The notes beneath the pieces are model-generated. The model worked only from the letters and a program-made list of their open reading frames with translations, made no database searches and was not told the origin of the DNA. The translations under genes were made by a program, and so were the position numbers. Shown in pieces: positions 1 to 64,000 of a stretch of DNA of 64,000 bases; the stretch's first letter is position 1; the number at the start of each line of letters is the position of its first letter. The stretch spans positions 173,730 to 237,729 of the forward strand of contig MKRX01000005.1 in assembly GCA_001898035.1 (NCBI GenBank), given 5' to 3'. The DNA comes from Armatimonadetes bacterium 55-13. Its GTDB lineage: Bacteria; Armatimonadota; Fimbriimonadia; Fimbriimonadales; Fimbriimonadaceae.

Positions 1-357
1 CATCCGGACGACCCTACCGACCAGACCGATCCAATGGTCCCCACTCCCGATCAAATCCCTATCGAAGATCCGGGACAACCGGGAACCTTGCCGGCAACCG
101 ACCCCGCCAACGGTAACGGAACCGATCCGCAAGGGACGACCCCTCCGGTGTCTGATCCCAAGCCGCCGGTGACGACGCCAAACAAGCCAAAATCAAATCC
201 CCCCGTTGACCAGAACACCAATGAAAAAGATATGGTTGAGGTTGAGATTTGTGCCGACACCGGAATGCGGGCGAGCATTTACTGTCCGGAAACGGTGACA
301 AGGAAATTCCCTAAGGGCAAAGAGCCTCAAAAACGATGTACTAAGCACGGCGGTTAA
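1..357 (+). CDS. Class A penicillin-binding protein, C-terminal tail (partial)
   Basis: The frame is open from the first base of the window, so this is the 3' end of a longer gene. About 118 residues remain. The first ~75 are Pro/Asp/Thr-rich and low in complexity. They are followed by a small Cys-containing module with VEICADTGMRAS, YCPETV, KFPKG and a final CTKHGG. That arrangement of three Cys and a terminal His is the tail often seen after the transpeptidase domain of PBP1A-type enzymes, which polymerise and cross-link peptidoglycan at the outer face of the inner membrane. The catalytic domains are outside the window, so the identification rests on this tail and on the class B PBP gene 11 bp downstream, with which it probably forms an operon. 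Confidence 0.6.
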   Translation, partial: HPDDPTDQTDPMVPTPDQIPIEDPGQPGTLPATDPANGNGTDPQGTTPPVSDPKPPVTTPNKPKSNPPVDQNTNEKDMVEVEICADTGMRASIYCPETVTRKFPKGKEPQKRCTKHGG

Positions 358-368
358 GTAGACCAGGC

Positions 369-2219
369 ATGTCTGTCATTCACCAGCCCAGAAAACCTGA
401 ATTGGACGCGAGAGTCCTCTTATTTCCTGCGATCCTTTTGGTGTTGCTTTGTGTGCTGTTTCTACGCCTCTGGTATTTCCAAGTTGTACGTTCAACCGAA
501 TTGACGGAAAGAGGAGAGGTTCTTAATGAGACCAGCATTCCAGAAATCGCTCCGCGAGGATTGATTTTTGACCGCAACGGGGTCCTCTTGGCTGGCGTTA
601 AGCCTGAATGGGTCATCACCGCCATTCCAAAACTTGTAGATAGCGATCCGACCGTGCTGCCTCGCCTCGCTAAGCTCATTGGTGCTGACCCCAAGCGATT
701 GAAGAACAAGGTTGAGGACGGTAATTGGAAGCCATGGTTGCCCACGGCCATCTACATCGGGGCTTCGACCGAGGTTGCCAGTCAAATCGCCGAGCGATGG
801 GATGAGTTTCCGGGAATCGATGTGAAATCTCAGCCAATGAGATACTATCCCGACCCCACCTCATTTTCCCATTTGATGGGTTATGTATGGGTGCCATCTG
901 AAAGCGATGTGAAGAGAATCAAGGCCATAGGGAAGGAACCTGCCGACTATGTGGGCAAGAACGGGCTCGAATGGCGTTATGAAGATTCGCTCATGGGGGT
1001 TCCCGGTGAAACGAGAATGGAACTGGATGCCAAGCGTCGGCCATCTAAGGTCATCGGAAGAGATGCTCCGGAACCGGGAAACCAGCTTGTCCTAAGTATC
1101 GACAAAAATCTACAGCAAACGGCAATGAAGGCGTTGGGTGATCACCGGGGCGCAGTTGTCGCTCTGGACCCGAACAATGGGGAAGTCCTCTGCATGGCAA
1201 GTACCCCGACCTTTGATTTGGAATTATTCAAGCATGGCATCAGTCATGCGGACTTTGATTCGCTCCAAAATAACCCAACGCACCCGTTCTTAAACCGGCC
1301 AATGCAGGTTAAATTTGCGCCGGGATCCACATTCAAAATCGTCACGGCGATTGCGGCGATGGAGAAGGGCATTTTTGATCCTAATCGAACTTACTTTTGC
1401 GCCGGTGGGATCAAGCTAGGCAACAAATTTATTAAGTGCTTGGGGCACCATGGCTCGATCTCGTTTGAGCGAGCCATGGCCAAGTCCTGCAATAGCTATT
1501 TCATGTCTCTGGCACTTCAAGTCGATCGAGACACGATGTTGAAAGCCGCACAGGAGGTTGGGTTTTATCAAAAGACTGGCATTGACCTAAACCCAGTCTC
1601 AGAAAGACGGGGAGACTTGCCCACTGAGCGTTACATGGCCCAGTATTGGCCGAAGTATCACTGGCCTCTCGCCGACACGGCCTATCTCGGAATAGGGCAG
1701 GGCATTTTGTCGGTGACTCCGTTGCAGATGGCAAACCTCATTGCCTTGGTTGCCAACAATGGCACGAACTTCACTCCGCACGTGGTCAAGGCAGTTCGCC
1801 ACACCGGAGACAAAATGAAGATCGAGCCTGTTATTCCTGAAATCGCTCATGAGGTTAAAGGGCCGCCTGTGTTTTGGCATGAGTTGAAGGATGCCCTAGC
1901 GGAGGTTGTGGAGGACGGAACGGCTAGGCGGTGGGGACATATCGAGGGTATTCGGTGGGGGGGCAAGACGGGAAGTGCTGAGGAGAAGAAAGACAAGCTC
2001 ACCCACAGTTGGTTTGTCGGATTCGCACCCTACGATCATCCTAAGATTGCTATTTGCGTCTTTGTCGAGCAAGGTGGGCACGGTGGAGATGTGGCCGTTC
2101 CTATTGCTAAAGCCGTGGTGCAACGCTACTTGGCTCCCAAGGATGCCAAACCTTCCTCCAATACTTTGCGGGCGCCTGCGACCTCATTGACTTTAGAAGA
2201 ATCGCCCAAGGCGCGGTAG
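369..2219 (+). CDS. mrdA: Penicillin-binding protein 2 (peptidoglycan transpeptidase)
   Basis: Class B PBP of 616 aa that cross-links peptidoglycan, probably in the elongation (rod) complex. An N-terminal membrane anchor lies at about residues 17-36. The PBP dimerisation domain follows, and the transpeptidase domain carries the three expected motifs: SxxK as GSTFK (Ser near residue 320), SxN as SCNSYF, and KTGS near residue 533. Length and motif order fit MrdA/PBP2 rather than FtsI, although FtsI-like roles cannot be excluded from motifs alone. The gene starts 11 bp after a class A PBP tail, so the two are probably co-transcribed. Its last 94 bp overlap the 3' end of the convergent O-antigen ligase-like gene. 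Confidence 0.88.
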   Translation: MSVIHQPRKPELDARVLLFPAILLVLLCVLFLRLWYFQVVRSTELTERGEVLNETSIPEIAPRGLIFDRNGVLLAGVKPEWVITAIPKLVDSDPTVLPRLAKLIGADPKRLKNKVEDGNWKPWLPTAIYIGASTEVASQIAERWDEFPGIDVKSQPMRYYPDPTSFSHLMGYVWVPSESDVKRIKAIGKEPADYVGKNGLEWRYEDSLMGVPGETRMELDAKRRPSKVIGRDAPEPGNQLVLSIDKNLQQTAMKALGDHRGAVVALDPNNGEVLCMASTPTFDLELFKHGISHADFDSLQNNPTHPFLNRPMQVKFAPGSTFKIVTAIAAMEKGIFDPNRTYFCAGGIKLGNKFIKCLGHHGSISFERAMAKSCNSYFMSLALQVDRDTMLKAAQEVGFYQKTGIDLNPVSERRGDLPTERYMAQYWPKYHWPLADTAYLGIGQGILSVTPLQMANLIALVANNGTNFTPHVVKAVRHTGDKMKIEPVIPEIAHEVKGPPVFWHELKDALAEVVEDGTARRWGHIEGIRWGGKTGSAEEKKDKLTHSWFVGFAPYDHPKIAICVFVEQGGHGGDVAVPIAKAVVQRYLAPKDAKPSSNTLRAPATSLTLEESPKAR

Positions 2220-4276
2220 ATCTGGGTAAGTTCGTCAGCAATTTTGAGCCCCTTATTGCATTTGTCGCTGGCCACCTGAGAGTCTTCCCCAGCCAGATTG
2301 CCGCCTGACTCTGAAAATCGCTTCACCTCGGGCACGGTGGCGGCCGCGTATCGGGCATAAAGATCGAGAGCACCTTGCAGCAAAGACGCTTTTTCCTCGG
2401 CCGATTTACTTCGGGAGGCCAGGTATTCGCGAGCATCGCATGTATCCGTTTCGATGAGTTGGGCGAGAGACTTCACTGTAAAGTAGGAGGTGCTTTCGAC
2501 GGCAATCATTCGACGGGCGACTTTGTCGGCCTCCTCCAGGTTGCCCATCGATTGTAAGAGGGCGAGGTCCCGACTGAGGGCAGGGAGATTATTTGGGTCT
2601 CGAATCAGTGCCTGGCGAAGCGCACTTCTCGCAGATGCGTATTCCTGTTTTGACTCGTAAATCGCCGACAGTTGACGGTAGTTCTTTGGGCTCGGACTTA
2701 ACTCAGCGGCCCGCTTGCTTGCCTCAAGTCTTTGGTTGGGATCCAGTCTGGCCAATAGAGCCCATGCCTCCCCATCGGTGGGGGTAATTCCGACCAACGA
2801 CTTTGCAGCATCAGATGCTTCTGAATATGAACCCGCGCCAACGAGATACCGAATATTCGACTTCTGCAACTCTCCATAGGAGCAATATAGGATCCCAAGG
2901 ATCGGAAGAAAAGAGAGAAGGGCAAGGGCGGTTCTGACTCCTTTAGGCGTGAATTCCGGCGCCACGGAATCTGCTCCAAGATTCAGGCCCACACCAAACA
3001 GGATAAAAATCGTAAGGCCGATGCCGAAGTAGTAAAGGTTACTTTCGAAGAGTCCTTGAGCCATGGTCGCCAGAACGGCGGAAACAATGCCTATTCGCAA
3101 GGCATTTGACTCAACGGTCATATTTCGAGCGCCACGCAAGACCAAGACGAGCCAGTACATCAGGAAGGCGAGGAACGTGGCAGCCGCAAGCGGACTTGCT
3201 TCAAAGGCAAGTTGGAGAATGCTGTTGTGAGTGAGCGCAGTTGGCGTAGTGAGTCCTGATCGGGAGCCTTCGGTCCCGTAGGTTCCCAGGCCGTACCCAA
3301 TGGGACGCTCTTTCGTCGCGGCGACGCTCCCTTGCCAGAGCAGTTTCCTAAAGGTCCAGCTTTGTTCGGAGGTTTCTCCATAAGCAGTGACTCGACCCAG
3401 AGATGCGCCGCCCTTGGCGGTCGCATTTTTCATTTGAATTGCCTTGTACATCCCAAATGAAATGACTGCCAAGCCAATCACGAGCCCAGGGCCGACTACT
3501 TTCTTTATGCCCGGCATAAGGAACAGACTGAGAATGACGAAGCTCGAGACGCCCGCCAATCCAAAGGCCGCAAACCCAGCTTTCGAGCCGGTGAGAAGTA
3601 GCGCGATGCCGATAAGGACCGTGCTGAGGCCAACAATAAGCGACGGGCCGCGTTCTAAAGCCTGTAAAAGCAAGGCAACGCCTAACAGAAAACCAATGAG
3701 GAAAATTCCTGCCGCAGCGTTTGGGTTAATCCATCCCGCAAAGATTCGATAGGACGGCTCCGTGGCGCTGGCGGGCCAATACTCAAATCTAAGACCGTAG
3801 AGAGCAATGACCGCAATCCCGGCGAAGAGGCATGTGACCACCAGCCGCGGACCAGACTGACGCCCCAGTGCGGTCACCACGGTCAAAAAGGCCAAAGCAT
3901 AAATGAGCCATTCGGTGAGGGCGGAGAATGAAACGAACTTGAAGGAAGAGAAGGCGACGGAAAGGGTCAGGAGCGCAAAGAAAGCAATTGTCAGGCCTAG
4001 AAGCCCAATATTCGGTAGCTGCAAGACAGATCGTCTGGACAATAAGTAAATCATTGCCGCTGCGATCAGAGCTCCCAAAATGAAGTGGCTAAACAGAGGC
4101 GTTTCCATCCCGGAGAGAAACGGTCCGCCCAAAGACGACCTCAACAGAGCTCCAAGACCTGGTTCTAAAGTCGTCCGGTCCGTCGAAATCTGCCCCCCAA
4201 TGATTGGAATCAAAAAGGCGGCAATTGCCAAGAGAATCTGGGGAATGGTAAATCGCTTCAACGCTTTGATATCCAT
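2126..4276 (-). CDS. O-antigen ligase/polymerase-like membrane protein with C-terminal TPRs
   Basis: A 716-aa polytopic protein. Roughly the first 460 residues are hydrophobic, with about 11-12 predicted membrane segments. A large periplasmic loop contains GYGLGTYG and a TPTALTHNSILQLAFE segment. The Arg/His-rich loop followed by H-N-x-x-L-Q is typical of the Wzy/WaaL (O-antigen ligase) superfamily. The last ~240 residues form TPR-like helical repeats. Proteins of this design polymerise or attach polysaccharide chains at the outer face of the inner membrane. It is the last gene of a minus-strand operon after two GT2 glycosyltransferases, and its start overlaps the upstream gene by 19 bp. Its 3' end overlaps mrdA by 94 bp. 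Ligase versus polymerase cannot be told from sequence alone. Confidence 0.75.
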   Translation of the reverse strand: MDIKALKRFTIPQILLAIAAFLIPIIGGQISTDRTTLEPGLGALLRSSLGGPFLSGMETPLFSHFILGALIAAAMIYLLSRRSVLQLPNIGLLGLTIAFFALLTLSVAFSSFKFVSFSALTEWLIYALAFLTVVTALGRQSGPRLVVTCLFAGIAVIALYGLRFEYWPASATEPSYRIFAGWINPNAAAGIFLIGFLLGVALLLQALERGPSLIVGLSTVLIGIALLLTGSKAGFAAFGLAGVSSFVILSLFLMPGIKKVVGPGLVIGLAVISFGMYKAIQMKNATAKGGASLGRVTAYGETSEQSWTFRKLLWQGSVAATKERPIGYGLGTYGTEGSRSGLTTPTALTHNSILQLAFEASPLAAATFLAFLMYWLVLVLRGARNMTVESNALRIGIVSAVLATMAQGLFESNLYYFGIGLTIFILFGVGLNLGADSVAPEFTPKGVRTALALLSFLPILGILYCSYGELQKSNIRYLVGAGSYSEASDAAKSLVGITPTDGEAWALLARLDPNQRLEASKRAAELSPSPKNYRQLSAIYESKQEYASARSALRQALIRDPNNLPALSRDLALLQSMGNLEEADKVARRMIAVESTSYFTVKSLAQLIETDTCDAREYLASRSKSAEEKASLLQGALDLYARYAAATVPEVKRFSESGGNLAGEDSQVASDKCNKGLKIADELTQIYRALGDSSKVNEVAGARKVLEEGLASLGAK

Positions 4277-5160
4277 CGACGAATCACGTCGACCTTATTC
4301 TTGAATATGAACAGGCTCGCTCGCATCGATAATGCGAGAGCTGCTCCTGCGATTGCAAATGGGCGCAGAAGCACGCTGACCTCTGGCGCTTGGTTTTTGA
4401 CATAAAATCGAAGCATTGATCGGTGAAATCTTCCGATCATCCGATTTGGCGCTTTGTCCGTGGATCGTCCGATGGCGTGGGTAATCACGCACGTGGGCAA
4501 GTAGACGACCTTCTTCCCGTGTTTCCATACTCTGAAACACCAGTCCACGTCCTCACAAAACATGAAGTATTCCGGGTCGAAGGCCCCTATCTCCTCGATA
4601 ATGGAGTCCCGCACTAAGAAAGCTGCCCCGGAAACCCAGTCCACTTCGCGGGGCTCATTATGCTCCCAATCCTGCATGAGGTAGTCCCGTGTAAATCGAT
4701 TGTTAGGAAACAGCCTGCCAAGCGGGGTGTTTCGGAAGAGTGCCGCCATTGGATTGGGGAACCTGCGACAGCTGTACTGCAAACTGCCATCTGGGTTGAG
4801 CAACTTAGGCGCCACGATGCCCACTTCTGGATGACCCTTCAAATAGACGAGCAAGCCCGAAAGGGCTCCGGGATGCACGATGGTGTCGGAATTGAGTGGC
4901 ATCGCATGAGGAGCTTGTCGAATGCCAATGGCGTGATTTTGACCACCTGTAAATCCGAGATTTTGTAGCAAACGTTCGAGCCGTACCCAAGGAAACTCCC
5001 TTTCAACCATGTCCGGCGAGCCGTCTTCGGAGTTATTGTCCACCACGATTACCTCAAAGGGCGCTTCATCGCGTACCGCCTCGAGACTGGCCAGACAAGC
5101 CCGCAAATCGTCGATGGTGTTCCAACTGCAGATCGTAATGCTAATTTCTAAATCCGGCAT
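4258..5160 (-). CDS. Family 2 glycosyltransferase (rhamnosyltransferase-like)
   Basis: About 300 aa with a GT-A fold. The nucleotide-sugar binding segment VVDNNSEDGSPDMV is near residue 45, the DXD-like metal site is in PLNSDTIV, and FMFCEDVDWCFRVWK gives the acceptor/catalytic ED motif. A hydrophobic C-terminal segment suggests membrane association. It probably adds a sugar to a lipid-linked surface polysaccharide. I chose the ATG at 5158-5160 over the in-frame start at 5181, because homologues begin close to the ISITICSWNT strand and this gives a short overlap with the upstream gene. It is the middle gene of a three-gene operon (GT2, GT2, ligase). Confidence 0.85.
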   Translation of the reverse strand: MPDLEISITICSWNTIDDLRACLASLEAVRDEAPFEVIVVDNNSEDGSPDMVEREFPWVRLERLLQNLGFTGGQNHAIGIRQAPHAMPLNSDTIVHPGALSGLLVYLKGHPEVGIVAPKLLNPDGSLQYSCRRFPNPMAALFRNTPLGRLFPNNRFTRDYLMQDWEHNEPREVDWVSGAAFLVRDSIIEEIGAFDPEYFMFCEDVDWCFRVWKHGKKVVYLPTCVITHAIGRSTDKAPNRMIGRFHRSMLRFYVKNQAPEVSVLLRPFAIAGAALALSMRASLFIFKNKVDVIRRWISKR

Positions 5161-6010
5161 CGTATCCCCGCGCCCGGACAAAAGCTCCGACCAGCACTAC
5201 TCCAAAAACCAAATACATGAGGGGCGCGTTCCACCATCGAAGCTGATGTTTTCGCAAAAATCGCACCAGGCTGCGATGAGATTCCCAAATCATGCTTTTT
5301 CGAACCTGTTTGGTTCCTTCTCCCCCGTGGTGTATGACTCGAACCGATGGACTGTAGAGGCATGGCCAACCGGCTTGAGACATGCGAAAAAGGAGATCCA
5401 CTTCATTAAAGAAAATTGGAAACGACTCATCAAACGGCTTATATGGATCACCGATGGAGACAAGGGCCTCTCGCCTAAAAAGAAGAAATGTGCCCATTGG
5501 CTGGGGCGCATCTTGCTCAAGATCGTAGTCAAATCCCGTCAGGCGATAACTGTCCCAGACCGTATTCGGGAATCGATTTGCGAGACCAAGGAGATCGCCG
5601 GCGATGCCCAAAAGTGATGGGAAACCCCGAATTGACTTCTGCACATCCCCATCTAGTCCAATTTGGCGTGCGCCTAAAGCCCCATGGTGTGGATATGTTT
5701 TGAGAACTTCGATCGATTTGTCCAGACTCTGATCATCGAACTCGGTATCCGGGTTCAGTGTTAAGAGCCAATTACCAGACGCTTCTTTGAACGCAAGGTT
5801 ATTTCCCCTTGCGTATCCGGTGTTCATTGAACTGGCAACGAGACGAATGTTAGGAAATTCGTTGGCGACCATTTCTGCGCTACCGTCCGTCGAAGCATTG
5901 TCCACGACGATCACTTCAAAGGCATCAGTTGGAGGATGCTCCTGGATCGAGTGGAGGCAAGACCGAAGGAGATCGCGGGTATTCCAATTGACAATTAGGA
6001 TACTGAGCAC
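5141..6010 (-). CDS. Family 2 glycosyltransferase
   Basis: 289 aa, starting with GTG. The N-terminal strand ILIVNWNTRD is followed by VVDNASTDGSAEMV (nucleotide-sugar binding), LTLNPDTEF (DXD) and the FNEVDLLFRM region. It is a paralogue of the next gene in the operon. It is the first gene of the minus-strand polysaccharide operon. A TAAAAT box lies 9 nt before the GTG, so the mRNA leader would be almost absent. The predicted role is transfer of a sugar from NDP-sugar to a growing surface glycan at the cytoplasmic face. The sugar is unknown. Confidence 0.85.
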   Translation of the reverse strand: MLSILIVNWNTRDLLRSCLHSIQEHPPTDAFEVIVVDNASTDGSAEMVANEFPNIRLVASSMNTGYARGNNLAFKEASGNWLLTLNPDTEFDDQSLDKSIEVLKTYPHHGALGARQIGLDGDVQKSIRGFPSLLGIAGDLLGLANRFPNTVWDSYRLTGFDYDLEQDAPQPMGTFLLFRREALVSIGDPYKPFDESFPIFFNEVDLLFRMSQAGWPCLYSPSVRVIHHGGEGTKQVRKSMIWESHRSLVRFLRKHQLRWWNAPLMYLVFGVVLVGAFVRARGYDAGFRN

Positions 6011-6104
6011 CGGGGGGCGATTTTACTCCACTGTAAATTTGCGGAGTTCCTGCCGATATATTAAGGGTTTGGGCGAATCAAAGCTGCTTCGTTTGAACTC
6101 CCGA

Positions 6105-6231
6105 GACCGTCCTTAACATGTGGTCAGCTATGTCATGGCAGGGTTGACAGGAATACCAGGTGATTGGTATCTTCTCTGTGTTTGCCAAGGACTCGGTCAA
6201 GAGGGGGCACGCCGAAAGGCGTAGAAGGAGG
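6105..6231 (+). promoter_or_regulatory. Structured 5' leader of the NlpC/P60 hydrolase gene
   Basis: The leader can fold into a closed domain. GACCG-TCCTT (6105-6114) pairs with AAGGA-CT-CGGTC (6187-6198), enclosing a hairpin ATACCA...TGGTAT (about 6155-6172). A second hairpin, ACGCC-GAAA-GGCGT (6209-6222), sits directly before the Shine-Dalgarno AAGGAGG (6225-6231). A TATATT at 6056-6061 is a possible -10 for this leader. Cell-wall hydrolase genes are known targets of c-di-AMP (ydaO-type) riboswitches in some bacteria, but I do not find that family's conserved core here. I call it an unclassified structured leader. Confidence 0.4.
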
Positions 6232-6237
6232 AAAATC

Positions 6238-7806
6238 TTGACGATTAAGCAGGTCGTCTTGAGCGCAAGTTTGCTCGTTGCAGGCAACGCGATTGCTCAG
6301 GACAAAACATACACCGTCAAAGACGGAGATACGCTCTCCGAGATCGCAAGCAAATTCGGCGTTAAAACCAAGGCAGTTCTTTCCGCTAATAACCTTGCCA
6401 GTGCCGATAAGCTAAAGCTGGGACAACAGCTTCGCATTCCCGCCGCATCGCCTGAATCCAAGGCGCCAGTGGCACACGCATCGAATCTCTACACCATTCG
6501 AGAAGGTGACAACGACGTTGTCATCGCCAAGCGCTTGGGCGTCACACCGAAAGCCCTTCGAGTTGCCAATATGGGCACGAAGTGGACTAATCTTCGCCCT
6601 GGCCAAACTCTGAAAATTCCCGGTGCGGATATGGGTTGGTTTGCAACACTGGCCCGAAGAACTCCCAGCGCCACGGTGGCTAAGAACACGCCAAAACCCG
6701 CAACTCCTGCGAAGAAGGCTGCCACTCCCGCGAAGTCAACAGTTGTTGCCAAGAGCTACAAGGTACGGGAAGGGGACAACGATTGGATCATCGCCAAGAA
6801 AGTAGGTACGAAACCTTCCGTCTTAAGGCAATTGAATCCTAGCGTCAATTGGGATTCTCTTCAGATCGGAAAGGTTGTGAGAATTCCCGGCGTAACTTCG
6901 ACAACTCAAGTCGTAGCTTCAAATAGCACGTCCAAGGTCAAGAAGATTCGAAGTCGGTACGCTGTGATTACTGGGGACGCCGTCACCCTCCGACGAGGTC
7001 CAAGTACAAACTCTGGCGTAGTTACTCGGGTCGATAAGGGCACGCGAGTTACCGTGTTAGATAATGAGGGCCCCTGGTATAAGCTTCGATTCCCCCGCGG
7101 AACAGAAGCCTGGGTTCGCGGTGACCTTCTCGCATCGACTGCTGCACCTGTGGTGGCCTCTAACGCGCGTAAGTCAAAGTCGTCCAGTAAGCGGACGGTG
7201 GTTGCAAGCAACGAGCCGACACGCGCATCGAGCCGATCTTCTCGAACTCGCCGCAATTCATCGAGTTCCGCAAAGACTGCTCGCAGTAGCGGAAAGGTCG
7301 CTAATGTCGAAACGGGTGGCAATGGCCTGTTAGAAAAGGCAAAAACCTACCTCGGAGTTCGATATCGGTATGGAGCCGCCTCGCGATCGGCAACGGACTG
7401 TTCTGGTTTCACCTCTCAGGTTTATCGCAGCCAGGGAATCAACCTTCCCAGAACTGCGAAGGAACAATCCACTCGAGGGGCAGCTGTTGCCAAGAGCAAT
7501 TTGAAGAAGGGCGATTTGGTTTTCTTTAAGACGAATCGTGGCACCCGAATCAATCACGTAGGGATCTATATTGGCGACGGAAAGTTCATGCACGCCAGTA
7601 GTGGTGGAGGACGGGTCATGGTAAGTTCCCTCAATGAGGGCTACTACCAAAAGCGGTATGCGGGTGGCAAGCGAGTGGCCAACTTCTCTTCTTCAAAAAA
7701 GAAGGAAGAACCTAAGAAGGAAGTGAAGAAAGAGGAACCTAAGAAGGAAGCTGTGGAAGCTCCTAAAGATCCGACGCCAGCTAAGACGGGCGACGGCGAA
7801 AATTAA
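6238..7806 (+). CDS. LysM-SH3-NlpC/P60 peptidoglycan hydrolase, secreted
   Basis: 522 aa from a TTG start chosen because AAGGAGG lies 6 nt upstream and the product then begins with a clean signal peptide (TIKQVVLSASLLVAGNAIAQ). Three LysM modules (starting near residues 24, 83 and 171) bind glycan. An SH3b domain follows (about 240-300), then an Arg/Ser-rich linker. The NlpC/P60 domain has Cys388 in ATDCSGF, His440 in NHVGIYIGDG and His452, the expected catalytic triad of a gamma-D-Glu-diaminopimelate endopeptidase. The C-terminus is a KKEEPKKE-type charged tail. LysM modules 2 and 3 have REGDND where the usual motif is GDTL. A strong terminator follows 19 bp after the stop. Confidence 0.9.
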   Translation: MTIKQVVLSASLLVAGNAIAQDKTYTVKDGDTLSEIASKFGVKTKAVLSANNLASADKLKLGQQLRIPAASPESKAPVAHASNLYTIREGDNDVVIAKRLGVTPKALRVANMGTKWTNLRPGQTLKIPGADMGWFATLARRTPSATVAKNTPKPATPAKKAATPAKSTVVAKSYKVREGDNDWIIAKKVGTKPSVLRQLNPSVNWDSLQIGKVVRIPGVTSTTQVVASNSTSKVKKIRSRYAVITGDAVTLRRGPSTNSGVVTRVDKGTRVTVLDNEGPWYKLRFPRGTEAWVRGDLLASTAAPVVASNARKSKSSSKRTVVASNEPTRASSRSSRTRRNSSSSAKTARSSGKVANVETGGNGLLEKAKTYLGVRYRYGAASRSATDCSGFTSQVYRSQGINLPRTAKEQSTRGAAVAKSNLKKGDLVFFKTNRGTRINHVGIYIGDGKFMHASSGGGRVMVSSLNEGYYQKRYAGGKRVANFSSSKKKEEPKKEVKKEEPKKEAVEAPKDPTPAKTGDGEN

Positions 7807-7825
7807 GTTCTTCTGAAAATTCTCG

Positions 7826-7866
7826 CTCAAGTCCATCCTAGACCTAGGATGGACTTGAGTTTTTTA
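7826..7866 (+). terminator. Intrinsic terminator of the NlpC/P60 gene
   Basis: A perfect 15-bp stem (CTCAAGTCCATCCTA with its complement, loop GACC) at 7826-7859, followed by a run of six T. Confidence 0.9.
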
Positions 7867-7884
7867 GTTCAAATCGACCATACT
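7856..7884 (+). promoter_or_regulatory. Candidate promoter of tRNA-Glu
   Basis: TTGAGT (7856-7861) and CATACT (7879-7884) are separated by 17 nt, which would start transcription around 7891, just before the mature tRNA 5' end at 7897. The -35 box would overlap the last bases of the upstream terminator stem. Both boxes are imperfect. Confidence 0.4.
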
Positions 7885-7896
7885 CTTCGAGCTTCT

Positions 7897-7972
7897 GGCC
7901 CGGTCGTCTAGTGGTTAGGATGCCGCCCTTTCACGGCGGAGATCGCGGGTTCGAGTCCCGTCCGGGCTACCA
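7897..7972 (+). tRNA. tRNA-Glu (anticodon TTC)
   Basis: 76 nt with full cloverleaf. The acceptor stem is GGCCCGG/CCGGGCT (first pair G-U). The anticodon arm CCGCC-CTTTCAC-GGCGG gives anticodon TTC, and the T arm is GCGGG-TTCGAGT-CCCGT. The 3' CCA is encoded (7970-7972). It is a single tRNA gene, and the convergent Nif3-like gene ends 4 bp downstream. Confidence 0.97.
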
Positions 7973-7976
7973 CTTC

Positions 7977-9077
7977 TTATAAAGGCCTTCCGGCCTGCCC
8001 TGGTAAGGGTTCAAACACCGTCCACTTAATTTCTGGTAGAAGAGCCTTGAGGCGTTCGCTCAGTTGGACGCAACCAGGATGTTCCGTTGCAAAATGTCCA
8101 GCGGCAATTATTGGAATGGACTGCTCGTAGGCTTCGAGAGCCACATGCTGTCTCACCTCGCCCGTAATGAAAGCATCAGCGCCGGCGTCCCTTGCGGCCA
8201 AAAACTCTCCTTCCGCTGCTCCCCCCACAACCGCAACGGTTGAAATGCGTCGATCTGGCTTTCCCCAGGTCCAGCACCGAGTTCCAAGCACTCCATCTAC
8301 ATAGGCAGTAAAGGCGTCAAGGGATAAAGGCGTTTTTAGCTCACCGATCCTCCCTCCGGGCATTCCTGATTGCGAAGCAAGTCGAATAAAATCGTAGGCC
8401 GGTTCTTCGTAGGGATGTGCGTTTAGGAGTGATTTCTGAACACGACTCTGAAGGGGGGAAGGGCAGACCATCTCCACCCGGACCTCCTCAACCGTCTCAA
8501 GTGTCCCCGCCTGGCCAATGGTCGGGTTCGTTTCTGTTCCCCCGTAGAAAGAGCCCCTGCCAACTGATTGGAAAGAACACCGTGAATAAGCGCCAATGAT
8601 TCCGGCACCCGCCGAGCTACAAGCATCAATGATCGAGTCTGTTGACTCCGGGGGGCAAAAGAAGACGAGCTTTAGCTCCTCGTGGGGGGCAAAAGAGCCA
8701 AACGGCCGAATGTTCTCAAGACATAGCTTTGCTGCCAAGGCATCGTTGATGCCTCCATCTGCAACATCCCAATTGGTATGTGCCGCGGCAAAAGAAATGC
8801 CCGCACGTATGAGTTCCAGTACCGTTTTACCCTCGGTTGTGGAATCGGTCACTGCTTTTAATGGGTCGAAAAGGAGTGGATGGTGGGTCAGGAGGAACTG
8901 GGCATCGCAATCAATGGCAAATCGGACGGCATCCAGCGAGCGGTCGAGGGAGACGACAGCACGTGAAACGGGCTGAGAACGACTTCCGACCTGAAGACCG
9001 ATCTTGTCCCAGCTAAAGGCGCCGGAAACGGGGGCTATGGTTTCGAGAGCGTTGAGGACGTCCTGGACGGTTGTCAT
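7977..9077 (-). CDS. Nif3-like dinuclear metal centre protein (GTP cyclohydrolase I type 2 family)
   Basis: 366 aa, the length of the long Nif3/YqfO form with a central PII-like insertion. Metal ligands are visible in FLLTHHPLLFDP (about 62-73), AAHTNWDVADGG (about 97-108) and AAGHFATEHPG near the C-terminus. The insertion covers about residues 130-235 (HPYEEPAYDF at its end). Members form hexameric toroids with a two-metal site. The physiological reaction is uncertain, though GTP cyclohydrolase activity was reported for some homologues. The start is supported by TAGAAT (9085-9090) exactly 7 nt upstream and by the absence of a Shine-Dalgarno site, which suggests a leaderless message. Confidence 0.88.
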   Translation of the reverse strand: MTTVQDVLNALETIAPVSGAFSWDKIGLQVGSRSQPVSRAVVSLDRSLDAVRFAIDCDAQFLLTHHPLLFDPLKAVTDSTTEGKTVLELIRAGISFAAAHTNWDVADGGINDALAAKLCLENIRPFGSFAPHEELKLVFFCPPESTDSIIDACSSAGAGIIGAYSRCSFQSVGRGSFYGGTETNPTIGQAGTLETVEEVRVEMVCPSPLQSRVQKSLLNAHPYEEPAYDFIRLASQSGMPGGRIGELKTPLSLDAFTAYVDGVLGTRCWTWGKPDRRISTVAVVGGAAEGEFLAARDAGADAFITGEVRQHVALEAYEQSIPIIAAGHFATEHPGCVQLSERLKALLPEIKWTVFEPLPGQAGRPL

Positions 9078-9084
9078 GGACCGG

Positions 9085-9090
9085 ATTCTA
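9085..9090 (-). promoter_or_regulatory. -10 box of leaderless Nif3-like gene
   Basis: TAGAAT on the minus strand, 7 nt before the ATG. Confidence 0.6.
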
Positions 9091-9104
9091 CGGGGGGAGG
9101 TCCT

Positions 9105-9153
9105 AAAAAAGCGAGAGCCGGGGTTTTAGGCCCCGGCTTTGTCAAGCTCTCGC
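9105..9153 (-). terminator. Intrinsic terminator enclosing the stop codon of the 72-aa gene
   Basis: On the minus strand the stem AGCCGGGG/CCCCGGCT has loop CCTAAAA, which contains the TAA stop of the gene at 9126. The outer arm GCGAGAG/CTCTCGC extends the stem with a bulge. Six U residues follow (A-run at 9105-9110 on the plus strand). Confidence 0.8.
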
Positions 9154-9344
9154 GCTGAATAACTGTGCGGCTCTAATGAATGATTGCTGTGGAGTTGCCC
9201 CCGAGAACAAAAATCCGCCAGTTTTCTCAACGCCCGTTCGGAAACGGCGTCTAGTCCCTGCGGGCTTGTGAGACACAATCCCAACAAGGCATACGCTTCC
9301 TCTTCGGTGAGACTTAACCCGCCTGGTAAATCACCAGTAGGCAT
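9126..9344 (-). CDS. Small hypothetical protein, 72 aa
   Basis: I do not recognise a family. The product has a helical middle (LTEEEAYALLGLCLTS, AVSERALRKLADFC) with two Cys and an uncharged N-terminus, and there is no signal peptide or membrane segment. It has a good ribosome binding site (GGAGG, 5-6 nt before the ATG) and ends inside its own terminator hairpin, both of which support a real gene. It is monocistronic, lying between the Nif3-like gene and the divergent YqhQ-like gene. Function unknown. Confidence 0.65.
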   Translation of the reverse strand: MPTGDLPGGLSLTEEEAYALLGLCLTSPQGLDAVSERALRKLADFCSRGQLHSNHSLEPHSYSARELDKAGA

Positions 9345-9473
9345 ATGCTCCCTCCTTATTTAGAAGCTCACACCAACTATGACGCGATTTTCGTTCCATT
9401 TGATCCAAATGATTTACGCTTTTTGTGTTAAGACTTAAATCACCTGAAAATCACGAGGATTTTAACCGATCGG

Positions 9474-9479
9474 TATACT
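9474..9479 (+). promoter_or_regulatory. -10 box of leaderless yqhQ-like gene
   Basis: GGTATACT, with TATACT ending 6 nt before the ATG at 9486. No convincing -35 box and no Shine-Dalgarno site. Confidence 0.65.
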
Positions 9480-9485
9480 CTGACG

Positions 9486-10517
9486 ATGCCTCAGGGTGAG
9501 TATTTACAATACGGTGGTCAAGCCATCATCGAGGGCGTTATGATGCGCTCTCCCAACTACTTCTCGGTGGCATGCCGTGCCCCCAATGGGCAGATTATCC
9601 AGAAGACCGAATCGTTGGAGAAATCCTGGATAGGGCGGCAAAAGTGGCTCAAGTTCCCCCTCTTAAGAGGCTCGCTTGCGCTCATCGACGCGATGTCGCT
9701 TGGAATCAAGGCGATGAAGTTCGCTTCCGACGTCCAACTCGATCCTGCCAACCAGGCCGCCGGAGAGGGGAAGGAAGTGGCAACGAGTCAGCCTATCCAA
9801 TCAAATAAGAAGATTCAGGATGTGGCCGTCGGCGCAACGATGGTCGTGAGCTTCGCCTTTGCCCTCTTTATTTTTGTCTACCTTCCGAACTTGGTAGCGG
9901 AATTGGCGCCAAAGGCTTTTGGACCGCTGAGTGGGACCACCATCAATTTCATCGCGGGCATCATCAAACTCGTTTTCTTCCTTGGCTATATTTGGGCGAT
10001 CGGAAGGATGAAAGAGATTGGTGAGGTCTTTAAGTATCACGGAGCGGAGCACAAGGCGATCAATACGCTGGAGGCCCACGAAGATCTCAACATGGAGAAC
10101 TGTCGAGCTCAGACGCGGCTCCATCCACGCTGCGGAACCAGCTTTGCCATCATCGTTCTCTTGGTGAGCATCTTCTTGATGACCTTCGTTCCTCGTTATC
10201 CCGTCACGGGGGCTCCTGGCAATATGCTGAAGGATACGGGGCTTCGCTTCCTCATCGAATTGGCGATATTGCCTCTCGTGGCCGGTATTTCCTACGAACT
10301 CATCCGCTTTGCCGGCAAGTTTCGCAATCAGGGATTTGTGAATGCGATGTTCAAGCCGGGTCTATGGACACAGTTGCTCACAACCAAAGAGCCAGAAAGC
10401 GGCCAGATAGAAGTCGCGTTGGTGGCGCTCCAAGCGGTGGTAGATGCCGAGAGTTTGGCGAGAGAAGGGAAGACATCAACTGAGTCGGCCCCTGTGGTCG
10501 CTCAGCCAGCGAGTTAG
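9486..10517 (+). CDS. DUF1385 (YqhQ-like) membrane protein
   Basis: 343 aa. The N-terminus has the family signature YGGQAIIEGVMMRSP, and the middle has KYHGAEHKAINTLEA and TRLHPRCGTSF, the conserved His/Glu/Cys cluster that led to its description as a putative metal-dependent protein. About four membrane segments lie between residues 110 and 280. The biochemical role is not established. It begins with a leaderless-type start. Its TAG stop shares bases with the stop of the convergent DUF5658-like gene. Confidence 0.85.
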   Translation: MPQGEYLQYGGQAIIEGVMMRSPNYFSVACRAPNGQIIQKTESLEKSWIGRQKWLKFPLLRGSLALIDAMSLGIKAMKFASDVQLDPANQAAGEGKEVATSQPIQSNKKIQDVAVGATMVVSFAFALFIFVYLPNLVAELAPKAFGPLSGTTINFIAGIIKLVFFLGYIWAIGRMKEIGEVFKYHGAEHKAINTLEAHEDLNMENCRAQTRLHPRCGTSFAIIVLLVSIFLMTFVPRYPVTGAPGNMLKDTGLRFLIELAILPLVAGISYELIRFAGKFRNQGFVNAMFKPGLWTQLLTTKEPESGQIEVALVALQAVVDAESLAREGKTSTESAPVVAQPAS

Positions 10518-10816
10518 CGTGCGCTCAAGAACCAGGTGAGCCACACGCCAAAGTAGGCGGCGCTCCCCCAAAGGCAAGCTTTACGAACGAAGGGGCGATT
10601 GTGTTTGGCATACCAAGCCAACGCCACCCACGCAACGACAAGCGTGAGGCCCTTCACTAGAGCAAACAGAATCTCGCTTCGCTCAATAAAGACCCGCATG
10701 AGTGGGTTGAGTTCCACGATCTGACCACGAGCGTGAAGGACCGCCGTGGTGATCAGATCCACCAAACCAATTCCAATCAACAAGAGGATTGAGCGGGTCG
10801 GAATGACGAGGTTCAT
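10514..10816 (-). CDS. DUF5658-like small membrane protein
   Basis: About 100 aa with three hydrophobic segments (ILLLIGIGLVDLITTAVL, a central helix, and a C-terminal helix with FGVWLTWFL). The ARGQIVELNPLMR stretch between helices 1 and 2 is typical of DUF5658 proteins, whose function is unknown. I chose the ATG at 10814-10816 because TATTCT (10823-10828) ends 6 nt upstream, as in other leaderless genes here. Starts at 10822 and 10846 are also in frame. The first 134 bp overlap the 3' part of the dacB reading frame on the same strand. Confidence 0.6.
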   Translation of the reverse strand: MNLVIPTRSILLLIGIGLVDLITTAVLHARGQIVELNPLMRVFIERSEILFALVKGLTLVVAWVALAWYAKHNRPFVRKACLWGSAAYFGVWLTWFLSAR

Positions 10817-12086
10817 ACCCATAGAATAAGGCAACCGACGGGCCATCGTTTGTTTCCGCGATGGATTTCATGAAGGCGTCGGCAATATCTCGTGCTTTTA
10901 CCGATGAGCATTTGAAATGGTTGAGCAGAAGGCTTGCAATAACCGCTTCACCTTTGGCGTTCTTGACATAGCCAGAGAGCGACACAACCATATCGAGGGT
11001 GCCCGTTTTCCCGTGGAAATCAATACCTTTGAGGCGAGTCTTTAGGGTTCCGCTTTCCGGCGATGCAAGACAGCTTTTCCATAGCGGAGCGGTCGGCTGA
11101 TTGTTGGCCCATTGGAGCAATTTTGCGATCGCTCGTGACGTGACCAAATTGTGGCGACTCATCCCACTTCCATCGAAATAGCGGATATCCGCCGGGTCGA
11201 CACCGACGGTCTCAAAAAGGAAATTTTCCACTCTCTCGCGGCCGTGCCCGTACGGATCGTCAGAAATGTCTTCTCGCTTGGCGGTTGCCATGAGCATCAA
11301 ATTTTCTGCCATGTTGTTATCGCTATTGACCAAGCATGTCTTGAGGATCTCAGGAAGAGGCTTGCCCTTGATGACAAGGTCTGGCGCTCGCGATGGCACG
11401 GTGGTTACGGGATAAAATCTTCGACCGAGCACGGATGCGGCCGCTTCGTCGGGATCGGGCAGAGCTAACGTGTCGAGTCGGATTTTTGACTTGGGGAGAG
11501 TCGGGCTGTAGCGCAGGATCTTCTTAAGAGGATCATAGACCGTCTTTCCAGAGCCGAGTGATTTGTCCCGGACAAGTTTGACGCCAAAGGATCCAGGAAT
11601 GAGCTTTGGTCGGCCATTCTCCGACCACACCTCGAATGCAGATTGATCGAAGCAAAATGCGGTCACCTTAGCTGCATAGCGGTTTGGAAGATCATCTACT
11701 TCCCAAGAATCTGGTACGCCGATTCGATATGCTTGCTTCACGTAAACGGGCAATCGCCCGTCCAAGTGGAGATCCTTTCTGGCCTGGAATAGTTGCGCAT
11801 AGGTAAGGGAAGGGTCGCCCATCGACTCGACGACAATTCGGTCACTCTGTTTCCAAATCTTGGTTTTCGGCACAAAGTCAGGGCCAAGCGTGGCAAGGGC
11901 ATAGGCACAGGAGATCAATTTCTGATTGCTCGCAGGTACGACTCGCAAGTCGGTGTTGCGTTCATAGAGAACCGTGCCATCTAGCGCCTGTACGGTTGCG
12001 CTATAGACTGCGCCTTTAAGCTCTGGAACATCGAGGACGGGGTCCAGGTTATAAACGGCGAGTGTTAGGAGCAGGGAAACGATCAC
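10683..12086 (-). CDS. dacB: D-alanyl-D-alanine carboxypeptidase/endopeptidase (PBP4, S13 family)
   Basis: 467 aa starting with GTG and a hydrophobic N-terminus. The three active-site motifs of the S13 family are present: SNQK (Ser53-Lys56), SDNNMAE, and HGKTG followed by LSGY. It trims or cleaves D-Ala cross-links in the periplasm. The family normally ends some 40-50 residues after KTG, near IADAFMKSIAE. Here about 50 extra, non-homologous-looking residues follow, read out of frame over the start of the DUF5658-like gene. This suggests loss of the original stop codon or a frameshift near the end. It follows the HEAT-repeat gene by 19 bp in a likely operon. Confidence 0.85.
   Translation of the reverse strand: MIVSLLLTLAVYNLDPVLDVPELKGAVYSATVQALDGTVLYERNTDLRVVPASNQKLISCAYALATLGPDFVPKTKIWKQSDRIVVESMGDPSLTYAQLFQARKDLHLDGRLPVYVKQAYRIGVPDSWEVDDLPNRYAAKVTAFCFDQSAFEVWSENGRPKLIPGSFGVKLVRDKSLGSGKTVYDPLKKILRYSPTLPKSKIRLDTLALPDPDEAAASVLGRRFYPVTTVPSRAPDLVIKGKPLPEILKTCLVNSDNNMAENLMLMATAKREDISDDPYGHGRERVENFLFETVGVDPADIRYFDGSGMSRHNLVTSRAIAKLLQWANNQPTAPLWKSCLASPESGTLKTRLKGIDFHGKTGTLDMVVSLSGYVKNAKGEAVIASLLLNHFKCSSVKARDIADAFMKSIAETNDGPSVALFYGYEPRHSDPLNPLVDWNWFGGSDHHGGPSRSWSDRGTQPTHAGLY
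10823..10828 (-). promoter_or_regulatory. Candidate -10 box for the DUF5658-like gene
   Basis: TATTCT on the minus strand, ending 6 nt before the ATG at 10816. It lies inside the dacB reading frame. Confidence 0.4.
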
Positions 12087-12105
12087 ACGACCGGTTTACC
12101 CAAAC

Positions 12106-13104
12106 TTACAATTCTTCTGGGAACACTGGCTCGGGAATATGATCAAATTCTCCGGCTTCTATGTCGCGAGCCATGAGCCGGGCAAACTCTCGTAGTTGCG
12201 GCTCGGGATCATCTTGGGCGGCTTCCCGCAGTGCGAGAACGATCCCAGTGCGAAGTTCAGGCTGCCATTCGACCACGTGGAAGAGCCCATGGATAGCGCT
12301 CCGCCGTCCAACCTTGCTTGGAGCGGCCAGACACTCTAGCAAGACAGGTCCACCGTGCTTGTGGGGCAGGTGCCCGCCAAGAACGACACCAGCTTTGTAG
12401 ATTGTACGGGCGTAGTCGTCTTCGGCGTCCCAGATGAGGTCTCGCATGGCTTGAACGGCCAACTCTTGCTCCTTTTCGTCGCGACAGATGCTGGGTAGAT
12501 CCTCAAACAGGTCCAGTACGCACCATTGGGCAGATCTCCGATAAGGATGTTTGCGGTCTTGCAGAATGGCGATGAGCGCCGGTGTAAAGACCCGTTGACT
12601 GGCATGAGTCTCTATCTCCGTCCGAGCTTCATTTGCTACGTCCCGATCCTCGCAGTAGAGGAGTGTGATGAGCTCGGATGGGCTCAAATCCCTGATGTGC
12701 CCGACAAACCTTCCTTCTTGCCCAAGCGTCTGATTGATCTTGATTTGTCGCTGGAAAAGAGGCTCCGCACTTCGTTGAAGGTTCTTGAGCATCAATTCGA
12801 GGTTGTCGCCTCGGTCCTCATGCCAGATCGCCTCGCAACGGCCAAAGGTGCCGTAAGGAGTCTGGGCAACCACCACTTCGAACTTCTCACCATGAGCCTC
12901 AAAGGAGGCGGCGCCCGTCCAATCCGAAGCTAGCACGTGATACTCATAGCTAATCGGATGCGGTGGCCAATGAAACTTGATGCGATGGTTGGGTTTGACG
13001 GCGGTCGTCTTGCCGCCGTTCAGAGCAATCGTTCTCTCGATAAAGGAGTGCAGGTCCTCGACTACTTGCCGAGCCGCTTCTTCGACTTGATTGCTCATGG
13101 TCAT
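12106..13104 (-). CDS. HEAT-like repeat protein of unknown function
   Basis: 332 aa. The first ~130 residues form a globular domain of no family I know (KFHWPPHPISYEYHVLASDW, VVVAQTPYGTFGRCEAIWH). The remainder is alpha-helical with HEAT/PBS-lyase-like repeats, for example about 165-200 and 255-320. There is no signal peptide, so it is probably cytoplasmic. The start is supported by TAAACT (13112-13117) 7 nt upstream. It is the first gene of a likely operon with dacB and the DUF5658-like gene, but nothing in the sequence links it to cell-wall work. Confidence 0.65.
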   Translation of the reverse strand: MTMSNQVEEAARQVVEDLHSFIERTIALNGGKTTAVKPNHRIKFHWPPHPISYEYHVLASDWTGAASFEAHGEKFEVVVAQTPYGTFGRCEAIWHEDRGDNLELMLKNLQRSAEPLFQRQIKINQTLGQEGRFVGHIRDLSPSELITLLYCEDRDVANEARTEIETHASQRVFTPALIAILQDRKHPYRRSAQWCVLDLFEDLPSICRDEKEQELAVQAMRDLIWDAEDDYARTIYKAGVVLGGHLPHKHGGPVLLECLAAPSKVGRRSAIHGLFHVVEWQPELRTGIVLALREAAQDDPEPQLREFARLMARDIEAGEFDHIPEPVFPEEL

Positions 13105-13111
13105 CGAATTT

Positions 13112-13117
13112 AGTTTA
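13112..13117 (-). promoter_or_regulatory. -10 box of leaderless HEAT-repeat gene
   Basis: TAAACT on the minus strand, 7 nt before the ATG at 13104. No Shine-Dalgarno site. Confidence 0.6.
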
Positions 13118-13143
13118 GCGGATCGGCAAGTGTTTGTACTTGG

Positions 13144-15759
13144 TTAGGCTGAGACCGGTTCGGAGGACTCAAAAGTGAACGAGCCATCGGCATAGTCCAC
13201 ATTGACCACCGATCCGTCTTTCACCTGACCACCCAGAATCTGCTGCGCCAGCGGATTCATGATGTCTCGTTGAATGGCCCGCTTCAGCGGACGTGCTCCG
13301 TAGACGGGATCGAATCCTGCCGTCGCCAACTCCAGATAGGCGGCGTCCGTCAGATTCAATTCGATACGTCGCTCCTCCAGTCGCTGCATCAACTGACTTA
13401 GCTGGATGCGCACGATTTGCTTGATCTCATTCGCCCCCAGCGAGCGGAAGATGATGACGTCATCCAATCGGTTAACGAACTCGGGACGGAAGAATGCTCG
13501 GACCTCTTCCATGACCCGGTGCTTGGTCTCTTCCCAAGACCGTGGCCCGTCTTCATGACCCAATGGATCGGCATAGTTGTGTGAACCCAGGTTGCTGGTC
13601 ATGATGACCACCGTGTTCTTGAAGTCCACCGTTCGTCCCTGGCCATCGGTCAATCGACCGTCGTCCAGCAACTGCAAAAGAACATTGAACACTTCGGGGT
13701 GCGCCTTTTCAACTTCGTCCAGCAAGACGACCGCATAGGGGCGTCTTCGCACGACCTCCGTCAACTGGCCACCCTCTTCGTATCCAATGTATCCAGGAGG
13801 GGCGCCGATCAGTCGAGCCACCGAGTGCTTCTCGCCGTACTCGCTCATGTCGATTCGGACCATGGCCTTTTCGTCGTTGAACAGAAATTCGGCAAGGGCC
13901 TTGGCGGTTTCTGTCTTTCCAACGCCCGTAGGACCGAGAAAGAGGAAGGAACCGATGGGACGATTGGGATCGGCAAGGCCGGACCGCGAACGCCGAACGG
14001 CATCCGAGACCACCCGCAGGGCTTCGCTTTGCCCCACCACGCGCTGCTCCAAGAAGTCTTCCATTGAGAGAAGCTTCTGCATCTCTCCTTGAAGGAGCTT
14101 GCTCACCGGCACGCCGGTCCACTTGGAAACGACCTCGGCGATGTCCTCGCTATCGACCTCTTCCTTGAGCATTTTCCCGCCTTGCTGGACGCGAGCCAGT
14201 TCGCTGGTCTCTTCCTCCAGCTTGCGGTTCAGCGCAGGCATCTTTCCGTGCTGGATCTCCGCCGCCAAGGCGTAGTCACCCGCTTCGCTAGCGGCTTGGA
14301 ATTGCGCCCGAAGATCGTCGAGCTGTTGCTTGATCCCGCGAACGCTCTCAATCTTCTCCTTTTCCTTCTGCCAGACCGCTCGCATTGCGCTTGACCTTTC
14401 GGACAATTCCGCTAATCGCTTTTCGGTTTGCTCCAGACGTTGCTTGCTGGCATCGTCCTCTTCTTTCTTAAGGGCCTCTCGGTCGATTTCAAGCTGGCGC
14501 ATCTGACGCTCGACTTCGTCGATATCCGCCGGAACGCTGTCGATCTCGATCTTGAGACGAGATGCCGCCTCGTCCACCAAGTCGATCGCCTTGTCCGGCA
14601 GGAAGCGCTCCGTAATATAACGGTTGCTCAGAGTCGCCGCCGCCACGATCGCGGAATCGGTGATGCGCACGCCGTGATGAATCTCGTAGCGCTCTTTCAA
14701 GCCACGAAGGATAGAAATCGTCTCCTCAACCGAGGGCTCGTCCACTAGGACCATCTGGAAGCGTCGCTCCAGCGCCTTATCCTTCTCTATATAGAGTTGA
14801 TACTCCTTGAGGGTGGTGGCGCCAACGCAGCGCAGTTCGCCGCGAGCCAGCATCGGCTTCAGCATGTTCGCCGCATCCAAAGCTCCTTCCGCCTTTCCGG
14901 CGCCAACGAGCGTATGCAGCTCATCGATAAAGAGGACGATCTGACCGGCTGCATTCTTGATCTCGTCCAGAACCGCCTTGAGGCGATCTTCAAACTCGCC
15001 GCGGTATTTGGCTCCCGCCAGCATCGCGCCTAGGTCAAGGCTAATGATCGACTTGTTACGCAGGCTCTCCGGTATATCGCCACTCACGATTCGTTGGGCC
15101 AAACCCTCTACGACCGCCGTCTTACCCACGCCCGGCTCACCAATAAGAACCGGATTGTTCTTCGTTCTTCGGCTTAGGACCTGAATGACGCGCCGAATCT
15201 CCTCGTCGCGGCCAATAACCGGATCGAGCTTGTTCATGCGGGCACGAGCGGTCAAATCAACGCCGTATTTCTCCAGAGCCTGATAATTCTGCTCCGCGCT
15301 CTGGCTAGTGACCCTTCGTCCGCCGCGGAGGTCCTCCACGGCGGCCAGCAAATTCTGCTTGGTGATTCCGTTGGATCGAAGTAGCTTTCCAGCCGCCCCC
15401 GTCTCGTCGACGATCGAAAGGAGCAGGTGCTCCGTGGAAATGTATTCGTCCTGCAGGCTGTCCGCTATCGAGAACGCTTCGGTGAAAACTTTGGAAAGAC
15501 GGGAGCCAATGCTTCCACCATAATTCACCGAGCCGGAGACCTTCGGCAAACTCTCCAACTCGCGTTGAACTTCGGACTTGATGACATCCGCATCCACGCT
15601 GAGTTTTTCGAGAAGCGGCCGGGCGACGCTTTCTGGTTGAGTGAGCAAAGCCAGCAGCAAATGCTCCACCTCAACGCTGGAGTGCTTGTACTTCTCCGCG
15701 TAGGTCTGCGCCTCCTGGATGGCCTCTTGTGATTTTAGGGTTAGTTTGTCGAATCGCAT
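13144..15759 (-). CDS. clpB: ATP-dependent disaggregase ClpB
   Basis: 871 aa, full length for ClpB. The N-domain has two Clp-N repeats (1-145). NBD1 has Walker [10 protein letters not shown] and Walker [14 protein letters not shown]. The middle coiled coil covers about 400-525 ([15 protein letters not shown]), which distinguishes ClpB from ClpA/C. NBD2 has GPTGVGKTE and [14 protein letters not shown]. It solubilises aggregated proteins together with DnaK in the cytoplasm. It is monocistronic. An inverted repeat and a HAIR-like half site lie just upstream of the ATG and may be the heat-shock operator. Confidence 0.97.
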
Positions 15760-15761
15760 AT

Positions 15762-15804
15762 CTTGAGTCTTGTAGTGTCAAATGATTGGACACTAATCAC
15801 ACTA
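15762..15804 (-). promoter_or_regulatory. Candidate heat-shock operator upstream of clpB
   Basis: On the minus strand, TTAGTGTC (15789-15796), 9 nt, then GACACTAC (15772-15779) form an 8-nt-arm inverted repeat with 7 of 8 positions complementary. A further direct copy, TTAGTGT, lies at 15798-15804. ACTCAAG (15762-15768), a perfect half of the HspR-associated repeat (CTTGAGT-N7-ACTCAAG), lies 2 nt before the start codon, with TTTGACA in the left-half position. The spacing of 9 also resembles CIRCE, but the arm sequence differs. Confidence 0.35.
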
Positions 15805-15827
15805 ACGCTTACCGATTTAATTTGGTT

Positions 15828-17132
15828 TCATTTTCCGATACAAAAATCGCGAAAGATTCTTTCAATCATGTCCGGGCTCGCCGTCTCCCCTGTAATTTGC
15901 CCCAATTCCGCCATTGCCGCTCGTAAACTCACCGCGGCCAAATCGTCAGGGCGAGGAGAGTTTAGGGTTCCTCGGGCATCCGCCAACTGAGCCTTCGCCT
16001 CCCGAAGGTGCTCCCGATGGCGTTGGGTCGGTACCGGCAGTTGCTCGGGACCGCCGGAGAAACGCTCCTTGATCCCATTGAGAAGGAGATTGATCCCTTC
16101 CCCCGTCAATGCCGAAATCCCGAGCTGATCCTTTGGGAATGCACCGAGGTCGATCTTATTGGCGATTACGAGCGCCCCCGAGTTCTCTTGAAGGAAGAGG
16201 GAGTCCTCCGCCGAGAGTCCTTGGCCTGCATCATAGACAAACCAGATCCAGTCGGCCTGAGCCGCGGCCGCTCGGGACCGTTGAATGCCAATGGACTCCA
16301 CCATATCGTTAGAGTCTCGCAATCCCGCGGTGTCGATAAGAACCACATAGTTTCCCTCGATGTCGAGTTGTTCTTCCACATAGTCTCGCGTTGTCCCCGG
16401 AATTTCCGTGACGATCGATCGATCTGCACCCAGCAGTCGATTGAGGAGGGAAGACTTCCCGGCATTCGGAGGACCTACGATGGCGATTCGGAGGCCTTCC
16501 CGCACGATCCTCGCCGATTGGGAGCGTTCCAGCAGAGCTTCAATAGAGTCCGTCACCGAATCAAGCCTTGGATTGAGGTCACCCAGATCAACCTCGCCGA
16601 CTTCCTCGCTAAAGTCCACACTCGCTTCCACCGCCGCCAGAATTCCTGTCACCTGGTCGGATAGGTCTCGAACCACCCGGTGAAGCGCCCCCTCGCGGTG
16701 GAGGTTCGCTAATTTCATCTGGGCGGCCGTCTGCGCCTCAATCGTATCGCGGACCGCTTCCGCCTCCGTTAGATCGATTCTTCCGTTCAGAAAGGCTCGC
16801 TGAGTAAACTCGCCCCCCTCCGCCGCTCTTGCTCCGTGATTCAGGCATTCATGAAGGAGCCCTTGAATTGCCGCACGTGAGCCGTGAATGGAGAGCTCAA
16901 CCGATTCTTCCCCCGTGTAGCTTCGCCCCGCCTCAAACATCACCCCATAGCCGTCATCCCCGGTTGAGAACCCTCCGTAATAGAGGTGGCGTTCCTGAGC
17001 TTCACTCGGGAACCCCTTGAAGACGCTTCTCCCGATGGACCAAGCCTCAGAACCCGAAAGCCGAATAACGGAGACCGCCGCCGGACCGGGGCCAGTGATG
17101 GGAGCGACGATCGTATCGAACAAGGAACTCAT
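15828..17132 (-). CDS. mnmE: tRNA uridine-5-carboxymethylaminomethyl modification GTPase MnmE
   Basis: 434 aa. The N-terminal folate-binding domain starts FDTIVAPITGPGPAAVSVIRLSG. A helical domain and an inserted G domain follow (GPPNAGKSSLLN near 217-228, DTAGLR, NKID). The C-terminus FCIGK carries the catalytic Cys of the family. With MnmG it modifies U34 of certain tRNAs. TAGAAT (17141-17146) ends 8 nt before the ATG. GAAGGGGA before the ATG could also act as a weak ribosome binding site. Confidence 0.96.
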   Translation of the reverse strand: MSSLFDTIVAPITGPGPAAVSVIRLSGSEAWSIGRSVFKGFPSEAQERHLYYGGFSTGDDGYGVMFEAGRSYTGEESVELSIHGSRAAIQGLLHECLNHGARAAEGGEFTQRAFLNGRIDLTEAEAVRDTIEAQTAAQMKLANLHREGALHRVVRDLSDQVTGILAAVEASVDFSEEVGEVDLGDLNPRLDSVTDSIEALLERSQSARIVREGLRIAIVGPPNAGKSSLLNRLLGADRSIVTEIPGTTRDYVEEQLDIEGNYVVLIDTAGLRDSNDMVESIGIQRSRAAAAQADWIWFVYDAGQGLSAEDSLFLQENSGALVIANKIDLGAFPKDQLGISALTGEGINLLLNGIKERFSGGPEQLPVPTQRHREHLREAKAQLADARGTLNSPRPDDLAAVSLRAAMAELGQITGETASPDMIERIFRDFCIGK

Positions 17133-17195
17133 TCCCCTTCATTCTATTCAGGCCGGGCCTCCCAGGCCCTTAACGGCGTAGTAATAAATAGGAAG

Positions 17196-17201
17196 TAAAC
17201 T
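17196..17201 (+). promoter_or_regulatory. -10 box of leaderless transaldolase-like gene
   Basis: TAAACT ending 6 nt before the ATG at 17208. Confidence 0.6.
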
Positions 17202-17207
17202 GAGCCC

Positions 17208-17879
17208 ATGAAGCTGTTCGTAGACACTGGAGATCTAGAGGAAGTCAGGCAGGCCGCCGAGTGGGGCATCTTAGATGGCGTCACCACCAACCCCACGCTC
17301 ATTGCAAAAACCGGCAAGGGCTTCCGTGAAACCGTTCTTAAGATCTGCGAATTGGTGCCCAATGGCGATATCAGCGCCGAAGTCGTGGCGACGGACTACG
17401 ACACCATGCTGAAGGAAGCGTTGGAGATTTCAAGCTGGAATCCTCAGATCGTCGTCAAGGTCCCCTTGATCGAGCCGGGCATCCGCTTAGTTAGCACCCT
17501 CGCCGATAAGGGCATCCGAACGAACGTCACCCTCGTCTTTAGCCTTTCCCAAGCTCTGATGGCTGCCAAGGCGGGCGCGACCTACATCTCCAACTTCGTG
17601 GGCCGAGTCGATGACATGAGCGACGATGGAATGGATGCGGTGGTCGATACGGTCCGAATGGTGCAGGAGTACGGGTTCGAGAGCGAAGTCCTCGTGGCCA
17701 GCGTCCGGCACCCCCTGCATGTGGTTCAAGCGATCCAAGCGGGCGCCCACGTCTCGACGATGCCCCTCAAGATCATGCAGATGCTGTTTAAGCATCCATT
17801 GACCGATAGCGGCTTGAAGCGATTCCTCGATGACTGGAACGCCGCTGGCCTGAGCATCTTTGAGAAGGCGAGCGTCTAA
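17208..17879 (+). CDS. Transaldolase / fructose-6-phosphate aldolase family
   Basis: 223 aa, the short TalC/FSA form. MKLFVDTGDLEEV at the N-terminus, GVTTNPTLIAKTG, and the Schiff-base Lys in IVVKVPL (about residue 86) are typical. SVRHPLHVVQAIQAGA and the C-terminal helix complete the barrel. It catalyses aldol transfer or cleavage of sugar phosphates in the cytoplasm. Transaldolase and fructose-6-phosphate aldolase activities cannot be separated by eye. The hairpin downstream could terminate it, but that hairpin lies inside the remains of a VOC gene. Confidence 0.9.
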   Translation: MKLFVDTGDLEEVRQAAEWGILDGVTTNPTLIAKTGKGFRETVLKICELVPNGDISAEVVATDYDTMLKEALEISSWNPQIVVKVPLIEPGIRLVSTLADKGIRTNVTLVFSLSQALMAAKAGATYISNFVGRVDDMSDDGMDAVVDTVRMVQEYGFESEVLVASVRHPLHVVQAIQAGAHVSTMPLKIMQMLFKHPLTDSGLKRFLDDWNAAGLSIFEKASV

Positions 17880-17886
17880 CTTGTAG

Positions 17887-18242
17887 ATCGAATCTCTCGA
17901 TCACCTGGTCTTAACGGTCCGCGATTTATCGCGGACCGTTTTGTTTTACGAGCGCCTGGAGTTCGGTAGGGAAGTATTCGGGCAGTCGGGGATCAGAAGA
18001 TCAACCTTCACGGAGCAGGGAAGGAGTTTGAACACAAAGCCGAACGCTCCACCCCAGGGGCCATGGACCTGCTTTCGTGTGACCGGGGACATTCAGAGCC
18101 TCCAGCAGGCTCTCCAAGAGGCGGAAGTCACCATCCTGGAGAGGCCAGTCGTCAAGTGGGCGCCAGGGGGGTTATCGATTCCTTCTCTATAAGGGACCCG
18201 GATGGGAATATCCTGGAGTTCTCTACGCAAGCAGCGCACTAA
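17887..18242 (+). pseudogene. VOC (glyoxalase/dioxygenase fold) family pseudogene
   Basis: Reading from 17887 gives IESLDHLVLTVRDLSRTV, then LFYERLEFG, and later FRVTGDIQSLQQALQEAEV and ERPVVKWAPG. At a run of six G (about 18168-18173) the frame is lost. The expected ending FSIRDPDGNILEFSTQ is found in a shifted frame, stopping at 18240-18242. At the 5' end a TAG (17884-17886) lies directly before the first codon, and no ATG, GTG or TTG precedes the LDHLVLTV strand. Two lesions therefore point to a broken gene. An isolated sequencing error would explain only the G-run. The hairpin at 17913-17940 encodes TVRDLSRTV. Confidence 0.7.
17913..17947 (+). terminator. Terminator-like hairpin after the transaldolase-like gene
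   Basis: AACGGTCCGCGA-TTTA-TCGCGGACCGTT (17913-17940), followed by TTGTTTT. The stem is perfect over 12 bp. It lies within the VOC pseudogene reading frame, so it may be an accidental or co-opted terminator. Confidence 0.6.
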
Positions 18243-18253
18243 GGGCCAAGGGC

Positions 18254-18259
18254 TAAACT
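18254..18259 (+). promoter_or_regulatory. -10 box of leaderless DinB-like gene
   Basis: TAAACT ending 6 nt before the ATG at 18266. Confidence 0.6.
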
Positions 18260-18265
18260 GCGCGA

Positions 18266-18742
18266 ATGAGATATCAGGATCAGTTGGTAAAGCAAACGCA
18301 GAAGGCCGCTGATGACATTTGCCGCTCCGCTCTCGCTGTGCCCTTAGATAAGTCCGACTGGGCGCCGGGAGGCGAGGCCAGGTCCGCACTGAACCAGATG
18401 CAAGAAGTGGCAACTCAAGTCGCCTGGTTCCTACCTATCCTCCGGGACCGACAGATGCCGGACTTCGACGAGCACGCGCGTAAAGAGGCGGTTCGCATTC
18501 GACAGTCTTACGATACGGTTGAGAAGTGTGTGGCCGAGGTCCGCCGTTCCACCAGCGAGTTGTCGCAAGTCATCGCCACATTTCCGGATTCGGCGATGGA
18601 AGACGAGATCACTCTCCCTTTTGGAGGAGGCATGGTCTTGACCATGGCGGACGTCTTGGGCCTGCCCTATTGGAACATGGTCTATCACCTCGGCCAAATC
18701 AACCAGATCCAGCTTTTGCTGGGCGACCGCGAGATGCATTGA
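18266..18742 (+). CDS. DinB-like four-helix protein
   Basis: 158 aa, all helical. The C-terminal NMVYHLGQINQIQLLLGD resembles the last helix of the DinB/YfiT metal-dependent hydrolase superfamily, in which a conserved H-x3-HxGQ cluster binds metal. Here only one His of that helix is present and the first two ligands are not obvious, so metal binding is doubtful. It is probably cytoplasmic, with unknown substrate. Leaderless-type start. A GC-rich hairpin follows the stop. Confidence 0.65.
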   Translation: MRYQDQLVKQTQKAADDICRSALAVPLDKSDWAPGGEARSALNQMQEVATQVAWFLPILRDRQMPDFDEHARKEAVRIRQSYDTVEKCVAEVRRSTSELSQVIATFPDSAMEDEITLPFGGGMVLTMADVLGLPYWNMVYHLGQINQIQLLLGDREMH

Positions 18743-18745
18743 GGA

Positions 18746-18782
18746 AGGGCCCCAGTCCTAGGACCAGATAGGGTGGGGCCCT
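18746..18782 (+). terminator. GC-rich hairpin after the DinB-like gene
   Basis: AGGGCCCCA pairs with TGGGGCCCT (18746-18754/18774-18782). No clear U-run follows, so termination is only probable. Confidence 0.45.
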
Positions 18783-18879
18783 GCGCGTAGCTTTACTTGA
18801 AAAACCTGAACGGATCGTATTTGGGCTCCAGTTTCGGGAAAGAAAATCCAAAAACTTTTGAGGAAATTGAGCGAAGTGC

Positions 18880-18908
18880 TTGACACCTATGGATCGCGCT
18901 GGTATCAT
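18880..18908 (+). promoter_or_regulatory. Promoter of the 23S-5S rRNA operon
   Basis: TTGACA (18880-18885), 17 nt, TATCAT (18903-18908). An A/T-rich stretch just upstream (about 18841-18870) could serve as an UP element. Transcription would begin near 18915, about 100 nt before the mature 23S. Confidence 0.85.
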
Positions 18909-18957
18909 TTCCTCTTGTCGCTGACACGAAAGAGACGCGACCTGAGAAAGAGAACTT

Positions 18958-19015
18958 TGAAAATTACATAGTGGTTTAAAGAAGCATACATCGAGCACTC
19001 GATAAAGCTGCGAGT
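18958..19015 (+). repeat. 5' arm of the 23S processing stem (inverted repeat)
   Basis: The segment from about 18958 to 19015 is complementary, with G-U pairs and a few mismatches, to 21963-22020. The inner 44 nt, from GTGGTTTAAAGAAGCATAC to AAAGCTGCGAG, pair almost completely. Long stems of this kind are substrates for RNase III in pre-23S maturation. Confidence 0.85.
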
Positions 19016-19018
19016 GAA

Positions 19019-21962
<2,944 letters not shown>

Positions 21963-21963
<1 letters not shown>

Positions 21964-22020
21964 TCGCAGTTTTACCGAGTGTTTGATGTATGTTTCTTTA
22001 AGCCACTGTGGAATTTTCTA
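21963..22020 (+). repeat. 3' arm of the 23S processing stem (inverted repeat)
   Basis: Complement of 18958-19015. It begins at CTCGCAG directly after the mature 23S end and runs to about GGAATTTTC. Confidence 0.85.
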
Positions 22021-22045
22021 AGCGCTCTGCGCTCGAACAGTTTCT

Positions 22046-22165
22046 ATTCGGGTGGCCATAGCGAGAAGGAAACACCCGTTCCCATTCCGAACACGGCAGT
22101 TAAGCTTCTCAGCGGCGGAAGTACTTGGAGGGCAGCCTCCCGGGAGATAAGCGCGTTGCCCGGAT
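22046..22165 (+). rRNA. 5S ribosomal RNA
   Basis: About 119 nt. The terminal helix pairs TTCGGGT with GCCCGGA. The loop A-B region is CCATAGCGAGAAGG, followed by CCCGTTCCCATTCCGAACACG (loop C) and the loop E region with AGTACTTGGAGGG. It lies 80 bp after the 23S in the same transcript. Confidence 0.95.
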
Positions 22166-22176
22166 AGATAACCTTT

Positions 22177-22208
22177 TAAAGCCTCACCTTAGGGTGGGGC
22201 TTTTTACT
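22177..22208 (+). terminator. Terminator of the rRNA operon
   Basis: AAAGCC-TCACC-TTAG-GGTG-GGGCTTT stem (22178-22203) followed by a T-rich tract. Confidence 0.85.
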
Positions 22209-22224
22209 TTTTCAGTACTCTTGG

Positions 22225-22230
22225 TATGCT
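22225..22230 (+). promoter_or_regulatory. -10 box of leaderless zinc-ribbon gene
   Basis: GGTATGCT, with TATGCT ending 6 nt before the GTG at 22237. Confidence 0.55.
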
Positions 22231-22236
22231 GAATGG

Positions 22237-22767
22237 GTGATTAAGTGTCCTTCTTGCCAAGCTTCTCTTCCAGACTGGACCCAAAAGTGCCAGTTCTGCC
22301 AGACCGACGTTGCAAAGGTAGCACGTCCAATTGCCGCCACGAACAGTAAGACACAACGTTCGGTAGCTTCCTGGATTTGGGGGGCTTACTATTCTTTGGC
22401 CGTCTTTTATGTGGTCAGTGGAGGTTACGATGTGGCGATGGTGTTTGTGAATGCCAATCGAGTCATCCTGGGCGAAAAATTAGGCTTTGGATTCTGGTCC
22501 TACATTGGTCTAGCGATTGGCGGGCTAACCTCGCTTTTAGGGATTGGGTTGCTCCTGCGCCTGGAGCTTGCAAGGGCCATTGTAAACTTCTTTTGTGGTT
22601 TGCAGATTCTCTTTGGCTTACTAGGTTTGGCAGGCTCGGTATTGGGAACCATGTTCGCGGGCGCTTTGGGTCTTGTGATGGTCTTTATGCAGATCGTACA
22701 GATCGCCGCTGCCGCATTCATGATATACGTGATCGGTGAGACCGAGAGAGTTGGTCCCAGCATTTAG
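22237..22767 (+). CDS. Zinc-ribbon membrane protein of unknown function
   Basis: 176 aa with GTG start. The N-terminus carries a zinc ribbon, CPSCQASLPDWTQKCQFC (two CxxC pairs). After a short linker come about four hydrophobic segments (near 45-70, 85-105, 110-140 and 143-165). Such cytosolic ribbon plus membrane proteins are common, and their roles are mostly unknown. It stands alone between the rRNA operon and a convergent lipoprotein gene. Leaderless-type start. Confidence 0.7.
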   Translation: MIKCPSCQASLPDWTQKCQFCQTDVAKVARPIAATNSKTQRSVASWIWGAYYSLAVFYVVSGGYDVAMVFVNANRVILGEKLGFGFWSYIGLAIGGLTSLLGIGLLLRLELARAIVNFFCGLQILFGLLGLAGSVLGTMFAGALGLVMVFMQIVQIAAAAFMIYVIGETERVGPSI

Positions 22768-22788
22768 GCCGAAGGCTTGGTAGAGGTA

Positions 22789-22818
22789 AGCCCTCCCGGC
22801 TTATGCGTCGGGAGGGCT
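22789..22818. terminator. Hairpin between convergent genes, possibly bidirectional
   Basis: AGCCCTCCCG (22789-22798) and CGGGAGGGCT (22809-22818) are perfectly complementary. Neither strand has a long U-run, so efficiency is uncertain. Confidence 0.5.
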
Positions 22819-22823
22819 GATCG

Positions 22824-23018
22824 TCAGTTCTTATCGGCTGGCTTGTCGCTAACCTTCTGGTTGGAACCGCCTTTCATCTCGCCTGACGAAGGCTTTATGT
22901 TTGCCGCCTTGAGATCCTTGGCCATACTCTCGCTGGTATCGAGAGATTGGTTGCCGCAGCCTATAAGAGCCATCAAAGTGGTGCTTGCTAGAACGGCAAG
23001 AATTATTCGAGGTCCCAT
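22824..23018 (-). CDS. Small lipoprotein, 64 aa (second pair)
   Basis: I chose the ATG at 23016-23018, preceded by AAGGAC, because the product then begins as a lipoprotein signal ([12 protein letters not shown]...LIGC, Cys near residue 20). The mature part is ~44 polar residues ending in a Lys/Asp-rich tail ([15 protein letters not shown]). It overlaps the end of the pseudopilin gene by 16 bp, so the two are translationally linked. It resembles in design the lipoprotein at 24105 but shows little sequence identity. Function unknown. Confidence 0.65.
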
Positions 23019-23929
23019 ATGAACTTGTCCTTGTCGGTGCGAGTCCCTCGCCGAACGCCAACTCCATACGTGGAGCAACCCTCAGTAATCGACTTGATCG
23101 ACTTCGCCTTCACGTGCGTGTCGGCGTATCCAATAATCACATGGCCATCGACAAGACCAGGTAGTCCGGGCACTGCCGTTTGGTTGTAAAAAGGCCAGAG
23201 ACCTCCATAGATCAGCCAGTTATTGGTAGTCGCCCAACCTGTGCCGTAGCTCCAGAGATCGGCTCCGAACTTTGACATAGGCGACAGTAGGTTTCCGCTC
23301 TCGTCGAGCCAGCATGGAGTCTCAATAACCCAGTTGCCTCCTCCGGTTGGACCGCCATTGGCGACTCGATCCCAAATAGAAGTTCCCCACATCAAGGTGT
23401 TTGCTGTCTGGGCCACTTCAGTTTCGTTTACGCTTCCAGAACCCACATATCGATCCGTTGAGGCTCGATAGACCCACGGACTGAAGAAGGCGTAGTTGTA
23501 TCCAATATTGGCGCGGACTCCGAGTGCGTACGCTTTTTGAACGGCGCTGGCCGTTGCCAAAGTGCAACCCATATATAGGCACTGATCGGTTATTCTTTGA
23601 TTCTCACTTTGCCAGGGATCCATCGGATCGATAGCGATCTGTGTATTCTTGATATAGGGAGCCATTTGCTGAAGGGGAACCGTATCGGGAGGACCGTAAC
23701 CCCAACCGGGACCGTTGATACTGCCGCTATTGGACAACATAAATGTGCCGTCATAGTCGGTTGTATACATGGCCACAGCTACGCCAGCCTGCTTGAAGTT
23801 GCTAATGGCTTGAGTCTTTTTCGCAGCAACTTTGGCTTGCGCAAAGACGGGAAAGAGAATGGCTGCTAAGATCGCGATAATGGCAATCACGACCAACAAC
23901 TCGATGAGCGTAAACGCTCTTCGTTTCAT
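23003..23929 (-). CDS. Pseudopilin-like protein (N-methylation motif, DUF1559-like)
   Basis: 308 aa. The N-terminus [19 protein letters not shown] is a type IV prepilin/pseudopilin signal, with Ala instead of Gly at the -1 cleavage position and Glu at +5. The long extracytoplasmic part is aromatic- and Gly-rich and ends with [17 protein letters not shown], the His-Asp-Gly box of the DUF1559-type family. These proteins should be processed by prepilin peptidase and held in the inner membrane or assembled. Individual functions are unknown. It has its own promoter (TTGGCA-N17-TATACT) with a palindrome in the leader and is followed by a lipoprotein gene. Confidence 0.8.
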
Positions 23930-23960
23930 TTATTCACCTCGGCTAATTGAAAGATAAAAC

Positions 23961-23980
23961 CATGATCAAAATTGATCATG
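23961..23980. promoter_or_regulatory. Inverted repeat in the leader of the second pseudopilin gene
   Basis: CATGATCAA-AA-TTGATCATG has perfect 9-nt arms. It starts about 4 nt downstream of the predicted transcription start on the minus strand, where an operator would block transcription. It could also fold as an RNA hairpin. Confidence 0.55.
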
Positions 23981-23990
23981 CGATGCCGGA

Positions 23991-24019
23991 AGTATATAGG
24001 CATCCTGCAGCAATGCCAA
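23991..24019 (-). promoter_or_regulatory. Promoter of the second pseudopilin gene
   Basis: On the minus strand, TTGGCA (24014-24019), 17 nt, TATACT (23991-23996). Predicted start near 23984, giving a leader of about 55 nt with a ribosome binding site (GAGGTG) before the ATG. Confidence 0.75.
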
Positions 24020-24037
24020 GGCAAAAATGCTAGCGGT

Positions 24038-24080
24038 CAAAAAATAAGAATTCGTCCGAGAAGTTCCCGGACGAATTCTT
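24038..24080 (-). terminator. Terminator of the first pseudopilin-lipoprotein pair
   Basis: On the minus strand, AAGAATTCGTCCG pairs with CGGACGAATTCTT (24046-24080), followed by ATTTTTTG. Confidence 0.9.
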
Positions 24081-24104
24081 TGCTTCACAATACTGCGAAG
24101 AGGT

Positions 24105-24287
24105 TTACTTCCCGGCGGGTTGCGCAGGGGTTGCGTTTGAGGTCGGAGCCGGGGCGCCGCCCGGCATCTCATGACGAAACTTATTGGTGCCTGCGATGCT
24201 TGCCTTTGGATCGTCGTTAGGTGCAGATCCGCACCCAACCGCGACTAGGCAAACCGTTGCAAGGGCGATAAGAAGAGTCGTTTTCAT
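24105..24287 (-). CDS. Small lipoprotein, 60 aa (first pair)
   Basis: MKTTLLIALATVCLVAVGCG is a lipoprotein signal with the lipobox VAVGC (Cys19). The mature ~42 residues are Pro/Ala/Gly-rich (MPGGAPAPTSNATPAQPAGK). It starts 2 bp after the pseudopilin stop, and the strong terminator after it closes the transcript. It is probably anchored in a membrane next to the pseudopilin. No known domain. Confidence 0.7.
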   Translation of the reverse strand: MKTTLLIALATVCLVAVGCGSAPNDDPKASIAGTNKFRHEMPGGAPAPTSNATPAQPAGK

Positions 24288-24289
24288 TG

Positions 24290-25087
24290 TTAGGGAAGAG
24301 GCATCTTGTCGTGCCAGGGAATCGTGAAGAGCCAGTAGCCGTCGTCCATACGTCGCTTCGGATCGGCGTTGGTGTCACCAATCGCGTACCAAGTCAAAGC
24401 GGTGTGCTTCATATACTTCGCATGTCCATCGGCATACGCGTAGTTGGCGCCGTCATTGAACGTTTTGTCCGTGCCGTCGGTTAAGTCGTCGATCTTCCAG
24501 GCTGCCCAGCCGCCATCTTGCGTCGAGCCGTCCAGGACGTACCAGTGCGGGTTAGCATAGGAGACTCGGTGAGCTGTGCGATGGGAGCGGTAGAGAATAA
24601 CGCCGGCAACATCAGGGCATTGAGTCTGGCTGGCGAACGAGAAACCACCATTAAAGATGTAGTTCGTTTTGGTCTGATTCTTGGTTCCGTCCCAAATGTC
24701 GTCGTTGCCAGAAACCGGTCCGTTGTTAGCTGGGCTAACAAGGATGTCTCGGTTCTTGGTATAGGGATAGATGGCTCGAGTCCACATGGACGTGTAGTCC
24801 AGGCTCGGATCATCCCAACCCAAGGCGAGTCCAGAACCCCAGAAACCGTTGTAGTTTCCGGTGGGACCATTCTTGACCAAAGAGTTTCCGGTGAACAGAT
24901 CATCATAGTCCGCGGCATAGGTGAGCTGGGCAATGGCAATCTGCTTCATGTTGGAAAGATCAGAAGATTTCTTGGCTGCGGCTTTTGCCTGAGCAAAGAC
25001 AGGGAACAGGATTGCGGCCAAGATCGCGATGATAGCGATAACGACCAAGAGTTCAATAAGGGTAAATGCCCTATTTCGAGACTTCAT
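24290..25087 (-). CDS. Pseudopilin-like protein (N-methylation motif, DUF1559-like)
   Basis: 265 aa from the ATG at 25085-25087, chosen because GAGGT lies 6 nt upstream. Homologues begin with a few basic residues before the [20 protein letters not shown] block. The segment [28 protein letters not shown] follows in shorter pieces of helix. The C-terminal region has [19 protein letters not shown], the DG-H box of DUF1559-type proteins. It is a paralogue of the gene at 23003. It lies 35 bp downstream of the GntR/LacI-type regulator gene on the same strand and may be co-transcribed with it. Confidence 0.8.
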
Positions 25088-25121
25088 ATAAGACCTCATC
25101 AAATGTTTGTTTGAGAGAAAT

Positions 25122-26243
25122 TCAGGCTAAATATGCACCTGTTGAACCCTTTATCACCAAGGGTGCGTCCACTAACACGTGGCGTGGCACAAATGGTTCG
25201 GGACGACCAATGCGTTCAAGTAATCGATCGACCGCGATCCGGCCGATCTCTTCAAAGTGTTGGCAAACAGTAGTGATATGACCGCCTGATGGCACCCAAC
25301 GAAGGAACCAATCGAAGCCGACAATAGAAAAATCTTTCGGGACCGAGTAGCCATTCTCAAGCACAGCATCGTACAGATGCATGGCAATTTGATCATTGAT
25401 CGCGAATATTGCTGACGGGCGATCTTGAGTGGCGATCAATTGTTTGACAAGTTGATCTGCCGCTTCGGATGCCGCTGAATTCACGCCGGAAGGAAGGGTG
25501 AATGGGCCGCATCTTAGCTGAAGATCAGCGTCAGATAGTGCTTGTAGATATCCTTGATAACGGTCATTTACACTCGAGACTCTCTCATTGTTGAGGACGG
25601 CGAGGATGTTTTTATGACCCAACTTGACCAAGTGATTCACGGCCGTAATGGCAGCTCTGCGATTGTCGGTGGAAACGACATCCGCTCGAATCTCTTCCGT
25701 GGGCTCTCGATCAACAAAAACGACTGGAATGTTGCTGGAAATGAGATCGTTATATGCCTCACCAATATTGCCCCCGTTGGTCCAGACAATTGCGCCTGCC
25801 ACGGAAGTGCTTCTGGCCAGCGTTCTCAAGAAGGACTCTTCGGATTCCTCATCGGGAGAGTCTGGGCATCCGATAATCGCTGAGAAACCGGCGGATCCGA
25901 GCGCGGCACGAATGGACTTTAAGATGGTTGAGGCTCCAAGGTCTTCCACGTTTGGATGAATCCAAAGTGCAACTTGGTTCCTCCTGTTTGTCGAGCGTGG
26001 ACGTTGGAGTGAGTTTCTATCGCGAACTACGGGCCGACAATTAGGTACCTGGTCAATCAACCCGGCTGAGCTTAGCTGAACAATAGCCATCTGAATTTGG
26101 CTTCGACTCACGCCAAACTCGTCCGCTAACTGCCTTTCACTCGGAAGTCGGCTTCCGGCTCTTAATGCTCCGCTTCGAATTCGATCATAAAGTTCTTCGA
26201 ACACGGCATTTGGGCGGTTGTCGCTTGCTTCTGTACCAGGCAT
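25122..26243 (-). CDS. GntR-type transcriptional regulator with LacI-like sensor domain
   Basis: 373 aa. Residues about 10-75 form a GntR winged helix ([20 protein letters not shown] and [17 protein letters not shown]). After a linker, residues about 90-365 are a periplasmic-binding-protein-like sugar sensor ([64 protein letters not shown]). This is the AraR architecture, used to repress sugar genes until a ligand binds. Ligand and targets are unknown. The adjacent divergent epimerase gene and the pseudopilin genes are the nearest candidates. A palindrome just upstream could be its own operator. Confidence 0.85.
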
Positions 26244-26259
26244 CTTCTATAGGTTGTCC

Positions 26260-26272
26260 AAACGAGTCGTTT
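26260..26272. promoter_or_regulatory. Candidate operator of the GntR/LacI-type regulator
   Basis: AAACGA-G-TCGTTT, a perfect 6-nt-arm palindrome 17 bp upstream of the regulator's start codon. GntR and LacI proteins bind sites of this size. No second copy was noticed nearby. Confidence 0.35.
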
Positions 26273-26419
26273 TGTTAAGTCCAAATTAATGTTTGGTTTC
26301 ATTCTATCGTGTTTTGGATGGCATGACAAGGATAAATTTCTGATCTCCGGCAAACCCCATGTATGTCCCAGTGTCGGCCAGGGTCATAATGCGGGGGAGA
26401 CCTTGGAGCAACTTTAAAG

Positions 26420-27403
26420 ATGAAGATCGGAATTTTTACCGCTTTGTTTGGAGATAAGACCCTTACTGAAACTCTTGACATCGTTAAGTCTGAGGGTATT
26501 CAGGCCGTAGAGTTTGGCGGGGGTGCCTATCCCGGGGCCGCTCATCTTGAGATGGAGAAACTCCTCTCAAGTAAGTCAGCGCGTGACGACCTGATGAGAG
26601 AAGTCGAATCTCGAGGGCTAACTCTTTCGGCCATCTCTTGCCATGGCAACCCTTTGCATCCCAACAAGTCGATTGCGGAAGATCACCACCAGGCCTTCGT
26701 CAACTCGGTCAAGCTCGCCTCCATGCTAGGCGTGGGGTGCGTTAACGGATTTTCTGGATGCCCGGGCGATAATCCCAGCGCAGTTCAACCTAATTGGGTC
26801 ACCTGCGCTTGGCCGGATGAATTTCGAGACGTCTTAGAGTGGCAATGGAAGGAAAAGGTTTTGCCTTATTGGACTGACCAAGCCGCGTTCCTCAAGGCGG
26901 AAAACGTCAAATTCTGCATTGAGATGCACCCCGGTTTTGTCTGCTATTCAAATGACACACTGCTTAAACTTCGAAATGGAGTAGGGAGAGATGGCGATGC
27001 GATCGGAGCGAACTTTGATCCATCCCATTTGTGGTGGCAAGGCATTGATCCTCTTGCGGCGATACGGGAACTAGGGGCCGAAGGTGCACTCTATCACGTC
27101 CACGCGAAAGACACTCGAATCGATCCGTACAATAGCGGCCGCAATGGGAACCTGGATACCAAGAGCTATGGCGATATTCTGGGCCGTTCCTGGGTATTCC
27201 GGAGTGTCGGCTATGGTCACGGAGTCGAATGGTGGAAGGATTTCTGTTCGAACCTTCGGATGGTGGGATATGACTACGTCCTCAGTATTGAGCACGAGGA
27301 CGGTCTCATGTCGCCCATGGAAGGCTTGCGAAAGGCCCTTAGCGTTCTCAAGCAAGCCGTAATCTTTGAAGATGCCGGCGAGATGTTCTGGGCGAGAGAC
27401 TAA
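26420..27403 (+). CDS. Sugar phosphate isomerase/epimerase-like TIM-barrel protein
   Basis: 327 aa of the xylose-isomerase-like TIM-barrel superfamily. Candidate metal ligands are Glu in KFCIEMHPGF (about 175), Asp/His in ANFDPSHLWW (about 203), His in YHVHAKDTRI (about 226) and Glu in LSIEHEDGLM (about 290). The pattern fits IolE/YcjR-type epimerases or dehydratases of inositols and keto-sugars. The N-terminus MKIGIFTALFGDKTL and the HGNPLHP loop also fit. It is divergent from a sugar-type regulator, which makes regulation by it plausible. The substrate is unknown. Confidence 0.8.
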   Translation: MKIGIFTALFGDKTLTETLDIVKSEGIQAVEFGGGAYPGAAHLEMEKLLSSKSARDDLMREVESRGLTLSAISCHGNPLHPNKSIAEDHHQAFVNSVKLASMLGVGCVNGFSGCPGDNPSAVQPNWVTCAWPDEFRDVLEWQWKEKVLPYWTDQAAFLKAENVKFCIEMHPGFVCYSNDTLLKLRNGVGRDGDAIGANFDPSHLWWQGIDPLAAIRELGAEGALYHVHAKDTRIDPYNSGRNGNLDTKSYGDILGRSWVFRSVGYGHGVEWWKDFCSNLRMVGYDYVLSIEHEDGLMSPMEGLRKALSVLKQAVIFEDAGEMFWARD

Positions 27404-27445
27404 ACCCAGTGAGGCGGCAGGTAAGGGCCACCCGCCTCAGATCGG

Positions 27446-27451
27446 TATACT
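27446..27451 (+). promoter_or_regulatory. -10 box of secDF
   Basis: GGTATACT. Transcription would start near 27458, leaving a ~34-nt leader with AGGAGG at 27474-27479, 12 nt before the TTG start. Confidence 0.6.
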
Positions 27452-27491
27452 CGTTTAGTTAAGATAACGCCAGAGGAGGCGTGAAACCGCT

Positions 27492-30014
27492 TTGCAGTCA
27501 CGTAGTTACTTATTTCTACTCATCGTGCTCGCACTTGGCGTCATATCCGGAATTGGATATGTCAAGAAGGAGCCCAATCTTGGTCTAGACATCGTCGGTG
27601 GCGTTCGTCTGACTTTCTCTATGGACACGTCCAAGCTTTCTGAAGATCGAAAGCAGGAAATGGGAAGTGTCCGGAGCACCATCGTTCGAACGCTCACAAA
27701 CCGCGCAAGTGGAATGGGTGGTGCGACTGAGGCCGTGGTTCAGCCAAAGGGCGACGATCAAGTGATCGTTGAACTACCTGGATTTACGGACACCCAGAAG
27801 GCCACTGAGTATCTGAAGACCACGGCCAGTATTGAATGGTATGACGCCCGAAACGTCAGAACGGGAAAGGGCGCAAGCCGACTTTATGACACGGGCACCC
27901 AAGTTGATTACAAGGGAACTCCCGCTTTCACCTTTATCAAAGGCTCAGGCACGGAGATTCTGCCGGGAACCCCTGAATATGCGGCCGTAATTCGGAGCTG
28001 GGGCGATCCGATTCTTGTCGGAGACGACTTGGAAAGGGCAGATCCAGAACCGTCAGGCGATGGTTACATTCCGAGCATGAAGTTCTCGCCTGAGGGTGCG
28101 AAAAAGATGGATCGATGGTCGCGCCGGAACATGAACACCGGAGCGCAAATTGCGGCAGTTATGGACGGAGTTGTTATCAGCATCGCTCCCCTCGCCGACA
28201 ATACGATTCTCAGCAATACGGCTCAGATTACGGGAAGATTTGACAAGGAATACGTTTTTGCACTGACTGAGCTACTCAACTCCGGGTCTCTTCCGGTTAG
28301 CCTCAAGATTGAAAGCGTTCAGAAAGTCGACCCGACGATCGGCAAGAGCGCTCTCCAAAAGATCATCTTCGCCGGTCTCATCGCCTTTGCGTTGATTTCG
28401 GTCTTTCTGATGGTCTACTACGCGCTTCCAGGTTTCATTGCCTTCTTAGCGCTTTGTCTTTACGTCTTGTTCACCCTCACGGTGCTCAAGCTCATCAACG
28501 CGACCTTTAGCCTTGCCGCCATCGCGGGCTTCATCCTATCGGTAGGTATGGCCGTTGACGCCAATATCTTGGTGTTTGAACGCTTTAAAGAAGAGATGAA
28601 GGGAGGGAAGTCCCTTCACTCCGCCATCGAACTTGGATTCAAACGAGCTTTGCCGGCGATCATGGACTCGAACGCCTGTACCATCTTAACCTCGTTAGTC
28701 TTGGTGAATTTGGGAACCGGGCCTGTAAAGGGTTTTGCGTCCACGCTTATCATCGGCGTTTTGATTTCGCTGTTTACGGCCGTAACGGTCACGAGATCCC
28801 TGTTGGTGTTCTTTATCGACTCGGGAATCGCGAAGAACCCGAAACTGTTCGCTGCCGAACGAAACTGGTTCGGTGAGAAATGGGAAGCGCAAGCCGATAC
28901 AGAGCCACTTAAGATCGTTGAATCCTCACGCAAGTGGTTCATGATCTCGCTGGCTACGATCATTCCTGGACTTATCTTCCTCGGACTGGGCGGCATTAAG
29001 CCGAACGTGGAGTTCCGTGGTGGTTATGAAGCGTCGTTTAAGGTCACGGATAATTCGTTGACGACGGCTGCCATTCAAGAAAAGCTGGAAGCCGCCGGAT
29101 TCCGAGGCGGAAACGTCAAGTTCGCTCTCTATTCCGACGGATCTGAGAGGGATGTAATTATCAGTCTTCCGCCTAATCAGCAGCTTGAAGGTGAAAAGGA
29201 ACAGGCAGTAAACGTCATCGCCAGTGCGGCCGGACTTGATCCAAAAACGAACAAAGACTATCAGCAAATTGGCGCTGCCGTTCAGAAAGAAACACTGAGA
29301 AACGCAATCCTGGGCGTCGTAATAAGCTCTGCGCTCATCATTGTGTATCTGGCATTTCGCTTCGGTGTTTCATTGGGGAACTTCGTGGCGGGCCTCCGGT
29401 TTGGTGGCTCGGCGATTGCCGCACTCCTTCACGACATTCTTGTCGTCGTCGGCGTGGCTGCCATCTTGGGCTTCCTTCTACACTGGGAAGTTAGTGCCTT
29501 GTTCTTAACCGCGATGCTAACCATCATTGGCTTCTCGGTTCATGACACGATCGTCATCTTTGACCGAATCCGTGAGAACCTGCACAAAATACAAAGCGGC
29601 GAGGACTTCGGCCATCTTATTGACCGATCAATCAGCCGTTCCTTCGCGCGGTCGATTAATACGTCAATGACGGTCGTAGTGACCCTCATGATCCTCGCCG
29701 CTTTTGGAACGGCGACCATCGATCTGAGATTCTTTGTCATCACAATGCTGGTCGGTATCCTCTCGGGTACTTACTCATCGATCTACAACGCATCGCCCAT
29801 CCTGTATGTTTGGGAAAAAGCAGTTGCAAAGAAGAAAGGTGAAGGAGCTACGATCTTGGCGATTGCCAGAGCGGAAAATTCTCGGGCACGCGTCGTGACG
29901 ACCCTGGTGGAAGATCGCCCTGTCGCTAACACGGATACCGCCGGACGAACTTACGGCCAGGTTCGGAGACGGGCAAGCGCTGTGAAGGACAGTCGCAAAG
30001 AACTGGACGAGTAG
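27492..30014 (+). CDS. secDF: Protein translocase SecDF (fused SecD and SecF)
   Basis: 840 aa from a TTG start. SecD part: first membrane helix (1-22), GLDIVGGVRLTF, periplasmic domains, then five membrane helices with GMAVDANILVFERFKEE (RND-type Asp/Arg motif). SecF part from about 475: FRGGYEASF, then helices with IGFSVHDTIVIFDRIREN. The fusion assists Sec-dependent protein export using the proton motive force. The tail after about 775 is polar and probably cytoplasmic. A strong hairpin terminator follows the stop, shared with the convergent gene. Confidence 0.94.
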   Translation: MQSRSYLFLLIVLALGVISGIGYVKKEPNLGLDIVGGVRLTFSMDTSKLSEDRKQEMGSVRSTIVRTLTNRASGMGGATEAVVQPKGDDQVIVELPGFTDTQKATEYLKTTASIEWYDARNVRTGKGASRLYDTGTQVDYKGTPAFTFIKGSGTEILPGTPEYAAVIRSWGDPILVGDDLERADPEPSGDGYIPSMKFSPEGAKKMDRWSRRNMNTGAQIAAVMDGVVISIAPLADNTILSNTAQITGRFDKEYVFALTELLNSGSLPVSLKIESVQKVDPTIGKSALQKIIFAGLIAFALISVFLMVYYALPGFIAFLALCLYVLFTLTVLKLINATFSLAAIAGFILSVGMAVDANILVFERFKEEMKGGKSLHSAIELGFKRALPAIMDSNACTILTSLVLVNLGTGPVKGFASTLIIGVLISLFTAVTVTRSLLVFFIDSGIAKNPKLFAAERNWFGEKWEAQADTEPLKIVESSRKWFMISLATIIPGLIFLGLGGIKPNVEFRGGYEASFKVTDNSLTTAAIQEKLEAAGFRGGNVKFALYSDGSERDVIISLPPNQQLEGEKEQAVNVIASAAGLDPKTNKDYQQIGAAVQKETLRNAILGVVISSALIIVYLAFRFGVSLGNFVAGLRFGGSAIAALLHDILVVVGVAAILGFLLHWEVSALFLTAMLTIIGFSVHDTIVIFDRIRENLHKIQSGEDFGHLIDRSISRSFARSINTSMTVVVTLMILAAFGTATIDLRFFVITMLVGILSGTYSSIYNASPILYVWEKAVAKKKGEGATILAIARAENSRARVVTTLVEDRPVANTDTAGRTYGQVRRRASAVKDSRKELDE

Positions 30015-30035
30015 AATCGGATCAGCTGCAAGCGG

Positions 30036-30072
30036 AATAGCGGCCCAGGAGTTTTTCCTGGGCCGCTATTTT
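30036..30072. terminator. Bidirectional terminator between secDF and the ZipA-C-like gene
   Basis: AATAGCGGCCCAGGA pairs with TCCTGGGCCGCTATT (30036-30070), loop GTTTT, with TTTT after it on the plus strand. Confidence 0.85.
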
Positions 30073-30988
30073 ATGCCCTAAAGAGCTTTAGAGCCGCCGC
30101 TGAACCCGCTTCAATCCCTGTTCCTGCCATGGTTCTTACCGCTGCATCGAGATTGCTTGATAGTTCATGGCGCGTTCCCAGGCTCAGGGGTTGGTCGGCA
30201 TCGTTGAAGACCATGGCTCCAAGGTAGGAGCTCAGATAGTCGGCACTTCGGAAAGCGGCATCCAGCGAGTACGCGGCATGCGCCGAGCGGGGAAGACTGA
30301 ATCCTAACATGAGTCCAACATGGTGCTCACCACGTTCCACGGCGGAGAGCGAGAAAGTGCTGGCGCCGCCCAAAGGAGTGAGCGAAAGGAGAGGCTCTTC
30401 TATACCAGCAACTTTGAACTCAAAGCATCCGCTAGAGCCGAGATCGAATCCCAGGCCGGCGGCCGCGATCCAGATGTCTTTCTCAGAGAAAGAGGGCTCC
30501 TTCGGAATCAGCATCAGTTCAACTCCGATATCAAGGGCGTCTCGGAACTCCCGGAGCGCATTCGCCATCCGATTGATGTCCGCCGGCGGGGGAAGTGGCA
30601 TGGCTCGACGCTGAACTTGTGCGCCAAACGACTCGGCAACGCGAAGCAGGTGCGCCCCCGCCTGACTGTTTAACTCGCCCTTCTCGCTTAATATGTCCCA
30701 TGCCAAGGCGAGTGAATCAAGCGAACCTGAATTTGCGCCAACAAACGTCCTCCACTCGTTATCGGCAGGCGACATGGAATAGATTTCAGGTTGGCCCAAC
30801 GCCTGATACCACTGATCAGTCAAGATCGATGACGCAGCTTGGGTTGGTATGGAGCGGGGCCCGACAAGCTCGATAACAAATTGGACCTTGTGTTCCGGTC
30901 CCAGCTTGGCCGGTCGAACAACGGGCGGGGTTAGAGCAATTTTGGGATCTCGCTGCAAGGGTTGACCAAAGAGCGCGGCGAGATCCAT
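30071..30988 (-). CDS. Protein with a ZipA C-terminal-like domain (tentative)
   Basis: 305 aa with no membrane segment or signal peptide. The second half (from ANALREFRDALDIGVELML through DIWIAAAGLGFDLGSSGCFEF and LLSLTPLG to SADYLSSYLGAMVFND and LSLGTRHELSSNLDAA) follows the order of strands and helices of the FtsZ-binding ZipA C-terminal domain as found in ZipA-like proteins. The N-terminal membrane anchor of true ZipA is missing. If the match is right it could bind FtsZ in the cytoplasm. It is the last gene of the HAD-GH42-like-era operon, 3 bp after era. The assignment is by eye. Confidence 0.45.
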   Translation of the reverse strand: MDLAALFGQPLQRDPKIALTPPVVRPAKLGPEHKVQFVIELVGPRSIPTQAASSILTDQWYQALGQPEIYSMSPADNEWRTFVGANSGSLDSLALAWDILSEKGELNSQAGAHLLRVAESFGAQVQRRAMPLPPPADINRMANALREFRDALDIGVELMLIPKEPSFSEKDIWIAAAGLGFDLGSSGCFEFKVAGIEEPLLSLTPLGGASTFSLSAVERGEHHVGLMLGFSLPRSAHAAYSLDAAFRSADYLSSYLGAMVFNDADQPLSLGTRHELSSNLDAAVRTMAGTGIEAGSAAALKLFRA

Positions 30989-30991
30989 GGG

Positions 30992-31924
30992 TTACTCCGA
31001 GTATTCCAGTTCTTGAATCATACGCGGATTCATTCGCCAGTCTTCACGGACTTTCACGTTTAGTTCAAGATAAATCCGCGTTCCTAGCAAGGCCTCGATC
31101 TCCGTTCGGGCTTCAGTGCCTATTTTCTTGATGAACTGCCCTTGCTTGCCGATGAGAATAGCCCTCTGGCTGGTTTTTTCCACAAATATGGTGGCCGAGA
31201 TTCGGATGAGATCTGCATTATCTTCATCCCACTCTTCCACTTGAACAGCCACGGCGTGCGGAACTTCTTGGCGAGTGGCAATCAAGATCTTCTCTCGAAC
31301 GAATTCTGCCGCGATGAAGCGACTGCTTTGGTCGGTGTACTCATCCTCGTCGAATGATGCTGGCCCATACGGGAGTCTTGCTGCGATGAGTTCGATCAGC
31401 TTGTCCACGTTAAGCCCCTTGGTGGCGGTGGTCAGCATGTAAACGTCGGTTTTGAAAATCTTGATGAATGCATCTACATTTCGCTGAACGGCGTCCGCCT
31501 TTAACTGGTCCATCTTGTTCAGGCACAGAACAATTGGAATTGGCACAAGCTTTTCGGGATCTTCGATGTCGTGCGTCTGAAGTCCGTCCAGCAATTTCGC
31601 GATGTCTTTGTCGGCATCGTTGGGGTGTCCACTGGAGTCGGCAACGTAAACGATCACGTCCACATCGTGGAGCGACTTTCTAGCCTGTTCCACCATCGAT
31701 CTGCCGAGTTTGGTGTGAGGCTCGTGAATTCCAGGCGTATCGATGAAGGCAATTTGATAGTCTTCGGTGGTGGTGATTCCAACCACTCGTCGCCTGGTCG
31801 TTTGCGGCTTATTGCTCACGATCGAGACCTTTTGACCGACGATGCGGTTCAGAAGTGTGCTTTTGCCCACATTGGGTTTTCCAATGAGGGCAACGTAGCC
31901 AAATCGGTGTTTGTCGGATGCCAT
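30992..31924 (-). CDS. era: GTPase Era
   Basis: 310 aa. The G domain has GKPNVGKSTLLN (about 15-26), the switch KPQTTRRRVVGI, DTPGIHEP and NKMD. The C-terminal KH domain has AILIGKQGQFIKKIGTEA. Era binds the 3' end of 16S rRNA and assists 30S assembly. It is the third gene of a tightly packed minus-strand operon, with 3-bp gaps on both sides. Confidence 0.96.
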   Translation of the reverse strand: MASDKHRFGYVALIGKPNVGKSTLLNRIVGQKVSIVSNKPQTTRRRVVGITTTEDYQIAFIDTPGIHEPHTKLGRSMVEQARKSLHDVDVIVYVADSSGHPNDADKDIAKLLDGLQTHDIEDPEKLVPIPIVLCLNKMDQLKADAVQRNVDAFIKIFKTDVYMLTTATKGLNVDKLIELIAARLPYGPASFDEDEYTDQSSRFIAAEFVREKILIATRQEVPHAVAVQVEEWDEDNADLIRISATIFVEKTSQRAILIGKQGQFIKKIGTEARTEIEALLGTRIYLELNVKVREDWRMNPRMIQELEYSE

Positions 31925-31927
31925 CGA

Positions 31928-34900
31928 CTAGTCTCGCTTCCTGAACACCACGTTGATGCCGAGGTCATCCTCAAAACTTCCAGAGAACTCACCGGTTGTC
32001 TTCACTTCTTCTTGGGTAGCCTTTCTGTCACCAGACTGACGTCGGTTGCGTCGTCGCCGCCGTCCCGGGCGCTCAACTTCAGTTCCGGTTTCCTTTGCCG
32101 GTTCTTCGACGATTTGATGAGGTCGCAGGAACCATTCGTCCGCCACCTCATCCGCATCTCCGCCCTCCATCCACTCGTTGAGCTTCATGATGGGAATATC
32201 GAAGGCGTTGGCGTCAGTGCCGAGCGTATTGTCCTGTCGCGGTGGCAGGCTGGCCATCGTCAGGAGATCGTCATGATCCAAGGTTAACAACTGCTCAACC
32301 TCTTCTTGGCCGCCCACCAGGAAGACATGGGTCGTGCCATCGTTTGCCGTAAACCTCAGGTTCGTCGAATCTGTCTGTACCCACTGTTTTGTGAGAAGGT
32401 TATAGGCGACCCACTTATTGGGAAGAGCGATAGCGCGTGGTCCCGTTCCCGCGCAATGCACGGTAAGGAACGGCGGACGGACGTGAACGAGGTCTTCGTT
32501 GAAGTTCCAAACATGAGCCCCAGCCATCTGGGCCATTGCGCGGACGAGCGAAGGATTCACCTGTGGTTCGCCAAGGAAAATGGACGTCCATCGCTGTTCG
32601 GGTTCGCCGGTGAACTCCTTGACAACGAAGCTTGGGAGACCGGTCTGCGAGTACTCGCCGAGAATCAGGGCGTCCTCGGGGATAGCAAAGTAACTTGGCT
32701 CCAACTTCGTTCCCGTGACCAGGCTGCGATCAGGGAAGGCCTCGCATAATGGATGACGACGATTCAGGATCGTCGTTCCGGACTTACTGTAGAAGGGCTG
32801 TGGTTTCAACGCAATGCCTGTGACTTCACGAGCTCGCTCCAGAGAGTCGCGGCCCGCATCGAATAGTCCGGCAGAATAGAGCCAGAACAACACCTTTCCG
32901 TCGCGCTGGAGACGAGATTTTATGGCGGCGCGAGTGTCGGGGCGAATGTCCCAGGCGTTCAGGAAGATATAAACCTTTGCCTCCGGAAACTTTTCTCGAT
33001 GGGCAAGATCGCTCAATAGATAGAAACCTGCATTCACTCCGGCCCGGAGAACCGATTCCCGGACGTTTTGCACTAAGAGTGAGAAGGCGTTTTGATCGAC
33101 CAGGTAGGCCAGCGCTCTTTCATCGATAAAGACGCAAACGTCAGGCTCTCCAATTCCGGCGCCCATACGGTAGAGCAGGCCTTCCGACACCTTTGAAGCG
33201 CGATCCCAGATACTTGGCGTTTTGAGCCAACCGTTGCCCCAAAGGTCCATCCAGGAAACCCCTGAACCATGGGCTAGCGCCGCGCCAGCACCGCGCCAGT
33301 GGACACTTTCGAGGGCCTGGGGGGTCTTGATCATCGGATTGAAATCATCCGGCTCTCGACCGCCACTTAGTGAAGTCTTGAAGTCCTCTTCACTGATATA
33401 GAGTTTGCCATTCAGGGCGAAGCTGTCGATGGGGCCAGGGAAGGGGGCCGTACCACCCGGCTCCCGCGTTCGATAACTTGGTGGACCGGCCACAAAGTCG
33501 ATCTCTTGCGTTCGAAGGAGCTTCCCTAGTGAGAGATGACCACTTCCGGGGTGAGACCATTCAAAGGTGTAGCCATAGCTTGCGCCCACCAGGAACCAGC
33601 CTTCGCTCGCTTCCTTCGCGGTGTATGCCAATTCCCCAATTCGTTGGACCGTGGCATCGCTTAGGAAGAGATGATAGTCAACGTATCGACGCTGTTTGCG
33701 GCTCGATCGAACGAATTTATCTCCGTCTTGGCCCTCGGGTTGGTAGAAAGGCACCGTCAGATCGTTGAAACTGACGTTTCCATCAAACCAAGAGGCGCGC
33801 AACATTACATCGTCGTCCAGATAGCGAACTCGAGCCCAATCGCGGAACTTAATCTTTGCCGCCTCGGAGGTGTCATATCCCCAGCCTTCAGCGATAAACC
33901 ACTCGCCTCGGTCCAGGTGCACACCCAGGATGTGTCCGCTCAAGCTGAGTGCCCGCAGCTTTCGGACGAAAGCATCCAGGCATTTCTTTGCGGTTGTCCA
34001 GAATTCGTCGTCGCATACGCTGGGCTCGGCTAAGGAGCCGTCCTCGTGCAAGTACCTGGCCCTCGGATACCGATCTTGCCACCCGCGAGGTGCTTTGAAG
34101 ACAAGCCGGAAAAGGACTTGAGACTCTTTGTCGATTTCGACCGACTTGCTCAGGAGATATGCGGCAAGCTGAACGTTTGCGTCAACCGCACTTTCGTCGA
34201 CTTCGAAGTCCACCAAGTATGAGTGAAGGTGAACGCCGGCTTCTGAGGCCATACGGAGTTCGTCAAGCACGGTGGTGGTGCTCCGGTCATCGCTTGCGCC
34301 GCCGAAGAACATGACGGGCGGGTATACACGCCGATCTCGGACAAGGGTGGGCACCCCATTTCGAAGAACGACTTGCGGGGCTTGGTCCGGAACCGAAATG
34401 GTTGGGCGGGGTGGGGGCGCAATGTTCTTACGCTCCTTACGCCGGAAACTTACGGCGGGAGCGTCTTCCACCGAAAGGTCTTCGTCAACAGCGTCTTCTT
34501 TTGCGGCAACGGGAGTTTCTTCAGCTGCCTCTGTACCCTCTTGTCGCTTACCACGACGTCGGCGACGGCGACCTCGCTTTCCTCCATCATCAGTCTCATC
34601 CGTGGTCGAGCTGGCAGGCGCCTCTTCAGCTTTTTCAGTCTGAGACGGCTTTGCTTTTTCCCTGATCCTTGGCTTGGCCGTAGCTGGACTTTTGCTAACA
34701 GGACGCCAAATTGGAACGGGGAGATCGTCAGGTCCTGCCTCAAACACGACATCTTCCATTGAGGCGCCGGTCTCATCGACTTTGGTCTCCGACACCGCAG
34801 GTTTCTTCGCGCGAGACTTCGAACCTGATGGGCGGGCGGGCTTCTTCTCGAGAGAAGGGGAAGTGTTCGAGCCCTCGGTTGAGGATGGTTCGAGAGTCGC

Positions 34901-35323
34901 AACTGGCTCAGCCTCGACTTTAGGCAACGACTTTCGCACAGGCTTGGGCTTTGGCGAGGTCGTTTTGGGAGCGGTGGTTTTTGGAGAAGTCGCAGACTTT
35001 GAAACTGCAGATTTCTTGCCAGCGGCAGGCTCCGCATCAACTTCCAGAATGGGATCGGCAGAAGCAGTGGCTTTTTTCGCCGGGCTCTTAGCCGTAGTCT
35101 TTTTGGTGGTCGCAGTCTTGGCGGTCACCGTTGACGTTGATTTTTGCTTGGTGGTCCCGCCTCGAGCAGACTTCGTTGCAGGCTCGGCAATCGCTTCGAC
35201 CACAGCGGTGGGTTCCGTGGCGGACGGTTTCTTGGCGCGGCTTGTCCTTTTTGGCTTTTCAGCGATGGGTTCGGGAGTAGCGGTAGGGGCAGAAATGACT
35301 TCAGTTACTTTCTTTCTTGGCAT
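31928..35323 (-). CDS. Basic-tailed GH42-like glycoside hydrolase homologue
   Basis: 1131 aa from the ATG at 35321-35323. An earlier in-frame start at 35353 exists but would add a non-conserved stretch. Residues 1-200 are Lys/Ala/Pro/Thr-rich (KTATTKKTTAKSPAKKATA), like histone H1 or AlgP tails. Near 260 and at the C-terminus lie Arg clusters (GRRRRRRGKR, RRRRRNRR). The centre, about 330-1050, resembles a GH42-type (beta-galactosidase-like) barrel plus Rossmann-like domain. ILGVHLDRGEWF and LYISEEDFKT stand where the acid/base and nucleophile Glu are expected. No signal peptide. Fourth domain types were not recognised. Located between the HAD gene and era. Confidence 0.55.
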   Translation of the reverse strand: MPRKKVTEVISAPTATPEPIAEKPKRTSRAKKPSATEPTAVVEAIAEPATKSARGGTTKQKSTSTVTAKTATTKKTTAKSPAKKATASADPILEVDAEPAAGKKSAVSKSATSPKTTAPKTTSPKPKPVRKSLPKVEAEPVATLEPSSTEGSNTSPSLEKKPARPSGSKSRAKKPAVSETKVDETGASMEDVVFEAGPDDLPVPIWRPVSKSPATAKPRIREKAKPSQTEKAEEAPASSTTDETDDGGKRGRRRRRRGKRQEGTEAAEETPVAAKEDAVDEDLSVEDAPAVSFRRKERKNIAPPPRPTISVPDQAPQVVLRNGVPTLVRDRRVYPPVMFFGGASDDRSTTTVLDELRMASEAGVHLHSYLVDFEVDESAVDANVQLAAYLLSKSVEIDKESQVLFRLVFKAPRGWQDRYPRARYLHEDGSLAEPSVCDDEFWTTAKKCLDAFVRKLRALSLSGHILGVHLDRGEWFIAEGWGYDTSEAAKIKFRDWARVRYLDDDVMLRASWFDGNVSFNDLTVPFYQPEGQDGDKFVRSSRKQRRYVDYHLFLSDATVQRIGELAYTAKEASEGWFLVGASYGYTFEWSHPGSGHLSLGKLLRTQEIDFVAGPPSYRTREPGGTAPFPGPIDSFALNGKLYISEEDFKTSLSGGREPDDFNPMIKTPQALESVHWRGAGAALAHGSGVSWMDLWGNGWLKTPSIWDRASKVSEGLLYRMGAGIGEPDVCVFIDERALAYLVDQNAFSLLVQNVRESVLRAGVNAGFYLLSDLAHREKFPEAKVYIFLNAWDIRPDTRAAIKSRLQRDGKVLFWLYSAGLFDAGRDSLERAREVTGIALKPQPFYSKSGTTILNRRHPLCEAFPDRSLVTGTKLEPSYFAIPEDALILGEYSQTGLPSFVVKEFTGEPEQRWTSIFLGEPQVNPSLVRAMAQMAGAHVWNFNEDLVHVRPPFLTVHCAGTGPRAIALPNKWVAYNLLTKQWVQTDSTNLRFTANDGTTHVFLVGGQEEVEQLLTLDHDDLLTMASLPPRQDNTLGTDANAFDIPIMKLNEWMEGGDADEVADEWFLRPHQIVEEPAKETGTEVERPGRRRRRNRRQSGDRKATQEEVKTTGEFSGSFEDDLGINVVFRKRD

Positions 35324-36009
35324 GAGGTTTCCAGTAGGGAATCTCGGACCCACTCAAGCAGATCGGACGGTCTTTCGAAGAAAGCCGCCGGCGATTCCGC
35401 GAGCAGAGTCGAGCGGTCAGATGCGCCGTATCCCACGGCAATTGGCGTAACGCCTGCTTCAAGAGCGCAGCGGATGTCATAAACCGAGTCGCCGATCATA
35501 ACGGCTTCACTCGGTTCGACCCCCAAGCGTGCGCACGCGAGAAGCGCGCTTTCGGGATTTGGCTTTGGTTGATGAACATCGGATGCGCAGACGGTCGTCT
35601 CGACGACGTCCGCACAGACAAATCGCTTTAGAAACGACTCCAACTCAATTGCGTTCTTGCTGGTTACCAAGGCGATCTTAAGTCCCGCCTGATGGCACAT
35701 TCGCAATGCTTCAATACTTTCTTCGAAGGTCACCTCTTCCGAGACGTTTGCGTCGAATCGGTGAATGGTGAAGTCGATCATCTCGCTCAGTCGCTCTTCT
35801 GAGGGTGGCGAGTCTTGGAAGAGAAGGAGTTGTTTATGCAGGGGCATCCCAATGAGCGATGTTATTTCTTCATCGCTAGGCCTTATGCCTGCATACTTTT
35901 CGAACGTATCCCCAAGGGCACCGACGATGACGTGCAAGCTGTCGACAAGAGTGCCGTCAACGTCAAACAACATCGCCCGAAAGTTCGAAAGGGATAAGCC
36001 TTGCGGCAT
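35305..36009 (-). CDS. HAD-superfamily phosphatase (phosphoglycolate phosphatase-like)
   Basis: 234 aa. Motif I is MLFDVDGTLVDS, motif II ALVTSKN, motif III Lys in PKPNPE, and motif IV MIGDSVYDIRCALEAG. The helical cap sits between motifs I and II. This is the Gph/PpaX layout, and the substrate is unknown. The open frame extends to 36291, but homologues start near this ATG. CATACT (36017-36022) lies 7 nt upstream, so the start at 36009 is favoured. It is the first gene of a four-gene operon. Confidence 0.85.
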   Translation of the reverse strand: MPQGLSLSNFRAMLFDVDGTLVDSLHVIVGALGDTFEKYAGIRPSDEEITSLIGMPLHKQLLLFQDSPPSEERLSEMIDFTIHRFDANVSEEVTFEESIEALRMCHQAGLKIALVTSKNAIELESFLKRFVCADVVETTVCASDVHQPKPNPESALLACARLGVEPSEAVMIGDSVYDIRCALEAGVTPIAVGYGASDRSTLLAESPAAFFERPSDLLEWVRDSLLETSCQERK

Positions 36010-36016
36010 TGAGCTA

Positions 36017-36022
36017 AGTATG
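36017..36022 (-). promoter_or_regulatory. -10 box of leaderless HAD gene
   Basis: CATACT on the minus strand, 7 nt before the ATG at 36009. Confidence 0.5.
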
Positions 36023-36080
36023 GCAGATGGAAGCCAAATCAGCCTGGGCAAAAAAATCTTCTGCGAGACGAAGATTCTGC

Positions 36081-36107
36081 TAAAAATGCGGGGTAATTCG
36101 CCGACTA
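36081..36107 (+). promoter_or_regulatory. Sigma-28 (FliA)-type promoter of the flagellar cluster
   Basis: CTAAA, 15 nt, GCCGACTA (36100-36107). The consensus is CTAAA-N15-GCCGATAA, so 5/5 and 6/8 positions match. The -10 element ends 6 nt before the ATG at 36114. Confidence 0.6.
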
Positions 36108-36113
36108 TCACTA

Positions 36114-37946
36114 ATGGCGCAGAGCCGCCAGGTTGAAATGGACATTTTCGCAATAGGTCTTGCTCCCGTCGCAAGTCAGGAACCAGACGCTCCCACTCAA
36201 GCGGAGCCCGGTTTTGACGAGGCGCTGGCGCAGGTCCAAAACCAATCTGAAGGGTCACCACCCATCGGCCCACCTGGGGCCGAGCCACCACCCGGCAAGT
36301 CCGCCGCGGGGGAAGGGGTCACGAAAACTGAGCCGAATGCTCTTTCGAATAAACCGGACTTCCTCCCGCTCCCCGAAGTAGATGTTGAAATGCCTGCCCC
36401 ATTCTGGGACGGCCAATCGGCAGATACAACGGAAGGTGTGACCGATGCCGAGACATCGGATACTGATCGTCCCAGCGATGAGGCCATCGAATTGATGATG
36501 AGCCAATTCGCCGGAGGTCTCTTTGTTGAACCCCAGGCCGTCGTTGCCATGCCGGGCTCCAACGAATTTGAAGTTGAAGAGACGCCCACAATTTCTCCCA
36601 CCTGCCCGAGTCCTATCGATCTCAGCGCGGCGCCGACTTCTGAAGTCCAGGCTCCCGAGAATGACCTGGTGACGAGCACCGATGGGAATTTTGAGACGTT
36701 CGTTGAGTCGGCGGTTGAAGGAGTTCCCCAGCGGGCGAAAATCACTCCTTCAACGCCAGAGACCGAACCACAAGATTTCGTTAAGACCGAAGAATCGGCC
36801 AAGACGGTTGTGGTTTCAGCAGAAACTACCCTTAACGAAGACGCTGGCGAATTCGAACTCACGGAAGAAGTCGCCCGCGATTTAGGGCTAAGAACCGTCG
36901 AGGGGGCGCCTCAGACTACTGAGTTCGTTCCTCAAGAACCTCAACTGGAGAAAGCGACAAACTCCACCCTCAACGCCGCCGAGCATGACGTCAAGTCGTC
37001 CGGAACGAAGGACGTTAATCTTGATTCAAAGGTTGCCAAGGCGCAAAGTGACACTGAGTCAAACGCAGGGGTAAACGCGGAAGGAACCCAAAACGCGCTC
37101 ACATCTGAAAGGGTTGAACCCAAGCAACCCGCAGAGTCGACGCAGCCAAAGCTTGTGGACACGACCGAGGGGAAACCTTTAACTCAGGTCGAATCTTCGT
37201 CAAAAAATCAGTCGAGCGATCAAGGTCAAGCGAACTCGAATTCCGACAAGAAAGGCACAAGCCTGCCTAAAGGCGAAAACCAAGGAATCAAGGGCGAGGA
37301 TGTGACTGTTCCGACGGACACAACGAAGGGTAAAGACACGCGCCCTGAATCCGAACCGAGAGTCTCTCAATCTCCCGCAACGGACACGACCAGCCAGGTG
37401 GCTGTCGTCGCCAATCCCGAAAAGCCTGCGTCTAACAACTCAGTCTCGACAATCAAGGCTGCTCCTCTGGAACCCAAGGAAGTCAATCAGGTCGTCAAGC
37501 AAGTTGCAGATCGGCTCCAAATGCTTGCCGCTGCTCGGCCCAAGAATGGCGTTACCGTCCATCTGAGCCCGGAGAACTTCGGGACGGTAACGGTCGTCGT
37601 TAAGGCCATCGGTCGAACGGTTGACACCCAGCTCTTTGCGAGCGAAGATCGAGTGCGCGAGGCTCTAGATCAGAACCAGACTCGGCTCACAGAGGCAATG
37701 AATTCTCGCGGGTTCCAGCTTCAATCCGTGTCGGTCAGCCAGCAGAGCAACAACTCAACATCGTCTCAAGCGAATCGAGATTGGCAAAATCAAACCGCCC
37801 AACGTGAGGGGAGTGCATCTCAGCAGAACTCACAGAACGAATCGGGCCGCCAAGGAAATTCAAACCACTCACAACGATTTGTCGATCAGCCGGAATCCCA
37901 GGGACGCTGGATGTCCTATGCGGGCGGCTTTGATCTTGCGATCTAA
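36114..37946 (+). CDS. fliK: Flagellar hook-length control protein FliK
   Basis: 610 aa. Most of the protein (about 1-450) is a disordered acidic, Thr/Glu/Ser-rich segment. The conserved C-terminal Flg_hook domain covers about 455-550 (GVTVHLSPENFGTVTVVVKAIG, in shorter form VTVHLSPENFG, then LTEAMNSRGFQLQSVSV). FliK measures hook length and switches the export apparatus from hook to filament subunits. ATG 36114 is favoured by the promoter position. ATG 36138 (MDIFAIGL) is an alternative with a weak ribosome binding site. First gene of fliK-flgD-TIGR02530-flgE. Confidence 0.85.
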   Translation: MAQSRQVEMDIFAIGLAPVASQEPDAPTQAEPGFDEALAQVQNQSEGSPPIGPPGAEPPPGKSAAGEGVTKTEPNALSNKPDFLPLPEVDVEMPAPFWDGQSADTTEGVTDAETSDTDRPSDEAIELMMSQFAGGLFVEPQAVVAMPGSNEFEVEETPTISPTCPSPIDLSAAPTSEVQAPENDLVTSTDGNFETFVESAVEGVPQRAKITPSTPETEPQDFVKTEESAKTVVVSAETTLNEDAGEFELTEEVARDLGLRTVEGAPQTTEFVPQEPQLEKATNSTLNAAEHDVKSSGTKDVNLDSKVAKAQSDTESNAGVNAEGTQNALTSERVEPKQPAESTQPKLVDTTEGKPLTQVESSSKNQSSDQGQANSNSDKKGTSLPKGENQGIKGEDVTVPTDTTKGKDTRPESEPRVSQSPATDTTSQVAVVANPEKPASNNSVSTIKAAPLEPKEVNQVVKQVADRLQMLAAARPKNGVTVHLSPENFGTVTVVVKAIGRTVDTQLFASEDRVREALDQNQTRLTEAMNSRGFQLQSVSVSQQSNNSTSSQANRDWQNQTAQREGSASQQNSQNESGRQGNSNHSQRFVDQPESQGRWMSYAGGFDLAI

Positions 37947-37962
37947 AGGAAAGGCAACAATC

Positions 37963-38469
37963 ATGGATACCGTAGGAAATGTCAGCAGCTCCCAGTATTG
38001 GGGAACTACGTCGGCCGAGCCAAAACAACAGCTCGACATGGCAACGTTTCTTAATTTGCTGGTGACGCAATTGTCTAATCAAAATCCCTTGGAGCCGATG
38101 AACGACTCCGAGTTCTATGCCCAAATCGCCCAGCTGGGACAAGTTCAAGGCATTAATAAGATTAATGAAACCTTGGCTACCCAGTCCCAAGCGATAACCG
38201 ACCTGAAGACCGCCTTAACCGACGGAGTCGAGCAACAGTTGAGCGGACTTGGAGCGATTTACAATAACCTCTCCGTGAGTCAGGCTGCTAGCATGATTGG
38301 CAAGCAGGTGACTGCCACAATCCCGGCAACCGACTCAACGCCGCAGCAGGTCATCACCGGCACGGCGACTCGAGTAAATATCACGAGTGAGGGATATGTG
38401 GTACGAATCGAAGGAGCGGACGGCGCGATTAACGACGTTAAGCTGTCAACGATCTCGTCCATTGGCTAA
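37963..38469 (+). CDS. flgD: Flagellar hook capping protein FlgD
   Basis: 168 aa from ATG 37963 with AAAGGAAAGG upstream. The N-terminal signature is MATFLNLLVTQLSNQNPLEP, and YAQIAQLGQVQGINKIN follows, both diagnostic of FlgD. The C-terminal part (SMIGKQVTA...VVRIEGADGAINDVKLSTI) is the short form without the extra Ig/tudor domains of enterobacterial FlgD. It caps the growing hook so that FlgE subunits can assemble. It is 16 bp after fliK. Confidence 0.93.
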   Translation: MDTVGNVSSSQYWGTTSAEPKQQLDMATFLNLLVTQLSNQNPLEPMNDSEFYAQIAQLGQVQGINKINETLATQSQAITDLKTALTDGVEQQLSGLGAIYNNLSVSQAASMIGKQVTATIPATDSTPQQVITGTATRVNITSEGYVVRIEGADGAINDVKLSTISSIG

Positions 38470-38484
38470 GAATCGAGAGAAATC

Positions 38485-38856
38485 ATGAGCGATCCCATCC
38501 AGAACCGAAGAATAAGCGAACTCCTTCAAGGGCAAACGTTTCCAACGACCGCCCCCTCCCCCAAGGTTGAGAGTGGTTCGGACTTCAGCGCGATTCTCCA
38601 AGATCGTCTCAAAGTGAGCGGACATGCGCAAACTCGAATGCAGAGCCGAAACATCGAACTCGGGCAGGCAGAATGGAATCGCGTCATGGACGGAGTCGAT
38701 CGGGCCGCAGCTAAAGGCGCGAAAGAGTCTCTCGTACTCGTTGATAACGCAGCTTTGGTCGTCAGCATCAAGAACCGGACGGTGATTACGGCGGTTGACC
38801 AAGCACATCTTAAGGAAAACGTCTTTACCAACATCGATAGCGCGGTGATTGTGTAA
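38485..38856 (+). CDS. Flagellar operon protein, TIGR02530 family
   Basis: 123 aa. The region SGHAQTRMQSRNIELGQAEWN and DRAAAKGAKESLVLVDNAALVVSIKNRTVITAVD (shown in part) fits the TIGR02530 flagellar operon family, which sits between flgD and flgE in Firmicutes and other phyla. The role is not known, and it has been discussed as a hook assembly factor. Ribosome binding site GAGAGAAATC before the ATG is weak. Its position in the operon is the main support. Confidence 0.82.
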   Translation: MSDPIQNRRISELLQGQTFPTTAPSPKVESGSDFSAILQDRLKVSGHAQTRMQSRNIELGQAEWNRVMDGVDRAAAKGAKESLVLVDNAALVVSIKNRTVITAVDQAHLKENVFTNIDSAVIV

Positions 38857-39005
38857 AGCCATAGCGACTTTAAAACGGGGAAGGAAAGCGGCAGGATCGG
38901 AGCGTGCGGGCTTCGAGTGTCTATGGCGGTCCAGAAGCGACCAGTCCAATCTTTCCCCCTAAGACCCAGAGCGAAAGCTCAAAAAGGAATAGGAGCAAAC
39001 AGGAC

Positions 39006-40259
39006 ATGCTACAGGCACTACTCGCTGGCGTCGCCAGCATCAAGGCGCAGCAGACGCGCATGAACGTCATCGGTAACAACTTGGCCAACGTCAACACTAC
39101 GGCTTACAAGGGTTCTCGCGTAACGTTCCAAGACATGATTGCCCAAACCATTCGCGGTGCGGGTCGACCTACGGCGCAGACCGGAGGCACGAACGCAATC
39201 CAGTTCGGCCTGGGTGTGTTGGTTGCTGGCACGGATGTCAATAACGAGCAGGGATCGCTTAGTGCAACCAACCGACCCACCGACTTTGCCATCCAGGGCA
39301 ATGGCTTCTTCCTCGTTAGCAATGGCGATCGAGTTGCCTACACCCGAGACGGTTCGTTCGACCTTGACGCGAATGGTGACGTAGTTCACCGAGCTACCGG
39401 CGAACGCATGATGGGATGGACCGCGGATCCTGCGACAGGTGTGATCGATACGAACCAACCCGTCGGTACGGCATCGGCGCTGACGATTCCGATTGGCGCC
39501 CGAACGGCAGTCCAGCAGACGACGGATATCTCGTGGGCTGGCAACCTCGACTCTCGAGTCTTCTCCGAGCCCGGAACTCAAACGACCCAGGCCATCGTCC
39601 GAGTCTATGACTCGTTGGGCGCCCAGCATGACCTAACCCTGACCATCTCGGAGTCGGCAACTGCCAACGAGTGGAACTGGTCTGTTGCAGGTGCTAACGG
39701 TGACACCGTCACAGGTAGCGGCACGCTCGTCTTCGATCCCACGACGGGACAAATGACCTCGGGTTCCCCGGGCGCCATCAGCGTTACGCCTCCTGCCGCA
39801 ACCGGTGTTCCCGCGTTTCCTGTGAATCTTGACTTCAGTTCTATCTCGCAACTCGCCGCAGAAATGCAGGTCAATGCTTCCAGCCAGAACGGTTTTGCTC
39901 CTGGATCGCTTTCTTCGTTCTCAGTCGGTACGGACGGTGTCATCACCGGTCTGTATACGAACGGTCTAACCCGACCGCTGGGCCAGATTGCTCTTGCGAT
40001 CTTCCCGAACTCGAACGGTTTGGAACGCATGGGTAACAACCTTTGGCGAAACACCGACAACTCGGGTGTCCCGGTCGTGGGTACCGCTCGTAGTGGTGGC
40101 CGAGGTTCGATCAACTCCGGATTCCTTGAGCAATCGAATATCGACATCGGTAACGAGTTCACCGAGTTGATCGTCACCCAGCGTGGCTTCCAAGCTAACA
40201 CCAAAGTTGTCACCACGGTAGACGAAATGCTTCAAGACCTGATCAATATGAAGCGCTAA
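39006..40259 (+). CDS. flgE: Flagellar hook protein FlgE
   Basis: 417 aa from ATG 39006, chosen because homologues start with MLQALLAGVASIKAQQ and AGGAG/CAGGAC lies just upstream. The N-terminal rod/hook helix has NVIGNNLANVNTTAYKGS, followed by the D0/D1 linker with AIQGNGFFLV. The C-terminal helix has SNIDIGNEFTELIVTQRGFQANTKVV. Subunits are exported through the flagellar apparatus and form the universal joint. A terminator directly after the gene ends this four-gene block, so the rest of the flagellar genes lie elsewhere. Confidence 0.95.
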   Translation: MLQALLAGVASIKAQQTRMNVIGNNLANVNTTAYKGSRVTFQDMIAQTIRGAGRPTAQTGGTNAIQFGLGVLVAGTDVNNEQGSLSATNRPTDFAIQGNGFFLVSNGDRVAYTRDGSFDLDANGDVVHRATGERMMGWTADPATGVIDTNQPVGTASALTIPIGARTAVQQTTDISWAGNLDSRVFSEPGTQTTQAIVRVYDSLGAQHDLTLTISESATANEWNWSVAGANGDTVTGSGTLVFDPTTGQMTSGSPGAISVTPPAATGVPAFPVNLDFSSISQLAAEMQVNASSQNGFAPGSLSSFSVGTDGVITGLYTNGLTRPLGQIALAIFPNSNGLERMGNNLWRNTDNSGVPVVGTARSGGRGSINSGFLEQSNIDIGNEFTELIVTQRGFQANTKVVTTVDEMLQDLINMKR

Positions 40260-40282
40260 TAGTCTGGTAGTGCTCGATTCCT

Positions 40283-40323
40283 AAATGATCGCGGCCGAAC
40301 TAGGTCGCGATCATTTGCGTTTA
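40283..40323 (+). terminator. Terminator after flgE
   Basis: AAATGATCGCG (40283-40293) pairs with CGCGATCATTT (40306-40316), followed by GCGTTTAG. Confidence 0.8.
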
Positions 40324-40356
40324 GTAACTGGATCAAATTGTAGGCGTCATTTAGGT

Positions 40357-40920
40357 GTGCCAATTGTCTCGCTTGCCATATCGCTTCTTGTCAGCCAAGT
40401 GATGAAGCTGCATCCCGGTGATTGTTTTACGATTCACGGCGGTGCGATAGTCAGTCCAACTCAGCTAGTCGTTTATGTCGAAGAAGTCGATGCAGGTCTC
40501 CACAAGATGTCGCGCCATCGAGTAAAGCTTGCTCATGTCATCGATCCGCCAAAAGACAGTCCCGCTTTCGTCAAAGGACTTGGCTGCCTTAGCTCAGTAC
40601 TTCGAATTCCGATGGACGACAAGAAGGATCAGCCGATCATGCACGATAAGGATTTGGAGCCGCCAACATTTCTGGTTCGTGGCCGACTTCCAGACCAAAC
40701 TCTCGTTTGTCAGGTGACCTACACGAGGTTCGAACCTTCGGTAGATTTTCAATTCATGGCCGTCGATACTGACTTGAGCGAGTTACTCGTGGAGTACGGC
40801 TTGGCGGATTTCACCGAGTCACCCTCGATGAGTGACGTGGAGAGGTTGCGATTTCGTCGTCTTCGGGAATCCGCCCAAGAGAAGGAAATGGGGATGTGGG
40901 CGAAGAAGACCAACGACTAA
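40357..40920 (+). CDS. Secreted or anchored protein with nuclease-like C-terminus (tentative)
   Basis: About 187 aa from a GTG at 40357, chosen because it lies after the flgE terminator and gives a hydrophobic N-terminus (VPIVSLAISLLVSQV). ATG 40402 (MKLHPGDCF) is the alternative. The C-terminal LSELLVEYGLADF, then ERLRFRRLRESAQEKEMGMWAK, looks like the end of staphylococcal-nuclease (thermonuclease) domains. The catalytic Arg/Glu residues of that family are not recognisable in the first half, so activity is doubtful. Function unknown. Confidence 0.45.
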   Translation: MPIVSLAISLLVSQVMKLHPGDCFTIHGGAIVSPTQLVVYVEEVDAGLHKMSRHRVKLAHVIDPPKDSPAFVKGLGCLSSVLRIPMDDKKDQPIMHDKDLEPPTFLVRGRLPDQTLVCQVTYTRFEPSVDFQFMAVDTDLSELLVEYGLADFTESPSMSDVERLRFRRLRESAQEKEMGMWAKKTND

Positions 40921-40934
40921 TCACTCGCCTGCGG

Positions 40935-40940
40935 TAGCAT
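40935..40940 (+). promoter_or_regulatory. -10 box of leaderless ridA
   Basis: GGTAGCAT, with TAGCAT ending 7 nt before ATG 40948. Confidence 0.6.
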
Positions 40941-40947
40941 CATGCTC

Positions 40948-41328
40948 ATGCAGCGTGAAGTGCTTTCAACGTCAAATGCCCCTGCCGCCATCGGTCCATA
41001 CAGCCAGGCAATTCGAGCAGAAGGGAAGTTCCTTTTTTGCAGTGGCCAGATTCCGCTCACTCCTTCGGGTGAACTGATTCAAGGCGATGTGAAGGTTCAA
41101 GCAGAGCAATGCATGAAGAATATCGAGGGCGTCCTCGCCGAAGCTGGGCTCAATTTCTCTAATGTCGTTAAGACGACGATCTTCCTCAGTTCCATGGATC
41201 ACTTCGCCGCTGTCAACGAGGTCTACGGTGCGGCATTCGACTCCAATCCTCCGGCACGATCGACTGTTGCCGTCGCGGGGTTGCCTAAGAATGTTGACGT
41301 CGAAATCGAGGTCTTGGCGGTTTATTGA
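40948..41328 (+). CDS. ridA: RidA family enamine/imine deaminase
   Basis: 126 aa. STSNAPAAIGPYSQAI, FLFCSGQIPL, GVLAEAGLNFSNVVKTTIFL and PPARSTVAVAGLPKNVDVEIE cover the whole family, including the conserved Arg (in PPARST) and Glu (in DVEIEVLAV). RidA hydrolyses reactive enamines or imines made by PLP enzymes in the cytoplasm. ATG 40948 is preferred over 40942 because the -10 box lies 7 nt before it and homologues start here. The stop codon overlaps the TTG start of the next gene (TTGA). Confidence 0.94.
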   Translation: MQREVLSTSNAPAAIGPYSQAIRAEGKFLFCSGQIPLTPSGELIQGDVKVQAEQCMKNIEGVLAEAGLNFSNVVKTTIFLSSMDHFAAVNEVYGAAFDSNPPARSTVAVAGLPKNVDVEIEVLAVY

Positions 41329-42233
41329 AACGCGTCGTTTCCGTCAGCCTTGGTTCGAGCAAGCGCAATAAGAGCCAAGAGGTCGAAATCCTCGGTGAGA
41401 AGTTTTCCGTCGAGAGAATCGGTACCGACGGCGACCTTAAGAAGTTCGGCGATATGTTCGCCGAACTAGACGGAAAGGTCGATGCGCTTGGTGTTGGCGG
41501 CGCCGATATCTATGTCGTTGTCGGTGAGAAAAGGTATGCGTTTCGCCAGATCCTCAAACTGGTTGCCCGGGCGCGCAAGACTCCCGTCGTCGATGGCAGT
41601 GGCCTCAAGCACACCCTTGAGAGGGTCACCATCGAGACCCTTCAGAATGACGGGACAGTGGACTTTAAGAAGGAGACGGTTCTCCTCGTTTCTGCTGTCG
41701 ATCGATTCGGAATGGCCCAGGCGCTCGATAAGATTGGTGGAAAGGTGATCTATGGGGACCTTCTCTTTGGGATCGGCCTCCCATTCCCGATTAATAAATA
41801 TAAGAACGTCAAACGATTGGGCGCGACCGTCTTACCAATAATCACGAAACTTCCGTTCAAATGGTTCTATCCGACCGGTGAGAAACAGGATGAACGCAAG
41901 CCCAAGTTCGAAAAGGTTTGGCGAGAGGCCACTTTGATCGCGGGAGATACATTGTTCATCAAACGGTATGCCTCCAACGACTTAAAAGGAAAGACAATTC
42001 TTACCCAGACGGTTCGAAAAGCCGACCTTGAGTGGCTAAAAAAGGCCGGTGCGAAGCGGGTCATTACAACGACGCCTGTGATGGGAGGCGAAACATTCGC
42101 CACGAACGTCATGGAAGGTGTAATCGTGGCGCTGCTAGGACGTCCTCCGGCCCAAATTACGGAGAAGGACTACCTAGAAACGCTAGGCAAACTGGGCTGG
42201 AAGCCAAACGTTATTGATCTGTCGACCGTATAG
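41325..42233 (+). CDS. Quinate 5-dehydrogenase-like protein (annotated family, function unproven)
   Basis: 302 aa from a TTG that overlaps the ridA stop (TTGA). RVVSVSLGSSKRNKSQEVEI at the N-terminus, ERIGTDGDLKKFG and DALGVGGADIYV belong to a family often annotated as quinate 5-dehydrogenase in Firmicutes and related phyla. No classic Gly-rich Rossmann loop is evident apart from DALGVGGAD, so the annotation may be wrong. PVVDGSGLKHTLERVT and TTPVMGGETFATNVMEGV are the other conserved-looking blocks. The next gene, 45 bp downstream, encodes an acyl-ACP-reductase-like protein, and I recall similar pairs in other phyla. Confidence 0.6.
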   Translation: MKRVVSVSLGSSKRNKSQEVEILGEKFSVERIGTDGDLKKFGDMFAELDGKVDALGVGGADIYVVVGEKRYAFRQILKLVARARKTPVVDGSGLKHTLERVTIETLQNDGTVDFKKETVLLVSAVDRFGMAQALDKIGGKVIYGDLLFGIGLPFPINKYKNVKRLGATVLPIITKLPFKWFYPTGEKQDERKPKFEKVWREATLIAGDTLFIKRYASNDLKGKTILTQTVRKADLEWLKKAGAKRVITTTPVMGGETFATNVMEGVIVALLGRPPAQITEKDYLETLGKLGWKPNVIDLSTV

Positions 42234-42278
42234 AGGCTCTGGTACCCTCAGCGGAACGACTTAACAAAAGGTAAGAAC

Positions 42279-43388
42279 TTGACTCGATTCGGATTTATTA
42301 TCCATCCCCTCTGCGCCCGCGATATCGCGCGCAAATATCCCATTGCTAAGTACATGCCGGATGCTTGGATCGAAGCCTTTGCGCGTCGAAAAGATCCAGT
42401 GGTCATGAGCAAAATCACGGGAATCGAATCTCCAACGGGCGCCAAGACCGAAGGGTGGTTTATTGGATTGCCTCTCACTCCGAATCAAATGACCAAGACC
42501 CTTCCAATTGAAGAGGTTTACGACAAGATTGCCAAGTGTGGTGATCTCGCCGCTGATTTGGGGGCCGATATCATCGGTCTCGGGGCATTTACATCGGTGG
42601 TTGGAGATGGCGGGGTCAGCGTTGCCAAGCGGACGAAGATCAAAGCCGTGACGACGGGGAATTCTTACACGGTGGCTACTGCTATCGAAGGAACTCTTGA
42701 CGCATGCAAAAGGGTTGGTGTCGATATTCCGAATTCAACCCTTGCCGTTGTCGGCGCAACGGGTTCAATTGGAAAGACCTGCGCTCGTGTCTTGGGGCGG
42801 TCCTTTGGACGAACGATTTTGGTCGGACGAGATTCAGAGCGAACCCAACTAGTTGCTGACGAACTTGAAAATGCGACGGCAACCACAGATGTCGCGGATA
42901 TTCGTCAAGCGGACGCGATCATCACGGTTAGTTCGGCCGGAAAGGAACTCATCCTTCCGGAACATCTTCGAGCCGGCGCGGTTGTATGCGATGTCGCCCG
43001 TCCTCGGGACGTGAGCGTGCGCGTATCGAAGGAGCGTCCAGACGTTCTCGTGATAGAAGGCGGTGTCGTTAAAGTTCCGGGAAACGTAGAATTCAACTTC
43101 CGTTTCGGGTTCCCCGAGAAGACCGCCTACGCCTGTATGAGCGAAACGATGATGCTTGCTTTGGAAGGTCGCGTTGAGAACTTCACTTTGGGCAAAGATG
43201 TCACCGTTGAGCAGGTAGACGAAATCAATCGAATCGCTCACAAACATGGCTTTGACCTAGCGGGCTATCGATCCTTTGAGCGGGCAGTTGACGATGCCGC
43301 CATCAATCGCGCGATCGAGGCAAGAAAAAAGAGTGCTCAAGGGGCTATGGGTTCGCAAGCGCCTGAGTTCGCTCAACAAACCCCCTAA
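42279..43388 (+). CDS. Homologue of cyanobacterial long-chain acyl-ACP reductase (AAR)
   Basis: 369 aa from a TTG with AAAAGGT upstream. The pattern of cyanobacterial AAR is followed through most of the length: FGFIIHPLCARDI, ITGIESPTGAKTEGWFI, LGADIIGLGAFTSVVGDGG, VTTGNSYTVATAIE, Rossmann motif VVGATGSIGKTCARVLG (GATGSIG at 159-165), and YACMSETMMLALEG. Cys286 in ACMSE corresponds to the acylated Cys of AAR (Cys294 in Synechococcus). Such an enzyme would reduce fatty acyl-ACP or -CoA to aldehyde with NADPH. No aldehyde-deformylating oxygenase is in the window. The 3' end overlaps the convergent HEAT gene by 44 bp. Substrate unproven. Confidence 0.7.
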   Translation: MTRFGFIIHPLCARDIARKYPIAKYMPDAWIEAFARRKDPVVMSKITGIESPTGAKTEGWFIGLPLTPNQMTKTLPIEEVYDKIAKCGDLAADLGADIIGLGAFTSVVGDGGVSVAKRTKIKAVTTGNSYTVATAIEGTLDACKRVGVDIPNSTLAVVGATGSIGKTCARVLGRSFGRTILVGRDSERTQLVADELENATATTDVADIRQADAIITVSSAGKELILPEHLRAGAVVCDVARPRDVSVRVSKERPDVLVIEGGVVKVPGNVEFNFRFGFPEKTAYACMSETMMLALEGRVENFTLGKDVTVEQVDEINRIAHKHGFDLAGYRSFERAVDDAAINRAIEARKKSAQGAMGSQAPEFAQQTP

Positions 43389-44574
43389 GACGTGGCGCGT
43401 CTAAGTGGGCAATCGCATATCGACCTGCCTCGGTTGATCCGAGCGAGTTAAGAATCGCGGCGATACGCTTCCCATCGGTTTGAGGATCAAGACTAGATAA
43501 AACTGCTACTAGAGGCTCAATGAGTCTTTCCCTACCGCTGGCAGCGATTGCGGCAGGAATCTCCAGTCTTGGATCGGATAGCGCGGACTTGATGACGTTG
43601 TCCGCTACCGGTGTCTTCACGCCCGCAGCAACTTCCAAACGAACAACGGGTGAGAGTCCTGAAGCGAGTACGCCTGCGTCTCCCGTAGCTTGGAGCGCGG
43701 CGACCGCATCGTTGTGGAGCGCCGAATCGGTGCGAGCTTCGGTAGAGAGAAGCTGAACGCTGGTTCGGTCACCGATACGTCCCAAGCCAAGAGCCGCTGC
43801 CGAACGAAAGGTCAAAGGAGCGGTTTCATCCTTGAAAATGCCCGCAAGGGTTGGCTCCGCACCAGGCCAGCCCAAATTGGCCAGCGCAGCGAGAAATGCC
43901 AGTTTTTGATCTTCCGGAGCTTTTTTGAACTGGTTGAGAACCGCAGGGCCTGCTTGGGTGTAAGCCAGTTTCCCGAGCGCATCTGCGGCGGCCAATCTCA
44001 CGTCCTTGTCCGTCGATTGCAACTTCGGCAGAATCAAAGGGGCTGAGCCGACTCCCATTTCAACCAAAAGGTCGATGGCATTTGCTCGAGTATCTGTTGA
44101 ATCGAGAGCATCTACCACAAGCGGATAGACTTCCGAGCCCCGTTTCTTCAATGCTTGAAACACCGCCAGTTTTTGAAACCCACCCGTATTTTTGAGTTCC
44201 GCCACGACCGCCTTGGGTTGAGATTCGGCGAGCCGAATCATCACCGAAGTTAATTCTTTGCGGGCGTCGGGATCGAAATCCGCGAGCCAAATTGCTGCAA
44301 GACGAATCGTCCAGGGGGCGTCGTACTTGCCGAGATTCTTTGCGGCAATGAGTTTGTCCCGTGGAGATAGCTTTTTGTAAAAGGCTGCGATATCGGGACG
44401 ATCCGGCGCATTTTCAAAGAAGGAAGCCTGAGCCTCCCCTTTGGGACCGAGGGCAAGTGAGCGGTCACGACCTTGCATGTAGATATTGGAAATTGCCAGG
44501 GTCATGGCAACGCAGAGTAAGACCAAGGAAGAAACGACCGCTCTGCGAACTCGACTGGACCCTTTTCGCGCCAT
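43345..44574 (-). CDS. Membrane-anchored HEAT-repeat protein
   Basis: 409 aa. A basic N-terminus (MARKGSSRVRRA) precedes one membrane helix (VVSSLVLLCVAMTLAISNI). The rest, outside the cytoplasm if the positive-inside rule holds, is built of HEAT/PBS-lyase-like helical pairs (for instance GSAPLILPKLQSTDKDVRLAAADALGKL, in part, and FRSAAALGLGRIGDRTSVQLL). Such scaffolds bind other proteins, and the partner is unknown. TATGGT lies 9 nt before the ATG. It is convergent with the AAR-like gene. Confidence 0.65.
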   Translation of the reverse strand: MARKGSSRVRRAVVSSLVLLCVAMTLAISNIYMQGRDRSLALGPKGEAQASFFENAPDRPDIAAFYKKLSPRDKLIAAKNLGKYDAPWTIRLAAIWLADFDPDARKELTSVMIRLAESQPKAVVAELKNTGGFQKLAVFQALKKRGSEVYPLVVDALDSTDTRANAIDLLVEMGVGSAPLILPKLQSTDKDVRLAAADALGKLAYTQAGPAVLNQFKKAPEDQKLAFLAALANLGWPGAEPTLAGIFKDETAPLTFRSAAALGLGRIGDRTSVQLLSTEARTDSALHNDAVAALQATGDAGVLASGLSPVVRLEVAAGVKTPVADNVIKSALSDPRLEIPAAIAASGRERLIEPLVAVLSSLDPQTDGKRIAAILNSLGSTEAGRYAIAHLDAPRLRGFVERTQALANP

Positions 44575-44662
44575 TGCGTAATTACCATACCAATGCGGGG
44601 ATGAAAAGAGAACCTCTATGGAAATCCCTTTTCAACCGATCAGAACAATAAGGTGAAGTGCA

Positions 44663-44818
44663 ATGACTCTCCTCTATCTCATCTCAGGTAGCGCGTTTTA
44701 CTGGCTTGCTTATCGCAATGCTCCCGTCCAAGAAGAACTGGACGCGACGCATCCGGTGAAGCAAGAAGCCGAAATCGTGCATCTGTTCCCGAACGAAACC
44801 GAATTACGAGCCGCTTGA
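44663..44818 (+). CDS. Small protein, 51 aa, with hydrophobic N-terminus
   Basis: MTLLYLISGSAFYWLAYRNA, then a Glu-rich polar tail ending in NETELRAA. AAGGTGAAG lies 5-10 nt before the ATG, a good ribosome binding site. The first ~17 residues could form one membrane helix. No family recognised. It is short, so coding status rests on the binding site and the sensible amino-acid pattern. Its stop overlaps the convergent lipoprotein-like gene by 15 bp. Confidence 0.45.
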   Translation: MTLLYLISGSAFYWLAYRNAPVQEELDATHPVKQEAEIVHLFPNETELRAA

Positions 44819-45250
44819 CGGTTGTTTAGCTTGCCTTTTGAGGATGACTGGCTCAGCGTCGAATCCGCCCGGATCGACGAAACTGATGGTGCCATCCTGT
44901 TGAGGCGTCAGAACGATCTCCTTGTTCGCGGCCTGGACTTCCGGCGGTTCCTTGTCCATTGGAGTATTCAGCCGCGTTTCGATCTTTAGGTAAGCCTTGG
45001 CGTCTTCGAAGCGAACAGAACCCGTCATTGGAATGCCCTCTTTAACCAGGCGAAACTGGTTGTTCGGATCCATATAGAGCTTGACGTCGCCCAAAGTGCG
45101 GCTTATGACGGGATCACTTCCCGCCGGAAGATTGCGATTGCCTCGCCAATATCCTTCCCACTGAAAGGTTGGCCCGCACCCCTCTCCCATCATAAGGACC
45201 AGGGCCAACAGGGTGGCGGCGGATATACTTCGGATAATGCCCGCGATCAC
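44804..45250 (-). CDS. Hypothetical exported protein, possible lipoprotein
   Basis: 148 aa from the GTG at 45248-45250. TACACT (45257-45262 on the minus strand) lies 6 nt upstream, which favours this start over the ATG at 45280. The N-terminus IIRSISAATLLALVLMMGEGC is a signal with a possible, non-ideal lipobox (GEGC). The mature part (WEGYWRGNRNLPAG, LGDVKLYMDPNNQFRLVKEG, VRFEDAKAYLKIETRL) looks like a small beta domain. No family known. The gene overlaps the divergent purL by 14 bp at the 5' ends. Confidence 0.6.
   Translation of the reverse strand: MIAGIIRSISAATLLALVLMMGEGCGPTFQWEGYWRGNRNLPAGSDPVISRTLGDVKLYMDPNNQFRLVKEGIPMTGSVRFEDAKAYLKIETRLNTPMDKEPPEVQAANKEIVLTPQQDGTISFVDPGGFDAEPVILKRQAKQPSSGS
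45224..45229 (+). promoter_or_regulatory. -10 box of leaderless purL
   Basis: TATACT ending 7 nt before ATG 45237. It lies within the coding sequence of the divergent lipoprotein-like gene. Confidence 0.65.
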
Positions 45251-47525
45251 TGCCGAAGTGTACTCGTCGATGGGTCTCACCCAGAGCGAGTTTGAACTTA
45301 TCTGTAAGCTGCTCGACCGAGAGCCCTCCTATACCGAACTCGGAATGTTTGCCGTCATGTGGAGTGAACACTGCGGCTACAAGTTTTCTCGTCCCGTGCT
45401 CGCCTATTTCAAGCGATATAAGGAAGCGCTTGAGGGCGAAGGTTTTGAGAATGCTGGCGTCGTCGAAATTGGCGACGGCTTGGGCGTGACGATGAAGGTC
45501 GAATCGCACAATCACCCATCGGCTGTTGAGCCCTATCAGGGAGCGGCGACCGGAGTCGGCGGGATTATTCGCGACATCCTGACAATGGGGGCACGTCCGA
45601 TCGCGTCGCTCAATTCTTTGCGATTTGGACCGATTCGCGATGGCGAGGGTGAGCAAGCGGTCATTGAACGCAATCGATACCTTTTCGAGCATGTAGTTTC
45701 TGGTATCGCGGGATACGGTAACTGCGTTGGCGTACCCACAGTGGCTGGCGAAGTCGGATTTCATCCGAGGTACAGCGGGAATCCATTGGTCAACGCGATG
45801 TGCGTTGGCATTCTTAGGACTGACGAGATCACCACGGCGGCGGCGTCGGGAGAGGGCAATCCGGTCATTTACCTCGGTTCCGCGACTGGAAAAGACGGAA
45901 TTCACGGAGCGACCTTTGCGAGCACAGAGTTAGACGAAGAAAGCGAATCTAAGCGGCCCAACGTTCAGATAGGCGATCCCTTTGCGGAAAAGCAACTCAT
46001 CGAAGCAACGCTGGAAGCGCTCAGAACCGGAGCCATCGTTGGAATCCAAGACATGGGAGCTGCCGGTTTGACTTGTAGCACGGTGGAAATGTCAAGCAAG
46101 GGAAGCGTGGGGATGAACATCGATCTCGACCTCGTACCCATGCGAGAAGACGACATGACAGGCTACGAATTGATGCTTAGCGAAAGCCAAGAGCGAATGC
46201 TAGCCGTGGCGGAGAAGGGACGAGAGCACGAAGTCATCGATGTCTTCCAAAAATGGGGTCTCAAAGCGGCGGTCATTGGCTATGTAACCAATGACGGCAT
46301 CCTCACCGTCACTCGCCAGGGAGAAGTCGTAGCGAAAGTTGATCCAAAGCTTCTGACGGACCATTGCCCGGTTTATCAGTCTCCGATGGAGGAGCCACTT
46401 TACTATCGAAACGCGGCTTCATTTGACATCGGTCTGGTTTCTCAGGCAGATCCGCAAGGTGCTCTCTTGACGTTGCTGGGTACGCCGGAGATCGCAAGCA
46501 AGCGATGGGTTTACCAACAGTACGATCAACACGTTCAAACTCAGACGGCTCTTGAGTGCGGTCGAGGAGACGCCGCCGTCATTGCCCCGCGAGGAACCAA
46601 GAAGGGTATCGCCCTCAAAATCGATGGTAACTCGCGTCAGACCTACCTTCATCCCTACTTTGGCGGGCAGCTCGCGGTGGCAGAAGCGGCGCGAAACGTT
46701 GCTTGTACGGGCGCCGCACCGCAAGCCGTCACCGATGGATTGAACTTTGGAAGCCCCCAGAGCGCTCATGTTTATTGGCAGTTCAATCACGCGGTTAAGG
46801 GCATTGCTGACGCTGCAGAGGCGATGGGAACGCCCGTAATCAGCGGAAATGTGAGTTTCTACAATGAGAGCGACCTTGGTGAAGTGCCTCCAACACCTCT
46901 CATAGGAATGTTGGGCATCTTGGAAGATGCAGCCAGTCGTCTTCCCTTGGTGTCCTCGGATCCTGAAGCAAGTCTTCTCCTCGTGTCGGTAACAGATCTC
47001 GGAATCACTCACGATGGACTTGGAGCAAGCGCCTATCTAGCCTACGTTGCCGGACAAGAAGATGGCCACCCGGTCGGTCCCAACCTTTCTGGAGAAGTGT
47101 CTCTGGACAAGTTTCTCGTTGAGGCGGCGGCAACAAAGTCCATTCTTAGCGCCCACGATCTGAGTGAAGGAGGAATTGCCGTTACCCTCGCGGAAATGGC
47201 CATGGAAGCGAACCTCGGGATTGAAGTGGAACTCAATGGCTCCGGCTTCGTCTATTCAGAACGCGTAGACGCAAAACTGTTTGGCGAGTTGCCGGGAAGG
47301 GTCGTAGTTTCCGTTAAGGCGGGCCAAGAAGACGCAGTAGTCTTAATGGCTAAATCCTTTGGTTTGGCTGCCCAACGACTTGGCAAAATGAGTGCGAGTG
47401 GTTCCCTGAGTATTCGCGTTGGAGATCAATCTTGCTCATGGTCCGTGTCTCAACTGCAAGAAGTATTCAATACATCGATTGAAAAAGTGGTGACTCACCA
47501 AAATCGGATAGAAACTGCAGGGTAA
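45237..47525 (+). CDS. purL: Phosphoribosylformylglycinamidine synthase subunit PurL
   Basis: 762 aa, the length of the small PurL that works with PurQ and PurS. EYFGMF-type N-terminal motif appears as TELGMFAVMWSEHCGYK. KVESHNHPSAVEPYQGAATG is the ATP/FGAR-binding signature, with DMGAAGLTCSTVEMSSKG and HDLSEGGIAVTLAE following. It converts FGAR to FGAM with glutamine-derived ammonia and ATP in purine synthesis. The start at 45237 is set by the -10 box 7 nt before it. An in-frame ATG at 45213 lies upstream of that box and is unlikely. purQ and purS are not adjacent. Confidence 0.95.
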   Translation: MPAITAEVYSSMGLTQSEFELICKLLDREPSYTELGMFAVMWSEHCGYKFSRPVLAYFKRYKEALEGEGFENAGVVEIGDGLGVTMKVESHNHPSAVEPYQGAATGVGGIIRDILTMGARPIASLNSLRFGPIRDGEGEQAVIERNRYLFEHVVSGIAGYGNCVGVPTVAGEVGFHPRYSGNPLVNAMCVGILRTDEITTAAASGEGNPVIYLGSATGKDGIHGATFASTELDEESESKRPNVQIGDPFAEKQLIEATLEALRTGAIVGIQDMGAAGLTCSTVEMSSKGSVGMNIDLDLVPMREDDMTGYELMLSESQERMLAVAEKGREHEVIDVFQKWGLKAAVIGYVTNDGILTVTRQGEVVAKVDPKLLTDHCPVYQSPMEEPLYYRNAASFDIGLVSQADPQGALLTLLGTPEIASKRWVYQQYDQHVQTQTALECGRGDAAVIAPRGTKKGIALKIDGNSRQTYLHPYFGGQLAVAEAARNVACTGAAPQAVTDGLNFGSPQSAHVYWQFNHAVKGIADAAEAMGTPVISGNVSFYNESDLGEVPPTPLIGMLGILEDAASRLPLVSSDPEASLLLVSVTDLGITHDGLGASAYLAYVAGQEDGHPVGPNLSGEVSLDKFLVEAAATKSILSAHDLSEGGIAVTLAEMAMEANLGIEVELNGSGFVYSERVDAKLFGELPGRVVVSVKAGQEDAVVLMAKSFGLAAQRLGKMSASGSLSIRVGDQSCSWSVSQLQEVFNTSIEKVVTHQNRIETAG
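45257..45262 (-). promoter_or_regulatory. -10 box of the leaderless divergent lipoprotein-like gene
   Basis: TACACT on the minus strand, ending 6 nt before the GTG at 45250. It lies within the first codons of purL. Confidence 0.55.
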
Positions 47526-47590
47526 ACGGGGCGATGAGCCTAGAAAAGATTGTAGGATGAAAGTTACTTGATTAGTCTTGGAGGACTGCA

Positions 47591-49102
47591 TTGAAGGCAA
47601 TTAAAGTTGGGATCTTGGTGCTTGCGCTTTCGCTGAGCTTCTCGCTCTCGGTAAACGCACAAACCAAGGGTGGTGGCAAAGAGCAGCCCCCCCAAGAAAC
47701 CCCTGAACAAAAGAAGGACCGCGAGCAAAAGCAGCGGATCAAAGCTGCGGTTGATACATATAACCAGGGGGATATCGCCGGGGCAAAAGTAAGCTTGGAA
47801 GAGCTTTTTAAGGAGATTCCGGAGAACTTGGATGTTCAAAGCTGGTTGGGCTTCATCTATCTTCGGACTAATGAGGCAACCAAAGCCGTGCCCTTGCTGG
47901 AGAAGGTGGCCAAGGCGAGAGCCGACGATCTGGAAGCCCAGGTAAATCTAGGCAATGCCTATTTTCTGGCAGGGCAAGACGATAAGGCGCTCACTCAGTT
48001 CGCGGCCGTCTCCAAGTTGGATGCGAAGATGTCCGAGCCTTATTACAACACAGGCGCCATCTATTTAAAGAAGCAAGACTATCCCAAGGCTGTCGCGGCA
48101 TTCTCCAAGGCAAACGAACTGAAACCCAACGATTCCTACACGCTGAACAACCTTGGCGTAGCTTACGAGAAGGGTAAGAATCTCACCGAGGCGGCAGACT
48201 GCTTTAAGAAAGCATCCGACCTCAAACCAGAGAATGCCGTTTTCGCCCGCAATGCCGGCCTGATCCTGTTGCAAGTGAAGAGAATCGACGAAGCGATCCC
48301 TTATCTCGAAAAGGCTCGCAAGGCCGATGGAAAGGATCTATCGTTGGCAATGTCTTTAGCCGAGGCTTACTCGGTTTCTGGTCGAAAGGGCGATGCACTT
48401 GCCGTTTACGAAAGTGTCAAGGATCAGAAGGACGCTGACGCGCAGTTCTGGTTCAATTTGGGCGTGCTGCGAGGCGCTAAGGGTGACACCGACGGGGCAG
48501 AGAACGCCTATCGAAAGGCCCTTGAAATCGACGGCTCAGACATTGACACTCTGAACAATTTGGGTTTGCTGCTTCTTCGGCGCGGCGCATTCGACGAAGC
48601 CAAGACGACCTTTGAAAAGCTTTGTGGGATCAATCCAACAAGCCTAGAAGCCAAAATCAACTTGGCCGCAGCTACCTCTAAGTCCGGAGACCGCCCCGGA
48701 GCGATCGAACTCTGGAAAGAGATCGTTCGAAAGAACTCTCGACGCGTAGATGTTCGTCTGAATCTCGCCGATGCGCTGTGGGCCCAGGGCGATCTAGATG
48801 CCGCTAAATATCACTATGCGGAGGTCCTCAAGGTCGATCCTAAGAACGCTGGAGCGTTGAATGGCATCGGTGTTTATCACTTGCTTAAGTCGAATCTCGA
48901 TCAAGCAGGTCACTACTTCCGAATGAGTATGCAAGCGGATCCGAAGTATGTGCCATCCTATGTGAATCTGGCACTCACGCTAGAACGGTCGAACAAGAGG
49001 TCCGATGCCATCAAATTGCTGGAACGAGCCGCGACGATCGACGCTTCTAACGAGGACGTTCAGAAGAATCTCCAGCGGATGAAAGCTGCTGGCACGGGCT
49101 AG
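47591..49102 (+). CDS. Exported TPR-repeat protein
   Basis: 503 aa from a TTG with GGAGG 6 nt upstream. A signal peptide (KVGILVLALSLSFSLSVNAQ) is followed by a polar linker and some ten to eleven TPRs (for example AQVNLGNAYFLAGQDDKALT, SYTLNNLGVAYEKGKNLTEA, DTLNNLGLLLLRRGAFDEA). It is probably a periplasmic or outer-membrane scaffold, and nothing indicates its partner. It heads an operon with nadK (3-bp gap), an ABC ATPase and phoU. Confidence 0.82.
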   Translation: MKAIKVGILVLALSLSFSLSVNAQTKGGGKEQPPQETPEQKKDREQKQRIKAAVDTYNQGDIAGAKVSLEELFKEIPENLDVQSWLGFIYLRTNEATKAVPLLEKVAKARADDLEAQVNLGNAYFLAGQDDKALTQFAAVSKLDAKMSEPYYNTGAIYLKKQDYPKAVAAFSKANELKPNDSYTLNNLGVAYEKGKNLTEAADCFKKASDLKPENAVFARNAGLILLQVKRIDEAIPYLEKARKADGKDLSLAMSLAEAYSVSGRKGDALAVYESVKDQKDADAQFWFNLGVLRGAKGDTDGAENAYRKALEIDGSDIDTLNNLGLLLLRRGAFDEAKTTFEKLCGINPTSLEAKINLAAATSKSGDRPGAIELWKEIVRKNSRRVDVRLNLADALWAQGDLDAAKYHYAEVLKVDPKNAGALNGIGVYHLLKSNLDQAGHYFRMSMQADPKYVPSYVNLALTLERSNKRSDAIKLLERAATIDASNEDVQKNLQRMKAAGTG

Positions 49103-49105
49103 TTA

Positions 49106-49966
49106 GTGCGAATACATCTTCTTGTCAATGTTCACAGGGCGGACGCAGTTGCGGCCGCCCTTGATGCTGCTAGTTGGTTGAAAAATCGTGCCATGCAGGT
49201 TTTCGCCGATCAAGAAGCAGCTCCAAAACTTAAAGTTGGAGCGGTCGATTCCGCTCAGTTTGGCGAATGTGACTTGGTAATCACCTTTGGCGGGGATGGC
49301 ACGTTGATTCGTGCCGCCCACATGTGCTCCGAGAGAGGAACCCCCATCTTAGGCGTCTACTATGGTCGGTTTGGCTTTGTAACTCAATGCAACAACGAAG
49401 ACCTGGGCGCCTGCCTCAGTGAATTCTTTGACGGCCGCGCCACGATTGAGCCCAGAATGATGATCCAAGTCGATCTCATGCGCGGAGGGAAGTCGATCGC
49501 TTCGATTCATGCGCTGAACGAGATCGTGCTGCAACGCTCAGTTACTGTTCAGATGATGACGTTTGAGGTTGCCGTGAATGGTCATCGGTTGACGAGCTAT
49601 CCTGCCGATGGTGTAATGATTGCGACGCCTACCGGCTCAACCGCCTATAATCTTAGTGCAGGCGGCCCAATCTGTGACCCGCAGGTGCAGGCTCTAGTAT
49701 TGACGGCATTGGCTCCGCATACTCTCAGCGCTCGTCCCTTAATCCTCAATCAGGATTCTGAAGTTCATTTACGTGTTTCAACCGAGGGTGACGCCGTTCT
49801 CTCCGCGGACGCTCAGGTGAGGCTGCACATTCTCTCGGGAGACGAGGTTCGAGTTCGACGATCGCCTCGCACAACCAATCTGATCACGGTAGAGACAGAT
49901 GATTTTCTGATGAAGTTGAGTAATCGCCTTTTCTGGAGCCAAAGCATCGTCGGGGGATTAAGTTGA
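49106..49966 (+). CDS. nadK: NAD kinase
   Basis: 286 aa with GTG start. GGDGT at 62-66 in LVITFGGDGTLIRAA, NEIVLQRS, and TPTGSTAYNLSAGGPI define the family. It phosphorylates NAD to NADP in the cytoplasm. The TGA stop overlaps the TTG start of the ABC ATPase gene (TTGA), indicating translational coupling. Confidence 0.95.
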   Translation: MRIHLLVNVHRADAVAAALDAASWLKNRAMQVFADQEAAPKLKVGAVDSAQFGECDLVITFGGDGTLIRAAHMCSERGTPILGVYYGRFGFVTQCNNEDLGACLSEFFDGRATIEPRMMIQVDLMRGGKSIASIHALNEIVLQRSVTVQMMTFEVAVNGHRLTSYPADGVMIATPTGSTAYNLSAGGPICDPQVQALVLTALAPHTLSARPLILNQDSEVHLRVSTEGDAVLSADAQVRLHILSGDEVRVRRSPRTTNLITVETDDFLMKLSNRLFWSQSIVGGLS

Positions 49967-50910
49967 GCAAAGAACTCCTCCTGACAGTCGATAACGTACG
50001 CGTGGAATTTCCCGTCCAAGGCGGGGTCGTTCGTGCGCTTGATGGGGTCTCGCTAGAAGTTCGGAAAGGTGAAACGGTGGCCGTGGTCGGAGAATCTGGA
50101 TGCGGCAAAACCACTTTGGCACGATGCGTTCTTGGACTCCAGCCGCTGGCTGGCGGCAAGATCGTTCTCGAAGGTGCGGAAATTATTGGCACGCCTAGAG
50201 ACATTGCCGAACGGGTTGGGATGGTTTGGCAAGATCCTTACGCCAGTCTTGATCCCAAGTGGCGTGTTTCCAAGTCCATGCAAGAACCGTTGATCCTGGC
50301 TGGGAAACGTCGCCCGGTCGGTGAGATGTTTCAAGAAGTTGGACTAGACCCGGCGCTTCAAGACCGATATCCTCACCAATTGAGCGGTGGACAGCGTCAG
50401 AGGGTTGCTGTTGGGCGAGCGCTCGCCCTTAAACCCCCCCTTGTCATTTGCGATGAGCCGACTGCAGCACTCGACCTCAGCATCAGAGCTCAGATTCTGA
50501 ACCTTCTCAGGGATCTTCAACTCTCAAGCGGTTGTTCGTTCCTCTACATTTCGCACGACTTGACGACAGTTCGCTTTCTTGCCGATCGTGTTGCCGTCAT
50601 GTATTTCGGGCGGATCGTCGAGACCGGACCCACCGAGGAGATATTTAGGAATCCGCGACACCCCTACACCAAGGCTCTTTTGGATTCAGCGCCTTCCCTG
50701 GACAAGCTGATGGAACTTCCCGAGGCGCCCCCCGGAGAGATTCCAGACCCTCGAACGAAATTCGTGGGTTGTCGGTATGCCAGTCGGTGTGTGAACGCTC
50801 AGTCACAATGCCTCGTAGAGGATCCGGGGCCAACTATTGAAGACGCGCGAACGTTTTACTGTCACTTCCCGGTTGCGGAGCTTCAAACCTCACAACCGGC
50901 TTCGGTTTAA
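49963..50910 (+). CDS. Oligopeptide-type ABC transporter ATP-binding protein (OppF/DppF-like)
   Basis: 315 aa. Walker A GESGCGKTTL, signature LSGGQRQRVAVGRAL, Walker B LVICDEPTAALD and the switch His in FLYISHDLTTV are all intact. The C-terminal oligopeptide extension has FVGCRYASRCVNAQSQCLVEDP, where three or four Cys can bind an Fe-S cluster in homologues. OppF normally works with OppD and two permeases, yet none of these is adjacent. It sits between nadK and phoU, so partners must be encoded elsewhere. Confidence 0.85.
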   Translation: MSKELLLTVDNVRVEFPVQGGVVRALDGVSLEVRKGETVAVVGESGCGKTTLARCVLGLQPLAGGKIVLEGAEIIGTPRDIAERVGMVWQDPYASLDPKWRVSKSMQEPLILAGKRRPVGEMFQEVGLDPALQDRYPHQLSGGQRQRVAVGRALALKPPLVICDEPTAALDLSIRAQILNLLRDLQLSSGCSFLYISHDLTTVRFLADRVAVMYFGRIVETGPTEEIFRNPRHPYTKALLDSAPSLDKLMELPEAPPGEIPDPRTKFVGCRYASRCVNAQSQCLVEDPGPTIEDARTFYCHFPVAELQTSQPASV

Positions 50911-50920
50911 GGAGAAACCC

Positions 50921-51616
50921 ATGGAAACCGGCCACGGACGACACGCTTTCGCCAGTGAAATTCGGGAACTTGAGCACGACTTGTTGGAGATGGGCAGTCG
51001 CGCGGAGTCGATGTTGGCCCAGGCCGTCGAATCGATTGTTCGAGTCGACGCAAACTTGGCCCTCCAAGTTGTCAAGCGCGACGATGAAATCGATGAGCGT
51101 GAACTGGCAATCGAAAATCGCTGTGTTCGCCTGTTAGCGCTTCAGCAACCCATGGCGGGCGATCTTCGAACAATCAGTACCGCGCTTAAACTCATCACGG
51201 ATATTGAGCGAGTTGGAGATCTTTCTGTAGATATCGCCAAGATCGCGATGAAGATCGAAAAGGAGATGGGAAGTTCGGACTTGATCGATATTCCCAAGAT
51301 CGCTTCCGTCGCTCGTGCGATGCTCAGGGACTCGATGGAGGCATACGTTCGAAGAGACCTGGATTTGGTCGAGAAAGTCTGTAAGAGCGACGATGAGGTT
51401 GATGAACTCTATCGACTCTTCCGGGGGCAACTTCATGAGCGAATGCAAACCCATCCGGATGACGTTGTGGTTGCAAGCTGGTTACTTCTTGCGATTCACC
51501 ACGTCGAACGAATTGCCGACCACGCCGTAAATATTGCCGAGCGGGTGTCCTTTATGGTCACCGGAAAGTGGGAACAGTTGGCGAAGTCGCATAAGTCGAC
51601 TGAACTCGGCCTATAA
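50921..51616 (+). CDS. phoU: Phosphate signalling protein PhoU
   Basis: 231 aa from ATG 50921 with AAGGAG 6-7 nt upstream. An earlier in-frame start at 50837 lies inside the ABC gene and is rejected. Two PhoU repeats are visible: EIRELEHDLLEMGSRAESML with IENRCVRLLALQQPMAGDLR and LKLITDIERVGDLSVDIA, and a second with LHERM and HHVERIADHAVNIAERV. The E/DxxxD metal-binding motifs are present. It normally restrains the PstSCAB-PhoR system, but pst and phoBR are not in the window. Its end overlaps convergent rbsK by 6 bp. Confidence 0.93.
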   Translation: METGHGRHAFASEIRELEHDLLEMGSRAESMLAQAVESIVRVDANLALQVVKRDDEIDERELAIENRCVRLLALQQPMAGDLRTISTALKLITDIERVGDLSVDIAKIAMKIEKEMGSSDLIDIPKIASVARAMLRDSMEAYVRRDLDLVEKVCKSDDEVDELYRLFRGQLHERMQTHPDDVVVASWLLLAIHHVERIADHAVNIAERVSFMVTGKWEQLAKSHKSTELGL

Positions 51617-52528
51617 CAGATCCTGAGCGATCGACTTAAGATCTTCTTTTGTCGGGAGGGAAGTCTGGGCTCCCATTCGAGTGGTGGCCAAGGCGCCAGC
51701 CCGGTTCGCCAACAGAACAGCGTTGGTAGGTTCGCGCCCCTCGTTGAGAAATAATGCGAGGGCTCCGTTGAAGGCATCACCCGCCGCCGTACTGTCAACG
51801 GTTTGAACCGAAATCGTCTCGCAATGACGGCAGTTGTCCTCTGAAGCATAGAACGAGCCGGCACTGCTCAGGGTAATGACAACGTTTTTAACTCCTTGAT
51901 CAAGGAACCAGTGTGCGGCGTTTCGGCATGATACGTCATCGATCGGTGAAATGCCTGTGTAATGCTTGGTTTCGGATTGATTCGGAGTGATCCAGTCCAG
52001 ACCGGCCAAATACCTTGCGGGAAGAGGGGCGGCGGGAGCGGGGTTGAGGATAGATAGTCGCCCATAAGTCAGCACCTCACCAATGACTTCTACGGGTGTT
52101 TCAAGTTGCATCAGAACCGTGTCGAAGTCTATCTTTGAAAGGCAGGACGAAACGAATTCAGCGTCGACTCGGCCGTTCGCGCCGGAAGCGACGACGATGG
52201 TGTTTTCACCCGAATCGGACACCGTGATCATCGCCGTACCCGTCGCCACATCCTGTTCCGCCAACACATGGGTCATGTCGACACCGGCCTGTCGCATGCT
52301 ACTTGTGATTTGAAGGCCGAATGAATCATTGCCAACCTTTCCGATAAAGCGGGGTTTGCCTCCTAGTCGTGCAATGGCACTGGCCTGATTGGCGCCCTTT
52401 CCCCCCGGATAGGTAGCGAACTTGGACCCCAGAAGCGTTTCTCCTGGCACCGGAAACCGAGGGACTCGAGTGACCAGGTCCATGTTGGCGCTCCCTACAA
52501 CTACCACTGGTGGAACAAATAACGGCAC
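51611..52528 (-). CDS. rbsK: Ribokinase (PfkB family)
   Basis: 305 aa with GTG start. GSANMDLVTRVPRFPVPGET, YPGGKGANQASAIARLGG, WITPNQSE and VDSTAAGDAFNGALAL follow the ribokinase pattern, with Asp in AAGDAF as catalytic base (the usual GAGD has Ala here). It phosphorylates ribose at O5 in the cytoplasm. TAAACT (52536-52541) ends 7 nt before the GTG. Other PfkB sugar kinases cannot be fully excluded. Confidence 0.88.
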   Translation of the reverse strand: MPLFVPPVVVVGSANMDLVTRVPRFPVPGETLLGSKFATYPGGKGANQASAIARLGGKPRFIGKVGNDSFGLQITSSMRQAGVDMTHVLAEQDVATGTAMITVSDSGENTIVVASGANGRVDAEFVSSCLSKIDFDTVLMQLETPVEVIGEVLTYGRLSILNPAPAAPLPARYLAGLDWITPNQSETKHYTGISPIDDVSCRNAAHWFLDQGVKNVVITLSSAGSFYASEDNCRHCETISVQTVDSTAAGDAFNGALALFLNEGREPTNAVLLANRAGALATTRMGAQTSLPTKEDLKSIAQDLL

Positions 52529-52535
52529 GGGGGAT

Positions 52536-52541
52536 AGTTTA
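52536..52541 (-). promoter_or_regulatory. -10 box of leaderless rbsK
   Basis: TAAACT on the minus strand, 7 nt before the GTG at 52528. Confidence 0.6.
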
Positions 52542-52600
52542 ACGGTTCCATGGTTAGGCGCTTCATTCGTTCACCCTAAAACGTCTATTTGGGCTAAGTA

Positions 52601-52999
52601 ATGGGAATTATTTCGCTAGCTCTGCAGATGTCTTTCATACCTCTCGAGATCGAGGGATGCGATATCTTGGAGTTCGCCCCGATTAGCGTCGTTGCTGCGC
52701 CTGGGCTGGGAGCCCCCGTACGCGACGGAGACTTGATCACCGTCGATTATCGTGTTGAGGATGCCAGCGGCAAGGAAATTGCCAACAGTGAACGCAGAGG
52801 GCTTGCCTCAACGTTTATGCAGGGAACGCCACTAGCCGATGCATTGTTGTCTGCATCAAGCCGAGACGCGCGTGAGGGTGAAGAGAGATGGGTTGTATTG
52901 TTAAAAGAAGACTGGTATTCCATCTCGCCCTATGGCTTGACATCCTCAAGTGGTCCAGTTCTAGTCTGGCTTCGTGTCCTCAAGATCACCCGAAGGTAA
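52601..52999 (+). CDS. FKBP-like hypothetical protein
   Basis: 132 aa. APVRDGDLITVDYRVEDASG, KEIANSERRG and LVWLRVLKITRR resemble the strands of an FKBP-type peptidyl-prolyl isomerase (VxYxGxLxDGxxFDSS and the last LxxVEL strand). The substrate-binding aromatic residues are mostly absent and the domain is short, so it may be inactive or unrelated. The start is not certain, and ATG 52628 is an alternative. Its end runs into the region of the polysaccharide exporter promoter. Confidence 0.45.
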   Translation: MGIISLALQMSFIPLEIEGCDILEFAPISVVAAPGLGAPVRDGDLITVDYRVEDASGKEIANSERRGLASTFMQGTPLADALLSASSRDAREGEERWVVLLKEDWYSISPYGLTSSSGPVLVWLRVLKITRR

Positions 53000-53002
53000 A
53001 AT
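52997..53002 (+). promoter_or_regulatory. -10 box of leaderless wzm-like gene
   Basis: GGTAAAAT, with TAAAAT ending 7 nt before ATG 53010. It overlaps the stop of the preceding gene. Confidence 0.55.
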
Positions 53003-53009
53003 TGCCTCA

Positions 53010-53870
53010 ATGATAGCGGAACTCAAGGAGCTGTGGCGCTACCGTGAGTTGTTGCTGGTCATGGTACAGCGCGACCTTAAGATTAGATACAAGAATTCGG
53101 CGCTCGGATTTGTCTGGTCATTCCTAAATCCCTTGCTGACCGTGGGTGTGATGACGTTTGTCTACACGAACTTCATCTTCAAAGATCAACCTAACATGGG
53201 CGCGTATATCATGGCGGCTTATCTGCCGTTCATGTTTTTTCAGATGTGTATCCTCGACAGCGCTCAATCCGTGCTCGTCGCGATGCCTCTCATCAAGAAG
53301 ATCTACTTTCCCCGCGAGATTCTGCCGCTGGCTTCGATCTTCAGCAACTTTATCAATCTATTGCTGGCCTTCGTGATCTTCTTCGCATATCTTCTGATTC
53401 GTTACTTTACGAATCCCGTCACGTTTCCAATAAAGGCCACCGCCGTCTGGCTACCCGTGTTGCTCCTCATCACCTGGGCTCTGGCGACGGGATGCAGTCT
53501 CATCATTTGTGCGCTAAACACGTTTTACGAGGACATCAAGTACATCATGGGTGTCCTTCTCTATCTTCTATTTTTCATTTGTCCCGTTCTCTACTTCAGC
53601 GAGCAAGTGGCGAACTCGGCGATCAACCATTCCACGAATGGGCTGATTTACAAGATTTACAATCTGAATCCTATTGGCTACCTCTGCACCGCCTACAAAA
53701 AGATTCTTCTCGATCCCATCACGGTTACGGTCCGGGGGAGTGAAACTGCCGCCGCCGACCCGATGCGCTGGGACTACCTTGGTGTAGCCGCTGTCACTTC
53801 CTTCGCGGTCCTTATCTTTGGCTACTATACTTTCAATCGTCTCAAATGGCGCTTCGTGGAGAGACCATGA
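53010..53870 (+). CDS. ABC-2 type polysaccharide exporter permease (Wzm-like)
   Basis: 286 aa from ATG 53010. MIAELKELWRYRELLLVMVQ, RDLKIRYKNSALGFVWSFLNP is the family's N-terminal signature. About six membrane helices follow, with FPREILPLASIFSNFINL and the conserved NLNPIGYL near the end. With the next gene it would export a lipid-linked glycan (O-antigen, teichoic-like or capsule) across the inner membrane. The stop overlaps the start of the ATPase gene (ATGA). Confidence 0.9.
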   Translation: MIAELKELWRYRELLLVMVQRDLKIRYKNSALGFVWSFLNPLLTVGVMTFVYTNFIFKDQPNMGAYIMAAYLPFMFFQMCILDSAQSVLVAMPLIKKIYFPREILPLASIFSNFINLLLAFVIFFAYLLIRYFTNPVTFPIKATAVWLPVLLLITWALATGCSLIICALNTFYEDIKYIMGVLLYLLFFICPVLYFSEQVANSAINHSTNGLIYKIYNLNPIGYLCTAYKKILLDPITVTVRGSETAAADPMRWDYLGVAAVTSFAVLIFGYYTFNRLKWRFVERP

Positions 53871-54619
53871 GTGGCCACGGTCTCATTGAGGTAAAAGATC
53901 TCAAGAAGGAGTTCACCCTCAACACGTCAGGAGTAGCGTCAATCAAAACGGCTTTGCTATGGTGGCGCAAACGAAACGCGAAGAAACTGAATGTCCTAAA
54001 GGGAATTTCCTTCCAAGTTCACCCGGGCGAGTGTGTGGCAGTGGTAGGAAAGAACGGCGCCGGAAAAAGCACCTTGCTCTCGCTTCTGGCAAGAGTTTAT
54101 AAACCGACTTCTGGATCAATTGAGATTAGGGGGCGGATGGCTCCGCTGCTCGAATTGGGTGCAGGCTTTCATCCCGATCTTACGGGCCTTGAAAATATCT
54201 ATTTCAACGGGGTGATCCTCGGTCTGACTCGCGAAGAGATGCGGGCAAGGACGGACAAGATCATTGAGTTCTCGGAGATCGGCGATCACATTAATGCGCC
54301 GACCCGGACCTACTCAAGCGGAATGCTCGCGCGACTGGGCTTTAGCGTTGCCGTTCATATCGATGCCGATATCCTCTTAGTCGATGAAGTACTCGCCGTT
54401 GGCGACTATGAATTCGAGCGTAAATGTTACGCCAAGATCGACGAGTTTCGAGCTAACGGTGGCACGATCCTCTTCGTTTCGCATCAAATGGATGCCGTTA
54501 GAAAGGTCGCCGATCGCTGCATCTGGCTCAAGGATGGACAAATCCATCGAGTCGGCCCACCTGATTTCATCATCGCCGAATATGAGGGGCGTGATCTGGA
54601 CCTTGAAGAGGGGCGGTAA
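53867..54619 (+). CDS. Polysaccharide ABC exporter ATP-binding protein (Wzt-like)
   Basis: 250 aa from ATG 53867 (ATGA overlap). Walker A GKNGAGKSTLLS, the signature YSSGMLARLGFSVA, which is typical of Wzt/TagH/KpsT-type ATPases, Walker B ILLVDEVLAVGD, and switch His in LFVSHQMDAV are all present. It lacks the C-terminal carbohydrate-binding domain of O9a-type Wzt, so export is probably coupled to polymerisation without tip recognition by this subunit. The 3' end overlaps the convergent GT2 gene by 50 bp. Confidence 0.9.
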   Translation: MSGHGLIEVKDLKKEFTLNTSGVASIKTALLWWRKRNAKKLNVLKGISFQVHPGECVAVVGKNGAGKSTLLSLLARVYKPTSGSIEIRGRMAPLLELGAGFHPDLTGLENIYFNGVILGLTREEMRARTDKIIEFSEIGDHINAPTRTYSSGMLARLGFSVAVHIDADILLVDEVLAVGDYEFERKCYAKIDEFRANGGTILFVSHQMDAVRKVADRCIWLKDGQIHRVGPPDFIIAEYEGRDLDLEEGR

Positions 54620-55514
54620 GGACTTTCCAGAATAGCCCGACTTGGGTGCGAAAGCGTTTCGATAGCCCCAGGGTGAACAGCGTCGGTACCGACCAAATGA
54701 CCAATCTTAGCGAAGCTCCAAGTCGATCGAATAGCCAACAAACCACCATCGCGACTCTCCCTTGATGGATTTCAAAGTAGAGTTCCTTGCCCCGGTTATA
54801 GCGAGCAACCGATCGCCATCGGCCAATCCCCGAGCTACTTGAGCCTAGTTCGTGGGTGAATACCGCGCCAGGGTTATAGACAATCGTTCCATGGTGGGCA
54901 AGCCGAGCGCAAAGGTCGGTGTCTTCGCAGTATAGAAAGTAACGCTCATCGAATCTTTCAAGAGGACGCATCATCAAGCACGCACCCATCACCTGATCGC
55001 ATGGCTTCAATAAAGGTGATTCTGACAATCCAGCGCCAGTCAGCACGCGGCGAGTCTGCCAGTAGCTTGCCGTGAGATGCGTTTTCTCCAAAAGAGTCTG
55101 CTCGCTGAATACCGCCCAAAGGGTTAGTCGTCCGGCCACGCTTTCTTGAAGACTTTCATCGGGATTCAGCAACTTTCCTCCCGCCGCAACAACTCGATCA
55201 ACGGCGAACGACTGGGCTAATTCGGAAATAGCTCCGGGTTGGGCGTAGCAATCACTGTTCAGCAGAAGAAAGAGATCGCCGGAGGCGACCTCCATCCCTT
55301 GATTGTTTGCCGCTCCAAATCCGCGATTCTCACTATTTCGGATCAGCCTCACGGTGGGAAAGTCCACCGCAACCATTTCTGCCGAGCCGTCGACTGAGGC
55401 GTTATCGACGACAATAACTTCGTGCTCAGGTTCAATGAGTCTTAAACAACGCCGCAATTTCTCGCGTGTGTTGTAGCTCACTACAATCACACTGACTTTG
55501 TAGGGACTCATCAA
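54570..55514 (-). CDS. Family 2 glycosyltransferase
   Basis: 314 aa. VVDNASVDGSAEMV, LLLNSDCYA and FLYCEDTDLCARL are the GT2 motifs, and the ending is hydrophobic/basic. It is similar to the two GT2 genes at 4-6 kb. The likely start is a TTG at 55512-55514 followed immediately by ATG. TAGCAT (55522-55527) ends 7 nt before the TTG. Function: sugar transfer to a surface glycan, consistent with the neighbouring exporter. Confidence 0.86.
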   Translation of the reverse strand: MMSPYKVSVIVVSYNTREKLRRCLRLIEPEHEVIVVDNASVDGSAEMVAVDFPTVRLIRNSENRGFGAANNQGMEVASGDLFLLLNSDCYAQPGAISELAQSFAVDRVVAAGGKLLNPDESLQESVAGRLTLWAVFSEQTLLEKTHLTASYWQTRRVLTGAGLSESPLLKPCDQVMGACLMMRPLERFDERYFLYCEDTDLCARLAHHGTIVYNPGAVFTHELGSSSSGIGRWRSVARYNRGKELYFEIHQGRVAMVVCWLFDRLGASLRLVIWSVPTLFTLGLSKRFRTQVGLFWKVLTAPLQGPDHAPHIRR

Positions 55515-55521
55515 TAACTCG

Positions 55522-55531
55522 ATGCTACAAT
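55522..55531. promoter_or_regulatory. Overlapping divergent -10 boxes of GT2 and greA
   Basis: On the minus strand TAGCAT (55522-55527) serves the GT2. On the plus strand TACAAT (55526-55531) lies 10 nt before the greA ATG. The two boxes share two bases. Confidence 0.45.
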
Positions 55532-55541
55532 ATTCGTTCCC

Positions 55542-56006
55542 ATGGCGAACGAGATTTTAGTCACGGTTGATGGTCTTGCGAAGCTGAAAGCGGAGTTGGA
55601 AGACCTAAAGGGCCCTACGCGAGCACGAATCGCGGAGGCGATTAGGGAAGCAAAGTCCCACGGCGATCTTCGAGAGAACGCGGCTTATCATGAAGCAAAG
55701 CTCAACCAAACCCGTCTGGAAGCCCGGATTGCTGAACTAGAAAAGGCGATTCAGCGTGCGAAGATTGTGGAACGTCGAGACGATGGCGGCGCTCATCTAA
55801 ACTCGAAAGTTCAATTGCTTGATCTGGAGTTCGACGATGAGTTCACCGTCACTCTGGTTGGCGCTTTCGAAGGGGACCCGAGCAACGACCTCATCTCAAT
55901 TTCCGCGCCCCTTGGCGAAGCCCTGGTGGGCAAAGTGGCGGGAGATGAGGTGGACGTGGTTTCACCCAATGGAACCAATCGTTATCGAATCGTCTCAGTA
56001 GAGTAA
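55542..56006 (+). CDS. greA: Transcript cleavage factor GreA
   Basis: 154 aa, normal length. The N-terminal coiled coil has KLKAELEDLKGPTRARIAEA and GDLRENAAYHEAKL, including the acidic D/E residues at the tip that reach the RNA polymerase active site. The C-terminal FKBP-like domain ends with PNGTNRYRIVSVE. It rescues backtracked RNA polymerase. The gene at 56011 follows after 4 bp. Confidence 0.95.
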   Translation: MANEILVTVDGLAKLKAELEDLKGPTRARIAEAIREAKSHGDLRENAAYHEAKLNQTRLEARIAELEKAIQRAKIVERRDDGGAHLNSKVQLLDLEFDDEFTVTLVGAFEGDPSNDLISISAPLGEALVGKVAGDEVDVVSPNGTNRYRIVSVE

Positions 56007-56010
56007 TCGC

Positions 56011-56682
56011 ATGCGAGCGTTGGCCTTGGTTCTATGTTATCTGGCCGCAGTTGGTTGCGGCGCCCCCAAGCCCGCAGTGGTTGACGGTGGCGTACCCATT
56101 CAGAGCCAACCCAAAACCAAAGTGAGCGCACCCGCAAAAGTTCCTGCTCCAGACTTTACCAAGCGGACACGGCTGCGACTGGTGCGGCGAGGCGAGGAAC
56201 TTAGGGTCGGAGACTCGGTCGATGACGCGCTCCGAGTCTTTAAAGAGGAGAAAAACGCCTATAAGCTGACGGACATGCCCCCAGGTTGGCAGGACGAGTC
56301 GTACAAGTGCTCGGGATGGGAGACGGGTGGTCAGGGTTTTGGCGTTATTTCGACCCAAGAAAAGGTCGTCTTGGCCATGTACCACGAGGAGCAAGTCGAC
56401 GAAGACCGGTTGAAGGAGATTCTTGACACCTACGACGACAATCTGCAGTTGGCCTCCACGGCGGTCACAGGAAGCCGTGTTCGATATTGGATCTGGGAAG
56501 ACGATCCGCACCGCCTCATGATTTGCGCTGTCCAAATTCCTTCCGAGGGGCTCAACGTCACGGTTAGCCTGGGAGATAGCCGGTTTATGGACATGCTGAG
56601 AATGAGCCGTCCGGCGGCAGAGAAGGATGAAGAAACGGCCGAGGCTCTCTTCAAAGAAGGCCTGAAGGCCAAACAGCGCTAG
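56011..56682 (+). CDS. Hypothetical lipoprotein
   Basis: 223 aa. MRALALVLCYLAAVGCG is a lipoprotein signal with lipobox AAVGC (Cys16). A Pro/Lys-rich linker precedes a globular domain (RTRLRLVRRGEELRVGDSVD, DALRVFKEEKNAYKLTD, GVISTQEKVVLAMYHEEQVD), whose start resembles small proteins that read a parameter at a fixed position, but no family is recognised. It is 4 bp downstream of greA and probably co-transcribed. Confidence 0.65.
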   Translation: MRALALVLCYLAAVGCGAPKPAVVDGGVPIQSQPKTKVSAPAKVPAPDFTKRTRLRLVRRGEELRVGDSVDDALRVFKEEKNAYKLTDMPPGWQDESYKCSGWETGGQGFGVISTQEKVVLAMYHEEQVDEDRLKEILDTYDDNLQLASTAVTGSRVRYWIWEDDPHRLMICAVQIPSEGLNVTVSLGDSRFMDMLRMSRPAAEKDEETAEALFKEGLKAKQR

Positions 56683-56764
56683 AACCCGCAATTTCTACGC
56701 ATCGAATCCCGAATAGTCAACGTATAGTAAGTTAATCTTGCAAACGGGAGGTGGTGTAAAGCAA

Positions 56765-56806
56765 ATGTATTCTGAACGTAAACACCAGGGAGGTTGTGGG
56801 TTTTAG
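56765..56806 (+). CDS. Possible 13-codon leader peptide inside the RNA
   Basis: MYSERKHQGGCGF with stop TAG. GGGAGG and GGTGGTG lie 8-13 nt upstream of the ATG. The 3' half of the codons (CAGGGAGGTTGTGGG) forms the 5' strand of the main helix, so translation would melt it. This could be coincidence. Confidence 0.25.
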   Translation: MYSERKHQGGCGF

Positions 56807-56864
56807 CTAACCTGCAACATGCGACCCAAGGGTTGGTCATGAACCGCAATCCCCTGGGACGATA

Positions 56865-56904
56865 GAAGACCCGCTCTTGGCTCAGCCAGGGCGGGTCTTC
56901 TTTT
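56865..56904 (+). terminator. Intrinsic terminator before kdsB
   Basis: GAAGACCCGC (56865-56874) pairs with GCGGGTCTTC (56891-56900), followed by TTTT. The kdsB -10 box begins 3 nt after the T-run. Confidence 0.85.
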
Positions 56905-56906
56905 GG

Positions 56907-56912
56907 TAGCAT
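56907..56912 (+). promoter_or_regulatory. -10 box of leaderless kdsB
   Basis: GGTAGCAT, with TAGCAT ending 7 nt before ATG 56920, the same box and spacing as at ridA. Confidence 0.65.
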
Positions 56913-56919
56913 CCTCCTC

Positions 56920-57651
56920 ATGCGAAGCGTCGTTGTCATTCCGGCCCGAATGGCCAGTTCCCGATTTCCGGGTAAGCCCCTTTGTGATTTGGCGGGCAAG
57001 CCAATGATCCAATGGGTATATGAGGCGGCGATCAAATCTCAAGTTTCCGATGAGGTCGTCATTGCAACTCCTGATCAAGAGATTCTTGATGCCGCGAAGG
57101 CGTTTGGCGCGCCTGCAATTCGGACAAGCATTCAGCATCCTTCGGGAACGGACAGGATAGCCGAGGTTGCCCAGTCGATCAAAGCTGAATACTATGTCAA
57201 CGTTCAAGGTGACGAGCCCCTGATCCTGCCAGAAAACATTGCGGCGTGCGCCGCGCCTCTTGGAGAGAGTGATGAAATCCTCATGGGAAGCCTTTACACA
57301 GAATGCGCCGATGATGAGATCGAAAACCCTGCGGTTGTGAAGGTTGTGGTGGCCCAGAATGGCAATGCACTTTACTTCAGCCGCTGCCCGATCCCATATC
57401 CCCGTAATCCGCGGCTAGGAGCGGTAAACAAGCATGTTGGCTTGTACGCTTATCGACGCGATGTCCTGGAGCGATACGCCACGTGGCGACAGACGCCGTT
57501 AGAGTCAACTGAAAGCCTTGAACAACTCCGATTTCTTGAAAACGGTGTTCCCATCCGCATGTCGAAGGGAAAACCAAGCCTTCTTGCCGTCGACACTCCC
57601 GAGCAAGCGGAAGAGGTGCGCCGAATCATCCTATCTGGTGGCTATGCCTAA
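56920..57651 (+). CDS. kdsB: 3-deoxy-manno-octulosonate cytidylyltransferase (CMP-KDO synthetase)
   Basis: 243 aa. VVIPARMASSRFPGKPL binds CTP. VIATPDQEI, HPSGTDRIAE, NVQGDEPLI and NKHVGLYAYRRDVL are the other family blocks. It activates KDO as CMP-KDO for the inner core of lipopolysaccharide, which suggests this organism makes LPS or another KDO-bearing glycan. Leaderless-type start. Other kds/lpx genes are outside the window. Confidence 0.93.
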   Translation: MRSVVVIPARMASSRFPGKPLCDLAGKPMIQWVYEAAIKSQVSDEVVIATPDQEILDAAKAFGAPAIRTSIQHPSGTDRIAEVAQSIKAEYYVNVQGDEPLILPENIAACAAPLGESDEILMGSLYTECADDEIENPAVVKVVVAQNGNALYFSRCPIPYPRNPRLGAVNKHVGLYAYRRDVLERYATWRQTPLESTESLEQLRFLENGVPIRMSKGKPSLLAVDTPEQAEEVRRIILSGGYA

Positions 57652-57721
57652 GCTATACTTAGGGTCAAGAACACGCGTTTTATCAAGCAGTGCCGCTTGA
57701 GACGATCATTTTTGCGGTCCC

Positions 57722-59947
57722 ATGGGAGCGGCCTACGACATTAGTCATAACTGGGAAGAGCCGGATGGCCTTCATGAACTACTTGAAACCGTTCGTCGTG
57801 AACGAGACGACGCTGACATCAAGAAGATTCGATACGCCTACTTCATCGCGGAGAAGGCGCATTCTGGGCAGTCTCGCTCTAGCGGTGAACCCTACATTCT
57901 CCACCCGCTAGCCGTCGCCAAAACACTTGCCGATCTCCATATGGATGACGACACGATCAGTGCGGGACTCCTGCACGATGTCGTTGAAGATTGTCCCGAA
58001 TTCACGCTAGAAGACATTACTCGGATATTTGGCGAGGATGTAGCAAACCTCGTGGAGGGAGTGACCAAGCTCAGCTTTAAACCGGTCTCGGACATGACCG
58101 AGCGCCAAAAGGCAGTCGCCGAAACCACGAGAGCGGCAGAGAGTCTGAGAAAGATGCTGCTAGCCATGGCCAGCGACTTCAGAGTCATGGTGATTAAGCT
58201 GGCCGACCGACTGCACAACATGCAGACGTTGGATCACTTGGCACCCGCAAAAAGGACTCGAATCGCCAATGAGACGCTCGACGTCTACGCACCCCTTGCC
58301 GCTCGCCTCGGTATTTGGCAGATCAAGTGGCAGCTAGAAGATCTCGCCTTCAAAAATCTTCATCCTGAGGAGTTCCAATCGGTATCGGAAATGGTCGCCA
58401 AAACGCGAACTCAAAGGGAAGAGGAACTTCGCGAGGCCATTCTTCAACTTAAGAACGCCGCCGAACGCAAGGGACTTAAGGTGCTCGACATCCGTGGACG
58501 ACCCAAGCATCTCTACTCCATCTTCAATAAGATGGTGAAGCAGAAGCTCAAGTTCGACGAAATTTACGATCTGCTTGCCCTCCGCATTATTGTGGAGGAA
58601 TCATCGGATTGCTATGTCGCCCTCGGAATCGTTCACGACCTCTGGGTACCCGTTGTTGGTCTGTTCTACGACTATATCGCTAAACCCAAGCCCAACGGCT
58701 ACCAATCGCTTCACACCAAGGTCATCGGCCCACACGGTGCACCGCTTGAAGTCCAGATTCGCACGATGTCGATGCATGAAGTTGCTGAATTCGGCGTGGC
58801 CGCCCACTGGACTTACAAAGAAGGGAAAGCTTCTCTCGACGAGACGAAACGCCTTCGGAATCTTCGTGAGCAGCTATTCGACTGGTCAAGCGACGCCCGT
58901 ACCTCCAGCGATTTCTTGCGATCTCTTTCTACGGACCTGTTCTCGGAACAGGTCTTTGTTTTTACTCCTAAAGGCGATGTTATCGACTTGCCAAAGGACT
59001 CAACTCCCGTCGATTTCGCGTTCCGTGTCCATACCCAACTCGGCATGACCCTTATCGGCGCTAAAGTAAATGGGTCGTTGGTTCCTCTGAACACTCGTCT
59101 CAAGAACGGCGACGTGATTGAACTCATCACTCGGTCGAATGCCCAACCCAGCTTGGATTGGCTAGAGTTTGTTCAGTCCGCCCATACTCGAAACAAGCTT
59201 AGAAGCCATTTCCGCAAGATCAGCAAAACCGACGATGCCGCAAGGGGGCGCGATATGCTGGACAAAGAGCTGAAATCGATCGGGCTCGACCCCAGGCAGT
59301 TCCTAGGCGACGAGAAGTTGAGTACGGTCGCAAAGCAGTTGGAAGGCTGCGAAACTTCCACAGACGTCCTCGCCCGTGTTGGCCTTGGCCTAACATCGGT
59401 TCAGGGCGTTATATCGAAGCTTCGCGGGCAGGTCCACGAGCATCCAAGCGCGGATCGCATCGAGGTCGCTCGTACCAAGGAAGGGAAGGTAACCCTCGTC
59501 ACAAGTGGCATTGACCACGTGATGGTCAACAGAGCCAAGTGTTGTAGCCCAATCCCCGGGGATGAAGTCGTCGGCTATGTGACCCGGGGAAGGGGAATCA
59601 TGCTCCATCGAAAGGTCTGTCCAAACGCGATGAGCTACATGACTCACGAACCGGAGAGACTTCTCGCCTACGATTGGCCGTCCGATGGCAGTGTCTATGC
59701 CGTCGGTCTCAAAGTCATTTCCGTGAACCGCCAAGGCCTCCTCGCCGACGTCAGCACCATTTTTAGTGAGCTCAAGATCAACGTATCGGCGGCAAAGATC
59801 AAGACCTTGCCCAACCACACCGCCGAAATCGACGTGACCATCGAAGTCCCAGATACCAAGATGCTTCAACTGGTCATGACCAAGATTAGCAACTTCTCGG
59901 ACGTTATCTCCATCCTCCGCCTCTTCGGGCGAACCGCATCTCGATAG
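57722..59947 (+). CDS. rel: Bifunctional (p)ppGpp synthetase/hydrolase (Rel/SpoT)
   Basis: 741 aa. HD hydrolase domain with HSGQSRSSGEPYILHPL and LLHDVVED (His85-Asp90). Synthetase domain with RGRPKHLYSIFNKM, YDLLALRIIV and KPNGYQSLHTKV. TGS domain from VFVFTPKGDVIDLPKDSTPV, in part, then a zinc-finger-like helical region (RAKCCSPIPGDEVVGYVTRG) and a C-terminal ACT domain. It makes and degrades the stringent-response alarmone. A ~60-nt leader follows TATACT (57654-57659) and contains a small hairpin TCAAGC/GCTTGA, so this gene is not leaderless. No clear Shine-Dalgarno site. Confidence 0.95.
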   Translation: MGAAYDISHNWEEPDGLHELLETVRRERDDADIKKIRYAYFIAEKAHSGQSRSSGEPYILHPLAVAKTLADLHMDDDTISAGLLHDVVEDCPEFTLEDITRIFGEDVANLVEGVTKLSFKPVSDMTERQKAVAETTRAAESLRKMLLAMASDFRVMVIKLADRLHNMQTLDHLAPAKRTRIANETLDVYAPLAARLGIWQIKWQLEDLAFKNLHPEEFQSVSEMVAKTRTQREEELREAILQLKNAAERKGLKVLDIRGRPKHLYSIFNKMVKQKLKFDEIYDLLALRIIVEESSDCYVALGIVHDLWVPVVGLFYDYIAKPKPNGYQSLHTKVIGPHGAPLEVQIRTMSMHEVAEFGVAAHWTYKEGKASLDETKRLRNLREQLFDWSSDARTSSDFLRSLSTDLFSEQVFVFTPKGDVIDLPKDSTPVDFAFRVHTQLGMTLIGAKVNGSLVPLNTRLKNGDVIELITRSNAQPSLDWLEFVQSAHTRNKLRSHFRKISKTDDAARGRDMLDKELKSIGLDPRQFLGDEKLSTVAKQLEGCETSTDVLARVGLGLTSVQGVISKLRGQVHEHPSADRIEVARTKEGKVTLVTSGIDHVMVNRAKCCSPIPGDEVVGYVTRGRGIMLHRKVCPNAMSYMTHEPERLLAYDWPSDGSVYAVGLKVISVNRQGLLADVSTIFSELKINVSAAKIKTLPNHTAEIDVTIEVPDTKMLQLVMTKISNFSDVISILRLFGRTASR

Positions 59948-59950
59948 CGG

Positions 59951-59956
59951 TATCTT
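59951..59956 (+). promoter_or_regulatory. -10 box of leaderless dtd
   Basis: GGTATCTT, with TATCTT ending 6 nt before GTG 59963. It overlaps the end of rel by no bases. Confidence 0.5.
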
Positions 59957-59962
59957 CTCGCG

Positions 59963-60400
59963 GTGCGTGCCGTCGTTCAACGAGTCTCATCCGCATCGGT
60001 GACCATCGATGGCGTCGTCTTTGGCAAGATCGGTGCGGGGCTCCTCTTGCTGGTCGGCATCCATCGAGACGACACGGAAGCCGACGCCAAGAAACTCGCC
60101 GACCGAGTCGTCGGCATGCGAATCTTCAACGATGAGAACGGCAAGATCAATCTCGCCGTTCAAGCGGTGGGCGGGTCTGTCCTCGCCATCTCCAACTTCA
60201 CCGTCTACGGAGACGCCAGCCAGCGGCGACCCAGCTTCACGCAGTCGGCAGGGTTTGAGGTTGGGAGCAAGTTGTTTGACCTCTTCTTAGCCGAGCTAAG
60301 AAAGCAGACCATTCAGGTGGAGTCCGGTCAATTCGGCGCGGACATGCAAGTGGAGTTGGTCAACGATGGCCCGGTCACTTTGGTCGTAGATACCCGCTAG
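59963..60400 (+). CDS. dtd: D-aminoacyl-tRNA deacylase
   Basis: 145 aa with GTG start. RAVVQRVSSASVTIDGVV, ISNFTVYGDASQRRPSF (SQxT motif appears as SNFT) and NDGPVTLVVDTR (the GP motif) define Dtd. It hydrolyses D-amino acids, and achiral glycine, from mischarged tRNAs. The Gln of the SQ motif is Asn here. The stop codon overlaps the stop of convergent moaA by 4 bp. Confidence 0.93.
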   Translation: MRAVVQRVSSASVTIDGVVFGKIGAGLLLLVGIHRDDTEADAKKLADRVVGMRIFNDENGKINLAVQAVGGSVLAISNFTVYGDASQRRPSFTQSAGFEVGSKLFDLFLAELRKQTIQVESGQFGADMQVELVNDGPVTLVVDTR

Positions 60401-61464
60401 CCACCAAGTTGACTCATCCCGCGCCCTGTCACCTGCTGCCCCTCGGCCAGATAGTGGCGCTCGGGTTTATGCTCTACGACATGTCTGAAGAGATCCGCCA
60501 GAGTCTCGCGACTGGCGTCCGCCCGCAGGGGTGTTCTTAGGTCCAGTTCACCATCCGACATCAGACATGGGCGGAGAAATCCGTCTGCGGTGAGCCTTAG
60601 CCGATTGCAGTTCGCGCAAAGGTCGTTCGAAATCTGACTGATGAACCCAACTGTTCCTTTTGCGCCAGGAACCCGAAATGTCCGGGCGGGTCCGTTGGTC
60701 GCCAGTTCGGCTTCCTCCAAGGGCCCATGTTGCTCTTCAATCTTCGTGCGAAGCTCATCCGCTGAAATCATCCGGCGACGCATCTCCAAATCGCTCAGCA
60801 TCCCGCCAGAGTGTTGATTGAGTTGGAGTAGTCCACGGTCTCCATGCGCGCGCCAGGGCTCGAACTCGACCGTCTCATCGAGATTCCAGCGAATCGGCAT
60901 GACCTCAATGAACCGAACATGCACCTCTTCCCGCAACGTCCACTCCGCAAAGTCTGCCGCTTCATCGTCATTCACCCCACGCATCGCCACACAGTTGATC
61001 TTGATCGGACCAATTCCAACCTTACGTGCGGTATTGATTCCCTCGATTACTCGATCAAGCGATCCCCGCCGTGCAATCGGTGCAAACCGTTCGGGACGAA
61101 GCGTGTCCAAACTCACGTTCACCCGATGTAAACCAGAGGCGGCGAGCGCCGCCGATTGCTCAGCGAGTAGGAATCCGTTGGTCGTAAGGCTCAAGTCCGT
61201 AACGCCGGGCAACCGAGAGATGCCGGAAACGATGTCCGCCAGGTCTTTTCGAACCAGAGGCTCGCCTCCGGTCAGCCGAATCTTCCGCAACCCTAGCTCC
61301 GAGGCAATCTCTACGAGCTGGATGATTTCATCGGCCGTAAGCAGCTCCTCGCGGGAGCAAACATCGGCTCCTTCTTCCGGCATGCAGTAGACGCAACGGA
61401 AATTGCAGCGGTCCGTTACGGACACGCGCAAATAGTCAATCTGGCGGTTGAATCGATCAGTCAA
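60397..61464 (-). CDS. moaA: GTP 3',8-cyclase (molybdenum cofactor synthesis protein A)
   Basis: 355 aa from TTG 61464. Radical-SAM Cys cluster CNFRCVYC (Cys20, 24, 27), SAM-binding LTGGEPLVRKDL, and the second Fe-S site in CANCNRLRL plus a later Cys (LRPC). The protein ends in GG, the conserved C-terminal motif that enters the active site of its partner molecule. It makes the first intermediate of molybdopterin. No other moa gene is adjacent. The start codon lacks a clear Shine-Dalgarno or TANNNT box at the usual spacing. Confidence 0.93.
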   Translation of the reverse strand: MTDRFNRQIDYLRVSVTDRCNFRCVYCMPEEGADVCSREELLTADEIIQLVEIASELGLRKIRLTGGEPLVRKDLADIVSGISRLPGVTDLSLTTNGFLLAEQSAALAASGLHRVNVSLDTLRPERFAPIARRGSLDRVIEGINTARKVGIGPIKINCVAMRGVNDDEAADFAEWTLREEVHVRFIEVMPIRWNLDETVEFEPWRAHGDRGLLQLNQHSGGMLSDLEMRRRMISADELRTKIEEQHGPLEEAELATNGPARTFRVPGAKGTVGFISQISNDLCANCNRLRLTADGFLRPCLMSDGELDLRTPLRADASRETLADLFRHVVEHKPERHYLAEGQQVTGRGMSQLGG

Positions 61465-61526
61465 GGGAATTGTGCCTAGGACCTATGCTGTATTCTCCTT
61501 ATACGCTAAAGTTTAGGCGAAACGAT

Positions 61527-62201
61527 ATGGAGGGCCCGACGTCAGATTCACAGATCGAAGAAAGATCGGTGATAAACGTGGCAGCATCGAGCACATTGTC
61601 AGCAATTGGACCGTCGGTAAGCAGCCGAGTGGAACTAGATTCGGACGCCGCACTGGTGCGGCGCGCTCGCAACGGCGAGTATTCCGCGTTCGAAGAACTC
61701 TTCGAGCGCTACCGAACTTTGGTTTTCCGGTTTGCCTATCAGATGGTGCCGCGACGCGATGATGCCGAAGATATAGTTCAGGAAGCGTTTGTACGCGCCT
61801 ATCAAAACCTGGACAAGTATCGGGACGAAGCCAAATTCACCACGTGGCTGCTCCGAATCGTGACCAACCTCTGCACCGACCAGGCTCGAATGAGCACTCG
61901 GCGTCAAGCGTTGGAGCAACAGGAGGCCGCTGGCGCCCTCGATTGGATGACCACAGGGACCATTGACGACCCTGTGCAAAACCTCGAAGCGGACCGGCGT
62001 AGACAAGCCTTGAGGAGAGCGTTGAGTGCGCTCCCCGCCCACCACCGATCGGTCATCGTTTTGAGGGATATCGAAGAAAGGGAATACACGGATATTGCGG
62101 CAATTCTCGGATGCACGGTCGGAGGGGCTAAACTAAAAGTGCTACGCGCAAGGCGGGCTCTCAAGGATCGAATCGCACCCCTGATCGGTGAGGACAAGTA
62201 A
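61527..62201 (+). CDS. ECF-type RNA polymerase sigma factor
   Basis: 224 aa from ATG 61527. The open frame runs to 61470 with TTG and ATG alternatives. The N-terminal ~45 residues are variable. Region 2 is FEELFERYRTLVFRFAYQMV with DAEDIVQEAFVRAYQNLDKY. Region 4 is LRRALSALPAHHRSVIVLRD with YTDIAAILGCTVGGAKLKVL. It directs RNA polymerase to promoters for an envelope or stress regulon. The TAATG overlap with the next gene couples it to a putative anti-sigma factor. Confidence 0.88.
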   Translation: MEGPTSDSQIEERSVINVAASSTLSAIGPSVSSRVELDSDAALVRRARNGEYSAFEELFERYRTLVFRFAYQMVPRRDDAEDIVQEAFVRAYQNLDKYRDEAKFTTWLLRIVTNLCTDQARMSTRRQALEQQEAAGALDWMTTGTIDDPVQNLEADRRRQALRRALSALPAHHRSVIVLRDIEEREYTDIAAILGCTVGGAKLKVLRARRALKDRIAPLIGEDK

Positions 62202-63046
62202 TGAACAGAAAGTTTGAGGATCAACTTGTAAGACTTGCCTTTGGCGACCTATCGTCAGAGGAAGCAAGCCGGTTGCAAGCCGAAAGCGCGGATGATCGAG
62301 ATGCCCAACGCACCTTGGATACCTACCGGCAAATGAAGAGCGAACTTCAAAGCCTTGCTGAGGTACCGGCTGACCAGCTTTCCAAAGAACGACTTCGTGA
62401 GGCCATTCTTGCCCGGGGCCTTGGTGAAACGAAGGCCGCTTCCCGTCAGTGGAACTGGCTGTGGATGCCTGCCATGGCCGCGGCCGTTGCCTTTGGTGTG
62501 GTTTTCTTGAAGGGATCTACGATGCCGGATCACTCGGTGGCTACGACCGTCGTCATGGACGAACCGAAGTCAATGTCATGGACGGATCTGCCAAAATTCG
62601 ACTTTAGCACGACCCCTATTCGAAGCGCCGCGGTGACCCCCTCAGTGTCGGTATCTGCCGATGTTGAAGAGACTCCGGTTAAGAAGTCTCAGCCGACTCA
62701 GGTACGTCGCGCCCACCATGAGGCAGGACCTACTTTCGCTAGCGCGACCGCAAATATGTCACTGGGGGCGTTGGATACAATGTCCGGCCATGATATGCCG
62801 AGTGGCATCGGCGAAGCTTTAGCGCCGGCGATGGACAAGGTTGAGAAAACGGACAAGCAAGTGCCTCAGCCAGATGGTCCGACGGCCGCAATCACTTCTA
62901 GCCCGTCGCCCATTTCTAGCGCGGGCGCAAGAACGATTGAAAAGTCTTCCTCTATCGTATTAATTCAGCCCGAAAAGGATCAAGATACGGGCGCGCAAAG
63001 AGCCAGGGAAGTAGAGAGCGCAAGCAATGTATTGGTCGGCGGTTAG
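62201..63046 (+). CDS. Putative anti-sigma factor
   Basis: 281 aa. The N-terminal ~75 residues (MNRKFEDQLVRLAFGDLSSE) look like a zinc-less anti-sigma domain that holds the sigma factor. One membrane helix follows (WLWMPAMAAAVAFGVVFL, about 87-104). The rest is a low-complexity Ser/Thr/Pro/Ala periplasmic region. Identification rests on its position, overlapping the sigma gene by 1 bp, and on this layout. No HxxxCxxC motif is present. Confidence 0.7.
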   Translation: MNRKFEDQLVRLAFGDLSSEEASRLQAESADDRDAQRTLDTYRQMKSELQSLAEVPADQLSKERLREAILARGLGETKAASRQWNWLWMPAMAAAVAFGVVFLKGSTMPDHSVATTVVMDEPKSMSWTDLPKFDFSTTPIRSAAVTPSVSVSADVEETPVKKSQPTQVRRAHHEAGPTFASATANMSLGALDTMSGHDMPSGIGEALAPAMDKVEKTDKQVPQPDGPTAAITSSPSPISSAGARTIEKSSSIVLIQPEKDQDTGAQRAREVESASNVLVGG

Positions 63047-64000
63047 TGCATTTTTGGTTGTCCTGGGTGCGTCGAGTAACGACTTGACCCAGCGGGAGTT
63101 ACAGGCCTGGAAAAAGGTTGAGCCCTCGATCATTTATCTCATGGATGGTCAGTCGGTGAGGGGCACGGCGGCTTTAATCGACGAGAAAGGCTTCTTCTTG
63201 GCGCACAAAACAGCTCTTGAAGGGTCGAAAGTGTCGGGTCGCTGGGCAAACGGATCAAAGGTTAGCCTTACCCTTGTCGCAACGGATGATCCCACTCAGT
63301 TTGTCCTGTTAAAGGCCAACGACTGGCAAAGTGGAAGCGCTCCAGCGATTAGCCTAAGTCCCGCCGATAGCAGCGATCGAGCCCTCCTTGCGATTACAAG
63401 CAATGGACCCGTTCGTGCGGAAAGAGTCGCGAACACTTATGGAGTCATAAATCCTTCGCGGAGGTTTATGCCATTGAGTGAGGTTCGGATGGAAAACAAT
63501 CTGAACTCCCTGGGCGGGGCGCTGTTGTTTAACATCAATGGACAGTTTGTCGGAGCTTTAAACGCAACCCTAGAAAGTCCAGGTATTCAGAACGCATACC
63601 AAAACCAAATGCGTGGCGGCGCCATACGCCAGTCAAATGATTTGAATTCGCGTCAGGCGCCAGTGCAGATTTTTGGTCCTGGAACCATGACAACCGCCTA
63701 CACAATCAGCCCCAAAGTGATGAAACGGGTTATCGATGGCTTCAAGTCTGACAGTCATGAGGTAGCTCACCCGGCTATTGGTATATTTTGCCGAGATGCG
63801 GCGCCAACGGGAGCCTTGATCGAAATCGTTTCTGAAGGTTCGACCGCCGATAAAGCGGGGCTGCGGAAAGGTGACGTGATTACAAGCATGAACAACGTCC
63901 CAGTGAAAAATCAGTTTGATTTTGCACGAATCATGCTGGATGCTGAAGTTGGCGATATCTTAACCGTTTGGATTAAGCGTAGTGGCTTGATGCAGATGAT
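63027..64000 (+). CDS. HtrA-like protein with PDZ domain, probable pseudoprotease (partial)
   Basis: The frame is open to the end of the window (324 codons). A signal peptide (MYWSAVSAFLVVLGASS) precedes a trypsin-like fold, seen from GTAALIDEKGFFLAHKTALE and DDPTQFVLLKANDW. The PDZ domain has PAIGIFCRDAAPTGALIEIV, then SEGSTADKAGLRKGDVITSM. The catalytic residues look lost: the GNSGGPL block is NSLGGALL, the Asp of DLAVLK is replaced (QFVLLK), and the His is misplaced. It overlaps the anti-sigma gene by 20 bp. It may be a sensor or chaperone in the sigma pathway. Confidence 0.75.
   Translation, partial: MYWSAVSAFLVVLGASSNDLTQRELQAWKKVEPSIIYLMDGQSVRGTAALIDEKGFFLAHKTALEGSKVSGRWANGSKVSLTLVATDDPTQFVLLKANDWQSGSAPAISLSPADSSDRALLAITSNGPVRAERVANTYGVINPSRRFMPLSEVRMENNLNSLGGALLFNINGQFVGALNATLESPGIQNAYQNQMRGGAIRQSNDLNSRQAPVQIFGPGTMTTAYTISPKVMKRVIDGFKSDSHEVAHPAIGIFCRDAAPTGALIEIVSEGSTADKAGLRKGDVITSMNNVPVKNQFDFARIMLDAEVGDILTVWIKRSGLMQM

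Follow-up and report, generated by a model that had tools for sequence, protein, structure and literature searches.

A free-standing structured RNA conserved across Armatimonadota, with a micro-ORF: possibly a translation-operated switch or a trans-acting RNA

Between a lipoprotein-like gene and kdsB, the genome of Armatimonadetes bacterium 55-13 carries a single-copy structured RNA element (56699-56904; all coordinates refer to the window, the whole 64,000-nucleotide stretch of DNA that was analysed). Judged by sequence comparison, this element is old, free-standing and conserved across Armatimonadota. The first-pass annotation had proposed a new structured RNA upstream of kdsB, and this is confirmed: the element lies far beyond chance because it has homologues in many genera and its helices carry compensatory changes. 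The plus-strand fold of the 237-nt intergenic gap (56683-56919) had z = -4.2 against dinucleotide shuffles, with 0 of 200 shuffles equally good, while the reverse-strand fold was weaker (z = -2.5). We infer that the RNA is a translation-operated switch or a trans-acting RNA. Whether it is, across Armatimonadota, a stand-alone RNA gene that works as a switch set by translation, presumably acting in trans, is in our judgment an even call.

The gene order over 55542-59947 is greA, the lipoprotein-like gene, the RNA, kdsB and relA/spoT, which places the RNA between transcription-elongation and stringent-response genes. The features of the locus are as follows.

55542-56006: greA, directly before the lipoprotein-like gene
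56011-56682: lipoprotein-like gene without a known family, upstream flank of the gap
56699-56724, plus strand: predicted promoter, with -35-like GCATC (56699-56703), a 17-nt spacer and -10-like CGTA (56721-56724), from the motif of relatives
56746-56756, plus strand: SD1, a strong Shine-Dalgarno sequence, GGGAGGTGGTG, of which GGAGGUG is invariant in alignment A1 and nearly so phylum-wide
56753-56786, plus strand: P1 hairpin, GGUGU (56753-56757) with ACACC (56782-56786), start codon in the loop, from sequence
56765-56806, plus strand: uORF of 13 codons, MYSERKHQGGCGF*, its stop UAG within the core motif
56785-56857, plus strand: rod fold, with outer helix 56785-56790/56852-56857 continued in this genome by 56792-56799/56844-56851
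56788-56793, plus strand: internal SD-like GGGAGG in the ORF, 5' of the stop codon, from sequence
56793-56818, plus strand: alternative hairpin HP1 around the stop codon, 56793-56802/56809-56818, 10 pairs
56799-56845, plus strand: core motif, GGUUUUAGC (56799-56807) and GGUCAUGAACC (56835-56845)
56830-56845, plus strand: HP2, GGUU (56831-56834) with AACC (56842-56845), available once HP1 forms
56865-56904, plus strand: predicted intrinsic terminator, stem 56865-56900 followed by TTTT, hairpin of -28 kcal/mol
56907-56922, plus strand: leaderless-looking kdsB start, with -10-like TAGCAT (56907-56912) seven bases before the ATG at 56920, not part of the RNA
56920-57651: kdsB, downstream flank of the gap

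The 14-position helix, the near-identical 11-nt repeats GGGAGGTGGTG and GGGAGGTTGTG (the latter SD-like, at 56788-56798), the 13-codon ORF and the terminator all lie where the first-pass annotation had placed them, and the length it proposed, ~170 nt, fits the predicted ends of the RNA, the 5' end probably falling near 56730-56733. The core motif consists of a stem, a UA/CAU internal loop and P3 (56806-56812/56831-56837). Conserved parts are the promoter, the strong Shine-Dalgarno sequence GGAGGUGG, an AUG in a hairpin loop, an ORF of 10-14 codons and the core stem GGUUUUAGC...GNNAUGAAC, joined in the window's family by the closing helix and the terminator.

Homologues are widespread. A DNA search of 60 relatives returned low-E-value matches in many genera of the window's family, often away from kdsB, and a covariance model built from seven of these matches (R1) found the RNA in 50 of 85 genomes and 23 of 32 genera of that family, at one copy per genome, weak secondary matches aside. 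Model R2 (46 sequences) extended it to other families of the window's order and to many families of the phylum, one match (G206) being due to chance. The phylum-wide covariance search that had been suggested was carried out with model R3 (63 sequences) on 205 Armatimonadota genomes at least 90% complete; it located the RNA in 101 of them, representing 61 of 123 genera, and essentially in single copy; a few of the weakest matches (E 0.004-0.009) could be spurious. No match turned up in about half of the genomes searched, among them some from the window's own family. Scanning 84,980 species for the pattern yielded 42 stretches, nearly all bearing names of Armatimonadota, Chthonomonas calidirosea among them; the two that came from other phyla (Psittacicella, WOR-3) were without the AUGAA half of the core.

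The reading frame is kept with great regularity. All 48 sequences from the window's family contain a frame ending in -F*, opened by ATG in 47 (in L098 the best candidate start is TTG). In 47 of 47 members, 36, 39 or 42 nt separate the stop from the first ATG downstream of the SD, and the SD-to-ATG spacing varies by single bases from 15 to 19. No in-frame stop interrupts the ORF in the family (0/47) or outside the order (0/29). Outside the order the ORF has 10-13 codons, mostly M-x-x-S-Q-R-G-D-x-x-G, and its stop codon (UAG, UAA or UGA) shifts in position: in 27 of 29 sequences it ends 0-5 nt ahead of the core, and in two of 29 it overlaps the core's first base. A test for selection on the encoded peptide showed no synonymous excess in either set (23 and 14 pairs, small samples): 20 of 153 changed codons were synonymous in the window's family (0.131 vs 0.148 expected) and 10 of 56 outside the order (0.179 vs 0.204 expected). 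With samples of this size, weak selection on the peptide may still be at work. The sequences are most simply read as being under selection for translation up to a fixed place, and not for the peptide. Since the frame is kept without detectable peptide conservation, the conserved trait would be a terminating ribosome brought to the foot of the core stem. At the site homologous to the internal GGGAGG most relatives have (G)GAGG, and such an SD-like sequence a few bases 5' of the stop could detain a ribosome there. Frameshifting or bypass at GGGUUUUAG to the downstream AUGAAC was considered and rejected: the frame after AUGAAC is unconserved, and in the window the +1 frame stops immediately.

Two folds compete for the segments around the stop codon. 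The rod pairs the ORF's 3' end with the AAC(C) that follows AUGA and the post-stop segment with GGGUU, and the outer helix encloses both. In the HP1/HP2 fold, the partner of the ORF's 3' end is the segment right after the stop (HP1), and GGGUU pairs with AACC (HP2); HP1 and the core stem are mutually exclusive. The minimum free energy fold of the window's copy contains 56785-56790/56852-56857 and 56792-56799/56844-56851, 14 pairs in all. The first-pass annotation had staked its proposal on this helix (56785-56799/56844-56857), which proved conserved in relatives with compensatory change: the rod helix is 97.8% paired in 46 sequences, with double changes at 6 of 8 pairs. HP1 has five distal pairs, all double-changed and with up to 5 standard pair types, and HP2 is 79.5% paired with double changes at 3 of 5 pairs. 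In alignment A4, which was fitted to the HP1/HP2 model and so leans toward that fold and not the rod, 51 double-change cells supported the rod (13.9 in shuffles) and 89 supported HP1/HP2 (26.5 in shuffles), both above every slid version. In the swap test, an alignment-free exchange of helix partners between genomes, the outer helix scored z -12.5 within the window's family, HP1 -9.1, the two rod helices -5.6 and -3.4, and HP2 -3.0; coevolution of the P1 hairpin was weak in the family (z -1.6) and reached z -3.4 outside it. The structural alignments were fitted to models of the tested folds, shuffle controls and swap tests ignore relatedness, and, as HP1 and the rod share similar segments (GGGUU twice, AACC twice), some of the support for either fold might derive from the other. 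Because the rod and HP1/HP2 both covary, we take them to be alternative states. In 39 of 46 sequences the rod has the lower energy, and the rod and HP1 energies are at most 5 kcal/mol apart in 34 of 46.

The idea of competing elements thus survives in altered form. The alternative folds covary, whereas the two SD-like repeats find no support in the role of competitors for one strand in which they had been cast, SD1 and the 3' strand showing no coevolution in the swap test (z = -1.3). The competing segments that matter, more so than these repeats, are the 3' end of the ORF, the post-stop segment, GGGUU (56830-56834) and AACC (56842-56845). GUUUUA and AUGAA of the core are invariant in alignment A1 and conserved across the phylum, and the core stem covaries strongly outside the window's family and order (z -9.7), with several standard pair types at most positions. 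Outside the order, nearly invariant UUUUAGCC and GGNNAUGAA flank a UA/NAU internal loop, and the equivalent of HP1 (z -1.8) and the outer helix (z -1.2) were below significance in the swap test. The apical part of the RNA ranges from a UUCG loop to long insertions. Exclusive, phylogenetically supported hairpins beside a short ORF, as expected of an attenuator-type device, are found in the window's family; beyond the order, such support extends to the core stem alone.

A putative promoter had been proposed upstream of the RNA. A candidate does lie there, but it is probably GCATC-N17-CGTA, with an ECF-sigma-like spacing kept in relatives, rather than a sigma70 site. At the same place relatives have GAAAC/GCAAC/GAACC-N17-CGT(C/T/A), and we take the spacing and sequence of GAAAC-N17-CGT to be those of ECF-sigma promoters. 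The strict form occurs in 24 of 48 upstream regions of the family vs 1.4 in shuffles; the window's own copy is a weak match to the family motif, and TATAGT overlaps it. When nine genomes were searched for the motif at other loci, few further sites and no obvious sigma gene turned up; the ECF label is therefore presumptive. Many copies outside the order have a TTGACA-like and GATAAT-like pair instead (by eye). Many family members (L054-L102) have an extra hairpin between promoter and SD, ~15-60 nt upstream of the latter (for example GCGGCT...AGCCGCG before UACUUUUCACC); the window's lineage seems to be without it, and its promoter is nearer the SD. At the other end, a simple rule found a terminator-like site in 40 of 48 family members vs 25 of 193 control positions, and in 13 of 29 sequences outside.

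The genes next to the RNA vary. The RNA persists at loci without kdsB, and the downstream gene is co-directional at 34 and convergent at 40 of 74 loci (simple longest-ORF rule), as would suit the free-standing RNA that the first-pass annotation had offered as one option. Its other option, an abandoned attenuator of kdsB, finds no support: kdsB adjoins only part of the family (directly downstream in ~14 of 50 members, and also in G038) and appears by eye to have its own -10 box after the terminator. That kdsB has a leaderless promoter, as had been noted, does appear to be so: TAGCAT precedes the ATG by seven bases and most kdsB-adjacent relatives have TANNNT 6-8 nt before the start codon (by eye). 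The link to kdsB is incidental and concerns only some family members. In most window-family genomes checked, the RNA follows greA closely on the same strand; in G234, G242, G243 and G225 (two other families) it sits 240-450 nt before greA, and in the remaining genomes it is unlinked to greA.

That no known RNA core is recognised, as had been noted from the sequence, agrees with Rfam 15: no family reached the gathering threshold on the element, and a permissive threshold gave only chance-level matches in the window. In 16 members of the phylum searched at E<=0.5, only a tRNA and c-di-GMP-I riboswitches were found, outside the RNA. Two tandem c-di-GMP-I riboswitch matches, the second below the gathering score, lie near the RNA in G242 on the opposite strand (L127, 3137-3534). 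The window also holds 23S and 5S rRNA genes (19019-22164) and no 16S gene, which may therefore be unlinked. In the open-access literature searched, no report of the RNA was found.

Several other explanations have to be weighed. A divergent known housekeeping RNA, either 6S RNA or tmRNA, would be phylum-wide, single-copy, about 170 nt long and rod-like, and in length and rod-like fold our RNA does resemble 6S RNA (RF00013). This identity is nevertheless largely refuted and can be given hardly any weight. In addition to the missing Rfam match, RF00013 has no match in G000, and 6S RNA is encoded at separate loci in G037 (C2:173121-173297) and G038 (C3:103638-103811), members of other families of the window's order; a conserved SD and ORF would be out of place in 6S RNA, which is without a ribosome-binding site. 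tmRNA (RF00023) lies elsewhere in 18 of 20 genomes over the cut-off, and no tRNA-like part is seen in the RNA. 6S RNA was not detected with RF00013 in 13 window-family genomes searched, and in this family it is either lost or too divergent for that model. Only slightly less improbable is a cis-acting leader, attenuator or riboswitch, for the gene that follows (kdsB here and greA in some other families). It would fit the ~14 family members and G038 with kdsB directly downstream and the four genomes with greA at 240-450 nt, but a terminator stands between the RNA and the next gene, kdsB has an apparent leaderless promoter of its own, the genes downstream are varied with no consistent co-direction, and sequence conservation at the 40 convergent loci points against a general role as a leader.

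The RNA might also serve as the mRNA of a working micropeptide (12-14 aa with the ending GF* in the window's family, SQRGDxxG* elsewhere), with a structure that only tunes translation. An open frame and strong SD everywhere, and the recognisable motifs QGGxGF* and SQRGD, speak for such a peptide; we still hold it improbable, given that differences are spread evenly over the three codon positions, synonymous changes are unenriched, residues 2-7 vary freely, those residues that are conserved fall where the RNA is paired or SD-like, and conservation is higher in the RNA core past the ORF than in the peptide. Less easily dismissed, although unlikely, is an ordinary trans-acting (dual-function) sRNA that pairs with mRNAs, for instance via the C-rich CUCCCUGG strand, and in which the ORF is secondary. 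The RNA is free-standing with its own predicted promoter and terminator, its C-rich strand can pair with SD sequences, and the ECF-like promoter in the family suggests stress control. A seed would be fixed, however, whereas the C-rich strand covaries with its partner, and the invariant parts are instead the SD and the core.

In a switch set by translation, the transcript would present a very strong ribosome-binding site and an ORF of 10-14 codons whose amino-acid sequence seems immaterial and whose frame and stop position matter. Translation of the ORF would bring a ribosome to termination at the base of the core stem GGUUUUAGC...GNNAUGAAC, where it would cover the 5' half of the core. With no ribosome there, the RNA would settle in the core/rod fold or pass through the alternative hairpin that embeds the stop. 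The strong SD, the frame maintained regardless of its product and the stop at the stem foot together suggest that the core stem is opened or closed by a terminating ribosome. The presumed action in trans might proceed via the freed C-rich 3' strand or via a protein that reads the core. More speculatively, and with a probability that we would put well short of even, this may be a new housekeeping RNA of Armatimonadota: a translation sensor standing on its own, whose conserved core is kept open by a ribosome that completes a dispensable micro-ORF, letting the RNA report the cell's initiation or termination capacity to a trans partner, possibly in a transcription-elongation/GreA circuit.

Parts of this scheme have parallels. 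SgrS, RNAIII and Spot 42 are dual-function sRNAs with small ORFs. The Armatimonadota RNA gene is likewise both structured and putatively translated, but its ORF is shorter than most of theirs, and translation, not the peptide, appears to be selected. Sinorhizobium rnTrpL/peTrpL is an attenuator leader RNA released as a trans-acting sRNA, with a leader peptide (PMC7298713). The two share a short transcript (predicted here) in which alternative hairpins and a terminator come after a leader ORF; in contrast to rnTrpL, no regulatory codons are seen in the Armatimonadota RNA, there is no fixed downstream operon, the peptide is unconserved, and the RNA is a stand-alone gene across the phylum. GraL is an sRNA from the E. 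coli greA leader (PMC6829880), and the likeness is one of genomic position, as the Armatimonadota RNA recurrently adjoins greA. Unlike GraL, it lies downstream of greA in the window's family, upstream or unlinked in others, and carries a conserved ORF.

The RNA family appears to be undescribed, and it is conserved over an entire, poorly studied phylum. Its signature is unusual: a frame kept for translation, not for its product, in a predicted transcript that leads no gene. If the proposed mechanism is true, it would set "translation as a sensor" apart from attenuation, which as a rule goes with an operon downstream.
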